Source of the DNA: Rhodococcus sp. HM1
Lineage (GTDB): Bacteria; Actinomycetota; Actinomycetes; Mycobacteriales; Mycobacteriaceae
Assembly (NCBI RefSeq): GCF_023218075.1
Contig: NZ_JALPTB010000001.1
Coordinates: 62,001-126,000, forward strand
Direction of reading: 5' to 3'
DNA length: 64,000 nt
Part shown: one piece after another, positions 1-64,000 of the stretch
How positions within the stretch are numbered: the stretch's first letter is position 1
Layout: every line of letters starts with the position of its first letter
Made by a program: the position numbers and the translations under genes
Notes under the pieces: generated by a model
Told to the model about the DNA's origin: nothing
Databases searched by the model: none
The model's input: the letters and a program-made list of their open reading frames with translations, nothing else

Positions 1-416
1 TGCGCCGGCACCCGCTGTCCGACAGCAGTCGGGGTGGAACCCGATGCGCGCCCGTTGATCTTGGTCAGGTAGACGGTGTCCCCGCGGTCGACGACGCCGA
101 GCTGAATCGTGATCCCGGTGCGCTGCGCGAATGCGTGCATGACGGGACGCGCGTGCTGGAGGAGCCGGTTCTGATTGAGCGCGGCCTGCCCCATCTCGTA
201 GGCCTTGACACCCAATTCGTAGGTCTGCTCGGGCGAGCGGGCAAGCCATCCGGCATTGGCGAGTTGTTCGAGCAGGCGGTGCGCCGACGACCTGGGTAAT
301 CCGGTACGTGCCGTGACCTTGGCCAATGTCATCGGGCCCGCGCTGAGGGCATCGAGGACCAGTGACACCCGGTCCACCACGGAAACCGGAACTCCATCGG
401 TGCGTGACGTACTCAA
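1..416 (-). CDS. IclR-family transcriptional regulator, N-terminal part (truncated by window edge)
   Basis: The visible 138 residues are the N-terminal winged-helix domain (about residues 10-75, including LAKVTARTGLPRSSAHRLLE) and the beginning of the IclR effector domain (RPVMHAFAQRTGITIQLGVV). The frame stays open to base 1, so the effector domain continues outside. The start is read as TTG at 416 because AGGAGGA lies at 421-427; the nearby ATG at 420 meets a stop after two codons. The gene is divergent from the kshA operon and a 19-bp palindrome lies between them. I infer that it is the local regulator of the steroid island; its ligand is unknown. Confidence 0.9.
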   Translation of the reverse strand, partial: MSTSRTDGVPVSVVDRVSLVLDALSAGPMTLAKVTARTGLPRSSAHRLLEQLANAGWLARSPEQTYELGVKAYEMGQAALNQNRLLQHARPVMHAFAQRTGITIQLGVVDRGDTVYLTKINGRASGSTPTAVGQRVPA

Positions 417-580
417 CCCATCCTCCTGACACCCGAACTCGGTGTGATGCCCATCACGGTACCTGCGGTGTGCTTCGGACATCAATGCACTCGAGACCGT
501 TCTCCCGACGCGCGCCGCGTCGGGGGGCCGGCGTGTACGAATCCACGCCGTCGTCCCGGCGGAGACGCCGCCGGAACTGC

Positions 581-599
581 TCTCCCGTTGTACGGGAGA
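581..599. promoter_or_regulatory. Palindromic operator, site 1 (IclR/kshA intergenic)
   Basis: TCTCCCG-TTGTA-CGGGAGA is a perfect 7-bp inverted repeat with a 5-bp spacer. The same arms recur at 11694 and 15701 in the other two divergent intergenic regions of the island. A possible -10 hexamer for kshA (CAAGCT, 628-633) lies 28 nt downstream. That puts the centre near -50, a position typical of an activator. That the IclR protein binds here is inference. Confidence 0.7.
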
Positions 600-687
600 C
601 CCGCGTCACAGAGCAAGCCCCGCTTGCCAAGCTGACCACATACCACGGGCGAGTTGTCGCGATCAGCCGATCAGGAGGCGAGGCACA

Positions 688-1884
688 GTGAGTTCCACCG
701 ATTCCGAGGATCAGATTCGCATCATCGACACCGGCATGCCACCGGCACGGTATGCGCGCGGTTGGCACTGCCTTGGGCTGGTGCGCGACTTCGCCGACGG
801 TGAACCGCATCAGGTGGACGCATTCGGGACCTCCCTCGTCGTGTTCGCCGGCGAGGACGGGCAGCTCAATGTCCTCGACGCGTACTGCCGGCACATGGGT
901 GGCAACCTGGCTCAGGGCACCGTCAAGGGCAACTCGATCGCATGCCCGTTCCACGACTGGCGCTGGCGCGGTGACGGGAAATGTTCCGGAATCCCCTACG
1001 CGCGCAGGGTTCCTCCCCTCGCCCGGACGCGTGCGTGGACTACGACGGTGGTCAGCGGCCAGCTCTTCGTGTGGCACGACCCCGAAGGGGCCCGGCCGTC
1101 CGGCGAAGTGGCGATCCCCGCGATCCCCACCTACGGCGATCCCGGCTGGACGGACTGGGTGTGGAACTCGATCGAGGTCACCGGTTCGCACTGCCGCGAG
1201 ATCGTGGACAACATCGTCGACATGGCGCACTTCTTCTACGTGCACTACGGGATGCCCACCTACTTCCGCAACGTGTTCGAGGGACACACGGCGACACAGG
1301 TGATGCGCTCGCGGCCGCGGGCCGATGCCGTCGGAGTGAGTCAGTCCACCAACTACAGTGTCGAGAGCCGATCGGATGCAACGTATTACGGTCCGTCCTA
1401 CATGATCGACAAGCTGTGGAGCGGCGGCCGGGATCCCGAATCCGAGCCGAACATCTACTTGATCAACTGCCACTACCCGATAACGCCGACGTCGTTCCGC
1501 CTGCAATACGGGGTGATGGTGGAGAAGCCCGCCGGAGTCCCGGACGAGCAGGCCGAGCAGATCGCTCAGGCGGTCGCGAAGGGCGTCGCGATCGGTTTCG
1601 AGCAGGACGTGCACATCTGGAAGAACAAGTCCCGCATCGACAATCCGTTGCTGTGCGAGGAGGACGGTCCCGTCTACCAATTGCGCCGCTGGTACGAGCA
1701 GTTCTACGTCGATGCCGCCGATGTCCGACCGGAGATGGTCAACCGGTTCGAGTACGAGATCGACACGGAACGTGCCCTCGCGAGCTGGCAGGCCGAGGTG
1801 GACGAGAACCTCGCAGCCGGGCGCAGTGCCTTCGCGCCGAACCTGACGGCAACCCGTGCGGCATCCGGGACGACCGGATCCTAG
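688..1884 (+). CDS. kshA: 3-ketosteroid 9-alpha-hydroxylase oxygenase component (KshA-type Rieske oxygenase)
   Basis: This 398-residue Rieske non-haem iron oxygenase has the cluster ligands C67, H69, C86 and H89. The probable mononuclear iron ligands are H181 and H186 (HFFYVH) and D307. The overall sequence (ARGWHCLGL, CRHMGG, NIVDMAHFFYVHY, RIDNPLLCEEDGPVYQLRRWYEQFYVD) follows actinobacterial KshA closely. KshA with its reductase KshB hydroxylates C9 of 3-ketosteroids, which opens ring B when ring A carries a 1,2 double bond. The GTG start at 688 has AGGAGG at 673-678. No KshB-type reductase with a 2Fe-2S domain occurs in the window, so electrons must come from elsewhere. It is the first gene of the operon. 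The exact substrate is uncertain. Confidence 0.92.
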   Translation: MSSTDSEDQIRIIDTGMPPARYARGWHCLGLVRDFADGEPHQVDAFGTSLVVFAGEDGQLNVLDAYCRHMGGNLAQGTVKGNSIACPFHDWRWRGDGKCSGIPYARRVPPLARTRAWTTTVVSGQLFVWHDPEGARPSGEVAIPAIPTYGDPGWTDWVWNSIEVTGSHCREIVDNIVDMAHFFYVHYGMPTYFRNVFEGHTATQVMRSRPRADAVGVSQSTNYSVESRSDATYYGPSYMIDKLWSGGRDPESEPNIYLINCHYPITPTSFRLQYGVMVEKPAGVPDEQAEQIAQAVAKGVAIGFEQDVHIWKNKSRIDNPLLCEEDGPVYQLRRWYEQFYVDAADVRPEMVNRFEYEIDTERALASWQAEVDENLAAGRSAFAPNLTATRAASGTTGS

Positions 1885-1935
1885 CGCGCGTCCCCCACTC
1901 GACGATTTCATCCGATTCCTCACAGGAGTACGACC

Positions 1936-3120
1936 ATGAGCTACGAAGTGCTCGACAACATCGTCGCGATCGCGGACGACCTGCGTGCCGCCGCAGACGA
2001 ATCCGACGCACTCGGCCGGCTGACCGACGACATGGCCAAGAGCCTCAAGCGAGCCGGGATCATCCGGCTGCTGCAGCGCAAGAAGTACGACGGCTACGAG
2101 GCGCACCCGCGAGAGTTCGCCGAGACCGTCATGAAGACGGCGAGCATCTACGGTTCTGCGGGTTGGGTCGGGGGCATCGTCGGCGTCCATCCCTGGCAGC
2201 TGGCGTTCGCCGACCCCAAGGTTCAAGAGGAGGTGCTCGGCTGGAACTCGGACACCTGGCAGGCGTCGCCGTACATGCCGGGCGGTATTGCGATCCCGGT
2301 CGAGGGTGGATACCGCATGACCGGACGGTGGCAGTTCTCGTCGGGAACCGACCACTGCGACTGGATCTTCCTCGGCGCGATGGTCGGCGGGCAGGACGGA
2401 GCTCCGATCATGCCGCCCAGTGGATTGCACGTGATCCTGCCGCGATCCGACTACGAAATCGTCGACGACTCGTGGGATGTGATCGGACTGCGTGGAACGG
2501 GCAGCAAGGACATCGTCGTGAAGGATGCCTTCATCCCGGACTATCGGGTGATGAAGTCGCAGGACGTGATCGACGGAACCGCGGCCAAGGAGTACGGAGT
2601 CACCGAGACCCTGTACCGGATGCCGTGGTCGACGATGTTCCCCCTCGGCATCACCTCCGCCACGATCGGCATCTGCGAAGGTGTCCTGGCCGCCGGAATC
2701 GCGTACCAGCGTGAACGGGTCGGCGCCGCCGGAACGGCGATCAAGGACGACCCGTACGTCCTCCATGCGCTGGGAGAGGCAGCCGCGGAGCTGGACGCGG
2801 CGCGGCAGCAGTTGCTCGCGAACGTCGACCGTATCTGGGATCTGGTCGACGCGGGTAAGGAAGTCGACTTCGAGACTCGGGCCTCCTCCCGGCGCAATCA
2901 GGTGCGCTCGGCATGGCGAGCGGTCCGTGCGGCCGACGAAGTCTTCGACCGCACGGGCGGCAACGCGCTGCGCGTCGACAACCCTCTGCAGCGGTTCTGG
3001 CGGGACGCGCATGCCGGCCTGCACCACGCCATCCACGTGACCAGCACGACCTACCACGCCTCGGCCATGGCCTCGTTGGGTATCGACGTCCCGAACGGCC
3101 CTCTGCGCGTGATGATCTGA
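1936..3120 (+). CDS. hsaA: HsaA-like flavin-dependent hydroxylase (acyl-CoA-dehydrogenase fold)
   Basis: The protein has 394 residues in the group D flavin monooxygenase family. It resembles HsaA, which hydroxylates 3-HSA at C4 to give the catechol 3,4-DHSA using reduced flavin from HsaB. Supporting stretches are GSAGWVGGIVGVHPWQLAF, the SGTDHCDWIFLG segment, VIGLRGTGSKDIVVKDAFIP and the C-terminal RFWRDAHAGLHHA. It lies 51 bp after kshA and before the extradiol dioxygenase, which matches the pathway order. No HsaB flavin reductase is present in the window. The start ATG has CAGGAG about 7 nt upstream. A role on a related phenolic substrate rather than 3-HSA itself is possible. Confidence 0.85.
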   Translation: MSYEVLDNIVAIADDLRAAADESDALGRLTDDMAKSLKRAGIIRLLQRKKYDGYEAHPREFAETVMKTASIYGSAGWVGGIVGVHPWQLAFADPKVQEEVLGWNSDTWQASPYMPGGIAIPVEGGYRMTGRWQFSSGTDHCDWIFLGAMVGGQDGAPIMPPSGLHVILPRSDYEIVDDSWDVIGLRGTGSKDIVVKDAFIPDYRVMKSQDVIDGTAAKEYGVTETLYRMPWSTMFPLGITSATIGICEGVLAAGIAYQRERVGAAGTAIKDDPYVLHALGEAAAELDAARQQLLANVDRIWDLVDAGKEVDFETRASSRRNQVRSAWRAVRAADEVFDRTGGNALRVDNPLQRFWRDAHAGLHHAIHVTSTTYHASAMASLGIDVPNGPLRVMI

Positions 3121-3151
3121 CGCTGTTTCCGGTGAACAGGAAGGGAACACT

Positions 3152-4063
3152 GTGACCGAGATCAAGGGCCTGGGATATGTGCGCGTGCTGGCCACCGACA
3201 TGGATCGCTGGCGCGAGCTGGGATTCGACGTACTCGGATTCGCACCGGGTAGCGGTGTCGAAGAGGACGCGCTGCACTTCCGGATGGACGAGCGACCGTC
3301 CCGGATCACCGTAGAACGCAGCGATGTCGATCGCGTCAGCGCAGTGGGCTGGGAGGTCCGGGACGGCGCGTCTCTGCGCCGGCTCGCTGAGCGGCTCGAC
3401 AGTGCCGGCTGCGAGTACAGCGAGATGCCGTTCGAGATGTGCGAGGCACGTCGCGTCGAAGGTGGGATCCTCATGAAGGATCCGGGCGGTACTCCGTTGG
3501 AGTTCTTCTTCGGCCCGGCGCTCGATCACAGCCCGGTGATCACCCGCTACGGCCAGAAGTTCGTCACCGGAGTGCAGGGGCTGGGGCACGTGGTGATGCC
3601 CACAACGATGTTCGACGCGTCGTTCCGCTTCTATACCGAGGTACTGGAGTTCCTGCCGCGCGGCGCATTCCGCATGCCCTCCCCGCCCGGCACTCCACCT
3701 CAGCGGATCCGTTTCCTCGGCGTCAACCAGCGGCACCACAGTCTTGCCATCATGCCGAGCCTCGAGGGACGAGACCCCGGGCTGATCCACGTCATGGTGG
3801 AGGTGGATTCCCTCGACGCGGTGGGGCGTGCCCTCGATCAGGTCGAGGCGCACGAGTTCCCGGTCTCGTCGACGCTCGGCAGGCACACCAACGACAAGAT
3901 GATCTCGTTCTACGTCCGGGTACCCGGCGGATGGGACATCGAGTACGGCACCGGCGGAAAACTCGTCGACGAGACCTACTACACGGCGGAAGAGATCACC
4001 GCGGACAGCTATTGGGGCCACGAGTGGATGTGGGCCCGGCAGGCGGAGGCCGCGAGCGCATGA
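3152..4063 (+). CDS. hsaC: HsaC-like type I extradiol dioxygenase
   Basis: This 303-residue two-domain vicinal-oxygen-chelate protein carries Fe(II) ligands at H146 (GLGHVVMP), H213 (LIHVMVEV) and E264 (WDIEYGTGG), with the active-site His pair H195/H196. It is the length of HsaC/BphC enzymes. HsaC performs meta-cleavage of the steroid-derived catechol 3,4-DHSA. The GTG start at 3152 has AAGGGA upstream. It lies 31 bp after the HsaA-like gene, and its product would feed the HsaD-like hydrolase encoded at 14741. Confidence 0.88.
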   Translation: MTEIKGLGYVRVLATDMDRWRELGFDVLGFAPGSGVEEDALHFRMDERPSRITVERSDVDRVSAVGWEVRDGASLRRLAERLDSAGCEYSEMPFEMCEARRVEGGILMKDPGGTPLEFFFGPALDHSPVITRYGQKFVTGVQGLGHVVMPTTMFDASFRFYTEVLEFLPRGAFRMPSPPGTPPQRIRFLGVNQRHHSLAIMPSLEGRDPGLIHVMVEVDSLDAVGRALDQVEAHEFPVSSTLGRHTNDKMISFYVRVPGGWDIEYGTGGKLVDETYYTAEEITADSYWGHEWMWARQAEAASA

Positions 4064-4130
4064 CCCCGTCGACCGATTCGCAACTGGGTGAGCCCGGACC
4101 CACGGACTCCCGGACAAGGATGTGACCAGA

Positions 4131-5747
4131 ATGGACATGCAGAGAACAGATTTCGATGCAGTTGTCGTCGGAGCCGGCATCTCGGGACTGTACGCGGTGC
4201 ACAAGCTTCGTGCACGGGGAATGACCGTGCGCGGCTTCGAATCCGCGGCAGGCGTGGGGGGTACGTGGTTCCACAATCGCTATCCCGGAGCGCGGTGCGA
4301 CGTGGAGAGCGTCGACTACTCCTACTCGTTCGACGAGGAGCTCCAGCAGGAGTGGACCTGGACGGAACGGTTCGCCACCCAGGCGGAGATCCTCGCCTAC
4401 CTCGAGCACGTGGCAGACCGATACGACCTCCGCTCTGCATACGAGTTCCTCACCCGGGTCACCTCCACCGTGTACGACGAGGAGACGGCGCGATGGACGG
4501 TCACCACGGACACGGGTCACTCGGTGACTGCGAGGTTCTGCATCATGGCCACCGGTGTGCTGTCGGCGACCAACCGCCCCGACATCCCGGGCCGGGACTC
4601 GTTCACCGGCGAGTCCTACCACACCGGCGAATGGCCGCACAGCCCTGTCGATTTCGCCGGCAAGCGAGTCGGGGTGATCGGAACCGGCTCGTCGGGAATG
4701 CAGTCCATCCCGCTGATCGCCCAGGAAGCGGCACACGTGTTCGTGTACCAGCGCAGCCCGAACTATTCGATTCCCGCCGGAAACCGGCCGTTGACCGCCG
4801 AGCAGATCGAGGAAGTCAAGGCCACCTACTCGGAGCGTCGCCGGCTCGCGCGTCTGAGCGGCGGTGGAACCCCCTTCACGCCGTACCCGAAAGGGGCGAT
4901 GGAAGTCGACGAGGCCGAGCGCCGACGCGTGTACGACGAGTGGTGGCAGCGCGGTGGATACCTGTTCGCGAAGGCATTTCCCGATCAGACCGTGAACCTG
5001 GCCTCGAACGACACCGCACGCGAATACGTCGAGGCGAAGATTCGCGAGATGGTGAACGATCCGGAGATCGCGGACCAGCTCATTCCCACCGACCATCCGA
5101 TCGGGACCAAGAGAATCGTCACGGACAGCGGGTATTTCGAGACCTACAACCGGGACAACGTGACCCTGGTCAATCTGCGACGCACTCCGATTGTCGAGGT
5201 TACCGAGACCGGCGTGCGAACGAGCGAGGAACACCACGAGCTGGACATGCTCGTGTTCGCGACCGGCTTCGATGCGATGACCGGTGCGCTCTCGCGGATC
5301 GACATTCGCGGGCGCGGCGGCCGCGCTCTGCGTGACGAATGGGCAGCGGGGCCGCGTACCTACCTGGGACTGGCATCCCACGGCTTCCCCAACATGTTCT
5401 TCATGGTCGGTCCGGGCAGCCCGAGCGTACTGGCAAACATGGTGCTGATGGCGGAACAGCAGGTGGACTGGATTTCCGACTGCCTCGATCACCTCGACGA
5501 ACACAATGCACGGTCGATCGAGGCCGGTGAACAGGCCGTCGACGAGTGGATCACCGAATGCAACGAGAAGGCCGCGGGCACTCTGTTCCCGACCGCGAAC
5601 TCGTGGTACATGGGTGCCAACATTCCCGGCAAGCCGCGAGTCTTCATGCCTTACATCGGCGGTTTCGCCAACTACTGCAACATCTGTGCCGAGGTCGCGG
5701 CCGCGGGCTACAAGGGATTCGACATCGTCGGATCGGAGAGGGCCTGA
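4131..5747 (+). CDS. Baeyer-Villiger monooxygenase, steroid monooxygenase-like
   Basis: The 538-residue class B flavoprotein has an FAD Rossmann motif GAGISG (14-19), the BVMO fingerprint FTGESYHTGEWP (158-169) and the NADPH motif GTGSSG (184-189). The sequence resembles, from memory, the progesterone-oxidising steroid monooxygenase of R. rhodochrous (CDVES.DYSYSF, RSPNYSIPAGN, NSWY.GANIPG). Such enzymes insert oxygen next to a ketone, for example turning a 20-ketosteroid into a 17-acetate ester. ATG 4131 is preferred because AAGGA at 4116-4120 is well spaced; GTG 4122 is too close. A 17-ketone or a cyclic ketone is an alternative substrate. Confidence 0.85.
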   Translation: MDMQRTDFDAVVVGAGISGLYAVHKLRARGMTVRGFESAAGVGGTWFHNRYPGARCDVESVDYSYSFDEELQQEWTWTERFATQAEILAYLEHVADRYDLRSAYEFLTRVTSTVYDEETARWTVTTDTGHSVTARFCIMATGVLSATNRPDIPGRDSFTGESYHTGEWPHSPVDFAGKRVGVIGTGSSGMQSIPLIAQEAAHVFVYQRSPNYSIPAGNRPLTAEQIEEVKATYSERRRLARLSGGGTPFTPYPKGAMEVDEAERRRVYDEWWQRGGYLFAKAFPDQTVNLASNDTAREYVEAKIREMVNDPEIADQLIPTDHPIGTKRIVTDSGYFETYNRDNVTLVNLRRTPIVEVTETGVRTSEEHHELDMLVFATGFDAMTGALSRIDIRGRGGRALRDEWAAGPRTYLGLASHGFPNMFFMVGPGSPSVLANMVLMAEQQVDWISDCLDHLDEHNARSIEAGEQAVDEWITECNEKAAGTLFPTANSWYMGANIPGKPRVFMPYIGGFANYCNICAEVAAAGYKGFDIVGSERA

Positions 5748-5783
5748 CATGACTACGGCACATCCATCGACGAGGGGACAATG

Positions 5784-7763
5784 ATGACCGAGACGGTGCC
5801 CGTCGACTCCGGTGCGGACGTCGACGCCGAGAGCCACGAATCACAGTTGCGCGCAGCGATCGACGTATGTGATCCGGCGCCGCTGCTCATGTCGCTCGTA
5901 CACGTGACCGGTGATACCGGCCTCCTCGACGAGTTCGGGTCCCGGCTGACGATCGGCGAACCCGGCAACCACTACCGCACCGGCACCCGTCCGACCACTC
6001 CGCCGGGGCAGTACCCCGCCGAGGTCGTCGCCGACATCCGGACCCGTGCGCACGAACTGCTCACCGTCGAAATGATCGATCGCCTCGGTGTTCCCGATCG
6101 CGAGACATTTCTCCGCATGGCGACGATCGCGACGTCGGAGCGCGTCGACGACGAGTTCGTCCCGATCCTGCTCGAACAGGCCGGATTCGTCCTGGGGGAG
6201 CGCCGCGTGCCGGTGACCGTCACGCCGCCCGCCGACTTCTCCGTCATCGTCATCGGTGCCGGGATCGTCGGCATCAACGCCGCGATCAAACTGCAGGACG
6301 CCGGATTCCGGTACCGCGTCTTCGAGGCGCGACACGAGATCGGTGGAACCTGGTCGCGCAACACGTATCCGGGCGCTGCTGTCGACACTCCCAGCCACTA
6401 CTACTCGTACTCCTTCGAGCTGAACCCCGGTTGGTCGAAGTACTACCCGTCGGGCGTCGAATACCAGCAGTATCTGAAGGGCGTCGTCGACACCTACGGG
6501 ATCGCCGAGAACATCTCGTTCCGGACCCGGGTGCTGTCGGCACGTTGGCTCGACGACCAGCACGTGTGGGAGGTGACCACCGAGTCCGCCGACGGATCAC
6601 GGGAGGTACACCGTGCGAACGCGGTCGTGACAGCGCTGGGCATGCTCAACTCGCCGAACATCCCCGACGTCGAGGGCTTGGATTCGTTCGGCGGCACGGT
6701 CGTCCACACCGCCGACTGGGACGAGGGTCTCGACCTGACCGGCAAGCGCGTCGTGGTCCTGGGCACCGGATGCACTTCCGTGCAGGTGGTCGCCGACATC
6801 GTCGATCGGGTGAAGACACTCGACGTCGTGGTCCGCTCACCACACTGGATCGTGCCGGAGAAGGCCGTCGTGAACGACGTTCCGGAGGAGGAGAAGTGGG
6901 CCCTCGCCCACATTCCCCGTTACCACGAGTGGTTCCGGTTGCGTTCGTACTGGTTCGCGTCCGACAATCTGTACACACTGCCGCGAATCGATCCCGAATG
7001 GGCGCAGACCCATTTCTCGGCCTCGCCGGCCAACGAGATGGTGCTCAACACTGCGCGGAACTACTTGCAGGACAGCTTCCCGGACCGTCCGGATCTGATC
7101 GAGAAGCTGACCCCGGACTTCCGTCCGTACGGTAAGCGGATCGTCAAGGACCCCGGCTTCTTCAAGGCACTCACCCGTGATCACGTGGCATTGCACCGAG
7201 CATCGTTCGAGCGTGTGACACCGGACGGCGTCGTCACAACCGAGGGCCGGTTCGTGCCCGCCGACGTCATCATCCTGGCGACCGGATTCGCGCTGGAGTT
7301 CACCACGTCTATCGAGATCACCGGACAGGACGGGCGCACTCTTGCGGAGCGGTGGAAGGGCGGTGACGATCCGCGTGCCTACCTCGGCATCCAGGTCTCC
7401 GGATTCCCGAACCTGTTCGTCACGGCAGGACCCAACTCTGCGCCGAATCATGGTGCGGGACACAATATTCTGAGCGAAGAACACGTCCACTACATCGTCG
7501 AGTGCCTGCAGTACCTCCTCGAGAACGGGCACGACGCGATGGACGTGCGTCAGGACGTACTCGACGAGTACAACCGCAAGGTGGACGAAGCGCTCGACAA
7601 GACTGTGTGGGTGCATCCCGGCGCGGAGATCAACGGCTACTACCGCAACAGTCAGGGACGGGCGGTGGTGCCGTGTCCGTGGCGCCTGGTCGACTACTGG
7701 ACCATGCTGAGAGAGCCGAACCCGGACGCTCTGGAATTCATCGACCCGGTGGTCCCGGGATGA
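5784..7763 (+). CDS. Second Baeyer-Villiger monooxygenase with N-terminal extension (HAPMO-type)
   Basis: About 659 residues. A helical N-terminal extension of about 150 residues (including LLMSLVHVTGDTGLLDEFG) precedes the core. The core has FAD motif GAGIVG near 158, BVMO fingerprint FGGTVVHTADWD near 302 and NADPH motif GTGCTS. The extension is characteristic of the 4-hydroxyacetophenone monooxygenase branch, so this is not a recent duplicate of the upstream BVMO. ATG 5784 is favoured over ATG 5781 by GAGGGG at 5772-5777. Two unlike BVMOs in one operon suggest two successive lactone- or ester-forming steps on one substrate, for instance side chain then ring D; this is inference. Confidence 0.85.
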   Translation: MTETVPVDSGADVDAESHESQLRAAIDVCDPAPLLMSLVHVTGDTGLLDEFGSRLTIGEPGNHYRTGTRPTTPPGQYPAEVVADIRTRAHELLTVEMIDRLGVPDRETFLRMATIATSERVDDEFVPILLEQAGFVLGERRVPVTVTPPADFSVIVIGAGIVGINAAIKLQDAGFRYRVFEARHEIGGTWSRNTYPGAAVDTPSHYYSYSFELNPGWSKYYPSGVEYQQYLKGVVDTYGIAENISFRTRVLSARWLDDQHVWEVTTESADGSREVHRANAVVTALGMLNSPNIPDVEGLDSFGGTVVHTADWDEGLDLTGKRVVVLGTGCTSVQVVADIVDRVKTLDVVVRSPHWIVPEKAVVNDVPEEEKWALAHIPRYHEWFRLRSYWFASDNLYTLPRIDPEWAQTHFSASPANEMVLNTARNYLQDSFPDRPDLIEKLTPDFRPYGKRIVKDPGFFKALTRDHVALHRASFERVTPDGVVTTEGRFVPADVIILATGFALEFTTSIEITGQDGRTLAERWKGGDDPRAYLGIQVSGFPNLFVTAGPNSAPNHGAGHNILSEEHVHYIVECLQYLLENGHDAMDVRQDVLDEYNRKVDEALDKTVWVHPGAEINGYYRNSQGRAVVPCPWRLVDYWTMLREPNPDALEFIDPVVPG

Positions 7764-8020
7764 CGATGCAGCCGCTGAACTGCGAGACGTGCGGACGTGG
7801 TGTGCTCGTCGAGAAGTTCAGCGCCGCGCACACCTCGATCCAGTGGACCTCCGACGCGTCGGAATGCCCGATGATCAGGGACGCAGTGCAATCGGTCGGT
7901 GACCACCGGCGCGGCTGCAGTGCGCTGCGTCGCTCCATCGACCGTGCGGTGGAGCGTCACGAACTGAGCGAATCACGGATCGATCTGCCGACCGGACCGG
8001 ATCTGCCGCGGCTGCATTGA
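7760..8020 (+). CDS. Small four-cysteine protein, unknown function
   Basis: The 86-residue soluble protein has C8-x2-C11, C36 and C53 (NCETCGRG, ASECPMI, RGCSAL), a pattern able to bind zinc or an iron-sulfur cluster. It does not match a standard ferredoxin. Its ATG overlaps the TGA of the preceding BVMO by two bases, so translation is coupled. It is the last gene before a strong hairpin, so it belongs to the kshA operon. An electron-carrier or maturation role for the oxygenases is possible but unproven. Confidence 0.75.
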   Translation: MTMQPLNCETCGRGVLVEKFSAAHTSIQWTSDASECPMIRDAVQSVGDHRRGCSALRRSIDRAVERHELSESRIDLPTGPDLPRLH

Positions 8021-8027
8021 CCAGCAG

Positions 8028-8067
8028 CAGCACGGCCCGCTGCGGAATCCCGCAGCGAGCCGTGCTG
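8028..8067 (+). terminator. Strong hairpin at end of the kshA operon
   Basis: CAGCACGGC (8028-8036) pairs with GCCGTGCTG (8059-8067), and inside it CGCTGCGG (8038-8045) pairs with CCGCAGCG (8050-8057). This makes a long GC-rich stem eight bases after the stop codon. No U-tract follows, as is usual in actinobacteria. Confidence 0.75.
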
Positions 8068-8151
8068 TCCGATCGGCGTCAGGCCGGAGTATCGAGTATC
8101 GGCCACCTGGGACGGTGGACGGTGGCCTTCGAGCGCGCAAAGGGCGGTGCT

Positions 8152-9000
8152 GTGGGTATCTATGCGGTGACAGGATCGGCGTCGGGAATGGGCCGTGCGG
8201 TTGCGGATCGGCTCCGGTCCGCCGGGCACACCGTCATCGGTGTCGACATCCAGGAAGCCGACGTCGTCGCCGATCTGTCGACCGTCGGCGGACGGCAGAA
8301 GGCGGTGCGGGGGGTGCTCGCGGCCGCGGGCGATCGGCTGGACGGTGCCGTGCTCGCCGCCGGTCTCGGCCCGGCGCCCGGGCCGGAGCGTCCGAGGCTG
8401 ATCGCAGAGGTCAACTATTTCGGTGTCGTCGATCTCCTGGAGGGGTGGCGAGACGCGCTCGCGTCGACCGGCAACGCCAAGGTCGTCGTCTTCTCCAGCA
8501 ATTCCACGACCACCACCCCGGCCGTGCCCCGTCGCACGATCAACGCCTTCCTCAACGGCGACTCGGACCGTGCGGTGCGTTCGGTCCGGATCTTCGGAAG
8601 AGGAGCTCCGGGAATCATCTACGCAGGATCGAAAATCGCCGTCAGCCGATGGTTGCGACGCGCCGCTGTACGTCCCGAGTGGGTGGGTGCCGGAATTCGG
8701 CTCAACGCACTCGCGCCCGGCGCGATCATGACGCCGTTGCTGGAGAAGCAGCTCGCCACACCGTCCGAGGCCAAGGTCATCCGTTCTTTCCCGGTGCCCG
8801 TCGGCCGATTCGGCGACGCCGGGCAGCTCGGCGACTGGGTGGTGTTCATGCTGTCGGATGCCGCCGAATTCCTCTGCGGAAGTGTAGTCTTCGTCGACGG
8901 CGGCTCCGATGCGTACTTCCGGTCCGACGACTGGCCTCGGTCCGTCCCGGTCGGTCGCATCGTTCCCTACCTGCGCAGGTTCCGCGCATTCGGCCGGTAG
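8152..9000 (+). CDS. Short-chain dehydrogenase, 3-alpha-hydroxysteroid dehydrogenase-like
   Basis: The 282-residue SDR has TGSASGMG (7-14) and YAGSK (Y157, K161). Layout and wording (GVDIQEADVVADLST, AGLGP, VNYFG, IYAGSKIAVSRWLRR, RLNALAPGA, TPLLE) parallel Comamonas 3-alpha-HSD/carbonyl reductase, which interconverts 3-alpha-hydroxy- and 3-ketosteroids. GTG 8152 is chosen because AAAGGGCGG lies just upstream and homologues begin right before the beta-1 strand; the longer upstream frame would add 45 unlikely residues. It sits alone after the operon terminator. A steroid substrate is inferred from family and context. Confidence 0.8.
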   Translation: MGIYAVTGSASGMGRAVADRLRSAGHTVIGVDIQEADVVADLSTVGGRQKAVRGVLAAAGDRLDGAVLAAGLGPAPGPERPRLIAEVNYFGVVDLLEGWRDALASTGNAKVVVFSSNSTTTTPAVPRRTINAFLNGDSDRAVRSVRIFGRGAPGIIYAGSKIAVSRWLRRAAVRPEWVGAGIRLNALAPGAIMTPLLEKQLATPSEAKVIRSFPVPVGRFGDAGQLGDWVVFMLSDAAEFLCGSVVFVDGGSDAYFRSDDWPRSVPVGRIVPYLRRFRAFGR

Positions 9001-9047
9001 TCACCGGCCGCTCCGGAATACACACGGGAATGGAAGGGAACCGACCG

Positions 9048-10994
9048 ATGGGGCGATTCGGGCGCAGATCCGTGAAGCTCGCAAACTGGCGCTTGTCGTA
9101 CAAACTGACCGCGATTCTCGTAGTTCCCCTGCTCGCGGCTGTCGCTCTCGGCGCGCTGCGTATCTCCACGCAGCTGGATGAGGCCCGTCGCTTCGAATCA
9201 CTCTCCGAACAACTCGCTACTATCCCCGCGCTGTTCGACTTTTCCTACGACGTTGTCAGCGTGACGACTGCGGCGAGCCTCGGCATGCCGGCCACCGTTC
9301 AGCCGGAGCAGTTCAGGCAATCCACCGCGGACGTCCAGGCACTCGCCACTGCCGGAATCCTGGAGCCTCGAATCGTCGAGGGCCTTGCCCGCCTGATCCA
9401 AGACGGACAAACACTCCACGACACCGCGTACACCGGTGGTATGTCGGCCGAGGAACTCGATCGGCGCACGATCGACTTTCTGATCCGCTGCGAGGCGACT
9501 TTCCGTGAGTTGCTCGATCTTGCCGAGGGCACAGAGGTGCTGACCGACGGTGCCAACATGCTCAATGCCTGGAAAGCGCAACGGACGATGCTCGACCAGG
9601 CGAACGCACTCGGCTTGTTCGCCGTCGATCCCGAGACAGCACGGCTCACTGCTCAGAACGCCATGCACATCGAGGAGGCAACTCTCGGGCTGCTGCGCGG
9701 AAGTTCGCTCGATCACGGCCGGCTCGACGGCCTGCTCGAGAATCTCGTCGTCCGCCGGGCGCTGGTTGCCGATTTCGATCCTCGACGGGATTCGGGGGCG
9801 GAGTTGAGCAACGCGATGTTGGCGGCCTTTCCTCCGTACCAGGAGATGAACAGCAAGGCGATCGCGCAGATCACCGAGACTCTGGATCGGCTCACCGCCG
9901 ATGCGCGGACCTCCGCGACGCGCGACAGTATCCTCGTCGCCGCGATACTTGTGATCGCCCTCGGCGTCGCCCTTCTCGTGGCGCGTGCTCTGTCCGTTCC
10001 GATCCGGCGACTTCGCGACGGCACCCTCGCCGCCGCCCACCACGAACTGCCCGCCGCGATCGCCGCGGTCAACGACGGAACCGACATCGCCACGGTCGAA
10101 CTCACTCCCATCGAGGTGCACACCGACGAGGAAATCGGCGAACTCGCCCGCGCCGTCGACACCGTGAACTCCGAAGCCCTCCGTCTCGCCGGCGAACAGG
10201 CACACCTGCGCCGACAGATTTCGACGATGCTCGAGACCCTCGCTCGCCGCAACAAGACCCTCGTGGAACAGCAACTGTCGCTCATCGACTCCCTCGAATA
10301 CGAAGAGAAGGACCCCACCCGACTCCGGAGCCTGTTCTCCCTCGACCACCTCGCCACGCGAATGCGCCGCACCGGCGACTCGCTCCTGGTCCTGTCCGGC
10401 ACCCGGCCCCGTACCCGCACCGCGGCCACCCCGCTGGGCGACGTTCTCCGGGCCTCCGTGTCCCAGGTCGAGAACTACGACCGTGTGCGGATCGGAAGAA
10501 CACCTCACGGCTACCTCGTAGGCACCGCCGTCACGGACGTCGTGCACCTGCTCGCCGAACTCGTCGACAATGCGCTGCGGGCCTCGCCGCCGAACAGCAC
10601 CGTCACGTTCGAATTCTCATCGGCCGTCGGTGGAGGACTGCTACTCGAAATTGCAGACTGTGGCATCGGTGCACCGGCCGAAATTCTCGGCGAGATCAAC
10701 ACACGTCTCGCTGCCGGCGACAGCGCCGAAATTCATGCACCCCGGCAGATGGGCTTGTTCGTCGTCGGCCGCCTCGCTGCCCGAAACGGCATCAGCGTCC
10801 GGCTGCGGCCCACGTTCGATTCGGAGACCAACGCCGGCATCACTGCGTCCGTCTACTTCCCGGCCACGCTCCTCGCCGAGGTCCACTACGCGGAACCCGA
10901 GCAGATGAAGGAGCGTCCCCCTCGCCTACGCCGGTCCGACGATTCCGCCAGGCACGATGACGACCCCATCGCGTGGGCACCCTTCCAAGGGTGA
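9048..10994 (+). CDS. Conservon-type sensor histidine kinase-like membrane protein
   Basis: The product has 648 residues. A TM helix (about 19-39, LTAILVVPLLAAVALGALRI) is followed by a roughly 270-residue extracellular helical domain of the nitrate/nitrite-sensor type. A second TM (about 300-322), a HAMP-like linker, a coiled region (ETLARRNKTLVEQQLSLID) and a C-terminal HATPase (ELVDNALRASPPNSTV, IADCGIGAP) complete it. The phospho-acceptor region has the SLDHLATRMRR form seen in actinobacterial CvnA proteins. No response regulator or roadblock gene follows, unlike complete conservons. ATG 9048 has GGAAGGGA at 9032-9039, which favours it over ATG 9030. The signal sensed is unknown. Confidence 0.75.
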   Translation: MGRFGRRSVKLANWRLSYKLTAILVVPLLAAVALGALRISTQLDEARRFESLSEQLATIPALFDFSYDVVSVTTAASLGMPATVQPEQFRQSTADVQALATAGILEPRIVEGLARLIQDGQTLHDTAYTGGMSAEELDRRTIDFLIRCEATFRELLDLAEGTEVLTDGANMLNAWKAQRTMLDQANALGLFAVDPETARLTAQNAMHIEEATLGLLRGSSLDHGRLDGLLENLVVRRALVADFDPRRDSGAELSNAMLAAFPPYQEMNSKAIAQITETLDRLTADARTSATRDSILVAAILVIALGVALLVARALSVPIRRLRDGTLAAAHHELPAAIAAVNDGTDIATVELTPIEVHTDEEIGELARAVDTVNSEALRLAGEQAHLRRQISTMLETLARRNKTLVEQQLSLIDSLEYEEKDPTRLRSLFSLDHLATRMRRTGDSLLVLSGTRPRTRTAATPLGDVLRASVSQVENYDRVRIGRTPHGYLVGTAVTDVVHLLAELVDNALRASPPNSTVTFEFSSAVGGGLLLEIADCGIGAPAEILGEINTRLAAGDSAEIHAPRQMGLFVVGRLAARNGISVRLRPTFDSETNAGITASVYFPATLLAEVHYAEPEQMKERPPRLRRSDDSARHDDDPIAWAPFQG

Positions 10995-11076
10995 GTTCTC
11001 CCGGCACGGACGAGCGGTCGGGGATCTCACGGCCGCTCGTCCGCGAACTGCTCGATTTCGTGGTCGGAACGGAAGA

Positions 11077-11562
11077 TCAGCTCTGCGAGGTGGGTTCCCT
11101 GCACTCGTAGAATCGTGGAGTCGTGTCCACGCGGAGCCGGGTCAGTGCGCGCCGGCTGATCAGCCACCTGCCGTTCTCCAGGCGGTATTCCTCGTGATAG
11201 TGACCGTATCCGTGGAGGTGCTCCTCCTGATCCCCGTTCGTCCACCACAGTTTGTCTTCCATCGCCCAGATGCCGCGGGCTGTCGTGGCGGAGGTCAGCT
11301 CGATTTCGGGTGTGTGGCCGTGATGCACGGACGTGATCGGGACGCGGCCGTCCAGGACGCGCTTGATGGATGCGGTCACGGCGTCGGCGCCTACGACATC
11401 GTGGTCGCCGAACGTCGAACTCACGACGTCGTCCGTGTGGAGAGTCGGATAGACGTCCCATTCCTTGTTGTCCATGCACCGTAGCCGCGCCGCGAAGGTG
11501 CGCTTGATCTGTTCGATGGCCAGACACTGCTCGGCTGCGCTGAGAGTCGGTTCGATTGTCAT
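11077..11562 (-). CDS. SnoaL-like (NTF2-fold) protein
   Basis: The 161-residue single-domain protein has the SnoaL/NTF2-like pattern: an N-terminal helix pair (CLAIEQIKRTFAARLRCMDNKEWDVYP), a short DDVV strand, and a C-terminal sheet with HYHEEYRLENGRWLISRR. The fold is shared by ketosteroid isomerases, dehydratases and non-catalytic proteins, so an isomerase or hydratase role in the steroid pathway is possible only by context. It is divergent from the esterase gene, with operator site 2 between them. The ATG at 11562 fits the start of the domain. Confidence 0.8.
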   Translation of the reverse strand: MTIEPTLSAAEQCLAIEQIKRTFAARLRCMDNKEWDVYPTLHTDDVVSSTFGDHDVVGADAVTASIKRVLDGRVPITSVHHGHTPEIELTSATTARGIWAMEDKLWWTNGDQEEHLHGYGHYHEEYRLENGRWLISRRALTRLRVDTTPRFYECREPTSQS

Positions 11563-11693
11563 GGTGGCACTGTCGGTCGTGGACTCCGGAGAATGCAACG
11601 GCTGATTCCGCTGAGCGGGTGAGTAGGTCGACCACCGTCGGCCCCGTGCCGATCGGTCTCCGATACGACTGCCACTCTTCGTGTTTCGGTGGA

Positions 11694-11712
11694 TCTCCCG
11701 GAGAACGGGAGA
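11694..11712. promoter_or_regulatory. Palindromic operator, site 2 (SnoaL/esterase intergenic)
   Basis: TCTCCCG-GAGAA-CGGGAGA has arms identical to site 1 with a different spacer. A TAGCGT -10 box (11741-11746) for the esterase gene begins 28 nt after the repeat, the same distance as proposed at kshA. The repeat could also serve the divergent SnoaL-like gene. Confidence 0.72.
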
Positions 11713-11794
11713 CGGTCGTGTGCGAGTGTGTCCGGCCCCATAGCGTGAGCGGATGACGACTGGGGGATTCACTTCCGATCAGAAGGAGAAAGGC

Positions 11795-12772
11795 GTGCGC
11801 CGATCCGACCTGCACCCCGATGTCGAGGCGATGCTCTCCACCTTGGAGGCAGGATTCCCCGACGTGACACAGTATCCTGCCGCCGAGCTGCGGCAGATCA
11901 TCGTTTCGCGGCGAGCGCCGCTGACGCGGACCCCGGATATGCGGATGGCGCGGGACGTGGTGATCGACGGGCCGGGCGGTGATCTGTCTCTGCGTGTGTA
12001 CGTCCCGCACGGCGACGGGACGGCGCCGCGTCCCGTGATCGTCTTCGCGCACGGCGGCGGATTCGTCTTCTGTGACCTCGACAGCCACGACGAGTTCTGC
12101 CGATCGATGGCGGAGGCTGTGGATGTCGTCGTGGTGGCGGTCGATTACCGGTTGGCCCCGGAGAATCCGGCACCTGCGGCGATGGAAGACGTGTACGCGG
12201 CGGTGTGCTGGACGGTGGAGAACGCTAACTCCTACGGGGGTGATCCGGCACGGGTGGCGGTTGCCGGAGACAGCGCCGGCGGCAATCTTGCGGCGGCAGT
12301 CTCGGTCGCGGCGCGGGAGCGTGGCGGCCCCTCGATCGCGGCGCAGATCCTGCTGTATCCCGTGATCGGGGACGATTTCGAGACGGAGTCGTACCGGAAG
12401 TACGGCGTCGGCTACTACAACACAACGAAGGCGATGCGCTGGTACTGGGAGCAGTACGCGCCGAACGGCCGCGACAGCGCCCTCGTCGTCCCCTCTCGCG
12501 CCTCGACGTTGACGGGGCTGCCCCCCGCGCTGGTGGCCACCGCGGAACTGGACCCGCCGTGCTCGGAGGGCGAAGCCTATGCGGAGAGACTCGCCGCGGA
12601 GGGGGTGCCTGTCATCGCGCACCGCTTCGACGGGTTGTTCCATGGATTCCTCACGTTCCCGCAGCTGTCGCTGACCGGTCCTGCGCGGGAAGAGTTGTGG
12701 CAGTTGATTATCCGGATTCTCGCCCCTGCCGCTCGAGGAGCAGGCTCCGCGAGCCGATCCGGCACCAGCTGA
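11795..12772 (+). CDS. Alpha/beta-hydrolase esterase, hormone-sensitive-lipase family
   Basis: The protein has 325 residues with oxyanion-hole motif HGGGF, nucleophile elbow GDSAGG, and a probable acid and His in AELDPP and GLFHGF. Family members cleave short-chain esters. Next to two BVMOs it is a plausible esterase for a BVMO-made steroid acetate or lactone (inference). GTG 11795 is preferred because AAGGAG sits at 11783-11788. ATG 11753 is an alternative: it lies 6 nt after a TAGCGT -10 and could start a leaderless message. Confidence 0.85.
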   Translation: MRRSDLHPDVEAMLSTLEAGFPDVTQYPAAELRQIIVSRRAPLTRTPDMRMARDVVIDGPGGDLSLRVYVPHGDGTAPRPVIVFAHGGGFVFCDLDSHDEFCRSMAEAVDVVVVAVDYRLAPENPAPAAMEDVYAAVCWTVENANSYGGDPARVAVAGDSAGGNLAAAVSVAARERGGPSIAAQILLYPVIGDDFETESYRKYGVGYYNTTKAMRWYWEQYAPNGRDSALVVPSRASTLTGLPPALVATAELDPPCSEGEAYAERLAAEGVPVIAHRFDGLFHGFLTFPQLSLTGPAREELWQLIIRILAPAARGAGSASRSGTS

Positions 12773-12834
12773 CAGGACACGACCACGACAACTCGGGATG
12801 CAATGCTCGGACAACCAGGCATACGGGGATGGAA

Positions 12835-13728
12835 ATGACACAACGACTGACAGGCCGCACCGCTCTGGTGACCGGGAGCAGCCGGGGGATCGGGCGGGCA
12901 GTCGCACAGCGATTGGCCGCAGAAGGTGCCGCGGTGGTGGTCACGGCACGCTCGAGGACACCGTCGCGATCGATTCGGGACGGACGTGAGCACGTGCTCG
13001 AGGGCACGCTGGACGAGACCGTGCAGTTGATCGAGAGCGCAGGCGGCCGAGCCGTGCCGATTGCGGCGGATCTGGAGGATCCCGCGCAGCGATCCGGGCT
13101 CGTCGATGCCGCGGTGGAGGCCGTCGGCGGAATCGACATCCTCGTCAACAACGCCGGGTTCGCCGATTACTCCTCCATCGAGGACATGGGTGAGGACACC
13201 TTCGACCGCACTCTCGAGCACTATCTCAAGGTTCCTTTTCTGTTGTCGCAGGCGGTGATTCCCCGCATGCGCAAGGCCGGCGGCGGGTGGATCGTGAACA
13301 TCGGCTCGTCCACCGGGCTTCCGCCGATACGTCCCTTCCGGGAGTACAACAAGACCTCCGGCGATGTCATCTACGCGTCGGCGAAGGCCGCGTTGCATCG
13401 GTTCACCCAGGGCCTGGCCGCAGAGGTGGTCGACGACAACATCGCCGTCAATGTGGTCGGACCGTCGACGGCGATCATGACTCCGGGTGCGGCGGCGTTG
13501 CTGCCGGAGGGTTACGAGACGGAACCGGTGGAGTACCTGGCGCAGACAGTTCTGGAGATGTGCACGCTGCCGGCAGCCGAGCGCACCGGCCTCGTGGCGT
13601 TCAGCCTGCACTTTCCGTGGTCGCAGGGAATCCCGGTGATGGACCTGGACGGCCGGATCGAATTGCCGCGGCGGCAGCCTCCGGAATGGGCGAATCCGAA
13701 CATCGCCGCGGACGGGCTGGTGGTGTGA
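12835..13728 (+). CDS. Short-chain dehydrogenase/reductase
   Basis: The 297-residue classical SDR has TGSSRGIG near residues 13-20, NNAG, a catalytic Ser in IGSS and YASAK. An insertion after beta-2 (about residues 40-62, with the charged stretch TPSRSIRDGREHV) and a long C-terminal tail after the YASAK helix set it apart from typical 250-residue SDRs. The ATG at 12835 has GGGGA five bases upstream. It lies 62 bp after the esterase and directly before another SDR, so the three probably form one operon. The substrate is unknown; hydroxysteroid or a ring-cleavage intermediate is plausible. Confidence 0.82.
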   Translation: MTQRLTGRTALVTGSSRGIGRAVAQRLAAEGAAVVVTARSRTPSRSIRDGREHVLEGTLDETVQLIESAGGRAVPIAADLEDPAQRSGLVDAAVEAVGGIDILVNNAGFADYSSIEDMGEDTFDRTLEHYLKVPFLLSQAVIPRMRKAGGGWIVNIGSSTGLPPIRPFREYNKTSGDVIYASAKAALHRFTQGLAAEVVDDNIAVNVVGPSTAIMTPGAAALLPEGYETEPVEYLAQTVLEMCTLPAAERTGLVAFSLHFPWSQGIPVMDLDGRIELPRRQPPEWANPNIAADGLVV

Positions 13729-13730
13729 CC

Positions 13731-14606
13731 ATGCCGGCAGGTAAGGCGAGCGAACGGTTCTCCCACGGCGTCGCGGTGGTGACGGGTGCGGCTGCCGGAA
13801 TCGGGGAGGGTCTGGCACGTCATCTCGCATCCCTCGGAATGACGGTGGTGGTCGCGGACGTCGACTACGAGCGTGCCGTGAAGGTGGGCGACGACATCGT
13901 GGCGGCCGGCGGTCGGGCGGAACCGTACGCTGTCGACGTCGCCGATCCCGAGTCGGTGGAGGCGATGGCTGCCGAGGTGTTCGAGCGCCACGGCAGCGTG
14001 GAGCTGCTCGTGAACAACGCGGGGGTGGAGTCGGCGGGGCTCCTGTGGGAGATCGACAGAGACCGCTGGCGCCGGGTGATGCAGATCAACGTCGACGGCG
14101 TGTTCTTCTGTCTGCGGTCGTTCGTTCCGCGGATGATCGAAGCGGGTACGCCGTCGTGCATTGCGAATCTCTCTTCGGTGGGTGGGCTCAATTCCGTTGC
14201 CGTCCAGTCTCCTTACATCGTCAGCAAGCATGCCGTGTTGGCGATGACCGAATGCCTGCATCAGGATCTGTCGATTGTCGGCGCACCGATTCAGGTCAGT
14301 GCCGTCATTCCGCACTCGATTCGCAGCGAGATCTTCCTGTCGGCGCAGCGCGACGCACCAACGGAGAATGCCACCGCGAACGCGGTGTTCGAGGCGATGC
14401 AACGTGACAATGTGGAGAAGGGACTCGACCCGCTCGTCGCGGCAGAGCACATGATCGAGCAGATCGCCCGCGGCGAATTCTGGATCCATTCCGACGACGA
14501 CTTGTGCGTCGCCGCTGCACATCGACGCGGGAAGCAACTTCTCGACCTCGACCCGCCCGCAGATCCGCGGAACATGCTCACCCGGATGGGAATACCGATC
14601 GAATGA
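13731..14606 (+). CDS. Short-chain dehydrogenase/reductase
   Basis: The product is a 291-residue classical SDR with TGAAAGIG, VNNAG, a Ser in NLSSVGG and YIVSK. A C-terminal extension of about 40 residues ends in NMLTRMGIPIE. The start lies two bases after the preceding stop, implying translational coupling with the upstream SDR. It is the last gene before a strong bidirectional hairpin. The substrate cannot be assigned; context suggests oxidation of an alcohol made in steroid breakdown. Confidence 0.82.
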   Translation: MPAGKASERFSHGVAVVTGAAAGIGEGLARHLASLGMTVVVADVDYERAVKVGDDIVAAGGRAEPYAVDVADPESVEAMAAEVFERHGSVELLVNNAGVESAGLLWEIDRDRWRRVMQINVDGVFFCLRSFVPRMIEAGTPSCIANLSSVGGLNSVAVQSPYIVSKHAVLAMTECLHQDLSIVGAPIQVSAVIPHSIRSEIFLSAQRDAPTENATANAVFEAMQRDNVEKGLDPLVAAEHMIEQIARGEFWIHSDDDLCVAAAHRRGKQLLDLDPPADPRNMLTRMGIPIE

Positions 14607-14671
14607 CCGTCGTGAACCGATGGAGACAGGAGCAGCGGAGCTTCCCACGCCGGCAGGCGTGACTGTCGAAA

Positions 14672-14719
14672 GAAGGTCTCTCGTGAAGTGCAATTGCTCG
14701 AGCTTCACGAGAGACCTTC
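14672..14719. terminator. Bidirectional terminator between SDR and HsaD-like genes
   Basis: GAAGGTCTCTCGTGAAG (14672-14688) and CTTCACGAGAGACCTTC (14703-14719) are perfect 17-bp inverted arms around a 14-nt loop. They lie between two converging genes and could stop transcription from both sides. Confidence 0.85.
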
Positions 14720-14740
14720 GCTGCGTTCGGTAGAGCTTGG

Positions 14741-15613
14741 TCAGGCATCGTCCTTGCGGAGCAGGAACGCGAGCACGGCGGAGGTCCATGCCTCCTTTGC
14801 TTCGATCATCGTCCAGTGGCCGCAGTTCGGGAACACGTGCAGTTCCGCATTCGGGATGTCGCGCATCGGCAGCATCGCCATGTCGACCGGGCTGACCCGA
14901 TCGTCACGGCCCCAGGTCAGCAGCGTGGGTGCCGTGATCTTGCTCAGTTGCGCCCAGTACGGAGTCGCGCCGGAGGCTTTCGCGGCGGCCGTGTTGGCGG
15001 CAAACGCTGCGCTGCTGTACATCCGGGAAGCAATCGCGAGGGTCGTCGGGTCGGTCGCGAGGGCCCAGCGCTCCTCGATCAGTTCCTCGGTGACAACGGA
15101 CGGGTCGTACACCATCGAGTGCAACCAGCGGACCAGTCCCTCGCGGGTCGGATTGTCGGTGAACTCCATCAGCAGCCGAATTCCCTCGCCTGGGCTGGGT
15201 GCGAAAGTGTTCTTCCCGATTCCGCCGATGGTGACGAGCTTGTTCACTCGCTGTGGCGCGTTGATGGCCACGGTGGCAGCGACGATGCCACCCATCGAGT
15301 TGCCGATCATGTCGACCGGACCGTCGACACCGATCGCGTCGAGGAACACGCCCACCGACCGGCCGGCCATCGCCATCGGATGGCCGTCGCCGGGATCGCT
15401 GACACCGAAGCCCGGAAACTCCAGCACGAGGCAGCGGAAGTGCTCGGCGAAGTCCGCCAGGACACCGCGATAGTTGCGCCAGCCCGTGACTCCCGGCCCG
15501 GAACCGTGGAGCAACAGCAGCGGTGGCCCGTCACCCGCTTCGTGGTAGCGCAGTACCCCGAGGTCGGTGGCGATCTCGCGTCGTGTGGATTCGTGGGTGA
15601 GTGCTTGTGTCAT
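14741..15613 (-). CDS. hsaD: HsaD-like meta-cleavage product hydrolase
   Basis: This 290-residue alpha/beta hydrolase belongs to the C-C bond hydrolase (MCP) branch. It has the oxyanion motif HGSGPGVTGW, nucleophile S106 in GNSMGG, acid D237/D238 in WGRDDR, and H266 in NCGHW. HsaD and BphD split the dienoate formed by extradiol ring opening, so this enzyme would act directly on the product of the HsaC-like dioxygenase. It is encoded away from hsaC, divergent from a SnoaL-like gene with operator site 3 between them. The ATG at 15613 gives the standard family length. Confidence 0.88.
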   Translation of the reverse strand: MTQALTHESTRREIATDLGVLRYHEAGDGPPLLLLHGSGPGVTGWRNYRGVLADFAEHFRCLVLEFPGFGVSDPGDGHPMAMAGRSVGVFLDAIGVDGPVDMIGNSMGGIVAATVAINAPQRVNKLVTIGGIGKNTFAPSPGEGIRLLMEFTDNPTREGLVRWLHSMVYDPSVVTEELIEERWALATDPTTLAIASRMYSSAAFAANTAAAKASGATPYWAQLSKITAPTLLTWGRDDRVSPVDMAMLPMRDIPNAELHVFPNCGHWTMIEAKEAWTSAVLAFLLRKDDA

Positions 15614-15700
15614 GGTCAGTACGGTCTCAATTCGACGAGCGTCGAGACAGAGTGTTTCCCGGCCAGCGAGAGGGTAGTTCGGGTAGGTACGGAACGCGGG

Positions 15701-15719
15701 TTTCCCGTTGAGCGGGAGA
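15701..15719. promoter_or_regulatory. Palindromic operator, site 3 (HsaD/SnoaL intergenic)
   Basis: TTTCCCG-TTGAG-CGGGAGA matches sites 1 and 2 in 13 of 14 arm positions. A candidate -10 (TAGCAT, 15750-15755) for the SnoaL-like gene begins 30 nt after it and only 5 nt separate that box from the ATG. All three divergent promoter regions of the island thus carry the motif. Confidence 0.7.
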
Positions 15720-15760
15720 TGGTGGAGGGTGGGTCGGTACGCCGGTGCATAGCATGCGGT

Positions 15761-16291
15761 ATGAGCGAAACCAACTGGAGCAGAGAAGAACTCGAGAATG
15801 CGTTTCAGAACTGGCATGCAACCGTGAACCGAGCCGGTTCGGGCGAGGGGAGCTGGCGGGACTTCCTCGAACTGTTCACCGACGATGTCGTCTATGTCGA
15901 GCAGATGGCGGGTGTCCTCAACGGCAAGGACGGTGTCTGGGCGTGGGCCGAGCCGAGCCTCGCCCAGTTCCCCGGTTCGCACACCGTCGCGTTCCCCGAG
16001 CATTTCCACGTCATCGACGAAACGAACGGCACGATCGTGGCCAAACTGGACGACGTGATGAGCGATCCGGGCGACGGATCCGTGTGGTCGGCACCCCACG
16101 TGAGCATCCTGACGTACGCCGGGAACGGCAAGTTCTCCAGGCAGGAGGACATCTACGACGTCACCGGTTTCCTCGACCTCATCAAGGGGTGGGGCCGCCG
16201 CGCGATGGAACTGGGCACCTTCGATGAAGCTCAGCGCGGATGGTTCGAGCAGGTCTATCCGGAGACGGTCCCGCAAACCGTGTCCGACTGA
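15761..16291 (+). CDS. SnoaL-like (NTF2-fold) protein
   Basis: The 176-residue protein begins with an amphipathic helix (ELENAFQNWHATVNRAG). It continues with FLELFTDDVVYVEQMAGVLNG and a sheet rich in His and Asp (EHFHVIDETNGTIVAKLDD, YAGNGKFSRQEDIYD), the usual SnoaL/NTF2 cone fold. It is only distantly similar to the protein encoded at 11077. The proximity of the TAGCAT box suggests a leaderless or very short-leader message. A cyclase, dehydratase or isomerase role is possible; none can be assigned. Confidence 0.8.
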   Translation: MSETNWSREELENAFQNWHATVNRAGSGEGSWRDFLELFTDDVVYVEQMAGVLNGKDGVWAWAEPSLAQFPGSHTVAFPEHFHVIDETNGTIVAKLDDVMSDPGDGSVWSAPHVSILTYAGNGKFSRQEDIYDVTGFLDLIKGWGRRAMELGTFDEAQRGWFEQVYPETVPQTVSD

Positions 16292-16300
16292 GGTCGAGGA

Positions 16301-16335
16301 AGCGTCGAGCCTGCGACAGTAGCGGGCTCGACGCT
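16301..16335. terminator. Hairpin terminator between converging genes
   Basis: AGCGTCGAGCC (16301-16311) pairs perfectly with GGCTCGACGCT (16325-16335) around a 13-nt loop. It lies between the stop of the SnoaL-like gene and the stop of the response regulator on the other strand. Confidence 0.8.
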
Positions 16336-16358
16336 CGAGAGACGGGGTGCCGGCGCTG

Positions 16359-17012
16359 TCACGGCTGCAGGCCCGAGCGGATCGCGAACACCACCAGTTG
16401 TGCTCGGTCGCGCGCGCCGAGTTTGATCATCGCGCGCGACACGTGTGTGCGGACGGTGTCGGGACTGACCACCAGCTCGTCGGCGATCTCCTTGTTCGAC
16501 CGCCCTGTCGCAACCCACGCGACGACCTCGCGTTCCCGTGCCGTGAGGTCCGCCATGCGGGGGTGGGGTTGCACAGTGTCCTGCGTGTGGACGAAGTGCT
16601 CGATCACGCGTCGGGTGACCGACGGCGCGAGCAGTGATCCTCCGTCGGCGACGACCCGGACGGCATCGAGCAGGGCCGTCGGTTCGGCATCTTTGAGCAG
16701 GAACCCGCTCGCGCCGGCGTGCAAGGCCTCGAAGACGTATTCGTCGAGTTCGAACGTCGTGAGCATCACGACGCGGACGTCCCTCAACACGGGATCGGCG
16801 GTGATCCGACGCAGCACTTCGAGGCCGTCGGGGGCAGGCATGCGGATATCGCACAGGACGACGTCGGGGTGGGTGCGCGCGATGACCGCGAGTGCTTCAC
16901 CACCGTCGCCGGCTTCGCCCACGACCTCGATTTCGGGTTCGGCGGCGAACAGCGTTCGTAGGCCCACCCGGACGAGCGTCTGATCGTCGACGAGCACCAC
17001 CCGCACGGTCAT
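16359..17012 (-). CDS. NarL/LuxR-family response regulator
   Basis: The 217-residue regulator has a receiver domain with acidic pocket D9/D10, phospho-acceptor D55 (LCDIRMP) and conserved Lys in FLLKD. A C-terminal LuxR helix-turn-helix (LTAREREVVAWVATGRSNKEIADELVVS, about 150-210) follows. Its ATG overlaps the stop of the histidine kinase by four bases, marking a co-translated two-component pair. The divergent ABC exporter is the likely target; this is inferred from position. Confidence 0.93.
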   Translation of the reverse strand: MTVRVVLVDDQTLVRVGLRTLFAAEPEIEVVGEAGDGGEALAVIARTHPDVVLCDIRMPAPDGLEVLRRITADPVLRDVRVVMLTTFELDEYVFEALHAGASGFLLKDAEPTALLDAVRVVADGGSLLAPSVTRRVIEHFVHTQDTVQPHPRMADLTAREREVVAWVATGRSNKEIADELVVSPDTVRTHVSRAMIKLGARDRAQLVVFAIRSGLQP

Positions 17013-18151
17013 GCCCGGTCCTCCGTGCTCTCGGCGGCACCGACCGGAAGCACGGCCCGCACGACGAAGCCGCGTTCCGGTCCCGGTGCGGCGACGAGCG
17101 TTCCACCGAGCTCGGCTGCACGATCTGCCATCGCGCGGAGGCCGAGGCCACCGGTCGGCGCGTCGGTGGTGCGGCCACGCCCGTCGTCGGCGACCCGCAC
17201 TGTCACCGCCTGTCCTTCGCGCATGATCTCGACAGTCACCCTGGTGGCCTGCGCGTGCCGGAGAACGTTGGTCGTCGCCTCCGCGACGATCGAATACGCG
17301 ACATGATCGACGTCGGCCGGTAGTGGGAGGGCCGGTACCCGCACGTCGACGTCGAGGCCGGCGGCCCGGACGCGGTCGACGAGAACCGGCAGGTCGGCCA
17401 GACCACGTCGCGGTCGGCGCTCGGCGGCGTCACCCGTGAGGGTCGTCAGCTCGGTCCGCAGGTCGTTGAGGGCGTCGCGGCTCGTGTCGCGGATGGCGAC
17501 CAGTGCGTCCCGCACCGCCTCCGGGTTGCGCTCGAGCACGTGCAGCGCCACCCCGGCCTGCATCGCGATCACTGCGAGCCCGTGCCCGACCCCGTCGTGC
17601 AGGTCGCGGGCGATGCGTAGTTGTTCCTCGGTCGCGGCACGGCGGATCCGCTCGGCGTTCGCATCCCGCCGAGCCGACCGCCACCACCCCACGGCCGCGG
17701 CGGCGAGGGCGAGGGCGGCGGTGCCGAGTGTCTGCCAGAGTGTGACCCACGCGGGATATCCGGCGACGAGGACCCGGGCCGTCATCCCAGCGACGAGAAC
17801 CAGGACGGCGAGGGCAGCGGGAACAGCGAGGTCGCGGGCGGGACGCACGCTCGCCGCCCCGAACGCTGCGAGCGCGGGCAGGAGGAAGATCGGTCCGTCG
17901 GCTCCACCGGTCGCAAAGTAGATCCCGACCAGCGCAGGCACCGCGATCAAGGCGGTTCGTGGCCATCGCGGGGCGGTCAGTGCGACCCCCGCGCAGGCCG
18001 CGGCGAGGGCACCCGCACCGACCATCGCGGCCGGCGGGCGCATGTTGTTCGCCCCGAGTGTCGCCACGGTGACCAGGGCAACGAGCGCGAGCGTGAACCC
18101 GACGCGGAGCATCACCGGTTCGGTGACGGCACGGCCCTGATCGGTACCCAC
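17009..18151 (-). CDS. Sensor histidine kinase (HisKA_3/NarX type)
   Basis: About 380 residues. Four to five hydrophobic TM segments in the first 150 residues are followed by the dimerisation box IARDLHDGVGHGLAV (phospho-His near 185), an N-box (EATTNVLRHAQA) and a G-box (GGLGLRAMADRAAELGG). This architecture pairs with NarL-type regulators and often responds to envelope stress or antimicrobials. The start is uncertain: GTG 18151 is taken, while ATG 18112 or GTG 18115 would also keep the first TM helix, and no clear Shine-Dalgarno decides. Confidence 0.88.
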   Translation of the reverse strand: MGTDQGRAVTEPVMLRVGFTLALVALVTVATLGANNMRPPAAMVGAGALAAACAGVALTAPRWPRTALIAVPALVGIYFATGGADGPIFLLPALAAFGAASVRPARDLAVPAALAVLVLVAGMTARVLVAGYPAWVTLWQTLGTAALALAAAAVGWWRSARRDANAERIRRAATEEQLRIARDLHDGVGHGLAVIAMQAGVALHVLERNPEAVRDALVAIRDTSRDALNDLRTELTTLTGDAAERRPRRGLADLPVLVDRVRAAGLDVDVRVPALPLPADVDHVAYSIVAEATTNVLRHAQATRVTVEIMREGQAVTVRVADDGRGRTTDAPTGGLGLRAMADRAAELGGTLVAAPGPERGFVVRAVLPVGAAESTEDRA

Positions 18152-18260
18152 ATCGTCGACGCTAGCCGTGCACGCCGGTCGATGGTGTACGCAATATCGC
18201 GTAGGTCGATGACGCCCGTGGGCGGACGACGTCGGCGTGTGTGCGGCCGACGATCGAGGC

Positions 18261-19238
18261 ATGACCGACAACACGACACTCACTACTGCAACCGACCGGC
18301 CCGGCCGGGCGGGATCGGCCGATATCGATGCCGACGTCGTGGTCGAGACGTCGGCGCTGACCAAACGCTATGGCGACCGCGCCGCGGTCGACTCCGTAGA
18401 CATGACCGTTCGACGCGGCGAGATCTACGGATTCCTCGGCCCCAACGGCGCAGGGAAGACCACGACGCTGCGCATGATCCTCGGCCTGATCCGCCCGACC
18501 TCCGGGTCCGTCCGCGTTCTCGGCAGGCCTGCCGGCTCGCGCGAATCGTCCTCGTGTACCGGTGCTCTCATCGAGGGACCTGGTTTCTTTCCCTATCTGT
18601 CGGGACGAGCGAACCTGCGCACCCTGGCCCGTCACCGCGGGTTGAGTGATCGGTGCGTGGAGGAGGTGCTGGCCCGGGTCGGTCTTGTCGACCGCGGCAA
18701 CGATGCGTACAAGTCGTATTCGCTGGGGATGAAGCAGCGGCTCGGGGTCGCCGCGGCCCTGCTCGGTGACCCGGACCTGATCGTGCTCGACGAGCCGACC
18801 AACGGCCTCGACCCGAGCGGCATGGCCGACATGCGGGCCCTGATCGTCGACCTCGCCACGGCCGGGCACACCGTGATTCTGTCGAGTCACCTGCTCGGCG
18901 AGGTCCAGGAGATCTGCGACCGCGTCGGCGTGATCGCGAACGGGCGCCTGGTGCGCGAATCGGCCGTGTCCACCCTGCTCGGCGACGCGATCCTGAAGGT
19001 GCGCGGCACGCCCCAGGACCGGGTGGTGTCGATCGCCTCGGATCTCGCCGGTGAGAACGGCTTCGAGATCGACGGCGACGCTGTGCTGCTGGACCTGCCA
19101 CCCGACCGTGCACCCGATGTTGTCCGGGCGCTCGTCGCCGCCGATGTGGCGGTGTCGTCGATCGGACCGACCGAACGCACCCTCGAGGACGTGTTCTTCG
19201 AGATGACCACCACTTCCACACCGATGAAAGGGGTGTGA
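18261..19238 (+). CDS. ABC transporter ATP-binding protein
   Basis: The 325-residue ATPase has Walker A GPNGAGKTT (60-68), signature YSLGMKQRLG, Walker B LIVLDEPTNGLDP and the H-loop (ILSSHLL). Its C-terminal domain resembles exporters of the CcmA/DrrA/BcrA type that remove drugs, peptides or lipids. The first 30 residues are a low-complexity Thr/Asp-rich tail. It is followed one base later by its permease gene and is divergent from the two-component pair, a common arrangement for regulated resistance exporters. Confidence 0.92.
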   Translation: MTDNTTLTTATDRPGRAGSADIDADVVVETSALTKRYGDRAAVDSVDMTVRRGEIYGFLGPNGAGKTTTLRMILGLIRPTSGSVRVLGRPAGSRESSSCTGALIEGPGFFPYLSGRANLRTLARHRGLSDRCVEEVLARVGLVDRGNDAYKSYSLGMKQRLGVAAALLGDPDLIVLDEPTNGLDPSGMADMRALIVDLATAGHTVILSSHLLGEVQEICDRVGVIANGRLVRESAVSTLLGDAILKVRGTPQDRVVSIASDLAGENGFEIDGDAVLLDLPPDRAPDVVRALVAADVAVSSIGPTERTLEDVFFEMTTTSTPMKGV

Positions 19239-19239
19239 C

Positions 19240-20133
19240 ATGTCCGCCTCGACACTCCGCTCACCCACCAGCTCGGTCCCCGATGTCGCGGGGCGCAACA
19301 CCGTGGCGCGCAGTGTGCGCGCCGAACTGTTCCGGTTGCGTGCGTGGCCGGCGATGTGGGCGACCCTCGGCACATGGTTCCTGCTCGCGACCGTATTCGG
19401 TTACGTGTTCCCGTACATCTCCTATACGACCGGATCGGCCGGTTTCTCCACCGAGGGACAATCTGCCGAAGTCCTGTTGCAGGGCGTCCTGCCCGAGTCG
19501 GTACCCGATGTCCTGGTACAGGGCACGCCGTTGTTCGGGGGTGCCCTCGTGCTCGTCCTCGGCGCCCTCGTTGCAGGGAACGGTTACACCTGGGGAACCT
19601 GGAAGACGGTGTTCACCCACGGCCGGCTGCGTCCGACGAGCGGGGCGCTGCTCGCGCTCGCGGTGATCGTGGCCGCGATGGTGATCGTCACCGCGGTGCT
19701 GTGCACGGCCATTTCCGTCGTACTCGCCAGGGTCGAATCGCAACCGCTCACCTGGCCGTCGGCTGCCGACCTTCTCCGCTCGGCGGGTACGGCGTATCTG
19801 GTGTTCCTGATGTGGGCGACGATCGGTTTCGCGCTGGGCACCTACGCCCGCAGTGCGGCGTTGTCGGTCGGCCTGGGTTTGGTGTGGACCCTCGTCGTGG
19901 AGAATCTGCTGCGCGGTGTCGGTTCCGCGCTGCCGCTCGTCCAGGACGTGACGGCATTCCTGCCGGGCACCGCCGCCGGATCGCTCGTCGGTGCGGTGAC
20001 CGGGGCGGGACAGGGCACGCCCGGGGTGGTGGACGTGATCTCCGGACCCAGGGCGGTCGTCACCGTCACCGCCTACATCGTGGTCGCGGTGGTGACCACC
20101 GGGATTCTGGTGCGGCGTCGGGACGTGGACTGA
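19240..20133 (+). CDS. ABC transporter permease (ABC-2 type)
   Basis: The 297-residue membrane protein has about six hydrophobic segments (for example MWATLGTWFLLATVFGYVF, GGALVLVLGALVAGN, LALAVIVAAMVIVTAVLC, AYIVVAVVTTGILV) and ends in positively charged VRRRDVD. It starts one base after the ATPase stop, so the two form one exporter. The substrate cannot be read from sequence. Long periplasmic loops between TM1 and TM2 are usual for bacitracin- or daunorubicin-type permeases. Confidence 0.88.
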   Translation: MSASTLRSPTSSVPDVAGRNTVARSVRAELFRLRAWPAMWATLGTWFLLATVFGYVFPYISYTTGSAGFSTEGQSAEVLLQGVLPESVPDVLVQGTPLFGGALVLVLGALVAGNGYTWGTWKTVFTHGRLRPTSGALLALAVIVAAMVIVTAVLCTAISVVLARVESQPLTWPSAADLLRSAGTAYLVFLMWATIGFALGTYARSAALSVGLGLVWTLVVENLLRGVGSALPLVQDVTAFLPGTAAGSLVGAVTGAGQGTPGVVDVISGPRAVVTVTAYIVVAVVTTGILVRRRDVD

Positions 20134-20325
20134 CCGCGATGCTCCTGTCGGGTAACGAGTTTCGCAGTCTTCCCGGCATCCGCACCACCACCGGAAACAG
20201 TGGAGACTAAACTCTTCTCAACCGTTTGCTTTCCGAATGCCGGGATCGTCCTGCTCTCGGGCGCCGTCGACAAAAGCGGATGTCCAGGCCGGTCGCGGTG
20301 TACCCGGAAGGAACAGGGGAGAGGC

Positions 20326-21120
20326 ATGCAGATCGCGATCGGCCAGTTCGCGTCCGGCGATGACACGGCCGCCAACCTCGCACGTGTCGGTGACCTGGTG
20401 AAACAGGCGGCATCGGCAGGTGCCCGTCTGCTCGTACTGCCCGAGTACTCCATGTTCACGGCGCCGGTGATGGACGATCGATTCGTGGAGACGGCGGAAC
20501 CGCTGGACGGACGATTCGTCACGGAGCTGGGGCATCTGGCGCAGACCCACGACATCCACATCGTCGCGGGGATGAACGAGACCATCACGGGCGAGGACCG
20601 CATCTACAACACTGTTGTCGCGATGGCTCCCCACCGCAGCATCGTGGCGACCTACCGAAAAATCCATCTCTACGACGCATTCGGCTACCGCGAATCGGAC
20701 ATGGTGCAGGCCGGACCCCTCGCCGCCCCGGAGACCTTCCGGATAGACGGAATCACCTTCGGAATCCAGACCTGCTACGACCTCCGCTTTCCCGAGGTGA
20801 CGAGGACGATCGTCGATGCCGGTGCCGATGTCCTGATCCTGCCGGCGGCGTGGATGGCCGGACCGCTCAAGGAAGACCACTGGACCACTCTGGTCCGGGC
20901 TCGCGCCATCGAAAACACGATCTATGTCGCTGCAGCCGACCAGAATGCTCCGGTGGGATCCGGCGCGAGCATCGTCGTCGATCCCATGGGTGTGGTGATT
21001 GCGGGGCTGGGTGAGCGTGAAGGTATCGCCGTGGCCGAGGTCGATCCGGCTCGCCTGTCTGCCGTTCGTGCCAAGAATCCCGCTCTGGCACTGCGCCGGT
21101 ACACGGTCGTTCCGCGATAG
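20326..21120 (+). CDS. Carbon-nitrogen hydrolase (nitrilase superfamily amidase)
   Basis: The 264-residue enzyme has the Glu-Lys-Cys triad: E40 (LPEYSMF), K112 (YRKIHLYD) and C150 (QTCYDLRFPE). It hydrolyses amides, ureido compounds or nitriles; this branch contains omega-amidase and Nit-like deaminated-glutathione amidases. The ATG at 20326 follows a GGGGAGAGG Shine-Dalgarno. It stands alone upstream of kstD with about 140 bp between, so a link to steroid metabolism is not indicated. Confidence 0.87.
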   Translation: MQIAIGQFASGDDTAANLARVGDLVKQAASAGARLLVLPEYSMFTAPVMDDRFVETAEPLDGRFVTELGHLAQTHDIHIVAGMNETITGEDRIYNTVVAMAPHRSIVATYRKIHLYDAFGYRESDMVQAGPLAAPETFRIDGITFGIQTCYDLRFPEVTRTIVDAGADVLILPAAWMAGPLKEDHWTTLVRARAIENTIYVAAADQNAPVGSGASIVVDPMGVVIAGLGEREGIAVAEVDPARLSAVRAKNPALALRRYTVVPR

Positions 21121-21171
21121 TCGCCGTTCCGGTTTCCCGGCGCGGACCGGTTCGTCCGGTTCCCGACCGCG

Positions 21172-21190
21172 TGTCCCGGTGGTAGGGAAC
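21172..21190. promoter_or_regulatory. Degenerate operator candidate before kstD
   Basis: TGTCCCG-GTGGT-AGGGAAC keeps the 7-5-7 layout of sites 1-3, but the right arm matches only at GGGA. It begins 28 nt before a TACCGT -10 box (ends at 21190, box at 21219-21224), the same spacing seen at sites 1 and 2. The sequence alone is weak; the spacing is what makes it worth noting. Confidence 0.35.
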
Positions 21191-21263
21191 GTCCGTGCCG
21201 TCGGGGTCGATACCGGTCTACCGTCGTCCCTCGTTGCGGAACAACCAGGCGAAGGAGAGTGGC

Positions 21264-22973
21264 ATGGCGAAGAAGCCCGTACCGGCCCCCGTCCAGGCAC
21301 AGGACACCACCGTGGACCTGCTCGTGATCGGCTCGGGCACCGGCCTGGCCGCCGCGCTCACGGCGCACGAGGAGGGACTGTCTGCGCTCGTCGTCGAGAA
21401 GACGCAGTACGTCGGCGGCTCGACGGCACGGTCGGGCGGCGCGTTCTGGATGCCCGCCAATCCCGTTCTGCAGGAAGCGCGTTCCGGGGACACCCGTGAG
21501 CGTGGCCGCACCTACGTCCGCGCGGTGGTCGACGGCAGCGCCCCCGCCGAGCGCGGTGACGCGTTCGTCGACAACGGCGCCGAGACGGTGGCGATGCTCA
21601 GCCGCACCACGCCGATGAAGTTCTTCTGGGCCAAGGGCTACGCCGACTACCACCCGGAGCGTCCCGGCGGCGCAGCGATCGGACGCACGTGCGAATGCCG
21701 CCCGTTCGACCTGTCGCAGCTCGGCGACGAGCGGGGCCGGTTGCGGCCGGGGCTGATGGAGGCGAGTCTGCCGATGCCCACCACCGGCGCCGACTACAAG
21801 TGGATGAACCTCATGGCACGGGTGCCGGTCAAGGGATTCGCGACGATCTTCCGCCGCCTCGCGCAGGGCGTGGCAGGGCTGGCGATCAAGCGCGAGTACG
21901 TCGCCGGTGGCCAGGCCATCGCCGCGGGTCTGTTCGCGGGTGTGCTGCGCGCAGGGATCCCGGTGTGGACGGAGACCTCGCTGGTGCGCCTGGTGACCGA
22001 CGGCGATCGCGTAACCGGCGCGGTCGTCGAGCAGAACGGCCGGGAGGTGACCGTCACGGCCCGTCGCGGTGTGGTCCTCGCAGCCGGTGGTTTCGACCAC
22101 GACATGCAGTGGCGGCACAAGTTCCAGTCGGAATCGCTCGTCGACGGCGAGAGCCTCGGCGCGGAGGGCAACACCGGCGACGCCATCAAGATCGCGCAGG
22201 AGATCGGCGCCGATGTCGACCTGATGGATCAGGCGTGGTGGTTCCCGGCGGTCGCACCGTCGCGCGAAGGCAATTCGCCGCTGGTGATGCTCGCCGAGCG
22301 GTCGCTGCCCGGCTCGTTCATCGTGGACCAGAAGGGTTCCCGGTTCATCAACGAGTCCTGCGACTACATGACGTTCGGCCAGACCGTCCTCGAGCGTGAA
22401 CGCTCGGGTGATTCGGTCGAGTCGATGTGGATCGTGTTCGACCAGAAGTACCGCAACAGCTACGTGTTCGCCGCGGGACTGTTCCCGCGCCAGCCGATTC
22501 CGGGATCCTGGTTCAAGGCCGGTATCGCGCACAGCGGTGCCACCCCCGAGGAACTCGCGGCATCGATGGGAATCCCGGTGGAGGCCTTCGCCGAGACCTT
22601 CCGCCGGTTCAACGACGACGCGGTGGCGGGAACGGACTCCGAATTCGCGCGCGGCGCAAGCGCATACGACCGGTACTACGGCGACCCGACGGTCGAGCCG
22701 AACCCGAACCTGCGTCCGCTCGACCACGGTCCGTACTTCGCGGTGAAGATGACTCTGTCCGATCTCGGCACGTGCGGCGGCCTGCGCGCCGACGAACGTG
22801 CTCGCGTGCTGCGCGAGGACGGCAGCGTCATCGAGGGTCTGTACGCGATCGGCAACACCGCGGCCAACGCGTTCGGCAATCGCTACCCGGGTGCGGGCGC
22901 AACCATCGGCCAGGGTCTGGTCTTCGGATACATCGCGGCGCGCGACGCCGCGAACTCGAGCGTGTCCGTCTGA
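21264..22973 (+). CDS. kstD: 3-ketosteroid delta-1-dehydrogenase
   Basis: The 569-residue FAD enzyme of the fumarate reductase/KstD family has dinucleotide motif GSGTG (23-27), GGSTARSGGAFWMP, and the C-terminal active-site motif NRYPGAGATIG. The Tyr and Gly of YPGAG correspond to Y487/G491 of R. erythropolis KstD1. It introduces the 1,2 double bond in ring A, which with KshA activity causes ring B opening. The ATG at 21264 has AAGGAG upstream. It completes the ring-opening set of the island at the other end of a 5-kb intervening segment. Confidence 0.9.
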   Translation: MAKKPVPAPVQAQDTTVDLLVIGSGTGLAAALTAHEEGLSALVVEKTQYVGGSTARSGGAFWMPANPVLQEARSGDTRERGRTYVRAVVDGSAPAERGDAFVDNGAETVAMLSRTTPMKFFWAKGYADYHPERPGGAAIGRTCECRPFDLSQLGDERGRLRPGLMEASLPMPTTGADYKWMNLMARVPVKGFATIFRRLAQGVAGLAIKREYVAGGQAIAAGLFAGVLRAGIPVWTETSLVRLVTDGDRVTGAVVEQNGREVTVTARRGVVLAAGGFDHDMQWRHKFQSESLVDGESLGAEGNTGDAIKIAQEIGADVDLMDQAWWFPAVAPSREGNSPLVMLAERSLPGSFIVDQKGSRFINESCDYMTFGQTVLERERSGDSVESMWIVFDQKYRNSYVFAAGLFPRQPIPGSWFKAGIAHSGATPEELAASMGIPVEAFAETFRRFNDDAVAGTDSEFARGASAYDRYYGDPTVEPNPNLRPLDHGPYFAVKMTLSDLGTCGGLRADERARVLREDGSVIEGLYAIGNTAANAFGNRYPGAGATIGQGLVFGYIAARDAANSSVSV

Positions 22974-23005
22974 CGCATTCTCGCCGAGCGAGAGGGAGAA
23001 TCATC

Positions 23006-23551
23006 GTGAAAAGTGTTGTTCCGGAAACAGGTTCCGCACCCACCTTCCTGTCGCTCGGCGTCGCGGCGGGCCGGCTCGACGGCGCAGGTGCCGACGAGGC
23101 GGACATCGTGTTCTTCCTCCCACCTCGGGCGGACGAACCGCTCCGTGGCCGGACCCGCACGGTGCGCGACGCCGAGACCCACCGTGTGGACCGGACCGTC
23201 GAGTACTTCGACACGGTCGGCCGCAGGGTTGCCGAAGTGTTTCTGTCGGGGTGTGAGGACGCACCGGCGACATCGGAGCGGGCCGTGGGGGAACTCGCCC
23301 GCTGTGTCGTCGATCGGTTCGGCGTCGAGAACGTCCGGAGGTTCCGCGTCCGCATCACCGGTCCCACGGCCGGTGCCGAACCGGCGAAGTGCACTGTCGG
23401 TGTGCTGCAGCACTATCGCACCGATCACGAATTCGTGCAGGACGTCGCAGTAATGTGTGCGACCGATTCGGGGGCGGTGATCGCACGGGCGTGGGTCACG
23501 GTCGCGGTCCCGGCGCGGTCCGATGCTGCCGTGGAGGGTATGTCCGCATGA
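23006..23551 (+). CDS. Unknown protein downstream of kstD
   Basis: The 181-residue soluble protein begins at GTG 23006 with GAGGGAGAA upstream. No known domain was recognised. It is acidic in the centre (ADEADIVFFLPPRADEPL), contains the strand-like segment RVDRTVEYFDTVGRRVAEVFLSG, and ends ARAWVTVAVPARS, suggesting a mixed alpha/beta fold. It starts 32 bp after kstD and is probably co-transcribed, so a helper or enzyme in steroid metabolism is possible, but nothing in the sequence shows it. Confidence 0.7.
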   Translation: MKSVVPETGSAPTFLSLGVAAGRLDGAGADEADIVFFLPPRADEPLRGRTRTVRDAETHRVDRTVEYFDTVGRRVAEVFLSGCEDAPATSERAVGELARCVVDRFGVENVRRFRVRITGPTAGAEPAKCTVGVLQHYRTDHEFVQDVAVMCATDSGAVIARAWVTVAVPARSDAAVEGMSA

Positions 23552-23587
23552 GCGCGAGTGCGTTCGGGGCGGACTTCTGCCGACGTC

Positions 23588-24469
23588 TCAGCTTCTGGTG
23601 ACGAGTTCGAACACGCGGGCACTTGTCGAACGGCCGAGTGCCGCAATGTGATCGTCCATCCTCGACGCCATGTCCGACATGATCCGCAGGATGAACCGGT
23701 CACCGACGGCAGAGTTGAGCAGTGCCCGCGCCCAGCCTGCCGCACCCACCCATCCCGGGACGTACACACGGCGAGAGCGCTTGTCGAGTCCGCGCACGAA
23801 CGCTGCGGCACACGTCTCGACCGGACGAACACGGCCCAGCGGACCAGGCATCTCCGTGAACGCCTGGTCGAATGCAGGTAGATCGGTCCGTGCTTCCTGC
23901 ACCATCGGAGTGTCGATCCACGACATGTGGGCCGTTCCGACATCGACCCCGTACGGCCTCATCTCGAGGCGCAGTGCGTTGGCGAAGTGTTCCACACCGG
24001 CTTTCGCCGTGCTGTACGCGGCCAGGCCCGGGGCGGCCAGATAAGCCGCCAGCGACGAGACGACGAGGATGTACCCGCGGTGCGCGATCACCGACGGCAA
24101 CGCCGCGCGTACCGTATGGAACACCCCGACGATGTCGACCTCGATGACCTCGCGGAACGCATCGGGGTCGACCCGCAGGATCGAACCGTACGATGTGATG
24201 CCCGCATTGGCGACAACGAAATCGATGCTGCCGAAGCGGTCGATCCCGGCATCGACGGCAGCCTGAACCGCACCGAGATCCCTTACATCGGCGACGCTTC
24301 CGACGGCCCTGTCCTCGCCGATCTCGGCGACCAGTGCTTCGAGTGGCTGCGCGTCCACGTCGAACAGGACCAGTCGGGCGCCCTCCTCGGACAGGGCACG
24401 CGCTGTGGCGGCGCCGATGCCGCGCGCTGCGCCGGAAATCAGGACGGTCTTACCTGTCAGCGCGCTCAT
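23588..24469 (-). CDS. Short-chain dehydrogenase/reductase
   Basis: The 293-residue classical SDR has GAARGIG, VVANAG, Ser in VVSSLAAY and YSTAK. A C-terminal extension contains hydrophobic WVGAAGWARALLNSAVGDRFI, as in SDRs that act on lipids or bind the membrane. It is the last gene of a minus-strand run (hemerythrin, reductase, CBS protein, SDR) and starts 26 bp after the CBS gene. It converges on the kstD unit. The substrate is unassigned. Confidence 0.85.
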   Translation of the reverse strand: MSALTGKTVLISGAARGIGAATARALSEEGARLVLFDVDAQPLEALVAEIGEDRAVGSVADVRDLGAVQAAVDAGIDRFGSIDFVVANAGITSYGSILRVDPDAFREVIEVDIVGVFHTVRAALPSVIAHRGYILVVSSLAAYLAAPGLAAYSTAKAGVEHFANALRLEMRPYGVDVGTAHMSWIDTPMVQEARTDLPAFDQAFTEMPGPLGRVRPVETCAAAFVRGLDKRSRRVYVPGWVGAAGWARALLNSAVGDRFILRIMSDMASRMDDHIAALGRSTSARVFELVTRS

Positions 24470-24495
24470 CGGCGCTCACCTCGATTCGGGACGGG

Positions 24496-24918
24496 TTATC
24501 TCATGGTGGCGCAGATGGATTCGACGAACCGGCCGACCTGTTCCTCGGGCAGGTGTGTGGCCAGATCCGCTTCGCTGATCATTCCGATCAGCCGGTGGTC
24601 GGAGATCACCGGCAGTCGCCGGATCCGGTGTTCCTCCATGATCGTGAGTACGTCGTCGATGTCGGCGTCGGCATCGACCGTGCACGGCTTGCCCTGGGCG
24701 AGGTCGCCGGCGGTCATCATCGTCGGATCCAACCCGCGCGCAACGCATTTCAGAACGATGTCGCGGTCGGTGATGATGCCGTGCAGCCGGTTGTCGTCGC
24801 CGCAGATCGGAAGTGAGCCGACGTCGAGCTCACGCATCTGCTGTGCCGCGTACTCCAGGGTTTCGTGTTCGCCGATGCACGTCGCACCGGCATGCATGAT
24901 CTCTCGAGCGGTCGTCAT
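24496..24918 (-). CDS. CBS-domain pair protein, Hrp1-like
   Basis: The 140-residue protein is made of two CBS domains (TAREIMHAGATCIGEHETLEYAAQ and DADADIDDVLTIMEEHRIRRLPV). From memory it is very close to M. tuberculosis Rv2626c (hypoxic response protein 1) and keeps the Cys/His positions (C14, H18, C39) near its zinc site. Hrp1 is a DosR-regulon protein of unknown mechanism. The ATG at 24918 has GGAGG at 24922-24926. Its neighbours encode oxygen- or NO-reactive proteins, supporting a hypoxia or nitrosative role. Confidence 0.88.
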   Translation of the reverse strand: MTTAREIMHAGATCIGEHETLEYAAQQMRELDVGSLPICGDDNRLHGIITDRDIVLKCVARGLDPTMMTAGDLAQGKPCTVDADADIDDVLTIMEEHRIRRLPVISDHRLIGMISEADLATHLPEEQVGRFVESICATMR

Positions 24919-25002
24919 GACGACCCTCCTCGGTGGACGAGAATGTTTGCCCATCCATCGTCCTGCCGAGGCGGGAAGCAGGCAAGCCCCGCACCCGGGC
25001 GA

Positions 25003-25794
25003 TCAGTACGGGTCGAAGCGGATGTTCTCGACGGGGGTACCCGTCTCGATCAGCTTGTGCAGGGTCGCCCGGACCATCGCCGCGGACCCGCACAACAGGA
25101 CCTGGTGGTCGCCGAACGCGCCGTAGGACGTGACGACCTCGTCGAGGCTGCCCTCGATCAGATCGTCCGGGTCGGCGCCGATGTCGCCGAGCTGGGCGAC
25201 GATCCGGTTGTACCAAGGGTCCGGGAAGTCCGGATCCTCGACCGATTCGACGACCGGAACCACCGTCAGCCACGGCAACGCCTCGGACAGCAGCGACAGC
25301 ATGTCCGACGCGTAGAGGTCGCGGGGAGAACCGCCGCCCACGAACAGGAACGTGCGCGGCGGTTCGGGGCGGCGAGCCATGTCGAGCAGCAGTGCGCGCA
25401 GTGGGGCCAGACCGGTCCCGCCCGCGATCATGATGACGATGCGGCCGCTGTCGTCGACGTGCAGATCGCCGCCCTTCGGTTCACCGATCGTCCACACGTC
25501 GCCCGGCCGGGTGTCGGCGACGATGCTGCCGCTGACCCAGCCGCCGGGAACGGACCGCACGTGGAACTCGAGTTTGCCGTCCAGGGACGGGGGCAGCGCG
25601 GGTGAGAGGCGTCGCGGCAGACCGGGCCGCTGCGGGACGGTGACGTCGACGTACTGGCCGGCGCGGAACGGCACGACCTCGTTGTCGCACTGGAGACGGA
25701 TGACCGAGAGGTTGTTGCGAAGGCGATGGTGTTCGACGACGGTCGCGGTCACCGTCGTGCCTGTTTCGGCAGGTGAGGTCGAGGCAGGCTGCAT
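25003..25794 (-). CDS. Stand-alone FAD/NAD(P)H reductase related to flavohaemoglobin reductase half
   Basis: The 263-residue ferredoxin-NADP reductase-type protein has an FAD-binding barrel (FRAGQYVDVTVPQRPGLPRRLSPA) and an NAD(P)-binding domain (IAGGTGLAPLRALLLDM) ending in ENIRFDPY. It has no globin and no 2Fe-2S domain, so it is not KshB. The wording matches the C-terminal half of the globin-reductase encoded at 32584 (GTGLAPLRA, PWLTVVPVVE, final FDP). It lies 85 bp after a hemerythrin gene on the same strand. I infer it passes electrons to that hemerythrin or to a separate haem protein. Confidence 0.85.
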   Translation of the reverse strand: MQPASTSPAETGTTVTATVVEHHRLRNNLSVIRLQCDNEVVPFRAGQYVDVTVPQRPGLPRRLSPALPPSLDGKLEFHVRSVPGGWVSGSIVADTRPGDVWTIGEPKGGDLHVDDSGRIVIMIAGGTGLAPLRALLLDMARRPEPPRTFLFVGGGSPRDLYASDMLSLLSEALPWLTVVPVVESVEDPDFPDPWYNRIVAQLGDIGADPDDLIEGSLDEVVTSYGAFGDHQVLLCGSAAMVRATLHKLIETGTPVENIRFDPY

Positions 25795-25879
25795 TGTGTT
25801 GTATCCCCCGGGGTGCGCGGTGTTGCCCCGACTGTAATAGCCCGCCCGCGCGTCGTCCCGGTGGGTGTCGTGCGTGCGC

Positions 25880-26533
25880 TCATTCCCATCTGCGGACGCG
25901 GCGATACTGCGGATTCCACCAGAACCGGTGGAGGAGCCGCACCGGCAGCGGAAGTTGGCGCAGCAGCCGGCGGGTCCGGTCCTCGGGTGCTCCCTCGAAC
26001 AGGTACGGGGTCGCCTCCCGGAGCTCGGAACGGGACACCGAACGTATTGCGTCCTTGGTGAGGGTTTGCACTTCCCGGGCCGTGATGGTGCGCGCCATCA
26101 GCGGTAGGGCGTCTTTCTCCTCGTGCGCGAGATGGGACCGCAGCGTGTGCACCACCGTGTCGAGGCGCTCGGCCAGGACGTCGGGTCCGTGCTCGCGGTC
26201 GTCGAACGCTTCCTCGACCGCTGCGAGTGACGGATCGAGAAGGGCGTGTTCGGCTTCCATCGCGTCGAGCACCTCGAGGTCATCGGGTTCGTCCTGGAGC
26301 CGGGTCCGCATCAGCGGCCAGAACATCTCGTCTTCGATCGTGTGGTGATGGTGCAGTGTCGTGCTGAAGCCGTGCCAGCCGAGCAGCACGGCGTCGTGGG
26401 TGGCCGGGTCCTCGGGGACGCCGTGTTCGGCGACCCGTGTCAGACGTTCGCTGTCGCGCCGGAACGCGTCATGGATGAGGTACAGCATCTCGAGGTCCGT
26501 CTCGGACAGCGGAGTGGATTTCGTGGTGGCCAT
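25880..26533 (-). CDS. Hemerythrin HHE-domain protein (copy A)
   Basis: The 217-residue protein has a hemerythrin-like di-iron four-helix bundle. Candidate ligands are H21, H54, the HHHHTIEDE cluster (61-69), H96 (AEHALL) and H134/H137/E138 (RSHLAHEEKD). A C-terminal basic tail (RFWWNPQYRRVRRWE) follows. Such proteins bind O2 or NO or sense redox state. A close paralogue is encoded at 27789, and both are divergent from LuxR-type genes as part of a tandem duplication. It probably heads the minus-strand unit with the reductase, CBS and SDR genes. Confidence 0.9.
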   Translation of the reverse strand: MATTKSTPLSETDLEMLYLIHDAFRRDSERLTRVAEHGVPEDPATHDAVLLGWHGFSTTLHHHHTIEDEMFWPLMRTRLQDEPDDLEVLDAMEAEHALLDPSLAAVEEAFDDREHGPDVLAERLDTVVHTLRSHLAHEEKDALPLMARTITAREVQTLTKDAIRSVSRSELREATPYLFEGAPEDRTRRLLRQLPLPVRLLHRFWWNPQYRRVRRWE

Positions 26534-26623
26534 CGGTCCTTCCTCCTGACTCGCCCCCTGTATTCAGATTCCGACCTCCTGCACCTGTTCTCAATCCCTC
26601 ATTGGTGGGGAATGCTGGGCTTC

Positions 26624-27747
26624 ATGGATGCGGCGCGCTCTGCCGCCCGGCTGAAATCGACGGTCCGTCGCGCAGTACGGACTGCAACCGACTCCGCGGA
26701 TTTTCGGACACGGATTCTCGACGCGCTTCGCGAACAGGTCCCGTTCGACTGCGCGTACTTGGCATCCATGGATCCCGCGGTGCGCGTTCCGACGGCTGGG
26801 ATGAACGTCGGATTCGATGACGCGGTCCGGGCCGCGCATATCGTTTTCCAGTTCGAATACGGGCCCGGTCAGGATCCCATCGAGTACGACGCGTTGATGC
26901 ACGGGCAGACCTGAATCTTCGCTGTGCGGCAGAGGAGCGGTGAGGACTACCGGGCCTCGCGGCTCCAGCGCGAAGTGCTCGAACCGCTCGGTATTGACGA
27001 CGTCGTGCGCATGGTGTTCCGCGGTCGCGACGGAAGATGTTGGGGTGCGGCAGATCTCGGGAGAAGGGAGATGGCTGCATTCACCGAGGCGGAGACCGAT
27101 GCGCTCACCGCGGTCCTCCGCGACATCGGCGACGGTTTCCGAACCAGTTTGCTCCGCGAAGCCGCGTACACCGTGCCGGAGTCGGGTGACGGCCCCGCGG
27201 TCGTGATCGGGGACGACCACGACGAGCTGGCGATGACGACACCTGCTGCGCACGAGTATTTCGAGAGGCTCGGCTGGACGGAACCCGCCCGGCCGATCGG
27301 CGAACAGTTGGTGCACATCATCGCGATGCGGGTTCGTTCCTCCGGCGACAAGCCGGTCGTTATGCGGGCGCGGACACGCGACGGTGAATGGGTCGTGCTG
27401 CGGGCCGTGGGCACCGCGGAGGGTACCGGGCCGTCCGGCGTGGTGGTCAACATCGAACGAGCACACCTGCCCGAGATCGTCGCATTCGTCGCCGCTGCCT
27501 ACGGCCTGTCCGCGCGGGAAACCGACGTTGTCCGCCAACTACTGGCCGGAGGCACCCGCGAGGAGATCGGCCGGGCCCTGTTCATCAGCCCGTACACGGT
27601 GCAGGACCACCTCGAGAGCATCTACGCAAGATCGGGGTGCACAGCCGGCGCGACCTGGTGGCGCGGCTGGCGTGGTCGCAGTATGTGCCGCGACTCGGTG
27701 ATCCGGTGGCTCCCGACGGTTCCTTCGCGGCCGCATCGAGCGTGTGA
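26624..27747 (+). pseudogene. Disrupted LuxR-type regulator (copy A)
   Basis: It is homologous throughout to the intact gene at 28532. The first reading frame stops at TGA (26912-26914), where the paralogue has a GCA codon just before C-S-V-R-Q. The same frame then continues through the middle domain to the LuxR helix-turn-helix (GLSARETDVVRQLLAGGTREEIGRALFIS). Near 27627 one base is missing (TACGC-AAG against TTCGCCAAG), so the last 38 residues (VHSRRDLVARLAW...) continue in another frame up to 27747. Two independent lesions make a functional product unlikely, although a short N-terminal fragment of 96 residues could still be made. Confidence 0.88.
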
Positions 27748-27788
27748 CGTCCACCCTCCGGTCGTTCCGGGTAGGTGTCGAGGTGCGC

Positions 27789-28442
27789 CTATTCCCATCT
27801 GCGGGCGCGGCGGTACCGCGGTTCCCACCAAAACCGGTGGACGAGCTGCAACGGCAGCGGCAGTTCCCGGATCACCAGATGCACCCGGTCCTCCGGTGCT
27901 CCCTCGAACAGGTAGGGGGTCATCGCCGCGATGTCGGAGTAGGACAGCTTGCGCAGCGCATCCTTGGAGATCCGGTGCCATTCCGGGGACGTGATGGTGC
28001 GTGTCACCAGGGGCAGCGCGTCCCGTTCCTCGTGGGCGAGATGGGACCGCAGCAGGTGCACCACCGCGTCCAGACGTTCCGCCAGGACGTCGGGTCCGTG
28101 CTCATGGTCGTCGAACGCTTCCTCGACGGCCGCGAGCGCCGGATCGATGAGTGCGTGTTCGGATTCCATCGCGTCGAGCACTTCGAGGGCGTCCGGCTCC
28201 TGGTCGAGCCGGGTTCGCATCAGCGGCCAGAGGTACTCGTCCTCGATCGTGTGATGCTGATGCAGTTCCCGACTGAATCCGTGCCAGCCGAGCAGCACCG
28301 CGTCGTGGGTGGCCGGGTCCTCGGGGGCACCCTTCTCGGCGACCCGGGCAAGGCGTTCGGTGTCGCGCCGGAAGGCGTCGTGGATGAGGTACATGACCTC
28401 GAGATCGGCATCGGACATCGGAGTGGATTTCGTAGTGGTCAT
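27789..28442 (-). CDS. Hemerythrin HHE-domain protein (copy B)
   Basis: The 217-residue paralogue of the protein encoded at 25880 keeps the di-iron candidate ligands (LIHDAFRRD, WHGFSRELHQHHTIEDEYLWP, SEHALID, RSHLAHEERDALP) and the basic C-terminal tail RFWWEPRYRRARRWE. The N-terminal ten residues are almost the same in both copies. It is divergent from the intact LuxR-type gene with 89 bp between starts, so the regulator probably controls it. Function as an O2 or NO binding or sensing protein follows from the family. Confidence 0.9.
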   Translation of the reverse strand: MTTTKSTPMSDADLEVMYLIHDAFRRDTERLARVAEKGAPEDPATHDAVLLGWHGFSRELHQHHTIEDEYLWPLMRTRLDQEPDALEVLDAMESEHALIDPALAAVEEAFDDHEHGPDVLAERLDAVVHLLRSHLAHEERDALPLVTRTITSPEWHRISKDALRKLSYSDIAAMTPYLFEGAPEDRVHLVIRELPLPLQLVHRFWWEPRYRRARRWE

Positions 28443-28531
28443 CGGTCCTTACCTCCTGGGCTGGCCCCGTCTACAGCTTCTGATCGCCCATGTCCGTTCT
28501 CAATCCCACATTCGTGGGGAATACTGGCTCC

Positions 28532-29650
28532 ATGGACGCGGCGCGCTCTGCCGCCCGGTTGAAGTCGACGGTCCGTCGCGCAGTACGGACTGCGACCGAC
28601 TCCGCGGATTTTCGGACACAGATTCTCGATGCGCTCCGCGAACAGGTCCCGTTCGACGGCGGGGTTGTGGCTCTCCTGGATCCCGCAGTTCGCGTTCCGA
28701 CGGCGGCGACGAACATCGGTTTCGACGACTACGCCGGGAAACTCTGCGCCGAACTCGAATACGGACCGGACCCGGATACCTTCAGTTTCGACGAATTGTT
28801 TCGCCGACCGGGTGCAATCTGCAGTGTGCGGCAGGTGACCGGTGGGCGATTCAGGACCTCCCGGCCGTACCGCGAGTTCCTCGAACCGATCGGCGTCGAC
28901 GACGACGTGCGCATGTTGTTCCGTGGCCGTGACGGAACATGTTGGGGTGTAGCCGAATTGTCGAGATCCGAGATGCATGCGTTCACCGACGCCGAGATCG
29001 GTACCCTCACCGCGGTCCTTCGCGACATCGGTGACGGTCTCCGGACGAGCCTGCTCCGCCAGGCCGCGTACACGAATTCGGAGTCGGATGACGGTCCTGC
29101 GGTCGTGATCGTGGACGACCACGACGAACCGGCGATGACGACACCTGCGGCGCGGGCCTATTTCGACCGGCTCGGCTGGACGGCATCCGCCCGGCCGGCG
29201 GGGGAACTGCTGGTGCGCTTCATCGCGATGCGGGTTCGTTCCTCCGGCGGCGGGCCGGTCGTGGTGCGGGCCAGGACACTCGACGGCGAATGGGTCGTGC
29301 TGCGGGCCGTGGGCACCGCGGACAGGACCGGGCCACCCGGGGTGGTGGTCAACATCGAGCGAGCGCACCTGCCCGAGGTCGTCACCTTCATCGCCGCGGC
29401 TCACGGCCTGTCCGCGCGGGAAACCGACGTGGTGCGTCAGGTGCTGGCCGGACGCACCCGCGAGGAGATCGGACGAGCCCTGTTCATCAGCCCGTACACG
29501 GTGCAGGACCACCTCAAGAGCATCTTCGCCAAGACCGGGGTGCACAGCCGGCGCGACCTGGTGGCGCGGCTGGCATGGTCGCACTACGTGCCGCGGCTCG
29601 GTGATCCGGTGGCGTCCGACGGTTCCTTCGCGGCCGCGGCGGGCGGGTGA
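28532..29650 (+). CDS. LuxR-type transcriptional regulator (copy B, intact)
   Basis: The product has 372 residues. An N-terminal domain of about 190 residues without a recognised motif (probably GAF-like; VPFDGGVVALLDPAVRVPT) is followed by a PAS-like middle segment (TPAARAYFDRLGWT...RARTLDGEWVVLRAVG). A C-terminal LuxR helix-turn-helix (about 290-355; LSARETDVVRQVLAGRTREEIGRALFISPYTVQDHL) completes it. The start is the ATG that aligns with copy A (MDAARSAARLKSTVRRAVRT). The sensory layout suits a ligand or redox signal; the divergent hemerythrin gene is the likely target. Confidence 0.85.
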   Translation: MDAARSAARLKSTVRRAVRTATDSADFRTQILDALREQVPFDGGVVALLDPAVRVPTAATNIGFDDYAGKLCAELEYGPDPDTFSFDELFRRPGAICSVRQVTGGRFRTSRPYREFLEPIGVDDDVRMLFRGRDGTCWGVAELSRSEMHAFTDAEIGTLTAVLRDIGDGLRTSLLRQAAYTNSESDDGPAVVIVDDHDEPAMTTPAARAYFDRLGWTASARPAGELLVRFIAMRVRSSGGGPVVVRARTLDGEWVVLRAVGTADRTGPPGVVVNIERAHLPEVVTFIAAAHGLSARETDVVRQVLAGRTREEIGRALFISPYTVQDHLKSIFAKTGVHSRRDLVARLAWSHYVPRLGDPVASDGSFAAAAGG

Positions 29651-29794
29651 CTTCTCCGGTGCCTGCGGGCAGCGAAATGCAACATGTTTCAGTTTTCGGC
29701 GTCCGGCGGTTATCGTGACGGACAGCAGGTGACGGAGCCCACACCGGCGGAGCTGCCGTCACCCCACGCCGTCACCACGAGCGGAAGGACGACC

Positions 29795-31348
29795 ATGACC
29801 GAGGAGTACGCCGACCTGCACCGGCCCGTGTTCACCGGGGACCTGCTGATCACCGCACTCGACCGAAGCGCCGACAAGCCCGCGCTGTACCTCGGCGACG
29901 TGGTGCTCACCGGTGGTGAAATGCGCGACGAGATAAGCCGGTTCGGGCAGGCGCTCGCGTCCGTTGGCGTCGGGCAGGGCTCGTCGGTGGCCATGCTGTC
30001 GAAGAACCGCCCCGAGGTGCTCATCTCCATGGGCGCGACGATGATCGCCGGTTGCCGCAACAGCGCCCTGAACCCGATGGGGTCGCTGACGGATCACCTG
30101 TACATCGTCGAGGACGCCGCGATCGAGACCCTCATCTTCGATCCCAACCACTTCGAGGAACGCGCCGCGGAACTGAAGGCGCAGGTCCCCACTTTGAAGA
30201 ACGTGTTCTCGCTCGGTCCGTCGGAGGTCGGCACCGACATCCTGGCACTCGCGGCGACGTTCACACCGCAGCGCCTCGTCGCCGCACCGGTGGACGCCGA
30301 GGACACCTCGAGCATCGTCTACACCGGCGGCACCACCGGCAAGCCGAAGGGTGTGATGGGGGCGTTCCGGTCCGGTGTCGCGCTGACCCAGATCCAGATG
30401 GCCGAATGGGAATGGCCCGAGGAACCCCGGTTCCTGATCTGCACGCCGCTCTCGCACGCGGGCGCCGCGTTCTTCGTCCCCACCCTGCTGCGCGGCGGAT
30501 CGCTGTACGTCCTGCCGTACTTCGACCCGGCCCTGGTGCTGGAAACCATCGAGAAGCATCGCATCAACGCCACGATGCTCGTGCCGACGATGATCTACAT
30601 GCTGCTCGACCACCCCGACTTCGACAAGCGCGACCTGTCGAGCCTGCAGACGCTGTTCTACGGCGCCTCGGCGATGTCGCCGGCGCGGCTGCGTGAGGGC
30701 ATCGAGCGGCTCGGCCAGGTGTTCTTCCAGTTCTACGGGCAGTCCGAGTGCGGCATGACCATCTCGGTGCTCCGCAAGAGCGAGCACATCGCCGACGACC
30801 CCGAGCGCCTCGCGACCTGCGGCCGGCCCGTGCCGTGGCTCGACGTGCGCCTGCTCGACGACGACCTCAACGAGGTGCCGCGCGGCGAGCTCGGCGAGAT
30901 CTGCGTGCGCGGCCCCCTGGTGATGAAGGGCTACCTGAACAAGCCCGCCGAGACCGCCGAGGCGCTACGCGGCGGCTGGCTGCACACCGGCGACGTGGCC
31001 CGTGCCGACAAGGACGGGTTCCTCACCATCGTCGACCGCAAGAAGGACATGATCGTCACCGGCGGTTTCAACGTCTTCCCCCGGGAGATCGAGGACGTCA
31101 TCTCGTCCCATCCCGCGGTCGCGTCGGTTGCGGTGGTCGGGGTGCCGGATGTCAAGTGGGGCGAGGCCGTGAAGGCGTGCGTCGTATTGCGGGACGGGCA
31201 GACGGTCACGGCCGAGGAGTTGATCGAGAGCGTGCGCGCTGCAAAGGGTTCGGTGCACGCGCCCAAGTCCGTCGACTTCCTCGACTCCCTGCCGCTGACT
31301 CCGCTGGGGAAGCTGGACAAGAAGACGTTGCGTGCCTCCTACCGGTAA
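29795..31348 (+). CDS. Acyl-CoA synthetase (AMP-dependent ligase, FadD-type)
   Basis: The 517-residue ANL-superfamily enzyme has the P-loop IVYTGGTTGKPKG (near 172-184), YGQSECG, GWLHTGD, the hinge VDRKKDMIVTGGFNVFP and the catalytic Lys in PLGKLDKKTL. It activates a carboxylic acid to its CoA ester. From memory it is nearest to the mycobacterial FadD8 group, whose substrate is unsettled. The ATG at 29795 has GGAAGGAC upstream; an in-frame ATG at 29684 would add 37 poorly conserved residues. It could activate acids from steroid side chains or fatty acids. Confidence 0.88.
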   Translation: MTEEYADLHRPVFTGDLLITALDRSADKPALYLGDVVLTGGEMRDEISRFGQALASVGVGQGSSVAMLSKNRPEVLISMGATMIAGCRNSALNPMGSLTDHLYIVEDAAIETLIFDPNHFEERAAELKAQVPTLKNVFSLGPSEVGTDILALAATFTPQRLVAAPVDAEDTSSIVYTGGTTGKPKGVMGAFRSGVALTQIQMAEWEWPEEPRFLICTPLSHAGAAFFVPTLLRGGSLYVLPYFDPALVLETIEKHRINATMLVPTMIYMLLDHPDFDKRDLSSLQTLFYGASAMSPARLREGIERLGQVFFQFYGQSECGMTISVLRKSEHIADDPERLATCGRPVPWLDVRLLDDDLNEVPRGELGEICVRGPLVMKGYLNKPAETAEALRGGWLHTGDVARADKDGFLTIVDRKKDMIVTGGFNVFPREIEDVISSHPAVASVAVVGVPDVKWGEAVKACVVLRDGQTVTAEELIESVRAAKGSVHAPKSVDFLDSLPLTPLGKLDKKTLRASYR

Positions 31349-31384
31349 GTGCGGCTGACGCCGCCGGTGTGCCTTTGTGGCGGT
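31349..31384 (+). repeat. 36-bp inverted repeat, left copy
   Basis: This copy matches the reverse complement of 32549-32584 in 35 of 36 positions. It begins directly after the acyl-CoA synthetase stop codon and ends on the stop codon of the minus-strand DUF559-type gene. It is also the left part of a hairpin (31364-31409, about 17 of 19 pairs: CCGGTGTG...GGCG with CGCC...CACACCGG) that could end transcription from both sides. Confidence 0.85.
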
Positions 31385-31409
31385 CAGGGCCGCCAAAAAG
31401 ACACACCGG
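31364..31409. terminator. Hairpin between acyl-CoA synthetase and DUF559-type gene
   Basis: The left arm, 31364-31382, and the right arm, 31391-31409, pair with two mismatches, with a run of five A on the plus strand in the right arm. The arm overlaps the last codons of the minus-strand gene, so its C-terminal residues (VSFWRP) are encoded by the repeat. Confidence 0.6.
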
Positions 31410-32430
31410 CAGCGCAGCTGCACTCGGACGGTGAGCGACGTCGCCACCCGAGGCGGACGAGGACCGCTTCGACCTCGGCCGCCACGCCGCACGGGTCGCG
31501 GACGACTTCGTCGTAGCCGTAGACCAATCGGGACCGGCCGGCCAGTTCGGCGGCGTTGTCCCGGCGACGGTCGCGGAAGGCGACCTCCGCCATCGCGTGG
31601 AACCGGCGCCCGTCGAGCCGGACCGTCAACGCGGCTCCGTGGGTGTCGTACGTGCAGTCCTCGTACAGAGTTCGCCCGTCGACGACCACCGGGGTCTGAC
31701 GGTCCGCCGACGGCAGACCGTGGCGGCGCTCGACGTCGGTGGCGTACCGGAACTCGAGCATCGACTGGACGCCCGAGGCGAGCAACCCGACGGCATCCTC
31801 GAGTGTCCTGCGGTAGCGATACGGCTTGCGCTCGTGCATGCGACGTCGCACCTCCGACAGGGGAATCCGCCCGTTCGTCACGATGCACACCAGGGCGCTG
31901 TAACCGTCCTGCGCAGTGGGTTCGGCCGTCGCCAGATCGATGGCGGTGTCGGCGGTGCTCGTGCGCGGCGGCATCGTCGGCACCGCGATATGCGGATGCG
32001 CGCGGCTGCGGTGGACGATCACCCCCGGATGCAGCATCTCCCCGAAGTGCGGCAGCCGGACGTCGCGGGGTTGCGCGGTCGCGAAGGTCGCGGGCTGACC
32101 CCTCGTCGACAGACCGAACGGGACGGTGACGTGTACGGGTGCGAGCGGGTCGATCGGCAGCAACCCCCATTCCTCGGCGGCCGTGCGATGGCTGAGGACC
32201 GCGACGTCGCCGCAGAACGCCAAGGCGGCGGCGAGGATCGCCGGGCGAGGCAACGGGCCGGTGGTCACCGAATACACGCCGTGGAGGACCTGCTGCCAGC
32301 GACCTCGGTCGAGGTGGTGGCGTATCCCGTGCCACGTGAATCCGTGATGCATCAGCTGGGCGCGGGTGACGATGCCGTGCTGGAACGCGACGACCCGGTC
32401 GAGTTCGGGGATCTCCGGAAGGAACGACAC
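31384..32430 (-). CDS. DUF559/AbiEi-like protein (possible nuclease-fold, unknown role)
   Basis: The 348-residue protein has an N-terminal AbiEi-antitoxin-like winged helix (IVTRAQLMHHGFTWHGIRHHLDRGRWQQVLHGVYSV). The C-terminal domain is reminiscent of DUF559/Vsr-type restriction-endonuclease folds (SMLEFRYATDVERRHGL, YEDCTYDTHGAALTVRLDGRRFH). This combination is common as multiple copies in Rhodococcus and Nocardia and its function is unknown. GTG 32430 is chosen because GAGGG lies five bases upstream. No toxin partner is adjacent. The gene lies between near-identical 36-bp inverted repeats, which suggests past movement. Confidence 0.72.
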   Translation of the reverse strand: MSFLPEIPELDRVVAFQHGIVTRAQLMHHGFTWHGIRHHLDRGRWQQVLHGVYSVTTGPLPRPAILAAALAFCGDVAVLSHRTAAEEWGLLPIDPLAPVHVTVPFGLSTRGQPATFATAQPRDVRLPHFGEMLHPGVIVHRSRAHPHIAVPTMPPRTSTADTAIDLATAEPTAQDGYSALVCIVTNGRIPLSEVRRRMHERKPYRYRRTLEDAVGLLASGVQSMLEFRYATDVERRHGLPSADRQTPVVVDGRTLYEDCTYDTHGAALTVRLDGRRFHAMAEVAFRDRRRDNAAELAGRSRLVYGYDEVVRDPCGVAAEVEAVLVRLGWRRRSPSECSCAAGVSFWRP

Positions 32431-32548
32431 GCCCTCATGATTGCCGTGTAGACCGCGCGGAGACGTCCGCGAACGGCGGATCGGCGAAATCTGTGGATGA
32501 ACAGGGCGGGTGGGGATAACCCCGCGGTGTGCACATGTGGCGGCGCCA

Positions 32549-32584
32549 ACCGCCACAAAGGCACACGGGCGGCGTCAGCCGCAC
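32549..32584 (-). repeat. 36-bp inverted repeat, right copy
   Basis: This is the reverse complement of the left copy at 31349-31384 with a single C/G difference. It too is one arm of a hairpin (about 32525-32568, with GTGTGC...TGTGGCGG opposite CCGCCACA...GCACAC). Its last base coincides with the first base of the globin-reductase stop codon, so each copy abuts a gene end. Confidence 0.85.
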
Positions 32585-33741
32585 TACAGAGGATCGAAAC
32601 TGATGTTCTGCCTGGGGGTTCCGGCCGCGGACAGGGCGTACAGCGTCGTCTTGATCATCGACGGGGAGCCGGCGATCTGGATCTGCCGGTCCGCCCACGA
32701 CCCGAACTGGGCCACGACCTTACCGAGCTTGCCGTACATCGTGCGGTGCAGGCCGGTCGGCGGTTCCAGCACGGGAACCGGGTGCCACCAAGGGTTTTCC
32801 TTCTCCTCGACGACCGGGACGACGGTGAGCCAGGGGTTGGTCATCGCCAGGTGCCACAGCGTCTCGATGTCGTACAGGTCGCACGGGTACTTGCCGCCGT
32901 AGAACAGGTGGACGCGCGGATTGTCCCCGCGCATCGCCATTTCCATGAGCTGCGCGCGCAGCGGGGCCAGGCCGGTGCCGCTGGCGATCATCAGCACGTC
33001 GCCGCGCGACCGGTCGACGTGCAGACCGCCGAGTGGCGGGCCGATGACCCACCGGTCGCCGACCGCGGTCTCGCCGACGAGTGCCGGGCTCACCCAGCCG
33101 CTGGACACGCGCCGGACGTGGAACTCGATCTGCCCCTGGGGGTTCGGCGGGATCGCCGCGGACAGGTACCGCCACATCTGCGGGCGGTGCGGGGTCTGCA
33201 CGCTCATGTACTGACCCGCGTGGTAAGGGATGGGGGAGTCGGTCTCGAGCCGGATGATCGCCAGGTCCGGCATCACCCGTTCGTGCCCGACGACGGTCGC
33301 GCCCCACACGGCGGGCAGGTCGTCCTCCGCGGACGCGATGGCCATGGCGGCGACCAGGCGGCTGATGATCTCGCGCCAGGTGTGTTCGAGGGCGGCCGTC
33401 CACAGGATCAGCGGTGTGCACTCGCGGACCGCGACGAGCATCGCCGCCCCGGCCGCCCGGAAGTGCTCGGGTCGCACCCCGTACTTGCGGTGGTCGCGGG
33501 CGAGCTGAGAGAGGAACGCCTCGACGACGGTGAAATCGCCGAGCCGGTTGACGGCCCACCCGACCGCGGTCGCGAACCGGTGCCGCATCGATTCCATGCC
33601 TGCCGGGAACAGCTCGCGCAGGGACGGGTTGTCCGCCCACAGTGCGGTGTAGAACGCGGACGCGAACCGTTCGGGGCCGGTGGGGGTGGCGACGATCGAC
33701 GCGAAACTGAGCTGGACACGGGCGATGGCGAAGGCCTCCAC
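32584..33741 (-). CDS. Globin-FAD/NAD reductase fusion (flavohaemoglobin-type)
   Basis: The 385-residue protein has an N-terminal globin-like domain (about 1-135; FYTALWADNPSLRELFP, proximal-His region ARDHRKYGVRPEHF) fused to an FAD barrel (YHAGQYMSVQTPHRPQMWRYLSAA) and an NAD(P) domain (IASGTGLAPLRAQLMEM), ending ISFDPL. It resembles the mycobacterial Rv0385 group rather than classical Hmp; those may oxidise D-lactate or handle NO. GTG 33741 is chosen because GGGAGGG (33746-33752) is ideally placed; longer starts at 33810 or 33813 lack a ribosome site. It is divergent from clpB, as in mycobacteria. Confidence 0.87.
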   Translation of the reverse strand: MEAFAIARVQLSFASIVATPTGPERFASAFYTALWADNPSLRELFPAGMESMRHRFATAVGWAVNRLGDFTVVEAFLSQLARDHRKYGVRPEHFRAAGAAMLVAVRECTPLILWTAALEHTWREIISRLVAAMAIASAEDDLPAVWGATVVGHERVMPDLAIIRLETDSPIPYHAGQYMSVQTPHRPQMWRYLSAAIPPNPQGQIEFHVRRVSSGWVSPALVGETAVGDRWVIGPPLGGLHVDRSRGDVLMIASGTGLAPLRAQLMEMAMRGDNPRVHLFYGGKYPCDLYDIETLWHLAMTNPWLTVVPVVEEKENPWWHPVPVLEPPTGLHRTMYGKLGKVVAQFGSWADRQIQIAGSPSMIKTTLYALSAAGTPRQNISFDPL

Positions 33742-33887
33742 GCCACCCTCCCACGTGCTGTTCCTGCTGGTCGGCCGCCACTGTAGCTGTTCCTTGATCA
33801 ATTGCGCCACCAACAGGTGACGTCCGACCGCGGCGGATAGCGCACACTGGAAGCGGGAGGGTGACGCAGATCACCGAAATTCCCAAA

Positions 33888-33908
33888 CTTGAGTGGAACA
33901 AACTCAAC
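33888..33908. promoter_or_regulatory. HAIR element (HspR operator) upstream of clpB
   Basis: CTTGAGT-N7-ACTCAAC matches the HAIR consensus CTTGAGT-N7-ACTCAAG in 13 of 14 positions. HspR is the actinobacterial repressor of dnaK and clpB heat-shock promoters. The element lies 92 bp before the clpB start, and a second effect on the divergent globin-reductase is possible. Confidence 0.88.
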
Positions 33909-33999
33909 TTTGGACCCGTTGATCACATCGAGTTCCCGCGGACGGTACTGCGGGCGTAAGAATTGATACGGACACACTCGAGAATGGAAGGGGCCCGTA

Positions 34000-36555
34000 G
34001 TGGACTCGTTCAATCCGACCACGAAGACCCAGGCTGCACTGACCGCTGCGCTCCAGTCGGCGTCCGCTGCGGGCAACCCGGAGATCCGACCTGCCCACCT
34101 GCTGGTGGCGCTGCTCGATCAGACCGACGGCATTGCCGCGCCGCTGCTCAAGGCCGTCGGCGTCGATCCCCTCGTCGTCCGGCGGGAGGCCGAGAACCTC
34201 GTCGACCGGCTGCCCAAGGCCAGTGGCGCGACCACCACACCGCAACTCGGCCGCGAGGCCGTCGCGGCGATGACCGCTGCCCAGCATCTGGCGACCGAGC
34301 TCTCCGACGAATACGTCTCCACCGAGCACGTCCTCGTCGGGCTCGCGAGCGGCGACTCGGACGTCGCCAAGCTCCTCGCCGGCCACGGTGCCACCCCGGC
34401 CGCGCTGCGCGAGGCGTTCACCGCCGTGCGCGGCACCGGCCGCGTCACCACCGCCGACCCGGAAGCGACCTACCAGGCGCTGGAGAAGTACTCGACGGAC
34501 CTCACGGCCCGTGCCCGCGAAGGCAAGCTCGACCCGGTCATCGGGCGCGACAACGAGATCCGGCGCGTCGTGCAGGTGCTCTCGCGCCGCACGAAGAACA
34601 ACCCGGTCCTCATCGGTGAGCCGGGCGTCGGCAAGACCGCCATCGTCGAAGGGCTCGCGCAGCGCATCGTCGCCGGCGACGTCCCCGAGTCATTGCGCGG
34701 CAAGACCGTCATCGCCCTGGACCTGGGGTCGATGGTCGCCGGCGCCAAGTACCGCGGCGAGTTCGAGGAACGCCTCAAGGCCGTCCTCGACGAGATCAAG
34801 CAGTCCGCCGGTCAGATCATCACGTTCATCGACGAGCTGCACACCATCGTCGGCGCGGGCGCCACCGGTGAATCCGCGATGGACGCCGGCAACATGATCA
34901 AGCCGATGTTGGCCCGCGGTGAGCTGCGGCTCGTCGGCGCGACCACCCTCGAGGAATATCGCAAGTACATCGAGAAGGACGCCGCCCTCGAACGTCGATT
35001 CCAGCAGGTGCTGGTCGGCGAGCCCAGCGTCGAGGACACCATCGGCATCCTGCGCGGGCTCAAGGAGCGGTACGAGGTGCACCACGGCGTGCGCATCACC
35101 GACTCCGCGCTCGTCGCCGCCGCGACCCTCTCGGACCGGTACATCACCTCCCGGTTCCTGCCGGACAAGGCCATCGACCTCGTCGACGAGGCCGCGTCCC
35201 GGCTGCGGATGGAGATCGACTCGCGTCCCGAGGAGATCGACACGGTCGAACGCATCGTCCGCCGCCTCGAGATCGAGGAGATGGCGCTGCAGAAGGAAAC
35301 CGACGAGGCCTCGAAGGAGCGGCTCGAGAAGCTGCGCAGCGAACTCGCCGACGAACGCGAACGCCTCAACCAGCTCACCACCCGCTGGCAGAACGAGAAG
35401 GCCGCGATCGACTCCGTCCGCCAGATCAAGGAACAGCTCGAAGCCCTGCGCGGTGAGGAGGAACGAGCCGAACGCGACGGCGACCTCGGCAAGGCCGCCG
35501 AGTTGCGGTACGGCCGAATCCCTCAGCTGGAGAAGCAACTCCAGGCCGCCGCGGAAGCCTCCGGTGCCGCAGCCGACGGCGACGTGATGCTCAAGGAGGA
35601 GGTCGGACCGGACGACGTCGCCGACGTCGTCGCCGCCTGGACCGGCATCCCCGCGGGCCGCATGCTCGAGGGCGAGACCGCCAAGCTGCTGCGCATGGAG
35701 GACGAACTCGGCAAGCGTGTCGTCGGGCAGACCGAGGCCGTGCAGGCCGTCTCGGACGCGGTGCGCCGCGCCCGCGCCGGCGTCGCGGACCCCAACCGGC
35801 CGACCGGCTCGTTCCTGTTCCTCGGCCCGACCGGTGTCGGCAAGACCGAGCTCGCCAAGGCGCTCGCGGACTTCCTGTTCGACGACGAACGCGCCATGGT
35901 TCGGATCGACATGTCCGAATACAGCGAGAAGCACTCGGTCGCGCGGCTCGTCGGTGCCCCTCCGGGCTACGTCGGCTACGAGGCCGGCGGTCAGCTCACC
36001 GAGGCGGTGCGTCGCCGGCCCTACTCGGTGGTGCTGTTCGACGAGGTGGAGAAGGCGCACCCGGACGTGTTCGACACGCTGCTGCAGGTGCTCGACGACG
36101 GCCGGCTCACCGACGGTCAGGGCCGCACGGTGGACTTCCGCAACACCATCCTCATCCTCACCTCGAACCTCGGTGCCGGTGGCGACAGGGACCACGTGAT
36201 GGCCGCGGTGCGGGCTGCGTTCAAGCCCGAGTTCATCAACCGGCTCGACGACGTCGTCATCTTCAACTCCCTGTCGGAGGAGCAGCTCGAGCAGATCGTC
36301 GAGATCCAGCTCGGTCAGCTCGCCGAGCGGCTCGCGGCGCGCCGGCTCACGCTGGACGTCAACGGTGCCGCCCGGATGTGGCTCGCGGTGCGCGGGTACG
36401 ACCCGCAGTACGGTGCCCGACCGCTGCGTCGCCTCATTCAGCAGGCCATCGGTGACCCGCTCGCCAAGAAGTTGCTCGCCGGTGAGATCCGCGACGGCGA
36501 CACCGTGCACGTGGGTGTCACCGACGACGGGGATCGCCTGACGATCGGGGCCTGA
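34000..36555 (+). CDS. clpB: ATP-dependent disaggregase ClpB
   Basis: The 851-residue Hsp100 chaperone has a Clp N-domain (1-150), first AAA+ with GEPGVGKTA (near 206), a long coiled-coil middle domain (about 400-530), second AAA+ with GPTGVGKTE (near 609), and a C-terminal D2-small domain. It has no IGF loop for ClpP, as expected for ClpB. It threads aggregated proteins with DnaK. GTG 34000 follows GGAAGGGG. The upstream HAIR element indicates HspR control, and a strong hairpin follows the stop codon. Confidence 0.97.
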
Positions 36556-36563
36556 CCTACCCT

Positions 36564-36605
36564 CGTGCGCGTTTCCGGTAGCAGCCGCTACCGGAAACGC
36601 GCACG
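36564..36605. terminator. Terminator hairpin after clpB (shared palindrome family)
   Basis: CGTGCGCGTTTCCGGTAG (36564-36581) pairs perfectly with its complement at 36588-36605. The same core (CGTGCG-Y-GTTTCCGGTAGC) forms the hairpin after fba at 51003, so this is one of two dispersed copies of a palindromic element. Confidence 0.85.
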
Positions 36606-36623
36606 GGTACCTTGGGAGAGACC

Positions 36624-37436
36624 ATGACGAATCCGCAGGATCCGCGCACACCGCAGGAGCGCGCGTACTCGCTCGACGAGTCGCACGACGAGACGCGGGT
36701 GCTGCACACGTCCGACCCGACCGAGGCATACGGTCGCCCCCAGCCCACGCAGGCGCTGCCGCCCTACGGCCAGGCGCCGGGCCAGGGCTATCAGCAGGGT
36801 TACCAGCCGACCCAGCAGTTCTCACCCACCGAGCAGTACCGGCAGTACCAGCCCGAACAGCAGTACCAGCCGACACAGCAGTACGGCTACGGGCCGGGCG
36901 TACCGCCGGGACCGTCGCCGACACCGGAACCCCGGGAACCGCGCCGACGCCGCTGGCTGCTGCCGGCACTGGCGGCTCTCGTCGTCATCGCCCTGGCAGC
37001 TGTCGTCGGATACCTGCTCAGCGGCGGCAGCGGCAACGACGCCCCGACCGCGTCGGCTCCCACGACCGCCGTCGCGCCGCCACCCGCGGCGACGAGGACG
37101 CAGCCGCCGACCCTCGAACCGTCGCTGCCTCCGACCCTTCCGCTCGATCGGTTGCCCGGTGGGCTCGGCGACGCCATCGGATCCAACGGCACGACCATCG
37201 GCACCATCACGGCGAACGACGGATCGAGCATCACGATCAGCGGGATCGGAGGCACGATCGTCACCGTCCGGGTGACGCCCGAGACCCAGATCATCGCCCT
37301 CGCGGGTTCCTCGCCGTCGGCGCTGCGGGTGGGGGATACCGTCCTCGCGCAGGGCACACCCGTCCGGGACGGCGAGATGACGGCGGACACAATCGTCAGC
37401 GCGACCGTGCCCGGCTTCAACCGTTCCGGCAACTGA
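36624..37436 (+). CDS. Membrane-anchored protein with Gln/Tyr/Pro-rich cytoplasmic tail
   Basis: The 270-residue product has three parts. A low-complexity N-terminal tail of about 105 residues rich in Q, Y and P (QQGYQPTQQF, EQYRQYQPEQQYQPTQQYGYG) precedes a basic stop (RRRR). A single TM (WLLPALAALVVIALAAVVGYLL) follows, and then an external Pro/Thr linker leads to a C-terminal DUF5666-like beta domain (GTTIGTITANDGSSITISGIGGTIVTVRVT). Such proteins are common in mycolata and their role is unknown. ATG 36624 has GGGAGAG upstream. Confidence 0.82.
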   Translation: MTNPQDPRTPQERAYSLDESHDETRVLHTSDPTEAYGRPQPTQALPPYGQAPGQGYQQGYQPTQQFSPTEQYRQYQPEQQYQPTQQYGYGPGVPPGPSPTPEPREPRRRRWLLPALAALVVIALAAVVGYLLSGGSGNDAPTASAPTTAVAPPPAATRTQPPTLEPSLPPTLPLDRLPGGLGDAIGSNGTTIGTITANDGSSITISGIGGTIVTVRVTPETQIIALAGSSPSALRVGDTVLAQGTPVRDGEMTADTIVSATVPGFNRSGN

Positions 37437-37442
37437 ACACGC

Positions 37443-37448
37443 TACGCT
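37443..37448 (+). promoter_or_regulatory. -10 box for leaderless ttfA
   Basis: TACGCT lies exactly 7 nt before the ATG at 37456, so the transcript probably begins at or next to the start codon. No Shine-Dalgarno is present. The same TANNNT-N7-start layout precedes the genes at 38176, 42597, 44207 and 49772. Confidence 0.6.
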
Positions 37449-37455
37449 GGGCCCG

Positions 37456-38124
37456 ATGACGGTTATGTGGTTCGGTCTTGCAGCGGTCGCGCTCCTCGGC
37501 GCGCTCGTCCTGCTCTACATCGACCGCACACGCCGGGAGCAGTCCGGGCGGGTGCGGGAGATCTGGGCGCGTGCACAGGGCTACAAGTACACCGCGTCCG
37601 ACGGTTCGTTGCCGTCGAACTGGCATCGTGCCGCTCTCGCGAAGCAGGAGTACCTGGGCGCGATCGATGTCGTGCACGGCGTGCGCCGGGGCGACGAGTT
37701 CCTGCTCTTCGACATCGAGGAGACCGCCACCATCGTCGCGGTGCGCCGCAAGGTCGGGTCCGACGTGGACATCGACCTGCGCCTGAAGTCGACCCCGCCG
37801 CCGAAGGATCCCGACATGAATCTGCTCGGGTCCATCGGGCCGCGGGTGGTGTTCACGACCGATCTCGAGATCGCGCGGCGCGTCTGCGACCAGCGGATGG
37901 TCGCGTTCACCGAGTCGATCCCGCCGCACGTGCAGATGCTGTGGAGCGAGAACGAGTGGACCCTCGGTTCGATCCCGCTGAACAGCAACGGTCGCGAGTG
38001 GGACGCCGCGATCGACACCGTCGCGCGGCTCTCGGGGATTCTGCACGTGCTGCCCCCGGTCGTGGAACCGGCCGAGATGGACCGCGGCATGCACGACCCC
38101 GGCCGGCCGTCGGCGCACCACTGA
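37456..38124 (+). CDS. ttfA: TtfA-like trehalose monomycolate transport factor
   Basis: The 222-residue protein has one N-terminal TM helix (FGLAAVALLGALVLLYIDRTRR) and a cytoplasmic domain with ARAQGYKYTASDGSLPSNWHRA and EWTLGSIPLNSNGREWDAAI. In mycobacteria TtfA (Rv0383c, next to clpB) works with MmpL3 to export trehalose monomycolate. Position after clpB and the sequence both support this, although the protein is shorter than the mycobacterial form and lacks its C-terminal tail. It implies a mycolic-acid cell wall. It probably uses a leaderless transcript. Confidence 0.82.
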   Translation: MTVMWFGLAAVALLGALVLLYIDRTRREQSGRVREIWARAQGYKYTASDGSLPSNWHRAALAKQEYLGAIDVVHGVRRGDEFLLFDIEETATIVAVRRKVGSDVDIDLRLKSTPPPKDPDMNLLGSIGPRVVFTTDLEIARRVCDQRMVAFTESIPPHVQMLWSENEWTLGSIPLNSNGREWDAAIDTVARLSGILHVLPPVVEPAEMDRGMHDPGRPSAHH

Positions 38125-38162
38125 CACCGCGCACCCGGTATTACTTGCGGGTAAGGACCCGC

Positions 38163-38168
38163 TAGTGT
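38163..38168 (+). promoter_or_regulatory. -10 box for leaderless SDR gene
   Basis: TAGTGT is separated from ATG 38176 by exactly 7 nt. The in-frame GTG at 38167 overlaps this box and is therefore unlikely to be the start. Confidence 0.6.
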
Positions 38169-38175
38169 GACCGGC

Positions 38176-38967
38176 ATGACACCGGATCGTTCTGCTCGAC
38201 CCGTCGCTCTCGTCACCGGCCCCACCTCGGGCATCGGCGCCGGATTCGCCCGTGCGCTCGCCGCTCAGGGCTACGACCTCGTGTTGGTGGCCCGCAACGA
38301 GACGAAACTGGCCGACCTCGCGGCCGACCTGAAGGGCCGCCTCGGCGCCGAATCGGAGATCCTGGCCGCCGACCTCGCGACCGAGCCGGGACGGACCCGC
38401 GTCGCCGAACGGCTCGCTCGCGGTGTGGACATGCTCGTCAACAACGCCGGCTTCGGAACGACCGGCGAGTTCTGGACGGCGGCACCGGAACTGCTGCAGG
38501 CGCAGCTGGACGTGAACGTCACAGCGGTGATGCAGCTGACGCGCGCGGCGCTGCCGCCGATGATCGCGGCCGGTTCCGGCCGCATCGTCAACGTCGCCAG
38601 CGTGGCGGGCCTGTTGCCCGGCCGGGGCTCCACCTACTCGGGCAGCAAGGCCTACGTCGTCTCCTTCACCGAGGGGCTCGCCGGCGGTCTCGCGGGGACG
38701 GGCGTGCAGGTGCAGGCGCTGTGCCCCGGTTTCGTGCACACCGAGTTCCATCGCCGCGCGGGCATCGAGATGGACTCGATCCCGGAGTGGATGTGGCTCG
38801 ATGTCGACACGGTGGTGCGTACGTCCCTCGCCGACCTCGAAGCGGGGAAGGTGCGCAGCATTCCCGGCCTGCAGTACAAGGTCCTCACCACCGCGGGCCG
38901 GCTCGTCCCGGTCAACCTCGTGCGGCGCCTGACGAACCTCTTCGGCCGGGGCCGCGGCCGCACCTGA
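38176..38967 (+). CDS. Short-chain dehydrogenase/reductase
   Basis: The 263-residue classical SDR has [13 protein letters not shown], Ser in NVASVAG and YSGSK. A C-terminal basic hydrophobic helix ([27 protein letters not shown]) may touch the membrane. It resembles the DltE/YqjQ-like SDRs used on lipids or ketones. It lies between ttfA and a LemA-like gene within the conserved clpB-pyrE region. The substrate is unknown. The start is set by the leaderless promoter. Confidence 0.85.
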
Positions 38968-39031
38968 CAGCGTGCGCCAGGTCACGGTCCGGACACACCC
39001 TGCGGACACGCGGGACCGGTGATGCGCACGC

Positions 39032-39676
39032 ATGGACCACCTCGGTACATTTCTGCGCGTGACCGTTGTGGCTGTTGTGATCGCTGTGATTGTGCTGCTC
39101 GTGCTGTCGACCCGCACGGCGATGCGCCGCGCGCAGAAGCTCAGAGCCCGACACCGCGACAGTCTGCGCCTGCTCGCCAACGAACTCGACGATCGCTACG
39201 ATCTCGTGCCCGCGCTGATCGCGGCGTCGGCCGGTGCCGGCGTCGAACGCAGCCGCATCAGCCCGGTCGTCGGCGCCCGCACCCTCGCGATCGCGATGCG
39301 CGACCAGCGTCTCGGCCTCGGCGAGCGCGCGGCCGCCGAGAACACGCTGTCCGCGACGCTGCACGAACTCATCGGGGACCCGGACGATGGCACCCACTGG
39401 CCGTTCATCCGCGTCGCCCGGGAACTGCGGAAACGAGAGGTGCGCATCGCCGGGGCGGCGCGCGTGCACAACGATCTCGCCCGCGAGATCAACAGGACGG
39501 TGAGCCGCTTCCCGTCCTCGATCTTCGCGAAGCTCGCCGGGGTGGAGGCCGTCCCCCTGTTCGAGGTCACCCTGCTGCCCGAGGAGACGGTGCAGGCGGA
39601 GGACACGGTCCGGGTCGAGGTCGCGCAGCCGGTCGCGACCGAGGGCGGGGAAGCGTCGAGCACCGTCGCGGCCTGA
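39032..39676 (+). CDS. LemA-like membrane protein
   Basis: The 214-residue protein has an N-terminal TM helix (VTVVAVVIAVIVLLVLS) followed by a helical bundle with LemA features: LDDRYDLVPALIAA, a long central helix, and the signature VHNDLAREINRTVSRFPSSIFAKLAGVEAVPLFEV. In LemA the equivalent is YN...V..FP. The function of LemA proteins is unsettled. It lies directly upstream of pyrE with about 80 bp between. The start has no clear Shine-Dalgarno. Confidence 0.78.
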   Translation: MDHLGTFLRVTVVAVVIAVIVLLVLSTRTAMRRAQKLRARHRDSLRLLANELDDRYDLVPALIAASAGAGVERSRISPVVGARTLAIAMRDQRLGLGERAAAENTLSATLHELIGDPDDGTHWPFIRVARELRKREVRIAGAARVHNDLAREINRTVSRFPSSIFAKLAGVEAVPLFEVTLLPEETVQAEDTVRVEVAQPVATEGGEASSTVAA

Positions 39677-39758
39677 CCGTACGTCGTCGAACCGACTAGG
39701 CTTCTTGCCGCCGGTCCCGCGGGCCGGCGGCACGAACAATCGACGGTGAGGACGAGCG

Positions 39759-40292
39759 ATGAGTGATCGCGAAGAGCTGGCTGCGCTGGTGCGTGAGCTG
39801 GCAGTGGTGCACGGCAAGGTGACGTTGTCATCCGGTAAGGAAGCCGACTACTACGTGGACCTGCGCCGCGCGACCCTGCATCACCGGGCGGGCCCGCTGA
39901 TCGGCAGCCTGCTGCGCGAACTCGTCGCCGACTGGGACTTCGACGCCGTCGGCGGGCTCACCATGGGCGCCGATCCGGTCGCGCTGGCCGTGATGCACGC
40001 CCCGGGCCGGCCCATCGACGCGTTCGTCGTCCGCAAGGCCGCGAAGGCCCACGGCATGCAGCGTCAGATCGAGGGACCCGACGTCGTCGGCAAGCGCGTG
40101 CTGGTCGTCGAGGACACCACCACCACCGGCAACTCGCCGCTCACCGCCGTCAAGGCGCTGCGTGAGGTCGGCGCGATCGTCGTCGGTGTCGCGACGGTCG
40201 TCGACCGGGCCACCGGTGCCGACGCCGTCATCGCCGCCGAGGGTCTCGAGTACCGCTCGCTGCTGGGCCTGGCGGACCTGGGCCTCGAGTAG
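39759..40292 (+). CDS. pyrE: Orotate phosphoribosyltransferase
   Basis: The 177-residue enzyme has the PRPP loop VLVVEDTTTTG (about 113-123) and SSGKEADYYVDLR near the N terminus. It converts orotate and PRPP to OMP in pyrimidine synthesis. The gene follows ATG 39759 with a GAGGACGAG site and is six bases before galT, so pyrE-galT-galK look like an operon. UMP made by the pathway is the base of the UDP-sugars that GalT uses. Confidence 0.95.
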   Translation: MSDREELAALVRELAVVHGKVTLSSGKEADYYVDLRRATLHHRAGPLIGSLLRELVADWDFDAVGGLTMGADPVALAVMHAPGRPIDAFVVRKAAKAHGMQRQIEGPDVVGKRVLVVEDTTTTGNSPLTAVKALREVGAIVVGVATVVDRATGADAVIAAEGLEYRSLLGLADLGLE

Positions 40293-40298
40293 CAGCCG

Positions 40299-41417
40299 GT
40301 GACCCCGCGGGTGCGCCGCACCGTCACGCACCTCGCGGACGGTCGCGAACTGATCTGCTTCGACGACACCGAACCGTATGTCTCCGGTGGTGCCGCGCGG
40401 GATCTGCACGACACCCGCGACCTTCCGCCGGTGACCGCGACGTCGGAACTGCGTCTGGATCCGCTCACCGGTGAATGGGTGACGTTCGCGGCGCATCGGA
40501 TGGACCGCACGTTCCTGCCGAGCGCCGCGGACTGCCCGCTGTGCCCGACCCGTCCGGGCGGTCCGCCGACGGAGATTCCGGCCGCCGACTACGACGTGGT
40601 GGTGTTCGAGAACCGATTCCCGTCGCTGACCCCCGGCGGGGATGCCGCCCCGGCCGTCGACGACGAATCGATGTGGCCCCGGCGACCGGCCGGCGGACGC
40701 TGCGAGGTGGTGGCGTTCACCTCCGATCACGACGCACGGTTCGCGGATCTACCGGTGTCGCGGGCCCGCACCGTCGTCGACGTTCTCGCCGACCGCACCG
40801 CCGAACTCTCCGCGTTGCCCGGTGTGCGGCAGGTGTTCTGCTTCGAGAACCGCGGCACGGAAATCGGTGTGACACTGGAACATCCGCACGGGCAGATCTA
40901 CGCGTACCCGTTCCTGCCGCCGCGGTCGCAGGTGCTGCTCGACCGTGCCCGCGCCCACCGGGCGGCGACCGGACGGTCGCTGCAACGCGACGTGCTCGAC
41001 GCCGAACGCCGCGCCGGCACCCGCGTCGTCGCGGCCGGTGCGCACTGGACCGCGTATGTGCCCGCGGCGGCCCGCTGGCCCGTCGAGGTGCACGTGGCCC
41101 CGCACCGCGACGTTCCGGATCTGGCGGCGCTCACCGACGACGAACGCGACGAGCTGGCGCTGATGTACCGGGACGTGCTCGGCCGCGTCGACCGGTTCTT
41201 CGACGGGCGGGACCGGGTGCCGTACGTCGCGGCGTGGCACCAGGCCCCGGTGGGGGACGGTCGCGAACACGGGCGGCTGTTCGCGCAGGTGTTCTCGGTG
41301 CGCCGCACCGTCGACAAGCTCAAATATCTCGCCGGATCGGAATCGGCGATGGGGGCATGGATCAGCGACACGACGCCCGAGCGCATCGCGGCACGTCTGC
41401 GGAAGGTCGCGGAATGA
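40299..41417 (+). CDS. galT: Galactose-1-phosphate uridylyltransferase
   Basis: The 372-residue enzyme has the active-site motif HPHGQIYAYPF (near 194), a CPLCP zinc-binding pair (near 79) and the C-terminal HGRLFAQVF segment. It exchanges UMP between UDP-glucose and galactose-1-phosphate in the Leloir pathway. GTG 40299 starts six bases after pyrE, and its stop overlaps galK by four bases (ATGA). Confidence 0.94.
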   Translation: MTPRVRRTVTHLADGRELICFDDTEPYVSGGAARDLHDTRDLPPVTATSELRLDPLTGEWVTFAAHRMDRTFLPSAADCPLCPTRPGGPPTEIPAADYDVVVFENRFPSLTPGGDAAPAVDDESMWPRRPAGGRCEVVAFTSDHDARFADLPVSRARTVVDVLADRTAELSALPGVRQVFCFENRGTEIGVTLEHPHGQIYAYPFLPPRSQVLLDRARAHRAATGRSLQRDVLDAERRAGTRVVAAGAHWTAYVPAAARWPVEVHVAPHRDVPDLAALTDDERDELALMYRDVLGRVDRFFDGRDRVPYVAAWHQAPVGDGREHGRLFAQVFSVRRTVDKLKYLAGSESAMGAWISDTTPERIAARLRKVAE

Positions 41418-42565
41418 GCGTGTGCAGCGACGCCCGCGCGCGGTTCGTCGACGACTTCGGCGGAACCCCGGACGGGGTGTGGTGCGCGCCCGGGCGGGTC
41501 AACCTGATCGGCGAACACGTCGACTACGCGGACGGGCTGTGCCTGCCGATGGCACTCGACCACCGCACGGCCGTCGCGATGCGCCGCCGCGTCGACGGGA
41601 TCCTGCGACTGCGCAGCGCCGGATTCCCCGAGGTCGACGTCACCGTCACCGACCTCGCGTCCCGCGCGGTCCCAGGCTGGGCGGCCTATGTCGCCGGGGT
41701 CGTGTGGGCCCTCGGACCGGCCGGTTTCGCAGGAGCCGACGTCGCGGTGGCCTCGGACGTCCCGGTCGGTGCGGGGTTGTCGAGTTCCGCGGCGCTCGAA
41801 TGCGCGGTCGCGCTGGCGCTGGCCGAACTGTACGGACGGGCCACGGACGACACCGGCCGCGCGGCGCTCGCGTCCGCCTGCATGCGCGCCGAGAACGACT
41901 TCGTCGGCGTCCCCACCGGTGGTATGGATCAGCAGGTCTCGCTGCGCGGGCGGGCCGGGCACGCGATGCTGCTGGACTGCCGCACCGGTCAGGTCCGGCA
42001 CGTCCCGTTCGACCCGGCCGCCGACGGCCTGACGTTGCTCGTCGTCGACACCGCCGCACCGCACCGCCTCGTCGACGGGCAGTACGCGCAGCGTCGCCGC
42101 GCGGTCGAGGACGCGGCGCGGCAACTCGGGGTCGCGATCCTGCGTGACGTGGAAGATGTTTCGGTTCTGCAGGATTCGCTGACGGACGAGGCGCTGCTGC
42201 GTCGGGCGCGGCACGTCGTCACCGAGGTCGGCCGGGTCCGTGCCGCGGTGGACGCGCTCGACGCCGGTGACGTGCGGGCGCTCGGCCCCTTGCTCGACGC
42301 CTCGCACCGCTCCCTGCGCGACGACTTCGAGGTCAGCTCCGTCGAACTGGATTCGGCCGTAGACGCCGCGCGCGACGCCGGGGCGCTCGGCGCCCGCATG
42401 GTCGGGGGAGGTTTCGGTGGTTCGGCGCTCGCGCTGTGCGAGGCGGACGCGGTCGAGGTGATCTCGCGTGCCGTGCTGGTTGCGGCCGAGCGGCGCGGAC
42501 TGCCGCAGCCGAGATTCTGGGAGGTGGCACCGGCCGCCGGGGCCCACCGCTGCGACACGGCGTGA
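41414..42565 (+). CDS. galK: Galactokinase
   Basis: The 383-residue GHMP kinase has the galactokinase signature GRVNLIGEHVDYADG (near 28-42), the ATP loop VPVGAGLSSSAALE (near 116-129), GGMDQQ, and the C-terminal GARMVGGGFGGSALAL. It phosphorylates galactose and supplies the substrate of the preceding GalT. Its ATG overlaps the galT stop, showing translational coupling. Confidence 0.95.
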   Translation: MSVCSDARARFVDDFGGTPDGVWCAPGRVNLIGEHVDYADGLCLPMALDHRTAVAMRRRVDGILRLRSAGFPEVDVTVTDLASRAVPGWAAYVAGVVWALGPAGFAGADVAVASDVPVGAGLSSSAALECAVALALAELYGRATDDTGRAALASACMRAENDFVGVPTGGMDQQVSLRGRAGHAMLLDCRTGQVRHVPFDPAADGLTLLVVDTAAPHRLVDGQYAQRRRAVEDAARQLGVAILRDVEDVSVLQDSLTDEALLRRARHVVTEVGRVRAAVDALDAGDVRALGPLLDASHRSLRDDFEVSSVELDSAVDAARDAGALGARMVGGGFGGSALALCEADAVEVISRAVLVAAERRGLPQPRFWEVAPAAGAHRCDTA

Positions 42566-42583
42566 GCGGCGGAATGCGAACGG

Positions 42584-42589
42584 TACTGT
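42584..42589 (+). promoter_or_regulatory. -10 box for leaderless lysoplasmalogenase-like gene
   Basis: TACTGT is followed after exactly 7 nt by ATG 42597. No ribosome-binding site precedes the start, consistent with a leaderless transcript made independently of galK. Confidence 0.6.
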
Positions 42590-42596
42590 GCCCTCC

Positions 42597-43373
42597 ATGG
42601 GTGGGTTCAGCACAGCCGGGTTCAGCACAGCCGGGTTCAGCACAGCCGGGTTCAGCACAGGTTGGTTCGGCAGGAGGAAGTGGGGCGCCGAACATGCGGT
42701 GTTCGCCGCCGCGACCGCGGCGACGGTACTCGGTGGGGTGCTCGGCAACGAGAAGCTGCAGCAGGTCGCCAAACCACTGATCGCTCCGGCACTCGCGGTG
42801 CGGGTGCTGCGCCGCAGCCGGGACACCGACCGCGTCGACACCGCGCTGCTGCTGACCGGACTGGCGGCCGCGACCGTCGGCGACGTGTTCATGATCGACC
42901 CGGACGACGATCGGCGGCTGCTGCGCGGCGCCGCGTCGTTCGCGGTGATGCAGACGAGCTATTCGACGCTGCTGGCGCGGCGCGGTGCCCGTCCGCACGC
43001 GATCGCCGCGGTGCCGCGCGCGGCGGCCGCGCTCGGTGCCGGCAGCCTGCTGGCGGCGAAGTCCCGCAACGTCGCCGCGCCCCTGACCGGGTACGGGACG
43101 CTGCTCGCCACCACCGCGACCCTCGCGGCCGATCCGGTGCTCGCCCCGGGTTCGGAGCAGGTGGCGGGGATGCCGCGGCCGTCCACGGACCGGCGCAGCT
43201 GGCTCGGGCTGGGTGGTCTGGTGTTCACGATCTCCGACGGCACGATCGTGGTGCGTCGCGTACTGCTGAAGAACAGGAAGGCGCGGGCTGCGGCCGAAGG
43301 GTTCATCCTCGCGACCTACACGGCGGCGCAGTTGCTGCTGGTGGAGGGCATGCTCGCCGGTCGCCGCAAGTGA
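42597..43373 (+). CDS. YhhN/lysoplasmalogenase-like membrane protein
   Basis: The 258-residue integral membrane protein has about seven to eight helices. Motifs of the YhhN/TMEM86 family are KPLIAPALAVRVLRR, LTGLAAATVGDVFMID, and a second acidic motif near the C terminus (FTISDGTIVVRR). Family members hydrolyse the vinyl-ether bond of lysoplasmalogens; many bacterial members are untested. The first 22 residues are four repeats of F-S-T-A-G encoded by a 15-bp tandem repeat. The repeats are outside the family core. Confidence 0.78.
   Translation: MGGFSTAGFSTAGFSTAGFSTGWFGRRKWGAEHAVFAAATAATVLGGVLGNEKLQQVAKPLIAPALAVRVLRRSRDTDRVDTALLLTGLAAATVGDVFMIDPDDDRRLLRGAASFAVMQTSYSTLLARRGARPHAIAAVPRAAAALGAGSLLAAKSRNVAAPLTGYGTLLATTATLAADPVLAPGSEQVAGMPRPSTDRRSWLGLGGLVFTISDGTIVVRRVLLKNRKARAAAEGFILATYTAAQLLLVEGMLAGRRK
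42603..42660 (+). repeat. 15-bp coding tandem repeat (F-S-T-A-G)
   Basis: GGGTTCAGCACAGCC occurs three times without change (42603, 42618, 42633) and a fourth, 13-base copy begins at 42648. The unit is a multiple of three, so changes in copy number keep the frame. Identical copies suggest recent expansion by slippage. Confidence 0.9.
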
Positions 43374-43412
43374 CCTCGGACGAACGTTCAGGGGACTACC
43401 GGGCAGCGGTGA

Positions 43413-43604
43413 TCAGGCGGAACCTGTCGAGACGATGCTCGCCAGGCAGGTGAGCGCCGTCAGGTGCAGGTACGGCGTGTGATGGGTGCACCACGGGGTG
43501 GCGATGTTCGTGGGAGCGACCGGAGGCGACAGGGCGACGGCCGTGCCGGCGGATCCCACCGCAATTCCGGTCGCGATCGTCAGGACGCACATCGTTTTGC
43601 GCAT
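43413..43604 (-). CDS. Small secreted protein, unknown function
   Basis: The 63-residue protein has a Sec signal peptide (MRKTMCVLTIATGIAVGSAGTAVA, cleavage probable after AVA). A mature part of about 38 residues has two Cys (WCTHHTPYLHLTALTCLAS) that could form a disulfide. Short exported proteins of this kind are common in Rhodococcus. No domain is recognised. The frame sits alone between two unrelated genes, so its reality rests on the signal peptide. Confidence 0.55.
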   Translation of the reverse strand: MRKTMCVLTIATGIAVGSAGTAVALSPPVAPTNIATPWCTHHTPYLHLTALTCLASIVSTGSA

Positions 43605-43696
43605 GGAAACACCATTCCAAGCCGGTGCACGCCCGGGAAGACTTCGTCCGGACTACATGCCGCGGCCTGTGTCGCCCGGCCGGTGACGCGAGCCGC

Positions 43697-44143
43697 TCAC
43701 GGGCACAACACGATCCGATCGCGGTTCTTCGGATCGACCCGGATGGTGATCACCCGCCCCGGCTCGAAGGCCTCGGCGAATTCCGGGGTCACCTCGTAGA
43801 CCACCCGGCCGCGGTAGGACTCGGAACCGGGCACCGTCAGGTCGAGGTCGAGTTCGGTGATCTCGCCGTTGTCGACGGTGTGTGCGATCGGGGTCGCCGA
43901 GCGGATCGTCGCCCACCCTTCGAGCCCGCGCCGGAGCAGGCGGCGGTCGCGGCGGGGCGGGCGTCCGGCGGCGATCATGGCCAGGCCCAGCGCGGAACCG
44001 TACGCGCAGACCAGGAAGATCACCTGGAATCCGATCGTGCCCTCGGGAGAGCCGCCCACGAAGTACGTGAGCCACAGGGCGAGTACGAGTACGTACCCGC
44101 CGGTGACGACGGCCACGGCACGCGCGACACGCTGGTGGTTCAT
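43697..44143 (-). CDS. Small membrane protein, DUF3592-like
   Basis: The 148-residue product has two N-terminal TM helices (AVAVVTGGYVLVLALWLTYF and GFQVIFLVCAYGSALGLAMIAAG). A soluble C-terminal beta domain (GWATIRSATPIAHTVDNGEITELDLDLTVPG, YRGRVVYEVTPEF, ITIRVDPKNRDRIVL) follows, which resembles DUF3592-type proteins. GGAGG lies just upstream of the ATG at 44143. It is divergent from an SDR gene. The function is unknown. Confidence 0.8.
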   Translation of the reverse strand: MNHQRVARAVAVVTGGYVLVLALWLTYFVGGSPEGTIGFQVIFLVCAYGSALGLAMIAAGRPPRRDRRLLRRGLEGWATIRSATPIAHTVDNGEITELDLDLTVPGSESYRGRVVYEVTPEFAEAFEPGRVITIRVDPKNRDRIVLCP

Positions 44144-44193
44144 GACTCCTCCGACACCAGGATAGTCCGCACGTGCGGTCGCGTCGGGGTCGC

Positions 44194-44199
44194 TAGGCT
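44194..44199 (+). promoter_or_regulatory. -10 box for leaderless SDR gene
   Basis: TAGGCT is followed after exactly 7 nt by ATG 44207, the same geometry as at 37443, 38163 and 42584. Confidence 0.58.
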
Positions 44200-44206
44200 G
44201 GCGTTC

Positions 44207-44977
44207 ATGCCTGCCACCAGCGTGTTCGTCACCGGCGCCGCCGCCGGTATCGGTCGTGCCACCGCCCTGCTCTTCGCGCGCCGCGGCTATCGGGTCGGCG
44301 CGTTCGACGTCGACGCCGAGGGCCTGGAGATCCTCGCGGCGGACCAGCCCGGGATCGTCACCGGGGTCCTCGACGTCACCGACCCCGAGCAGTGGGCACG
44401 GTCGCTGAAGGCGTTCTGCCCGGACGGTCGCCTCGACATCCTCGTCAACAACGCGGGGGTGTTGTCGTCGGGCCCGTTCGCCGACACTCCGATCGAACGG
44501 CACCGCCGGATCGTCGACGTCAACGTGACCGGCACCGTCAACGGTTGCCATGCGGCATTCGAGTATCTGCGTGTCACACCGGGCTCGCACGTGGTGAACC
44601 TGTGCTCGGCGTCGGCGCTCTACGGCCAGCCGGAACTCGCGACCTACAGCGCCACCAAGTTCGCGGTGCGCGGCCTGACCGAGGCGCTCGAGATCGAGTG
44701 GGCCGAGCACGACATCCGGGTGCTGGCGATATGGCCGCTGTTCGTCGACACCGCGATGACGACCGGCATGGACACCGGCGCGACTCGGTCTCTCGGGATC
44801 CACCTCACCGCCGAGGACGTGGCGCGCGCCCTGTACGAGGCGACCCGGGCCGGGCAGCCGCGCTGGAAGGTGCACCGGCCGGTGGGATGGCAGGCGAAGC
44901 TGTTCGCCGCGACCGCGCAGGTGTCGCCGGCGCCGGTCAACCGTCTGGTGAACCGGTGGCTCACGGGCCACAGGTGA
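44207..44977 (+). CDS. Short-chain dehydrogenase/reductase
   Basis: The 256-residue classical SDR has TGAAAGIG (8-15), VNNAG, Ser in LCSASALYG and YSATK. The C-terminal segment (HRPVGWQAKLFAATAQVSPAPVNRLVNRWL) is basic and amphipathic. It stands alone between a divergent membrane-protein gene and the lipoprotein gene. No substrate can be assigned from the sequence. Confidence 0.85.
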   Translation: MPATSVFVTGAAAGIGRATALLFARRGYRVGAFDVDAEGLEILAADQPGIVTGVLDVTDPEQWARSLKAFCPDGRLDILVNNAGVLSSGPFADTPIERHRRIVDVNVTGTVNGCHAAFEYLRVTPGSHVVNLCSASALYGQPELATYSATKFAVRGLTEALEIEWAEHDIRVLAIWPLFVDTAMTTGMDTGATRSLGIHLTAEDVARALYEATRAGQPRWKVHRPVGWQAKLFAATAQVSPAPVNRLVNRWLTGHR

Positions 44978-45018
44978 CCGGCCGATAGAGTGACACCCGG
45001 GTCTTCGGAGGGAGTTGC

Positions 45019-45627
45019 GTGAACGTGCGTCGGGTGACGTCGATCGGTGTGGTGACGGTGGCGGGTCTGCTGCTCGCGGGATGTGGGAGCACGGACGAGA
45101 GCACGCAGACGGAATCCGTTGCGGCGGCACCGACTACCACCACGAGCACTCCGGCGCCGACCACCACGACCGTCGCGCCGGTGACCACGACGACGGAACC
45201 GGTCACCACGACCGTCGCGACGACCGAGCCGGAAGCACCGACCTCGCTCGTCGACGTGCCCTACGAGCGCAACGAGTCGTACTACTTCACCAGCCCGGAC
45301 GGGCAGTTCCACTGCGGCATCGTCAAGCTGCCCACCCGCACCGAAGCCGGATGTGAAGGCACCACCGATCCGGTTCCGCCGCGACCCGACGACTGTGTCG
45401 TCAACTGGGGCAACGGTATTCGGGTTGCCAACGAGGGCGAGGGTGCGTTCATGTGCTCCGGCGGCCCGGTCTACCTGTCCGACGGCGACACCGCCGTACT
45501 GCCCGCCGGTGCGACGCTGTCGAAGCTCGGGTACTCGTGCACCACGACCGAGACGGACGTCACCTGCGTCAACGACGGCACCGGACACGGCTTCACGGTC
45601 GCGGCCGGTTCGAACGAGACGTTCTGA
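45019..45627 (+). CDS. Secreted lipoprotein with Thr-rich linker
   Basis: The 202-residue protein has a lipoprotein signal peptide ending in lipobox LLAGC (Cys near 22). A Thr/Pro/Ala-rich linker of about 50 residues follows, then a Cys-containing domain (FTSPDGQFHCGIV, GCEGTT, PDDCVVNWG, MCSGG, YSCTTTETDVTCV) with about seven Cys, probably disulfide-bonded. The function is unknown. GTG 45019 has GGAGGGAG upstream. The next gene starts two bases after its stop. Position matches M. tuberculosis Rv0381c by synteny from memory. Confidence 0.8.
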   Translation: MNVRRVTSIGVVTVAGLLLAGCGSTDESTQTESVAAAPTTTTSTPAPTTTTVAPVTTTTEPVTTTVATTEPEAPTSLVDVPYERNESYYFTSPDGQFHCGIVKLPTRTEAGCEGTTDPVPPRPDDCVVNWGNGIRVANEGEGAFMCSGGPVYLSDGDTAVLPAGATLSKLGYSCTTTETDVTCVNDGTGHGFTVAAGSNETF

Positions 45628-45629
45628 CC

Positions 45630-46298
45630 GTGACCCCCGACGACGAGGCTGCCGGACCGACCGAGTGGGGTGAGCACCCGCACGGCGTCGGCCCCTGGAT
45701 CGACGAGTTCGGTACCGAACCCCCGCAGGATCCGCGCTACGACCCGGAACTGCTCGCGCACGGCGACCGCCGCAACGTGGTCGACGCGTACCGCTACTGG
45801 ACGCGGGAGGCGATCGTCGCGGACATCGACACGCGCCGGCATCCGCTGCACGTGGCGATCGAGAACTTCGGGCACGACGCGAACATCGGCACGGTCGTGC
45901 GTACCGCGAACGCGTTCGCCGCGGCCACCGTGCACATCGTGGGTCGCCGACGCTGGAATCGCCGGGGCGCCATGGTAACCGACCGTTATCAGCATCTGAT
46001 GCACCATCCGGATGTGGACGCGTTGATCGATTGGGCGGCGGACCGCAACATCGAGATCGTCGCGGTCGACAACACCCCGGGTTCGGTGCCGTTGGAGACG
46101 ACGACGCTGCCGTACCACTGCCTGCTGCTGTTCGGGCAGGAGGGCCCCGGCGTCACCGAGCGGGCGCGGGAGGTCGCGTCGACGACGGTGTCCATCGCCC
46201 AGTTCGGTTCGACCCGCAGCATCAACGCCGGGGTCGCCGCGGGAATCGCGATGCACGCCTGGATACGTCAACATGCGGACCTGACGCGTGCGTGGTGA
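45630..46298 (+). CDS. TrmH/SpoU-family RNA 2'-O-methyltransferase
   Basis: The 222-residue SPOUT methylase has motif 1 NFGHDANIGTVVRTANAFAAATVHIVG, motif 2 CLLLFGQEGPGVTE and motif 3 SIAQFGSTRSINAGVAAGIAMHAW. These bind SAM in a trefoil knot. The target, tRNA or rRNA, cannot be told from sequence. GTG 45630 is two bases after the lipoprotein stop, so translation is coupled. The neighbour order fits the mycobacterial Rv0380c-Rv0381c pair. Confidence 0.88.
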   Translation: MTPDDEAAGPTEWGEHPHGVGPWIDEFGTEPPQDPRYDPELLAHGDRRNVVDAYRYWTREAIVADIDTRRHPLHVAIENFGHDANIGTVVRTANAFAAATVHIVGRRRWNRRGAMVTDRYQHLMHHPDVDALIDWAADRNIEIVAVDNTPGSVPLETTTLPYHCLLLFGQEGPGVTERAREVASTTVSIAQFGSTRSINAGVAAGIAMHAWIRQHADLTRAW

Positions 46299-46351
46299 CG
46301 TACGTCGCCTGGTGGTAGCACACCCATCGTGAAGTGAGGATGATCGACGTC

Positions 46352-47476
46352 ATGTCGGAACTGTGGACCGAGCGGGCCGATGCCGCCGAGGCTGCCGTCG
46401 ACTCCCGGCACATACGCCGGTTGTGGGCTCTGCCCGGTACCGCCATGGGGGTCGTCGGATGGCCCCCGGTTCGCCGCGAACGGCTGTTCCTCACGTGGCA
46501 CTACTGGTGGCAGGCGCACCTGATCGATCTCGCCGTCGACGCCGCCGAACGCGATGCGACACCGCGACGCCGGCGACGCGTCGTCCGGCTCACGCGCACC
46601 CACCGCATCCGCAACCTCACCGGGTGGACCAACAACTACTACGACGACATGGCGTGGCTCGGTCTCGCGCTCGAACGCGCACAGCGGCACCTGTTGGTGG
46701 ATCACCGCAAGGGCATCGCGGATCTCGAGGATGCGCTGTTCGCGGCGTGGCAGCCCGAGCGCGGCGGCGGATTGCCGTGGCGTCGACGCGACAACTTCTT
46801 CAACACCCCCGCCAACGGGCCCGCCGGTCTCCTGCTGTCCCGCACCGGCAAGGTGTGGCGCGCCCAGGAGATCGCGGACTGGATCGACGAGACCCTCAAG
46901 GATCCCGAGACCGGCCTGATCTTCGACGGCATCCGCAACGGGAAGATCGAACGCGCGATCTACAGCTACTGCCAGGGCGTGGTGCTCGGACTCGAAACCG
47001 ACCTGGCGATCCGCATCGGCGACGACCGGCACCGCAAGCGGGTGCACGCCCTCGTCGACGCCGTCGACCTCGAACTCGCCGACGCCAGCGTCATCACCGG
47101 CGGAGGCGGGGGAGACGGCGGACTGTTCAACGGCATCCTCGCCCGGTACCTCGCGATGGTCGCGACGAGTCTGCCGGTCCACGACGTCGACGACGAACGC
47201 GCCCGCAACACCGCCGCCCGCCTGGTGCTGATGTCGGCGGACGCGGCCTGGGACAACCGCCTGCAGATCGAGGAACTCCCGCTGTTCGGCCGGGACTGGT
47301 CGGTGCAGGCCCGGCTGCCCGGCTCCGGTCACGCCATCGCCCGGTTCTCCGGCGGTACCGTCCACGAGTCCGAGATCGCCGAACGGGACCTGTCGGTGCA
47401 GCTCGGCGGATGGATGCTGATGGAAGCGGCACACGCGGTCGCGACCGAGCGGGCTTTACGATCGTCGCAACCTTAA
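46352..47476 (+). CDS. GH76-family alpha-1,6-mannanase-like protein
   Basis: About 374 residues form an (alpha/alpha)6-barrel protein. The catalytic Asp pair of GH76 appears as NNYYDDMAWL, with other family motifs WWQAHLIDLAVDAAERD, FFNTPANGPAGLLLSRTG, YSYCQGVVLG and GGGGGDGGLFNGILARYL. No signal peptide is visible, so it would act in the cytoplasm or be exported by another route. Its position near dedA and fba matches mycobacterial Rv0365c. The start may be ATG 46340 or 46352; AGGA at 46337-46340 suits the latter. Confidence 0.8.
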   Translation: MSELWTERADAAEAAVDSRHIRRLWALPGTAMGVVGWPPVRRERLFLTWHYWWQAHLIDLAVDAAERDATPRRRRRVVRLTRTHRIRNLTGWTNNYYDDMAWLGLALERAQRHLLVDHRKGIADLEDALFAAWQPERGGGLPWRRRDNFFNTPANGPAGLLLSRTGKVWRAQEIADWIDETLKDPETGLIFDGIRNGKIERAIYSYCQGVVLGLETDLAIRIGDDRHRKRVHALVDAVDLELADASVITGGGGGDGGLFNGILARYLAMVATSLPVHDVDDERARNTAARLVLMSADAAWDNRLQIEELPLFGRDWSVQARLPGSGHAIARFSGGTVHESEIAERDLSVQLGGWMLMEAAHAVATERALRSSQP

Positions 47477-47515
47477 CCCTGTTCGCGACGCGGGCCCGGG
47501 TCTACTTGTAGGAAC

Positions 47516-48859
47516 ATGACCGAACAACGACGTCAGCTCAGCCTCAACGCCTTCATCTATCCGACCGGCCACCACGAGGCATCGTGGCGGCATCCGGGCA
47601 GCACCCCGGAGCGGCTCTACGACGTCACGTACTACCAGGACATCGGACGGACCGCGGAGGCGGCGAAGCTCGACGCGGTGTTCCTCGCCGACGGTCCGGC
47701 GCTGCGCACCGACGTGCGGTTCAACGCGACCTACGGCTTCGAGCCGATCACGCTGCTCACCGCGATCGCGTCGGCCACCACCCACCTGGGTCTGATCGCG
47801 ACCGCGTCGACCACCTACTACGAGCCCTACAACCTGGCTCGCCTGTTCTCCTCGCTCGACCACATCTCCGGGGGTCGCGCGGGCTGGAACATCGTCACCA
47901 CCGGGACCGACAAGGCCGCCGCGAACTTCGGGCTCGACGCGCACCCCGACCACGCCACCCGGTACGAACGGGCCCGCGAGTTCGTCGATGCCGTCGTCAA
48001 GCTGTGGGACAGCTGGGAGGACGATGCGCTCGTCATCGACAAGGACCGCGGCATCTACGCGGACACCGGGAAGATCCACCCGGTCAATTTCGAGGGCAAG
48101 CACCTGAAGGTCGCCGGGCCGTTCGGTGCGGCACGCTCGCCGCAGGGACATCCGGTGCTCGTGCAGGCCGGGTCGTCCAACGACGGCCGTGACTTCGCCG
48201 GCCGGTACGCGGAGGCGATCTTCACCGCCCACCAGCGGTTGTCCGACGCGCAGGCGTTCTACGCCGACATCAAGAAGCGGGCGGTCGAATTCGGCCGCAA
48301 CCCCGATCACGTGAAGATCCTGCCCGGCATCAGCCCGTTCATCGGCGACACCGAGGCCGAGGCCCACGCGCTCGAACGCGAGTTCAACGAGCTGACGGTC
48401 GTCGAGTACGGGCTGACCCAGCTCGAGAACATCGCGCAGGTGTCGCTGCGTCACCTCCGGCTCGACGAGACGGTCCCGCTCGACGTGTTCGGCGACGCGG
48501 GCACCGTCACCGACAACACCGCCAGCCGCAAGCAGGTCGTCGCGAACATCGTCGAACGCGACCGGCCGACGCTGCGCGGCCTGCTGCACCGGCTCGCGGG
48601 CGCGCGTGGACACCGCGTGTTCGCCGGCACCGCCGAGCAGGTCGCCGACACCATCGAGGAATGGTTCACGCAGGGCGGCGCGGACGGCTTCAACGTGATG
48701 CCGCCGCAGTACCCGCAGGGACTCGAGGCGTTCACCTCGCAGGTCGTGCCGATCCTGCAGGAACGCGGCCTGTTCCGCACCGAGTACAGCGGCCGCACGC
48801 TGCGCGACCACTTCGGGTTGCCGCGCCCGGCCAGCCAGTTCGCGGCCGTCGCGGTCTAG
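47516..48859 (+). CDS. FMN-dependent LLM-family monooxygenase (NtaA/SnaA/DszA type)
   Basis: The 447-residue TIM-barrel flavoprotein of the bacterial luciferase superfamily has LSLNAFIYPTGHHEASWRHP, the FADGP variant VFLADGPALRTD, and the FMN-contact segments ISGGRAGWNIVTTGTDKAAANFG and VLVQAGSSNDGRDFAGRYAEAIFTAH. This branch oxidises chelators, sulfonates, alkanes or thiophene sulfones with FMNH2 from a partner reductase, which is not encoded nearby. The substrate is unknown. The ATG has TAGGA just upstream. Confidence 0.88.
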   Translation: MTEQRRQLSLNAFIYPTGHHEASWRHPGSTPERLYDVTYYQDIGRTAEAAKLDAVFLADGPALRTDVRFNATYGFEPITLLTAIASATTHLGLIATASTTYYEPYNLARLFSSLDHISGGRAGWNIVTTGTDKAAANFGLDAHPDHATRYERAREFVDAVVKLWDSWEDDALVIDKDRGIYADTGKIHPVNFEGKHLKVAGPFGAARSPQGHPVLVQAGSSNDGRDFAGRYAEAIFTAHQRLSDAQAFYADIKKRAVEFGRNPDHVKILPGISPFIGDTEAEAHALEREFNELTVVEYGLTQLENIAQVSLRHLRLDETVPLDVFGDAGTVTDNTASRKQVVANIVERDRPTLRGLLHRLAGARGHRVFAGTAEQVADTIEEWFTQGGADGFNVMPPQYPQGLEAFTSQVVPILQERGLFRTEYSGRTLRDHFGLPRPASQFAAVAV

Positions 48860-48879
48860 AGGCGGAGCCCGGAAACGCA

Positions 48880-48910
48880 CGAGGCCCCTTCCGTAGCGGA
48901 AGGGGCCTCG
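48880..48910. terminator. Terminator between converging LLM and DedA genes
   Basis: CGAGGCCCCTTCCG (48880-48893) and CGGAAGGGGCCTCG (48897-48910) form a perfect 14-bp stem with a three-base loop. It lies 20 bp after the LLM gene stop and 13 bp from the DedA stop on the other strand. Confidence 0.88.
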
Positions 48911-48923
48911 TCGTCGCTTGTGG

Positions 48924-49772
48924 TCAGTTGTTCGGCTGACCCGGAGTCCGGATCGGCGTGGTGTCGACGGCCGAGTCGTCGGTGCGCCGCGGCTGGTCGG
49001 TGAACGCCGAGGTGTCGATGACGAGGGTCTTCTCGTTGTCGGCGACCCGGTCCGCGGAGGCGGGGGTGGACGTGCCCTCGTGGGCGCTGCCGGACTCGGC
49101 GCTGTCGCTCTTCCCGAGGACGCGCTTGCCGACTTCGATCATGATCGGCACGACGGAGACGAACACGATGAGCAGGAAGATCAGGTCGACGTTGTCGCGG
49201 ATGAACCCGATCTGCCCGAGCAGGTAACCGAGCAGCGTGATGCCCGCGCCCCACAGCACACCACCGATGATGTTGTAGGTGATGAACACGCGGTAGGGCA
49301 TCTTCGCGGCACCGGCCACGAGCGGCGCGAACGTGCGGACGATCGGGACGAACCGGGCCAGCACGATGGTGATCGGCCCGTGCCGCAGGAAGAAGGCGTG
49401 CGACTCGTCGATGTACTTTTTCTTGAAGAACTTCGCGTCGTTGCTCTTGAACAGGGCGGTGCCGCCCTTCGTGCCGATGAGATAGCCCACCTGGTCGCCG
49501 AGGATCGCAGCGATCGGGATCGCCACCAGCAGCACCCACAGCGGCGCGAACGGCTCGACCTCCGCGGACTTGCCTGCGACGATGAGACCGGCGGTGAACA
49601 GCAGCGAGTCGCCCGGCAGCAGCGGGAACAGCAGACCCGACTCGATGAACACGACCACCAGCAGGCCGATCAGGATCCACGTGCCGAACGAATTGAGCAG
49701 ATTGACCGGATCCAGGAAACCCGGTAACAGGGCCAGATTGGTCACAGATTCCGAGGTTTCCAAGAAAGTCAC
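48924..49772 (-). CDS. DedA-family membrane protein
   Basis: The 282-residue protein has hydrophobic segments and the DedA motifs FIESGLLFPLLPGDSLLFTAGLIV, ILGDQVGYLIGTKGG, RHGPITIVLARFVPIVRTFAPLVAGAAKM and YNIIGGVLWGAGITLLGYLLG. DedA proteins scramble or transport lipid carriers such as undecaprenyl phosphate. A charged Ser/Thr-rich cytoplasmic tail of about 75 residues follows. GTG 49772 is chosen because TACCCT lies 7 nt upstream, giving a leaderless message; a longer frame to 49898 is possible but unlikely. It is divergent from fba. Confidence 0.87.
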   Translation of the reverse strand: MTFLETSESVTNLALLPGFLDPVNLLNSFGTWILIGLLVVVFIESGLLFPLLPGDSLLFTAGLIVAGKSAEVEPFAPLWVLLVAIPIAAILGDQVGYLIGTKGGTALFKSNDAKFFKKKYIDESHAFFLRHGPITIVLARFVPIVRTFAPLVAGAAKMPYRVFITYNIIGGVLWGAGITLLGYLLGQIGFIRDNVDLIFLLIVFVSVVPIMIEVGKRVLGKSDSAESGSAHEGTSTPASADRVADNEKTLVIDTSAFTDQPRRTDDSAVDTTPIRTPGQPNN

Positions 49773-49779
49773 GGACCCC

Positions 49780-49785
49780 AGGGTA
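49780..49785 (-). promoter_or_regulatory. -10 box for leaderless DedA gene
   Basis: Read on the minus strand, TACCCT is separated by GGGGTCC (7 nt) from the GTG start at 49772. This matches the spacing of four plus-strand leaderless candidates in the window. Confidence 0.55.
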
Positions 49786-49957
49786 CCGGCGGCACACGGA
49801 CCGACGAGGCTCGGTGTCTCCGCGACGGGGCCGCGCAACGGTCCGGAGCTCGACCCAACTGTGCAGTACCGGGGACTGTTGACATACTGCAAGGACAACC
49901 CGTGCGCCTACCGGCACCGCAGGTAGGCGACAACATCTCATCTGGAGGACAGCCGCT

Positions 49958-50995
49958 GTGCCTATCGCGACTCCCGAGGTTTACGCCGAGATGATCGCCC
50001 GCGCCAAGGAGCATTCCTTTGCGTTCCCCGCGATCAACTGCACGTCGTCCGAAACCATCAACGCCGCCATCAAGGGCTTCGCGGACGCCGGTAGCGACGG
50101 CATCATCCAGTTCTCGACCGGTGGTGCCGAGTTCGGTTCCGGTCTGGGCGTGAAGGACATGGTGACCGGCGCGGTCGCGCTCGCCGAGTTCGCGCACGTC
50201 GTCGCCGAGAAGTACGACGTCACCATCGCCCTGCACACCGACCACTGCCCGAAGGACAAGCTCGACACCTTCGTGCGCCCGCTCATCGCGATCTCCCAGG
50301 AGCGCGTGAACGCCGGCCGCAACCCGCTGTTCCAGTCGCACATGTGGGACGGCTCGGCCGTTCCGATCGACGAGAACCTCGAGATCGCCCAGGAGCTCCT
50401 CTCGGCCGCGCAGGCCGCGAAGATCATCCTCGAGATCGAGATCGGCGTCGTCGGCGGTGAAGAGGACGGCGTCGAGAACGCCATCAACGAGAAGCTCTAC
50501 ACCACGATCGAGGACTTCGAGAAGACCGTCGATGCGCTCGGCGCCGGCGACAAGGGCCAGTACCTGCTGGCCGCGACGTTCGGCAACGTCCACGGCGTCT
50601 ACAAGCCGGGCAACGTCAAGCTCAAGCCGTCCGTCCTCGCCGAGGGCCAGGCCGCCGCCTCGAAGAAGCTGGGTCTGCCGGCCGGTTCCAAGCCGTTCGA
50701 CCTGGTCTTCCACGGTGGCTCCGGCTCGCTGAAGTCCGAGATCGACGAGGCGCTGAGCTACGGCGTCGTGAAGATGAACGTCGACACCGACACCCAGTAC
50801 GCGTTCACCCGTCCCATCGCGGCCCACATGTTCCAGAACTACGACGGGGTCCTCAAGGTGGACGGCGAGGTCGGCAACAAGAAGACCTACGATCCGCGCA
50901 GCTACCTCAAGAAGGCCGAGGCGTCGATGACCGCCCGCGTCATCGAGGCCTGCAACGACCTGAAGTCGGCCGGCCGTTCGGTCTCCGCAGGCTAG
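49958..50995 (+). CDS. fba: Class II fructose-bisphosphate aldolase
   Basis: The 345-residue zinc aldolase has the metal and catalytic motif LHTDHCPKDKLD (near 87-98), EIEIGVVGGEEDG, the loop YLLAATFGNVHGVYKPG and the phosphate-binding stretch VFHGGSGS. It splits fructose-1,6-bisphosphate in glycolysis and makes it in gluconeogenesis. GTG 49958 has GGAGGA upstream. Codon use is strongly biased to C-ending codons, as in highly expressed genes. A TTGACA -35-like element lies at 49877-49882. A strong hairpin follows. Confidence 0.96.
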   Translation: MPIATPEVYAEMIARAKEHSFAFPAINCTSSETINAAIKGFADAGSDGIIQFSTGGAEFGSGLGVKDMVTGAVALAEFAHVVAEKYDVTIALHTDHCPKDKLDTFVRPLIAISQERVNAGRNPLFQSHMWDGSAVPIDENLEIAQELLSAAQAAKIILEIEIGVVGGEEDGVENAINEKLYTTIEDFEKTVDALGAGDKGQYLLAATFGNVHGVYKPGNVKLKPSVLAEGQAAASKKLGLPAGSKPFDLVFHGGSGSLKSEIDEALSYGVVKMNVDTDTQYAFTRPIAAHMFQNYDGVLKVDGEVGNKKTYDPRSYLKKAEASMTARVIEACNDLKSAGRSVSAG

Positions 50996-51002
50996 AACAC
51001 CC

Positions 51003-51048
51003 CTCGTGCGTGTTTCCGGTAGCTCCGGCTACCGGAAACACGCACGAG
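51003..51048. terminator. Terminator hairpin after fba (shared palindrome family)
   Basis: The arms 51003-51023 and 51028-51048 are perfect 21-bp complements around a TCCG loop. The central GTTTCCGGTAGC and flanking CGTGCG are the same as in the clpB terminator at 36564. It lies between converging genes. Confidence 0.88.
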
Positions 51049-51067
51049 CGCTATTCGCCCCAGGTTT

Positions 51068-52273
51068 TCATTCGCCGCAGACCTTCCATTCCCCGCCCAC
51101 CTCGGACAGGTCGAAGGTCCGCTCGGTGACATCGGTCGGTGTCCCTGTCGGATGCGCGGTGACCTGCACGATCGCGTGCGAGTCCGTGATCTGGACCTTG
51201 TCGATGCTCGTCACCACCGGCACCGAGCCCTGCTGCTCCGCCAATTCGTGGATCTCCGCGAACTTCGCCGGATCCACCGTCGCGTAGAAATCGGCCAGCC
51301 CCCCGCACGTCGACGTGCGCAGCGTCGCGAGGTCGCCGGCTGCGAGCGCCGTCACGAACGTGTCCACGCTCGCGCGTATCCGTGCCTCGGGGGAGTTTTC
51401 GGCCCGATGATCGAGATACACCAGCAGCGCCGACACGACGATCGCCGCGATCACCAGCACTCCCGCGACGGTCGCGGCGACGGCCCAGCGCTTGCCGCTG
51501 CGGCCCGAGGACGCCGGTTCGATGCGCTGCGGGGTCGGCTGCGGCTGGAAACGCTGCGGTTCGGGGCGGGCAGGTTCGGCCGAACGCGGCTCGATGCGCT
51601 GCGGCTGCCTCCTGTGGGGCACGTGCGCCCGCACCGGGATCTGCACGGTCTCGGCGTCGGCAGCCTCCGGTGCCGTCGCATCGGACTGCTCGGTCTTCTC
51701 GGTTTTCGCGCTCGCCTCGTCGGCCGAGGTTTCGGTGGCGTCGGGCTCGGCGGCGTCGGATTTGCGGGTCTCGGACGCGCGGGCGACGGGGATCGCCACG
51801 GTCTCGGCATCGGCGGCGGGGATTGCGACGGTCGGCGCGGTATCCGCCGGGCTCTCTGCGGTCGTCCGGGTCCCGGCGCTCTTCGCAGCTCCGGCGTCCT
51901 CGGGCGTCCCGGTGTCCTCGGTGTCTCCACCTTCGGCACCGTCGGTCTTCTCGTCGGACTCGGCCTCGGGCGCTGCGGGCGGGGAAGTCTCGGATGCGCG
52001 GGCACCGGCGGCAGGGATCCCCACGGTCTCGGTGTCGGCGTCTTCCGGTGTTTCGGAACCTGCGGGCTCGGCACTCTCGCCTGCGTCGGCACTCTCGCCT
52101 GCGTCGGCACTGTCGCCCGACGACGCGGACGCTTCGGGCTCACCTGCCGCGCCGGACCCGGTGCCGGCGTCCACGGGGTTGTCCGATCCGGCGTCGTCGG
52201 ATCCGGCCTGCTGCTGCGGCGCTGTCGCCGCGTCCGGGGGAGTGGAAGCGTCTTCGTTCTTCGGATCCGGCAC
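51068..52273 (-). CDS. Membrane protein with long acidic Ala/Ser/Glu-rich tail
   Basis: The 401-residue product has three parts. About 240 residues of low-complexity, acidic cytoplasmic sequence with repeats (DSADAGESADAGESAEPAG and TVAIPAADAETVAIPVA) lead to a basic segment. A single TM (WAVAATVAGVLVIAAIVVSALLVYL) and an external domain of about 110 residues with two Cys (STCGGL, KVCGE) follow. The external part resembles DUF4878/Rv0361-like domains. The function is unknown. It converges on fba and is divergent from the DUF3151 gene, as remembered for mycobacteria. Confidence 0.78.
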   Translation of the reverse strand: MPDPKNEDASTPPDAATAPQQQAGSDDAGSDNPVDAGTGSGAAGEPEASASSGDSADAGESADAGESAEPAGSETPEDADTETVGIPAAGARASETSPPAAPEAESDEKTDGAEGGDTEDTGTPEDAGAAKSAGTRTTAESPADTAPTVAIPAADAETVAIPVARASETRKSDAAEPDATETSADEASAKTEKTEQSDATAPEAADAETVQIPVRAHVPHRRQPQRIEPRSAEPARPEPQRFQPQPTPQRIEPASSGRSGKRWAVAATVAGVLVIAAIVVSALLVYLDHRAENSPEARIRASVDTFVTALAAGDLATLRTSTCGGLADFYATVDPAKFAEIHELAEQQGSVPVVTSIDKVQITDSHAIVQVTAHPTGTPTDVTERTFDLSEVGGEWKVCGE

Positions 52274-52338
52274 GAATGCACCTCGTTCGACGGCCTACGG
52301 TTTCCCGGGCAGCCTATCCAGCCTCGAGCGCCGCCGGG

Positions 52339-52344
52339 CAGAAT
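52339..52344 (+). promoter_or_regulatory. Possible -10 box for leaderless DUF3151 gene
   Basis: CAGAAT (matching the A2 and T6 positions of TANNNT) lies 7 nt before ATG 52352. The box is weaker than the other leaderless candidates, but the spacing is identical. Confidence 0.4.
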
Positions 52345-52351
52345 GGTCGCC

Positions 52352-52768
52352 ATGACCTCTTTCGGTGATCTCCTCGGACCTCAGCCCACCCTGCTTCCCG
52401 GCGACGACGACGCGGAATCGGCACTGCTCAACCACGAGGACCCCGCGAAGGTCGCGGCGGACCATCCGACGGCGTCCATCGCGTGGGCGTACCTGGCGGA
52501 GGCCGCGCTCGAGCGTGGCGAGACGATCACCGCCTACGCATACGCCCGCACCGGCTACCACCGCGGCCTCGACCAGCTGCGGCGCAACGGGTGGAAGGGC
52601 TTCGGCCCGGTGCCGTTCGAGCACGAACCGAACCGCGGATTCCTGCGGTGCGTCGCCGCTCTCGCCCGGGCCGCGCAGGCGATCGGCGAGACCGACGAGC
52701 ACGCCCGCTGCCTCGACCTGCTCGAGGACTGCGATCCGCGGGCCGCTCGTGAGCTCGGCGTCGAATAG
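52352..52768 (+). CDS. DUF3151 protein
   Basis: The 138-residue soluble helical protein matches the actinobacterial DUF3151 family (Rv0360c type): FGDLLGPQPTLLPGDDDAE, HPTASIAWAYLAEAALERGETITAYAYARTGYHRGLDQLRRNGWKG, LRCVAALARAAQAIGE and a C-terminal DCDPRAARELGV. The repeated helix pairs suggest a TPR-like fold. The function is not known. Its 3' end overlaps the start of the next gene by 20 bp. Confidence 0.87.
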   Translation: MTSFGDLLGPQPTLLPGDDDAESALLNHEDPAKVAADHPTASIAWAYLAEAALERGETITAYAYARTGYHRGLDQLRRNGWKGFGPVPFEHEPNRGFLRCVAALARAAQAIGETDEHARCLDLLEDCDPRAARELGVE

Positions 52769-53957
52769 GCGCCTGCTCGACCGAACCGAGATCCGCCGCC
52801 GCCTGCGGGGACCGGCGGCGAGACTGCGCAGGTCGGCTCTGCCGATCGTCCAGTGCGCGCTCGCGGCCGGTTTGGCCTGGTGGGTGGCGACCGGTCCGGT
52901 CGGGCACGAGCGTCCCTTCTTCGCACCGATCGCCGCGGTCGTGTCCCTCGGGTTGTCCCTGGGCGCGCGGCTGCGGCGATCGGTGGAGCTGGTCTGCGGC
53001 GTCACGATCGGCATCGGGGTCGGCGACCTGATCATCTCGATGATCGGCAGCGGTCCCTGGCAGATCGCGCTGGTCGTGGTGATGGCCATGTCCACGGCGG
53101 TACTGATCAACGGTGGCGTGATCTTCGCGATGCAGGCCGGCAATTCCGCGGTGCTGGTCGCCACCCTGATCCCGCCCGGAGGCACCGGGGGCATCGACCG
53201 GATGGTCGACGCCCTGGTCGGCGGCCTCGTCGGGATCGCGGTGGTCGCGATGGTGCCGACCCACCCGGTTCGCCGCGCGCGGCGCGACGCGGCGGGGATC
53301 CTGGCGACTGCCAGGGACGTGCTGTGGAAGGTCGAGGCCGGGTTGGTGGAGAACAATCCGAAGCCGATCGACGAGGCGCTGCAGCAGGCCCGCGCGACGC
53401 AGCCGGCGATCGACGGGATGCGCACCCACCTCAAGGGTGGTCGGGAGATCAGCCGGATCTCCCCGCTGTACTGGAACACCAAACCCCGGCTCGAACGGCT
53501 GACGGCGGCGGCCGATCCGATCGACAACGCGATGCGCAACATCCGGGTCCTGGCCCGGCGGTCGCTGTCGCTGGTGCGCGACGACGAGATCCTCGACCCT
53601 CGGCTCGTTCAGCGCATCCAGGACATCGCGAAAGCCCTCGACGTACTCCGCGAGATGATCCTCGCGGAGCCGGGGGATCAACCCGATCAGGCCGAGGCCG
53701 CGCGGGTGTTGCGCAGCGTCGCCCGCAAGATGAGGCCGGAACTGATCGAGGGTGCCGGCCTGTCCGCGACGGTGGTGTTCGCGCAGTTGCGTTCACTGAT
53801 CGTCGACCTCATGCAGGCCGCGGGCATGGAACGCATCTCCGCGATCGCGACCCTGCCGCCGACCACGGACACTCCCGCCTATCGTCCCGAGCTCGTCAGC
53901 GACTACGACCCCGAACCCCGTCCCACCTCGGATGACGGGAACCGATTTCCGGCCTGA
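52749..53957 (+). CDS. FUSC-family membrane protein (aromatic acid exporter-like)
   Basis: The 402-residue protein has four to six TM segments in the first half (ALPIVQCALAAGLAWWVATG, PFFAPIAAVVSLGLSLGARL, IALVVVMAMSTAVLINGGVIF, MVDALVGGLVGIAVVAMVPTHPVRRARRDA). A long helical cytoplasmic domain follows. This is the FUSC/ArAE layout, whose members export aromatic acids or are untested. GTG 52749 overlaps the DUF3151 gene and keeps a basic N-terminal segment (NRRLLDRTEIRRRLRG). It is probably co-transcribed with it. Confidence 0.82.
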   Translation: MSSASNRRLLDRTEIRRRLRGPAARLRRSALPIVQCALAAGLAWWVATGPVGHERPFFAPIAAVVSLGLSLGARLRRSVELVCGVTIGIGVGDLIISMIGSGPWQIALVVVMAMSTAVLINGGVIFAMQAGNSAVLVATLIPPGGTGGIDRMVDALVGGLVGIAVVAMVPTHPVRRARRDAAGILATARDVLWKVEAGLVENNPKPIDEALQQARATQPAIDGMRTHLKGGREISRISPLYWNTKPRLERLTAAADPIDNAMRNIRVLARRSLSLVRDDEILDPRLVQRIQDIAKALDVLREMILAEPGDQPDQAEAARVLRSVARKMRPELIEGAGLSATVVFAQLRSLIVDLMQAAGMERISAIATLPPTTDTPAYRPELVSDYDPEPRPTSDDGNRFPA

Positions 53958-53999
53958 CCGGGTGACGGATTCCCGTCCCCCGCAGCGGAAGTATTGAAT

Positions 54000-54021
54000 A
54001 CATGCGCATGTGTGCATATGC
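54000..54021. promoter_or_regulatory. Palindromic region before CDF exporter gene
   Basis: ACATGCGCATGT (54000-54011) is a perfect 12-bp palindrome and GCATATGC (54014-54021) a second. Both fall in a short AT-richer stretch 25-46 bp before the CDF exporter start, where a metal-responsive repressor might bind. No regulator gene is adjacent. Confidence 0.3.
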
Positions 54022-54045
54022 TGTCCGGGATTCGGAGGGAGAGTC

Positions 54046-54972
54046 ATGGGGGCCGGTCACGGGCATTCACACGGAGTGGGACGCGAGAACGGCGGCGTCG
54101 GTCCTTCCAGGACGACGATCCGCCGGATGGCGATCGCGCTCGGCATCCTCGTCGGATTCCTGATCCTCGAAGCCACCGTCGGCCTGCTGATCGGGTCGCT
54201 GTCGCTGCTCGCCGACGCCGGGCACATGCTCACCGACGTCGTCGGCATGTCGATGGGATTGGTCGCGCTCCTGCTGGCACGACGCGGCAGCACCGCCGCG
54301 GCCCGCACGTTCGGCTGGCACCGCGCCGAGGTGCTCACCGCGATGGCCAATGCCGTCCTGCTGCTCGCCGTCGCGGCCTGGGTGTTCTACGAGGCGATCG
54401 AGCGCATCGGTGACACCCCGGAACTGCCCGGGCTGGCGATGATCCTCACCGCTGTCGCCGGACTCGCCGCGAACCTCGTGGTGATGTACCTGCTGCGCAG
54501 CGACGCGAAGGACAGCCTCGCCGTCCGCGGCGCCTACCTCGAAGTGCTCGCCGACGCGGTCGGCAGCGTCGGCGTCCTGATCGCCGGTGCGTTGATCATC
54601 GGCTTCGGCTGGGACTACGCGGACATCGTCGTCGGTGTCCTCATTTCGCTGTGGGTCGTGCCGCGCGCGTTGAAGCTGGCCGCTGCTTCGCTGCGGATCC
54701 TCACGCAGGCGTCGCCGGCGCACCTGGACGTCGACGCGGTCCGCGCGGACCTCGCGGCCCTGCCCGGCGTGGCCGGCGTCCACGATCTGCACGTCTGGAC
54801 TCTGACGACCGGAATGGACGTCGCGACCGTGCACCTGGTCAGCGACCACGACTCCCGATGGGTCCTCGACTCCGCCCGCACCGTGCTGTCCGGCCACGGC
54901 CTCGACCACGCGACCGTGCAGATCGAAACCGTCGTCGACGGACGCCGGTGTGAGGACGACGTCACCTGGTAG
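54046..54972 (+). CDS. Cation diffusion facilitator (CDF) metal exporter
   Basis: The 308-residue protein has a His-rich N terminus (GHGHSHG) and six TM helices. The TM2 metal site is DAGHMLTD; in TM5 the usual H-x3-D appears as E-V-L-A-D. The C-terminal cytoplasmic domain (PGVAGVHDLHVWTLTTGMDVATVHLV) is present. It exports Zn, Co or similar divalent ions. ATG 54046 follows GGAGGGAGAG; ATG 54010 is less likely. The Glu in TM5 may alter selectivity, but related actinobacterial proteins share it. Confidence 0.9.
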   Translation: MGAGHGHSHGVGRENGGVGPSRTTIRRMAIALGILVGFLILEATVGLLIGSLSLLADAGHMLTDVVGMSMGLVALLLARRGSTAAARTFGWHRAEVLTAMANAVLLLAVAAWVFYEAIERIGDTPELPGLAMILTAVAGLAANLVVMYLLRSDAKDSLAVRGAYLEVLADAVGSVGVLIAGALIIGFGWDYADIVVGVLISLWVVPRALKLAAASLRILTQASPAHLDVDAVRADLAALPGVAGVHDLHVWTLTTGMDVATVHLVSDHDSRWVLDSARTVLSGHGLDHATVQIETVVDGRRCEDDVTW

Positions 54973-54976
54973 GCGG

Positions 54977-55513
54977 TCAGGTCAGCCGCAGCGTCCACCT
55001 GCCGTCACGGGCGTGCAGCCGGGTGATGCTCACCGGCCGCACGTCGACGCGCCAGAACGCCGAGACCGGAGCTCCCAGCGCACAGACCGTCGCGGCCCGC
55101 ACCACCGACGGGTGCGTCACCGCCAGCCACCGGCCCGATCTGCCCGCCATCGTGTCGAGCCAGCATCGGGTTCGGTCGAGCAGCGTCGCGATCGATTCGC
55201 CGCCGTGCGGCGCCGCATGCGGATCGGTCAGCCAGACCGCGAGATCGGCCTCGGGCACCGCCGACATCGGCCGGCCCGTCCACGTGCCGTAGTCGAGTTC
55301 CCGCAGTGCCGCGTCCGGTTCCGCGCACATCCCCAGCGCAGCTGCGGTCTCGACGGTGCACCGCTCCGGTGCGCTCAGCGTGTGGTCGACGGCGGGCGCG
55401 TGGACGCGCCGGAGTTCGCGCCGGCCCCGATCGGACAGCGGGTCGTCGGCGGGGAAGCGCACGTCCGCGAGCGCGTCGGTGGACGCGTGGGCCAACAGCA
55501 GCAGGCGCAACAC
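54977..55513 (-). CDS. Histidine phosphatase-like protein beside cobalt/cobalamin genes
   Basis: About 178 residues of the phosphoglycerate-mutase/histidine phosphatase fold are present. The acceptor His appears as LLLLAHASTDAL, where the usual R-H-G is A-H-A; the second His is in LAVTHPSVVRA and an acidic LRELDYGTWTG is present. Loss of the Arg next to the His may reduce activity. The GTG 55513 start is tentative. It is divergent from the riboswitch-controlled cbt-cob genes, so a CobC-like dephosphorylation of a cobamide precursor is possible. Confidence 0.7.
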   Translation of the reverse strand: MLRLLLLAHASTDALADVRFPADDPLSDRGRRELRRVHAPAVDHTLSAPERCTVETAAALGMCAEPDAALRELDYGTWTGRPMSAVPEADLAVWLTDPHAAPHGGESIATLLDRTRCWLDTMAGRSGRWLAVTHPSVVRAATVCALGAPVSAFWRVDVRPVSITRLHARDGRWTLRLT

Positions 55514-55569
55514 GAGCGATATTCGACCACAACGGTCTTCCGCTTGACATGCGCGGTGGCGCAGTGCAA

Positions 55570-55690
55570 TTGTTCGGCGTACGCATGTGTCGAGGTGCAG
55601 GCAATCCGGTGGGAAACCGGAGCGGTCGCGCCACTGTGACCGGGCCGATGGTCCGGGAGCCAGAAAACTCCCTCGGCGCGTGACCTTTTC
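55570..55690 (+). ncRNA. Cobalamin riboswitch
   Basis: The leader of cbtB contains the conserved core GCGCCACTGTGACCGG (from 55628, with GCCACTG at 55630-55636). GGTGCAGGCAATCCGG upstream and a paired CCGGTGGGAAACCGG element, followed by GGGAGCC...CTCCC, complete a typical adenosylcobalamin-binding layout. A TTGACA -35 sits at 55544-55549. Pyrimidine-rich CTCCC at 55668-55672 could mask the GAGGAGG ribosome site at 55709-55715. Cobalamin would then switch off cbtB, cbtA, cobQ and cobK. Confidence 0.87.
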
Positions 55691-55722
55691 GATGGGACGC
55701 GTCATCCCGAGGAGGCTCTTTC

Positions 55723-55917
55723 ATGGCTGTCGTTCATCTTCCGGACGAGTCGCTGGGCAACGCTGCGCTCGCCGCGGCCGTCACCGCGACGGTTCTGTTC
55801 GCATTCGTGGTGCTCTACCTGGTCGGATTCGATCAGGGCGCGATCTCCCGCAGTGGCATGTTCATGCACGAACTGATGCACGACGGCCGGCACCTGCTCG
55901 GTCTGCCGTGCCACTGA
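55723..55917 (+). CDS. cbtB: CbtB cobalt transporter subunit
   Basis: The 64-residue protein has one TM helix (LAAAVTATVLFAFVVLYLVGF) and a His-rich C-terminal tail (MFMHELMHDGRHLLGLPCH) typical of CbtB. CbtA/CbtB pairs under cobalamin riboswitches are predicted to take up cobalt. GAGGAGG lies eight bases before the ATG. It is the first gene after the riboswitch and is followed by cbtA after 14 bp. Confidence 0.92.
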   Translation: MAVVHLPDESLGNAALAAAVTATVLFAFVVLYLVGFDQGAISRSGMFMHELMHDGRHLLGLPCH

Positions 55918-55931
55918 GCGCGGGTGGATCG

Positions 55932-56720
55932 ATGCACCCCGCCACAACCGAATCGAAGTCCCTTCCGCTGACCGGCAGTTTCGTTCAGCTCCTGCTGCGC
56001 GGCTTGCTGGCCGGTCTCGTCGCGGGCCTGCTCGCCGGGGCGGTCGCCTTCGTCGTCGGCGAACCGCACGTCGAGGCGGCGATCGCCCTCGAGGAAGCGG
56101 CAGCGGATCACGGGCACCCGCACGACAGTGCAGAAGCTCAGGGCCACAGCCACGGTGAGGAAGCCCTGGTCGGCCGCACCGGGCAGAAGGCCGGCCTGTT
56201 CCTCGCGACCACCCTCGCCGGCCTCGCGCTCGGCGCAATCTATGCGTCCGTACTGCATTTCGCTCGCAGGCACTCCGCGCTGTCCGGATGGTCGCTGGCA
56301 CTGGCGACGGCGGCACTGGGCTGGGTCGCGATCGAGGCGGTTCCGTTCTTCGAGTACCCGGCGAATCCGCCCGCCGTCGGCGATCCGGAGACGATCGCCC
56401 AGCGCACCTGGTTGTGGCTCGCCGCCGTCGTGCTCGGCCTCGTGGCCGTCGCGGTCGCCGTGATCGTCCGGAAGACGCTGGCCGCGCAGGAATTGCGTAC
56501 CGTGCGCCTCGGTGCGCCGGTGCTCGCCTTCCTCGCCGTCGTGGTCCTCGGCTACCTGGTGCTGCCGGCGATCGACGAGGTCTCCGACGACTTCCCGGCG
56601 ACGCTGCTGTGGGAGTTCCGGATCTCGTCCCTCGCCGTGCAGGCCACGCTGTGGGCCGGGCTCGGTGTCGCCTTCGCGTTCCTGACCGAACGCGCCGATC
56701 GCCGCACCGCGGTCGCCTGA
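55932..56720 (+). CDS. cbtA: CbtA cobalt transporter subunit
   Basis: The 262-residue protein has five to six TM helices and a His-rich loop between TM1 and TM2 (DHGHPHDSAEAQGHSHGEE) likely to bind Co2+. Other CbtA-like segments are LLRGLLAGLVAGLLAGAVAFVVGEP and VPFFEYPANPPAVGDPETI. With CbtB it forms the predicted cobalt importer. The gene follows cbtB closely and precedes cobQ by three bases, so all are under the riboswitch. Confidence 0.9.
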   Translation: MHPATTESKSLPLTGSFVQLLLRGLLAGLVAGLLAGAVAFVVGEPHVEAAIALEEAAADHGHPHDSAEAQGHSHGEEALVGRTGQKAGLFLATTLAGLALGAIYASVLHFARRHSALSGWSLALATAALGWVAIEAVPFFEYPANPPAVGDPETIAQRTWLWLAAVVLGLVAVAVAVIVRKTLAAQELRTVRLGAPVLAFLAVVVLGYLVLPAIDEVSDDFPATLLWEFRISSLAVQATLWAGLGVAFAFLTERADRRTAVA

Positions 56721-56723
56721 CCG

Positions 56724-58217
56724 ATGGGACAGGGTCTGCTCGTCGCCGGAACCACCTCGGACGCAGGAAAGTCCGTGGTGACCACCGGGATCTGCCGGGC
56801 CCTGTCCCGCCGCGGACTCGCGGTCGCGCCGTTCAAGGCGCAGAACATGTCCAACAACTCCATGGTCACCGTCGATCCGGTCACCGGCACCGGCGCCGAA
56901 ATCGGCCGGGCCCAATGGATCCAGGCGGTCGCCGCCCGCGCGACCCCCGAGCCCGCCATGAATCCGGTGCTGCTCAAACCCGGCAGCGATCGCACCAGCC
57001 ACGTCGTCGTCATGGGTGCACCGGCAGGTCGTCTCCAGGCCGGTGAATTCGCCGGTGGCCGGAAACATCTCGCCGAGGCGGCGTTCGCGGCGTTGGACGA
57101 CCTGCGGTCCCGTTTCGACGTCGTCGTCTGCGAAGGTGCGGGTAGCGCCGCCGAAATCAATCTGCGTGCACACGATTACGTGAACATGGGACTGGCCCGG
57201 CACGGCGGGATGCCGACGATCCTGGTCGGCGACATCGACCGTGGAGGTGTGTTCGCCTCCATGTACGGCACGCTGGCGTTGCTCGACCCCGACGACCAGG
57301 CGCTGATCCGCGGTTTCGTGATCAACAAGTTCCGCGGCGACGTAGGGCTGCTCCGCCCGGGTCTGGACTCGCTGGAGAAGCTCACCGGCCGCCCGGTGCT
57401 GGGCGTGCTGCCCTGGCAGCGCGACCTGTGGCTCGACTCGGAGGATTCGCTGGCGCTGACGTCGCGTCCCGCCCACGACGGCGCAGGCTCGCTGACCGTG
57501 GCGGTCGTGATGCTGCCGCACATCAGCAATTTCACGGACGTCGACGCGCTGTGCCTCGAGCCCGACGTGCGGGTGCGGTTCGTCGACGATCCGCGGGCGC
57601 TGGCCGGCGCCGACGCGGTGATTCTCCCCGGTACCCGCGCGACCCTCGCCGACCTGGCATGGCTGCGGTCGCGGGGGCTCGACGTCGCACTGCTCGACCA
57701 CGCCCACCGCGGCGGCGCGATTCTGGGGATCTGCGGAGGGTTCCAGATGCTCGGCGCGGTGATCGACGACCCCAATGGTGTGGAAGGGGTTGCGGGGGCA
57801 TCTGCTCGGGGGCTCGGGTTGCTCGACGTGCGTACTGTTTTCGCGCGCGAGAAGGCGCTGCGGCTGCCGGCGGGGTCGGCGCTCGGTGTCCCCGCGTCCG
57901 GGTACGAGATCCACCACGGGCGGATCACCGTCGGCAGCGGCGAGGAGTTCCTCGGCGGCGCCCGATCCGGGTCGGTGTTCGGCACGATGTGGCACGGCAG
58001 TCTCGAGGGCGACGCCCTGCGCGCGGCCTGGCTGCGGGAGGTCGCGAGGGCGGCCGGTCGTCGGGTGCGCACGGGCGCAGTGAGTTTCCCGGTCGAACGG
58101 GAGGCGCGGCTCGAGGTGCTGGCCGATCTGATCGAGCAGCACGTGGACGTCGATCGTCTGCTGGGCATGCTGTCGGACAGGTCGCGACTGCCCACGCTGA
58201 CCGGGGTCCTGGCGTGA
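56724..58217 (+). CDS. cobQ: Cobyric acid synthase
   Basis: The 497-residue glutamine amidotransferase has the N-terminal dethiobiotin-synthetase-like ATPase (VAGTTSDAGKSVVTTGICRAL, FKAQNMSNNS) and the C-terminal class I-like amidotransferase domain with catalytic Cys in ILGICGGFQML (near 336) and a His in GYEIHHGR. It amidates four side chains of adenosylcobyrinic acid a,c-diamide. Its stop overlaps the start of cobK. Confidence 0.96.
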   Translation: MGQGLLVAGTTSDAGKSVVTTGICRALSRRGLAVAPFKAQNMSNNSMVTVDPVTGTGAEIGRAQWIQAVAARATPEPAMNPVLLKPGSDRTSHVVVMGAPAGRLQAGEFAGGRKHLAEAAFAALDDLRSRFDVVVCEGAGSAAEINLRAHDYVNMGLARHGGMPTILVGDIDRGGVFASMYGTLALLDPDDQALIRGFVINKFRGDVGLLRPGLDSLEKLTGRPVLGVLPWQRDLWLDSEDSLALTSRPAHDGAGSLTVAVVMLPHISNFTDVDALCLEPDVRVRFVDDPRALAGADAVILPGTRATLADLAWLRSRGLDVALLDHAHRGGAILGICGGFQMLGAVIDDPNGVEGVAGASARGLGLLDVRTVFAREKALRLPAGSALGVPASGYEIHHGRITVGSGEEFLGGARSGSVFGTMWHGSLEGDALRAAWLREVARAAGRRVRTGAVSFPVEREARLEVLADLIEQHVDVDRLLGMLSDRSRLPTLTGVLA

Positions 58218-58948
58218 CCGTCCTCGTCCTGGGCGGAACCGGCGAGGCCCGTGCGCTCGCGGAGCACCTGCAATCGGACGGCACCGCGTTCGTGTCCTCC
58301 CTCGCCGGTCGGGTCACGGACCCGCGACTGCCGGTCGGGGAGGTCCGCATCGGAGGCTTCGGCGGGGTCGAAGGCTTGCAGAAGTTTCTGCGGGACAACG
58401 CGATCGAAGCCGTCGTCGACGCCACCCACCCGTTCGCCGCCGGCATCAGCGCGAACGCGGTGACGGCGTGTATGAGGGAGGGTGTCCCGTTGTTGCGGCT
58501 CGCACGCCCGGGCTGGGCGGGAACCGCCGGATCCGATACGTGGACGTGGGTCGACGGGCACGACGAAGCGGCAACGGCCGCCGCCGGCGGCGACCGCGTC
58601 TTCCTGAGCACGGGACGCCAGACCCTGCACCGATTCGTCGGTCCGCTCGCCCGGCACGAGACCCTGGTGCGGGTCGTCGACCCGCTGGACATCGAGGTGC
58701 CGGCCCGATGGACGGTGCTGCGCACCCGCGGGCCCTACACCCGCGAGGGCGAGCGAAACCTGATGCGGGAACACCACATCGACACCCTTGTCACCAAGGA
58801 TTCGGGCGGCACCTACACCCGCGCCAAGCTCGACGCGGCGGCCGAACTCGGGGTGCGGGTGATCGTGGTGCGCCGGCCCGCCGTGCCGGAAGGGATCGAC
58901 ACGGTCGCGACCGTCACCGCTGCGGTGTCGTGGGTGCAGCGCCGCTGA
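58214..58948 (+). CDS. cobK: Precorrin-6A reductase
   Basis: The 244-residue NADPH-dependent reductase has nucleotide motif VLGGTGEARALA at the N terminus and the family segments VDATHPFAAGISANA, RVVDPL and TKDSGGTYTRAKLDAAAELG. It reduces precorrin-6A to 6B in the aerobic B12 route. GTG 58214 overlaps the cobQ stop (GTGA), so translation is coupled. It is the last gene of the riboswitch-controlled unit. Confidence 0.94.
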   Translation: MTVLVLGGTGEARALAEHLQSDGTAFVSSLAGRVTDPRLPVGEVRIGGFGGVEGLQKFLRDNAIEAVVDATHPFAAGISANAVTACMREGVPLLRLARPGWAGTAGSDTWTWVDGHDEAATAAAGGDRVFLSTGRQTLHRFVGPLARHETLVRVVDPLDIEVPARWTVLRTRGPYTREGERNLMREHHIDTLVTKDSGGTYTRAKLDAAAELGVRVIVVRRPAVPEGIDTVATVTAAVSWVQRR

Positions 58949-58969
58949 ACTGTCAGCGTTGTCGAACTG

Positions 58970-59512
58970 TCAGAGTTGTGGTCCCTCGGCGCGTAGATCG
59001 TCGACCTTGCGCATCGCCTCCCGCAGCTCGGCGAGCCACGCTTCGCTGTGCTGCCCGGCCAGTTTGACGGTCCAGCTCAGGGCATCCGCCCGGGAGCGTG
59101 CCACGCCGGCGTCGACCAACGTGTCGAGGACCTTCCGTTCGGGTTGACGGAGTCGCGTCATCACGGGAACAGCCAAGTGGGTGAACAGAACTCGGCGATC
59201 GCCGAGGGTGACACCCCACGCGACCTTCCGGCCGTAGCGGGCCTCGGCCTCGTCGGCGATACGCATGCGCTCGCCGCGGGTGGTTTCCCGGAAGCGGGTG
59301 ATGCGCCCGTCTGCGGTCGCGTCGCTGTTCTCGTCGGGTGGGGGAAGCGCGCCGACGACGACGATCTCCTCCCGATCCACCTCGACCTCGGCGGGGCCGG
59401 TGAACCAGTCGTCGGGTAGTCGCCCGGCGAACCATTCGGCCGCGTCGGACGCATCGGGGATGTCGGCTTGCTGCCAGCCGCCTGGGCGGCCGAATCGCCT
59501 GTAGTTAGTCAT
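58970..59512 (-). CDS. Conserved hypothetical protein
   Basis: The 180-residue soluble protein begins MTNYRRFGRPGGWQQADIPD, with a strand-rich middle (WFTGPAEVEVDREEIVVVGALPPP) and a helical C-terminal half (RITRFRETTRGERMRIADEAEARYGRKVAWGVTLGDRRVLFTHLAVPVMTRLRQPERKVLDTLVDAGVARSRADALSWTVKL). This arrangement is common in actinobacteria and I do not know its function. GGGAGGACC precedes the ATG at 59512. Its stop lies in the second copy of a 17-bp direct repeat (58947 and 58964). Confidence 0.85.
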   Translation of the reverse strand: MTNYRRFGRPGGWQQADIPDASDAAEWFAGRLPDDWFTGPAEVEVDREEIVVVGALPPPDENSDATADGRITRFRETTRGERMRIADEAEARYGRKVAWGVTLGDRRVLFTHLAVPVMTRLRQPERKVLDTLVDAGVARSRADALSWTVKLAGQHSEAWLAELREAMRKVDDLRAEGPQL

Positions 59513-59615
59513 GATGGTCCTCCCAGGGACCGATCGGCAGGTGCGTGTTGCACTGATTACAACGTTACACCGATTCACCACCTGGGGGCAGCCGTGATGC
59601 TGCAAGACTGCGGTC

Positions 59616-60038
59616 ATGGCCGAGAACAAGACCAAACCCACCACACAGTCCGTGCCGGAATTCCTGGAAACGGTCGAGCACCCGGTCCGGCGGGCCGACG
59701 CCTGGACGCTGCTCGACCTGATGAGCGAGGCGACCGGAGAGCAGGCGGTGATGTGGGGACCGTCGATGGTCGGGTTCGGGAGCTACCACTACCGCTACGC
59801 CAGCGGCCGGGAAGGCGACGCACTCGCCGTGGGCTTCGCCCCGCGGAAGACGAACCTTGCGCTCTACGGACTCACCGTCGCGCCGGGGGCTGCGGACCTC
59901 CTCGCGACCCTCGGCAAGCACAAGACCGGTGCGGCGTGCCTGTACATCACGAAGCTCGCCGACGTCGACCTGATCGTGCTGACCGAACTCGTCCGCATCG
60001 GGTACAGGCACATGGCGACGGTGGAGCACCGGCCCTAG
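59616..60038 (+). CDS. DUF1801 protein
   Basis: The 140-residue protein of the YdhG/DUF1801 family has SVPEFLETVEHPVRRADAWTLLDLMSEATGEQAVMWGPSMVGFGSYHY and KTNLALYG, with a C-terminal KHKTGAACLYITKLADVDLIVLTELVRIGYRHM. The fold is small alpha/beta and the function is unknown. It lies between the two converging cobalamin units and is probably unrelated to them. Its stop is four bases from the cobD stop on the other strand. Confidence 0.87.
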   Translation: MAENKTKPTTQSVPEFLETVEHPVRRADAWTLLDLMSEATGEQAVMWGPSMVGFGSYHYRYASGREGDALAVGFAPRKTNLALYGLTVAPGAADLLATLGKHKTGAACLYITKLADVDLIVLTELVRIGYRHMATVEHRP

Positions 60039-60042
60039 GCAC

Positions 60043-60957
60043 CTACCGACCGGCGGCGAGCGCCGTGGCAACGGCCACGGCGAGCGCTCCGGCCCCGACC
60101 CGCGCCGCGAGCCGGGCGGTGCGGCCGATATCGCCGGGCACCGGGTGCGGGCCGTCGCCCAGGGTGCCGCGGTCCTCGACGCGCCCGTGGTAGACGTTGA
60201 CGCCCCCGAGCGTGACACCGAGGGCTCCGGCGAACGCGGACTCCACCGGCCCGGCGTTGGGACTCGGGTGCTTGTGCGCGTCGCGCCGCCAGATGCGCAG
60301 CGCGGCCCCGGGGTCGTCGCCGAGCAGCGCCGCCAGCAGCGCGGTGAGACGTGCGGGCACGAGATTCACGGCGTCGTCGAAACGTGCGGAGGCCCAGCCG
60401 AACCGATGGAACCGGGGGGTGCGATGGCCGACGCGGGCGTCGAGGGTGTTCGCCGCCCGGTATCCGAGCAGTCCGGCCGGACCGAGCAGCGCCCCCCACA
60501 CCAGTGGGGCGACGACCGCGTCCGAGGTGTTCTCGGCGACGGATTCGATGGTGGCCCGGGCGATTCCGTCGGCGTCGAGTTGCGAGGGGTCGCGCCCGAC
60601 GAGATGGGTCACCTGGATGCGGGCGGCGGCGAGGTCTCCGCGGTGGAGCTGGTCGTCGAGGGTGCACGCCTCGCGGCCGAGCGATCGCCCGCCGAGCACC
60701 GCCCATGTCGCGGCGGCGGTGACCGTCGTGTTCAACAGGGCATGTCGCCGGGTGGCACGGTCGGCGGCGTAGCCGAGCGCAGCGGCGCCACCGACCAGAA
60801 CAACGGTGAACAACGTTCCGGCACAGCGAGAGTCGGCATACAGTCGGCGTTCGGTGGCGCGGGCGATCGCCCCGAACCCGCTCACCGGATGCCCGCGTCG
60901 CGGATCGCCGAAGATCCGGTCGGCCACGTATCCGAGGGCCAGTCCCGCCGCCCTCAT
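60043..60957 (-). CDS. cobD: Adenosylcobinamide-phosphate synthase CobD/CbiB
   Basis: The 304-residue membrane protein has the family motifs GYVADRIFGDPRRGHPVSGFG, the cluster IARATIESVAENTSDAVVAPLVWGALLGPAGLLGYRAANTLDARVGH, and HPSPNAGPVESAFAGALGV. It attaches aminopropanol (phosphate) to cobyric acid. ATG 60957 overlaps the stop of the cobB-cobC fusion by four bases. It completes the minus-strand unit cobO - cobBC - cobD. Confidence 0.93.
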   Translation of the reverse strand: MRAAGLALGYVADRIFGDPRRGHPVSGFGAIARATERRLYADSRCAGTLFTVVLVGGAAALGYAADRATRRHALLNTTVTAAATWAVLGGRSLGREACTLDDQLHRGDLAAARIQVTHLVGRDPSQLDADGIARATIESVAENTSDAVVAPLVWGALLGPAGLLGYRAANTLDARVGHRTPRFHRFGWASARFDDAVNLVPARLTALLAALLGDDPGAALRIWRRDAHKHPSPNAGPVESAFAGALGVTLGGVNVYHGRVEDRGTLGDGPHPVPGDIGRTARLAARVGAGALAVAVATALAAGR

Positions 60958-63326
60958 CGGATGGACCGCCACGCGTCGACGAGCGCCCCGGTGGTCTGCG
61001 GGTCGCGCACTGCGATGCGGATCCAGTCCTCACCGAGGCCGGGGAACGTGTCGCCGCGCCGCACCGCGAACCCGCTCGCGCGCAGCTTCTCCCGGGTGTC
61101 CTCGGGAACCCGCGCCAGCACGAACGGTCCGGCGGGATCGCCCGCGACGGGAACACTGAGCGCGTTCAGCTGATCGACGAGAAACTCTCGGTTAGAAGCG
61201 ATCTCGGCTGCGATGGCCTCGGATTCGGAGGTGGCCTGCGCCGACGCGCAGGCGATCATCGCCGCCGCGGCGGGGGTCGACACGGACCACGGCGGCTGGT
61301 GCACGGCGAGATCCCCGATCACCGCGGCGTCGCCGACGACGTAACCGGCCCGCACCCCAGGGATCGCCCACGTCTTGGTCAGTGACCGCACCACGACCAG
61401 TCCCGGAACGAACGCGCCGGCCAGTGTTTCCGGTTCGCCCGGTACCGCGTCCATGAACGCCTCGTCGACGACGACCACGCGCCCGGGCCGTACCAGCGAC
61501 CGCAGCGACCCGGCCGGATGGAGCACCGACGTGGGGTTGGTCGGGTTGCCGACCACCACCAGATCGGAGTCGTCGGGCACGCGGACCGGGTCGAGCACGA
61601 AACCGTCCTCCGGCCGCAGCAGGACCCGGTGCACGGTGTGCCCGGCGGCGATCAGCGCGGCCTCGGGCTCGGTGAACTGCGGGTGAACCACCACCGGCTT
61701 GCGCCAGGGCCGCGCTCGGGCAATCAGAGTGAAGGCCTCGGCGCCACCGGCGGTGGGCAGCACCTCGTCGGCGGTCCGGCCGTGACGTGCGGCCAGGGCT
61801 GCGCGGGCCGCACTCGGATCCGGGTATCGGCTCAGCTCGTCGAGTGAGGCGCGCAGTGCGTCGTCGAGCCAGACCGGACGCGGTCGCCGCGACACGTTCA
61901 CGGCCAGGTCCACCAGCCCGGGGGTGGCTTCGCGGTCGCCGTGGTGATGCAGGTCGGGGGCCTTCGTCCGCGGTCGGCGCAGGGGTGCGGCGACGGGTGT
62001 CGCGCCGCGCACGGCGTCGACGAATCGCTGCGCCATCGAGGGGTGCCCGGCCCAGTGGGTGTGCAGGTACGACGCGTGCAGCGTCGCGGTCGCGAACCCG
62101 TCGGGTCGCCCGTCGAGCAGCCAGGCCGGATCGGTACCGGAATCGACGGTGGTGCGGTGGAATTCGTGGCCGGTCACGCGAGTACCGGTCACGGCGAGAA
62201 GGTGGTCGGCGGGCGCGATCGCGGTGCGGTAGCCGAGGGTCAGGCGCGGCGTCATCCGGGCGGAGGCGTCGAGCACCCCGACCATGTCGGCGCCGTCGAC
62301 ATCACGGCACAGATACAGCAATCCCGCGCACTCGGCGACCGTCGGGACCCCGGCGGTGATCGCACTCCGCAAATGGTCGCGCAGAGGTGTGTTCGCGGAC
62401 AGGTCCGCGGCGTGCACCTCGGGGAATCCGCCACCGAGGTAGATGCCTGCGGTGCCCTCGGGAAGCTGTTCGTCGCGCAGCGGATCGAACACGACCGTGC
62501 GACATCCCGCGGCGCGCAGCATCTCTTCGGTCTCGGTGTAGCGGAACGTGAAGGCGCGACCGCCGGCGATCGCGACGACCGGACCGTCATCCTCCGTGCC
62601 GGCGCCGGGGGACCACGGCTCCGCGTGCAGATCCGGTGCGCTGCGGGCGATCCGGACGATCTCGGCGAGGTCGACGTGCGCGGCGATCCGGTCCGCGAGC
62701 CGGTCCAGCTGCCCGGCCGCCTCGCCGCGCTCCTGCGCCGGCACCAGCCCCAGATGCCGGGACGGGGCGCTGATCCCGTCGTCGCGGTGCAGGACGCCCA
62801 GCACGGGGATCCCGGTCGGTTCCAGCGCGGCGGTCACCTCGTCGGAATGCCTCTGCGACCCGGCCTTGTTGAGGATCACCCCGGCGATGCGGACGCCCCG
62901 GTCGTAGGACGCCATGCCGTGTACGACCGCCGCGATCGACCGCGACGCGTGCGAGATGTCGACGACGAGCACCACGGGGGCCTGCAGGAGCGTGGCGGCG
63001 TGGGCGGTCGAGGCGAACCCGTCGGTACCGAGCATCCCGTCGTACAGGCCCATGACGCCTTCGACGATCGCCAGATCGGCACCGGCCGCTCCGTGCAGGA
63101 ACAGCGGCGCGACCAGGTCGGTGCCGACGAGGTGCGGGTCGAGGTTGCGGCCCGGGCGGCCGGTGGCGAGGGTGTGGTAGCCGGGATCGATGTAGTCGGG
63201 TCCGATCTTGTGCCCGGACACGACGTGACCGGCCACGCGGAGTGCGGCCATGAGACCTGTTGCAACGGTGGTCTTTCCGTGCCCCGATGCGGGAGCGGCG
63301 ATCACCAGCCGCGGTATGGCTACCAT
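60954..63326 (-). CDS. Fused cobyrinic acid a,c-diamide synthase (CobB) and CobC-type PLP enzyme
   Basis: The 790-residue protein combines two enzymes. Residues 1 to about 450 are CobB/CbiA, with ATPase loop APASGHGKTTVATG (11-24), SHKIGPDYIDPGYH-like segment and the amidotransferase Cys in VAECAGLLYLC (near 333). Residues from about 470 are an aminotransferase class I/II domain related to threonine-phosphate decarboxylase, with DLAVNVSRRPRP, NPTNPTS, VVDEAFMD and PLP Lys in SLTKTWAIPGVRAG (near 650). It would amidate cobyrinate and make the aminopropanol-phosphate side-chain precursor. ATG 63326 is inside a short tandem repeat. Confidence 0.92.
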   Translation of the reverse strand: MVAIPRLVIAAPASGHGKTTVATGLMAALRVAGHVVSGHKIGPDYIDPGYHTLATGRPGRNLDPHLVGTDLVAPLFLHGAAGADLAIVEGVMGLYDGMLGTDGFASTAHAATLLQAPVVLVVDISHASRSIAAVVHGMASYDRGVRIAGVILNKAGSQRHSDEVTAALEPTGIPVLGVLHRDDGISAPSRHLGLVPAQERGEAAGQLDRLADRIAAHVDLAEIVRIARSAPDLHAEPWSPGAGTEDDGPVVAIAGGRAFTFRYTETEEMLRAAGCRTVVFDPLRDEQLPEGTAGIYLGGGFPEVHAADLSANTPLRDHLRSAITAGVPTVAECAGLLYLCRDVDGADMVGVLDASARMTPRLTLGYRTAIAPADHLLAVTGTRVTGHEFHRTTVDSGTDPAWLLDGRPDGFATATLHASYLHTHWAGHPSMAQRFVDAVRGATPVAAPLRRPRTKAPDLHHHGDREATPGLVDLAVNVSRRPRPVWLDDALRASLDELSRYPDPSAARAALAARHGRTADEVLPTAGGAEAFTLIARARPWRKPVVVHPQFTEPEAALIAAGHTVHRVLLRPEDGFVLDPVRVPDDSDLVVVGNPTNPTSVLHPAGSLRSLVRPGRVVVVDEAFMDAVPGEPETLAGAFVPGLVVVRSLTKTWAIPGVRAGYVVGDAAVIGDLAVHQPPWSVSTPAAAAMIACASAQATSESEAIAAEIASNREFLVDQLNALSVPVAGDPAGPFVLARVPEDTREKLRASGFAVRRGDTFPGLGEDWIRIAVRDPQTTGALVDAWRSIR

Positions 63327-63376
63327 GCTGTGCCTACCATGCTGTGCCTACCATGCTGTGCCTACCATGCTGTGCC
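63321..63376. repeat. 14-bp tandem repeat between cobO and cobBC
   Basis: TACCATGCTGTGCC occurs four times perfectly (63321, 63335, 63349, 63363). A fifth, 11-of-14 copy at 63377-63390 lies in the last codons of cobO. On the minus strand each perfect unit supplies an ATG, of which only the last (63326) opens cobBC; the ATG at 63368 is in the same frame but meets a stop after six codons. Confidence 0.92.
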
Positions 63377-63990
63377 TACCATTCGATGCCCTTCTGGCCC
63401 TTCTGCCCGGCATCCATCGGATGCTTGATCTTGGTCATCTCGGTGACCAGGTCCGCCGCGTCGACGAGCTTCGGGTGGGCGCGGCGACCGGTGATCATCA
63501 CGTGCTGATGTCCGGTGCGGTGGACGAGGGTGTCGACGACCTCGTCGATGTCCACCCAGCCCCAGTTGATCGGGTAGGTGAACTCGTCCAGCACGTACAG
63601 CCCGTGCTGTTCGGCCTCGAGCCTGCGCCGGATCTCCCGCCATCCGGCGAGGGCGTCGGCGGCGTGGTCCTTCTCGGTGCCGTCCTTGCGCGACCACGAC
63701 CAACCCGACCCCATCTTGTGCCATTCGATGGCCCCGCCGGTGCCGTCTTCGTCGTGCAACGCCCCGAGCGTCTCGAACGCGGTCTGCTCGCCGAGCCGCC
63801 ACTTCGCGGACTTCACGAACTGGAAGACCGCGACCGACCAGCCCTGGTTCCAGCCGCGCAGCGCGAGACCGAACGCGGCCGTCGACTTGCCCTTGCCGTC
63901 GCCGGTGTTGACCATGAGCAGCGGCCGGTGCCGGCGTTGCCGGGTGGTGAGACCGTCGTCGGGTACCGCGATCGGTTGTCCCTTCGGCAT
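63376..63990 (-). CDS. cobO: Cob(I)yrinic acid a,c-diamide adenosyltransferase
   Basis: The 204-residue CobA/BtuR-type enzyme has P-loop VNTGDGKGKSTAAFGLALR (27-45), AVFQFVKSAKWRLGE, and the segments EFTYPINWGW and VMITGRRAHPKL. It transfers adenosine from ATP to the cobalt of corrinoids. ATG 63990 overlaps a TGA (TGATG) that probably ends an upstream cobalamin gene beyond the window. Its stop lies at the edge of the 14-bp tandem repeat. Confidence 0.94.
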   Translation of the reverse strand: MPKGQPIAVPDDGLTTRQRRHRPLLMVNTGDGKGKSTAAFGLALRGWNQGWSVAVFQFVKSAKWRLGEQTAFETLGALHDEDGTGGAIEWHKMGSGWSWSRKDGTEKDHAADALAGWREIRRRLEAEQHGLYVLDEFTYPINWGWVDIDEVVDTLVHRTGHQHVMITGRRAHPKLVDAADLVTEMTKIKHPMDAGQKGQKGIEW

Positions 63991-64000
63991 CAGGCGGCTC

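Follow-up and report, generated by a model that had tools for sequence, protein, structure and literature searches.

A gene of Rhodococcus sp. HM1 that lies between two inverted 40-bp palindromes is most likely the source of the cognate protein of a dispersed palindrome family, and gene and palindromes probably constitute one system, analogous to that of RAYT proteins and their REPs and built on an unrelated protein. The window, the whole 64,000-nucleotide stretch that was analysed (C110:62001-126000), belongs to a genome of 6.93 Mb in 247 contigs (G000). A preliminary description of this DNA reported 36-bp inverted copies with one mismatch, each abutting the stop codon of a neighbouring gene and forming half of a hairpin, with the final codons of the enclosed gene in the left copy, and these points were borne out (Table 1). 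On reading of the sequence, positions 31349-31384 differ from the reverse complement of 32549-32584 at 1 of 36 bases; the stop codons of the acyl-CoA synthetase (FACS) and flavohaemoglobin-like (FHB) genes adjoin the left and right units at 31348 and 32584; and the stop codon of the gene itself (31384-31386, minus strand) falls within the loop of the left palindrome. Every 36-bp repeat consists of a small side hairpin and one arm of a 40-bp palindrome, which runs from GTG to CAC with 17-bp arms and a 6-nt loop, the arms pairing at 15 of 17 positions in the left palindrome and at 14 of 17 in the right. A longer inverted pair, 31348-31408 and 32525-32585, is 61 nt in length and 85% complementary.

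Table 1. Features of the locus (positions in the window)
Feature	Position	Strand	Remarks
FACS, acyl-CoA synthetase neighbour	29684..31348	+	stop at 31348 adjoins left unit
Left outer side hairpin GCGGC-TGAC-GCCGC	31351..31364	.	between FACS stop and left palindrome; other copies built alike
Left 40-bp palindrome, dialect A	31367..31406	.	loop 31384-31389; last codons and stop of the gene inside
Palindrome-associated protein gene	31384..32430	-	encodes 348 aa; inferred start codon GTG, stop codon TGA within palindrome loop
Inner side hairpin, left unit	31409..31421	.	within coding region; sequence read
Vsr/EDxHD endonuclease-like fold, residues 221-330 (putative)	31441..31770	-	3hrl, 3r3p matches
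AbiEi-like region (AbiEi_4 winged helix and second domain), residues 5-218	31777..32418	-	Pfam 1.2e-6; PADLOC AbiEi 1.4e-17; fold match 6y8q
Right 40-bp palindrome, dialect A	32527..32566	.	upstream of gene
Right outer side hairpin	32569..32582	.	between right palindrome and FHB stop; sequence read
FHB, flavohaemoglobin-like protein neighbour	32584..33813	-	stop at 32584 adjoins right unit

The annotated reading frame starts at 32556, inside the right palindrome, and homology begins near 32430; translation therefore probably starts at the GTG codon 32428-32430. Close homologues were found in 6 of 18 genomes of the genus, three of which hold two paralogues, and the first nine homologues were all bracketed by 40-bp palindromes (9/9), those of the second paralogue being written in a differing spelling, here termed a dialect. 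An alignment of 8 sequences, used as the query against 301 genomes of the family, gave matches in 56 at 1e-25. The E-values of full-length genes fall from 1e-109 straight to 1e-28, with fragments alone between, and the protein family is thus well delimited. The 95 match rows, some of them halves of one gene and some fragments, yielded 92 loci for examination. Palindromes were present on both sides at 54 of these, on one side at 22, on one side at a contig end at 1 and on neither side at 15, the last group including two weak-tail loci (G256, G299) and two fragments. The fixed bracketing rule can miss cases, as at L393, which was scored as none despite a 17-arm inverted repeat near the 3′ end, beyond its range. 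Among weak AbiEi homologues, none of 14 loci carried a palindrome on either side (one of 15 was dropped, the HMM finding no gene there), and none of 8 Y1-transposase loci did so. FACS-family loci were bracketed on both sides in 0 of 26 cases and on one side in 3, which are neighbours of the palindrome-associated gene itself. Shuffled flanks gave 0 bracketed genes in 1400, and virtual genes placed at random in the palindrome-rich HM1 loci gave 6 in 2914. The stop codon of the gene lies in or at the downstream palindrome, with offsets that recur within a clade (-17, -23, -29, -32, -8). In three genomes, two paralogues lie approximately 9 kb apart, each with a dialect of its own (L372/L419, L386/L420, L389/L418). 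Two hosts of the system are presumably R. jostii RHA1 and R. opacus B4.

The palindrome is a member of a dispersed family at gene 3′ ends and not the private border of a cassette. In the HM1 genome, a core word occurred 60 + 59 times with at most one mismatch (reversed control, 5 + 3), and the two-arm pattern of dialect A matched 59 places with at most three mismatches (reversed control, 0). Within the window, a 16-mer core gave 5 matches with at most three mismatches, against 0.55 expected; this result and the two-arm count exclude the origin of the repeats by chance. Gene contexts were taken from a home-made codon-score gene finder. Of 58 HM1 copies, it put 29 in convergent gaps, 19 in tandem gaps and 2 in divergent gaps, and the other 8 within called genes, where errors are possible; as the baseline for the convergent enrichment, 7 of 39 intergenic gaps in the window are convergent. 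The nearest stop codon lies within approximately 20 nt in 37/42, 18/20 and 21/22 of the copies with a measurable distance in three further sets. A palindrome that apparently lies within a reading frame (L023, C110:126578-126617, just to the right of the window; L245) is conserved at the orthologous position in R. phenolicus DSM 44812 (G004).

The geometry of the family is narrowly fixed. The loop measured 6 nt in 54 of the 54 copies first collected, though 3-9 nt were permitted, and palindromes with a total length of 40 numbered 120, whereas other lengths were represented at most three times each, except for length 32, a form contained within GTGnGTG dialects. In a set of 151 distinct elements, pairing at the unfixed arm positions amounts to 72-98%, compared with 34-65% for shuffled partners, and the two central loop letters pair in 17%, compared with 35% expected; these two letters are both purines or both pyrimidines in 114 of the 151 elements and in 82 of 117 gene-flanking palindromes. 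The loop looks as if it were obliged to stay open, which would favour a folded strand over a plain duplex site. The types of arm mismatch were not used to argue for RNA or DNA, because plain transitions yield the same pattern. A search of Rfam returned nothing near the gathering score, the top rows being microRNA families far under the cut-off. Many palindromes carry short, variable, self-complementary side hairpins toward the stop codon (L001-L070), and since these stand between palindrome and stop, the distances separating the two cluster at approximately 2-8 or 14-20 nt. At L061 and L017, a full copy is accompanied by a partial or tandem duplicate of the element.

The dialects are unevenly distributed among genomes. 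Dialect A has 59 copies in HM1, 12 in R. phenolicus, 1 in G017 and 0 in the other 15 of the 18 genus genomes. Dialect B (GTGTGTCCTTTGGGCGG and variants) flanks the gene at the same two places in R. aetherivorans DSM 44752 (G001) and R. ruber NBRC 15591 (G007), and has 16 and 38 copies in these two genomes, respectively, and 0 in the other 16. Across the 301 family genomes, a looser two-arm pattern matched 14 (control, 0), and a general pattern, fixed solely at positions that the first dialects have in common, matched 55, with 1-161 copies each (control, 0). A similar exact pattern, scanned against the genomes of 84,980 species, from which records near the genome of the window may be left out, matched 31 stretches, all of them in Rhodococcus, Prescottella and Antrihabitans.

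Judged from the sequence comparisons, the spelling of the palindromes tracks the clade of the protein and not the genome. At 50 bracketed intact homologues, the arms of the flanking pair differ by 0.114 within a locus and by 0.456 between loci (0/2000 permutations), and protein distance correlates with arm distance (r = 0.71; 0/1000 permutations), as it does when the upstream palindromes are taken alone (r = 0.65, n = 60). Proteins more than 80% identical in different genomes share 0.91 of the arm letters (60 pairs), whereas paralogues within one genome share 0.51 (19 pairs), compared with 0.49 for 840 distant pairs. The correlation of flanks with protein is partly expected from linkage; the unlinked copies, which are beyond the reach of linkage, follow the same rule. 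The flank spelling of the second paralogue of one genus (g24), sought in 28 genomes, was present in 21: 40-98 copies in 12 of the 12 genomes with that gene (control, 0) and 0-45 copies in the 16 genomes lacking an intact one. One copy fetched per genome read GTGAGTACTT where the flanks of the gene read so, and GTGCGCCTTTATTAACC where the flanks read that. In G237, the flank and a dispersed copy have a private arm end in common, and in G076 (113 copies) and G055, the common spelling of the copies, which had been noticed before the gene was known, is that of the gene flanks. An exception is the G251 locus L379, where one gene lies between palindromes of two dialects and which is perhaps recombinant. 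Recognition of the palindrome by the protein is well supported by this co-variation.

Gene and repeat also co-occur. Among the 301 genomes, 30 hold the gene and the general pattern, 25 the pattern alone and 26 the gene alone (Fisher 8e-12, kinship ignored); in some gene-bearing genomes, copies of the searched pattern are few or missing altogether, and the pattern also overlooks dialects. Within the genus, the six gene-bearing genomes have 88, 50, 66, 8, 14 and 45 copies, and the twelve without the gene have 1-42 (p = 0.0018). Copies without the gene were found in G140 (54), G190 (45) and G016 (25), which is what a repeat that had outlived its installer would look like, and equally a looser link between gene and repeat.

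The protein itself was modelled with AlphaFold2 from 70 sequences (alignment A2: 72 less L413 and L435, with the window copy replacing L076), with a mean pLDDT of 84.7. Residues 5-218 of the model matched the AbiEi antitoxin 6y8q (Z 11.4, rmsd 4.8, 183 aligned) and Rv2827c 1zel (Z 8.6), and residues 221-330 matched NGO0050 3hrl (Z 8.7, 89 aligned) and I-Bth0305I 3r3p (Z 7.9, 91 aligned); the nuclease-like domain alone gave middling scores with 3hrl (Z 8.6), 3r3p (Z 7.5, Foldseek E 0.006) and 1vsr (Z 5.1). Residues invariant in the 70 sequences are E226, E257-D258, R271-L-D273-G, H278 and R286-D287-R288, of which E226, D258, H278 and D287 fit the E-D-x-H-D order, the loop with H278 and D287 being modelled at pLDDT <50. 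R271 occupies the place of a glutamate in DUF559 proteins. No Pfam nuclease domain was matched in the 70 members, NCBIfam holds no family for the palindrome-associated protein, and a sequence search of the PDB gave no match with the single sequence and two unrelated weak matches with the alignment. A CxC pair (residues 337-339), just before the tail encoded by the palindrome, is nearly invariant in the 70 homologues. Related folds are also put to use on RNA, an example being FASTKD4, which according to excerpts from one report (PMC11879112) is similar to Vsr and I-Bth0305I and has apparently lost its nuclease activity; a role at RNA ends is therefore possible.

Turnover of the palindromes was followed at orthologous gene ends, with a joined query of 32 palindrome-bearing gene ends of HM1 (32 of the 33 suitable, from 58 copies) and their orthologues in three genomes, all scored under one fixed rule. 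In R. phenolicus, 7 of these ends bear a 40-bp palindrome, 9 cleanly lack one, 14 show something else, and for 2 no orthologue was retrieved; the corresponding numbers for G017 are 5, 9, 16 and 2. R. ruber has a palindrome at 4 ends, all in another spelling, a clean absence at 2, something else at 7 and no orthologue retrieved at 19. What appears to be the clearest case of replacement in place is end L055, with a GTGCGCG...GGTAG palindrome in R. phenolicus and R. ruber and dialect A in HM1. Other orthologous ends in the relatives carry an unrelated strong hairpin, a side hairpin alone or remnants. The FACS gene end of several further species bears a long, perfect GC hairpin that is unrelated in sequence (L139, L141, L143-L145).

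One mechanism would accommodate these features. The AbiEi-like front of the protein would bind arms written in the protein's own dialect, and the Vsr/EDxHD-like rear would nick or cut at the hairpin, or at gene ends that are empty or carry a foreign dialect; repair from a resident copy would then install the palindrome or overwrite the one present. Such cutting and repair, by which the nuclease-like domain is inferred to drive the conversion, copying and spread of the palindrome, would explain how copies appear, vanish and change dialect in place. The installed hairpins probably double as bidirectional transcript ends, a role through which palindromes could outlive the gene. In the full form of the proposal, a previously undescribed selfish system, combining an AbiEi-type module with a Vsr/EDxHD-like domain, would home into gene ends at large, install a 40-bp palindrome and convert older ones to its own dialect, with the result that transcript ends at dozens of unlinked places would evolve together with a single gene; the chances for and against this form are judged to be even.

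Binding without spread is an unlikely reading, though one of real weight: the protein would be a regulator, or a chromosome-organising or termination factor, with sites that co-evolve by selection and flanking palindromes that serve as operators, comparable to the inverted repeats to which AbiEi antitoxins bind at their promoters. The matching of dialects demands binding alone, the AbiEi fold brings a DNA-binding domain, and the palindromes lie mostly beside stop codons with an excess between convergent genes. An operator would not be expected over the gene's own stop codon, where one palindrome lies and no promoter does; nor does binding alone sit easily with sites that are present or absent between species with ~90% identical genes, with copies that persist in genomes without the gene, or with a fused nuclease-like domain.

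That ordinary bidirectional terminators flank the gene by accident, and that their likeness is a by-product of local copying, is improbable. A scan for canonical intrinsic terminators (GC-rich hairpin with a U-tract) found 0 sites in 31200-32700, and termination requires neither a fixed 40-bp length nor a common arm spelling; this reading also leaves aside the bracketing of 54 of the 92 same-family loci and the prediction of dialects, despite the closeness of the hairpins to stop codons and the unrelated strong hairpins present at some of these ends in relatives. Termination may well be an additional function of the hairpins.

The reading favoured in the preliminary description, either a mobile cassette or the insertion of a gene between palindromic element copies, now has very little probability. 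The gene and both palindromes stand at the FACS end in HM1, R. aetherivorans and R. ruber (the second of these with an extra reading frame between the right palindrome and FHB) and are absent there in R. phenolicus and G017, which speaks for this reading; however, the three species share the neighbours and both palindromes at 80% protein identity, with repeats that have diverged between dialects A and B, and the second paralogue keeps the same neighbour reading frame in HM1 and G017. By these comparisons, descent appears mostly vertical and the gene no recent insert. Both observations that the description had named as refuting its reading, diverged repeats around a fixed arrangement in relatives and a hairpin that is common at gene ends, were made. 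The cassette itself is thus given up, while the association of gene and repeats that the description implied is upheld by the bracketed loci, and its remark that a transposase is lacking holds for Y1/RAYT proteins in the HM1 genome. A classical REP/REPIN family mobilised by a RAYT (Y1 HUH transposase) is of negligible probability: dispersed palindromes with species-specific spelling do resemble REPs, as excerpts from PMC2817692 and PMC3733652 describe them, but Y1_Tnp (PF01797), present in 5 of the 18 genomes, has no match in the copy-rich HM1, R. aetherivorans and R. phenolicus, and the Y1 loci carry no palindrome.

If gene and palindromes do form one system, some orphan AbiEi antitoxins would gain a concrete job. 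Every lineage of the protein would recognise a 17-letter arm of its own, providing a natural series of protein-DNA recognition pairs, and the many pairs of dialect and protein would make a recognition code testable from sequence. The system would also make it possible to test directly how repeats at many unlinked places in bacterial genomes come to alter their spelling together, and it suggests that a selfish system put some gene-end hairpins in place, which were afterwards retained as transcript ends.

Several known systems share parts of this arrangement, and the open-licence PMC literature searched yielded no description of the repeat or of a link between AbiEi proteins and palindromes. The AbiE antitoxin has the N-terminal winged helix and the following domain in common with the palindrome-associated protein, which differs in its extra C-terminal nuclease-like domain and in its neighbours, FACS and FHB, in place of the adjacent AbiEii toxin of the AbiE system. 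The fold of residues 221-330 and the order E-D-x-H-D are putatively shared with Vsr and EDxHD homing endonucleases such as I-Bth0305I (as treated in excerpts from the review PMC3943268), yet the gene lies outside any intron and is tied to dozens of sites, not one. Uptake-sequence terminators of the Pasteurellaceae place a fixed word as an inverted pair at gene 3′ ends, the word of H. influenzae having ~1300 copies and serving as an uptake signal (excerpts from PMC5217627), whereas the copies described here are full palindromes that bracket a cognate gene; the uptake-sequence reading was set aside, the copies read being palindromes. An integron attC reading was dropped on the basis of the attC motif.

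The closest likeness is to REP/RAYT systems ("REPtrons"), in which, according to excerpts from two reports (PMC2817692; PMC3733652), a gene lies between two inverted palindromic repeats, numerous further copies are dispersed at gene 3′ ends, the repeat co-evolves with the protein, and orphan repeats occur where the gene is missing. Two-sided bracketing by inverted repeats of a dispersed family, copies at 3′ ends, co-evolution of repeat with protein and orphan repeats all recur here. The system is nevertheless no RAYT: the RAYT protein is a Y1 HUH enzyme, whereas the present one is AbiEi-like (matching AbiEi_4) and Vsr/EDxHD-like, and REPs have a one-sided GTAG or CGTC tag, whereas dialect A copies are symmetric (GTG...CAC) with no tag at either end. 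The hosts, unlike those of REP/RAYT, are actinobacterial, and if the proposal is correct, actinobacteria would have a REP-like system of their own, with a cognate protein unrelated to HUH transposases.
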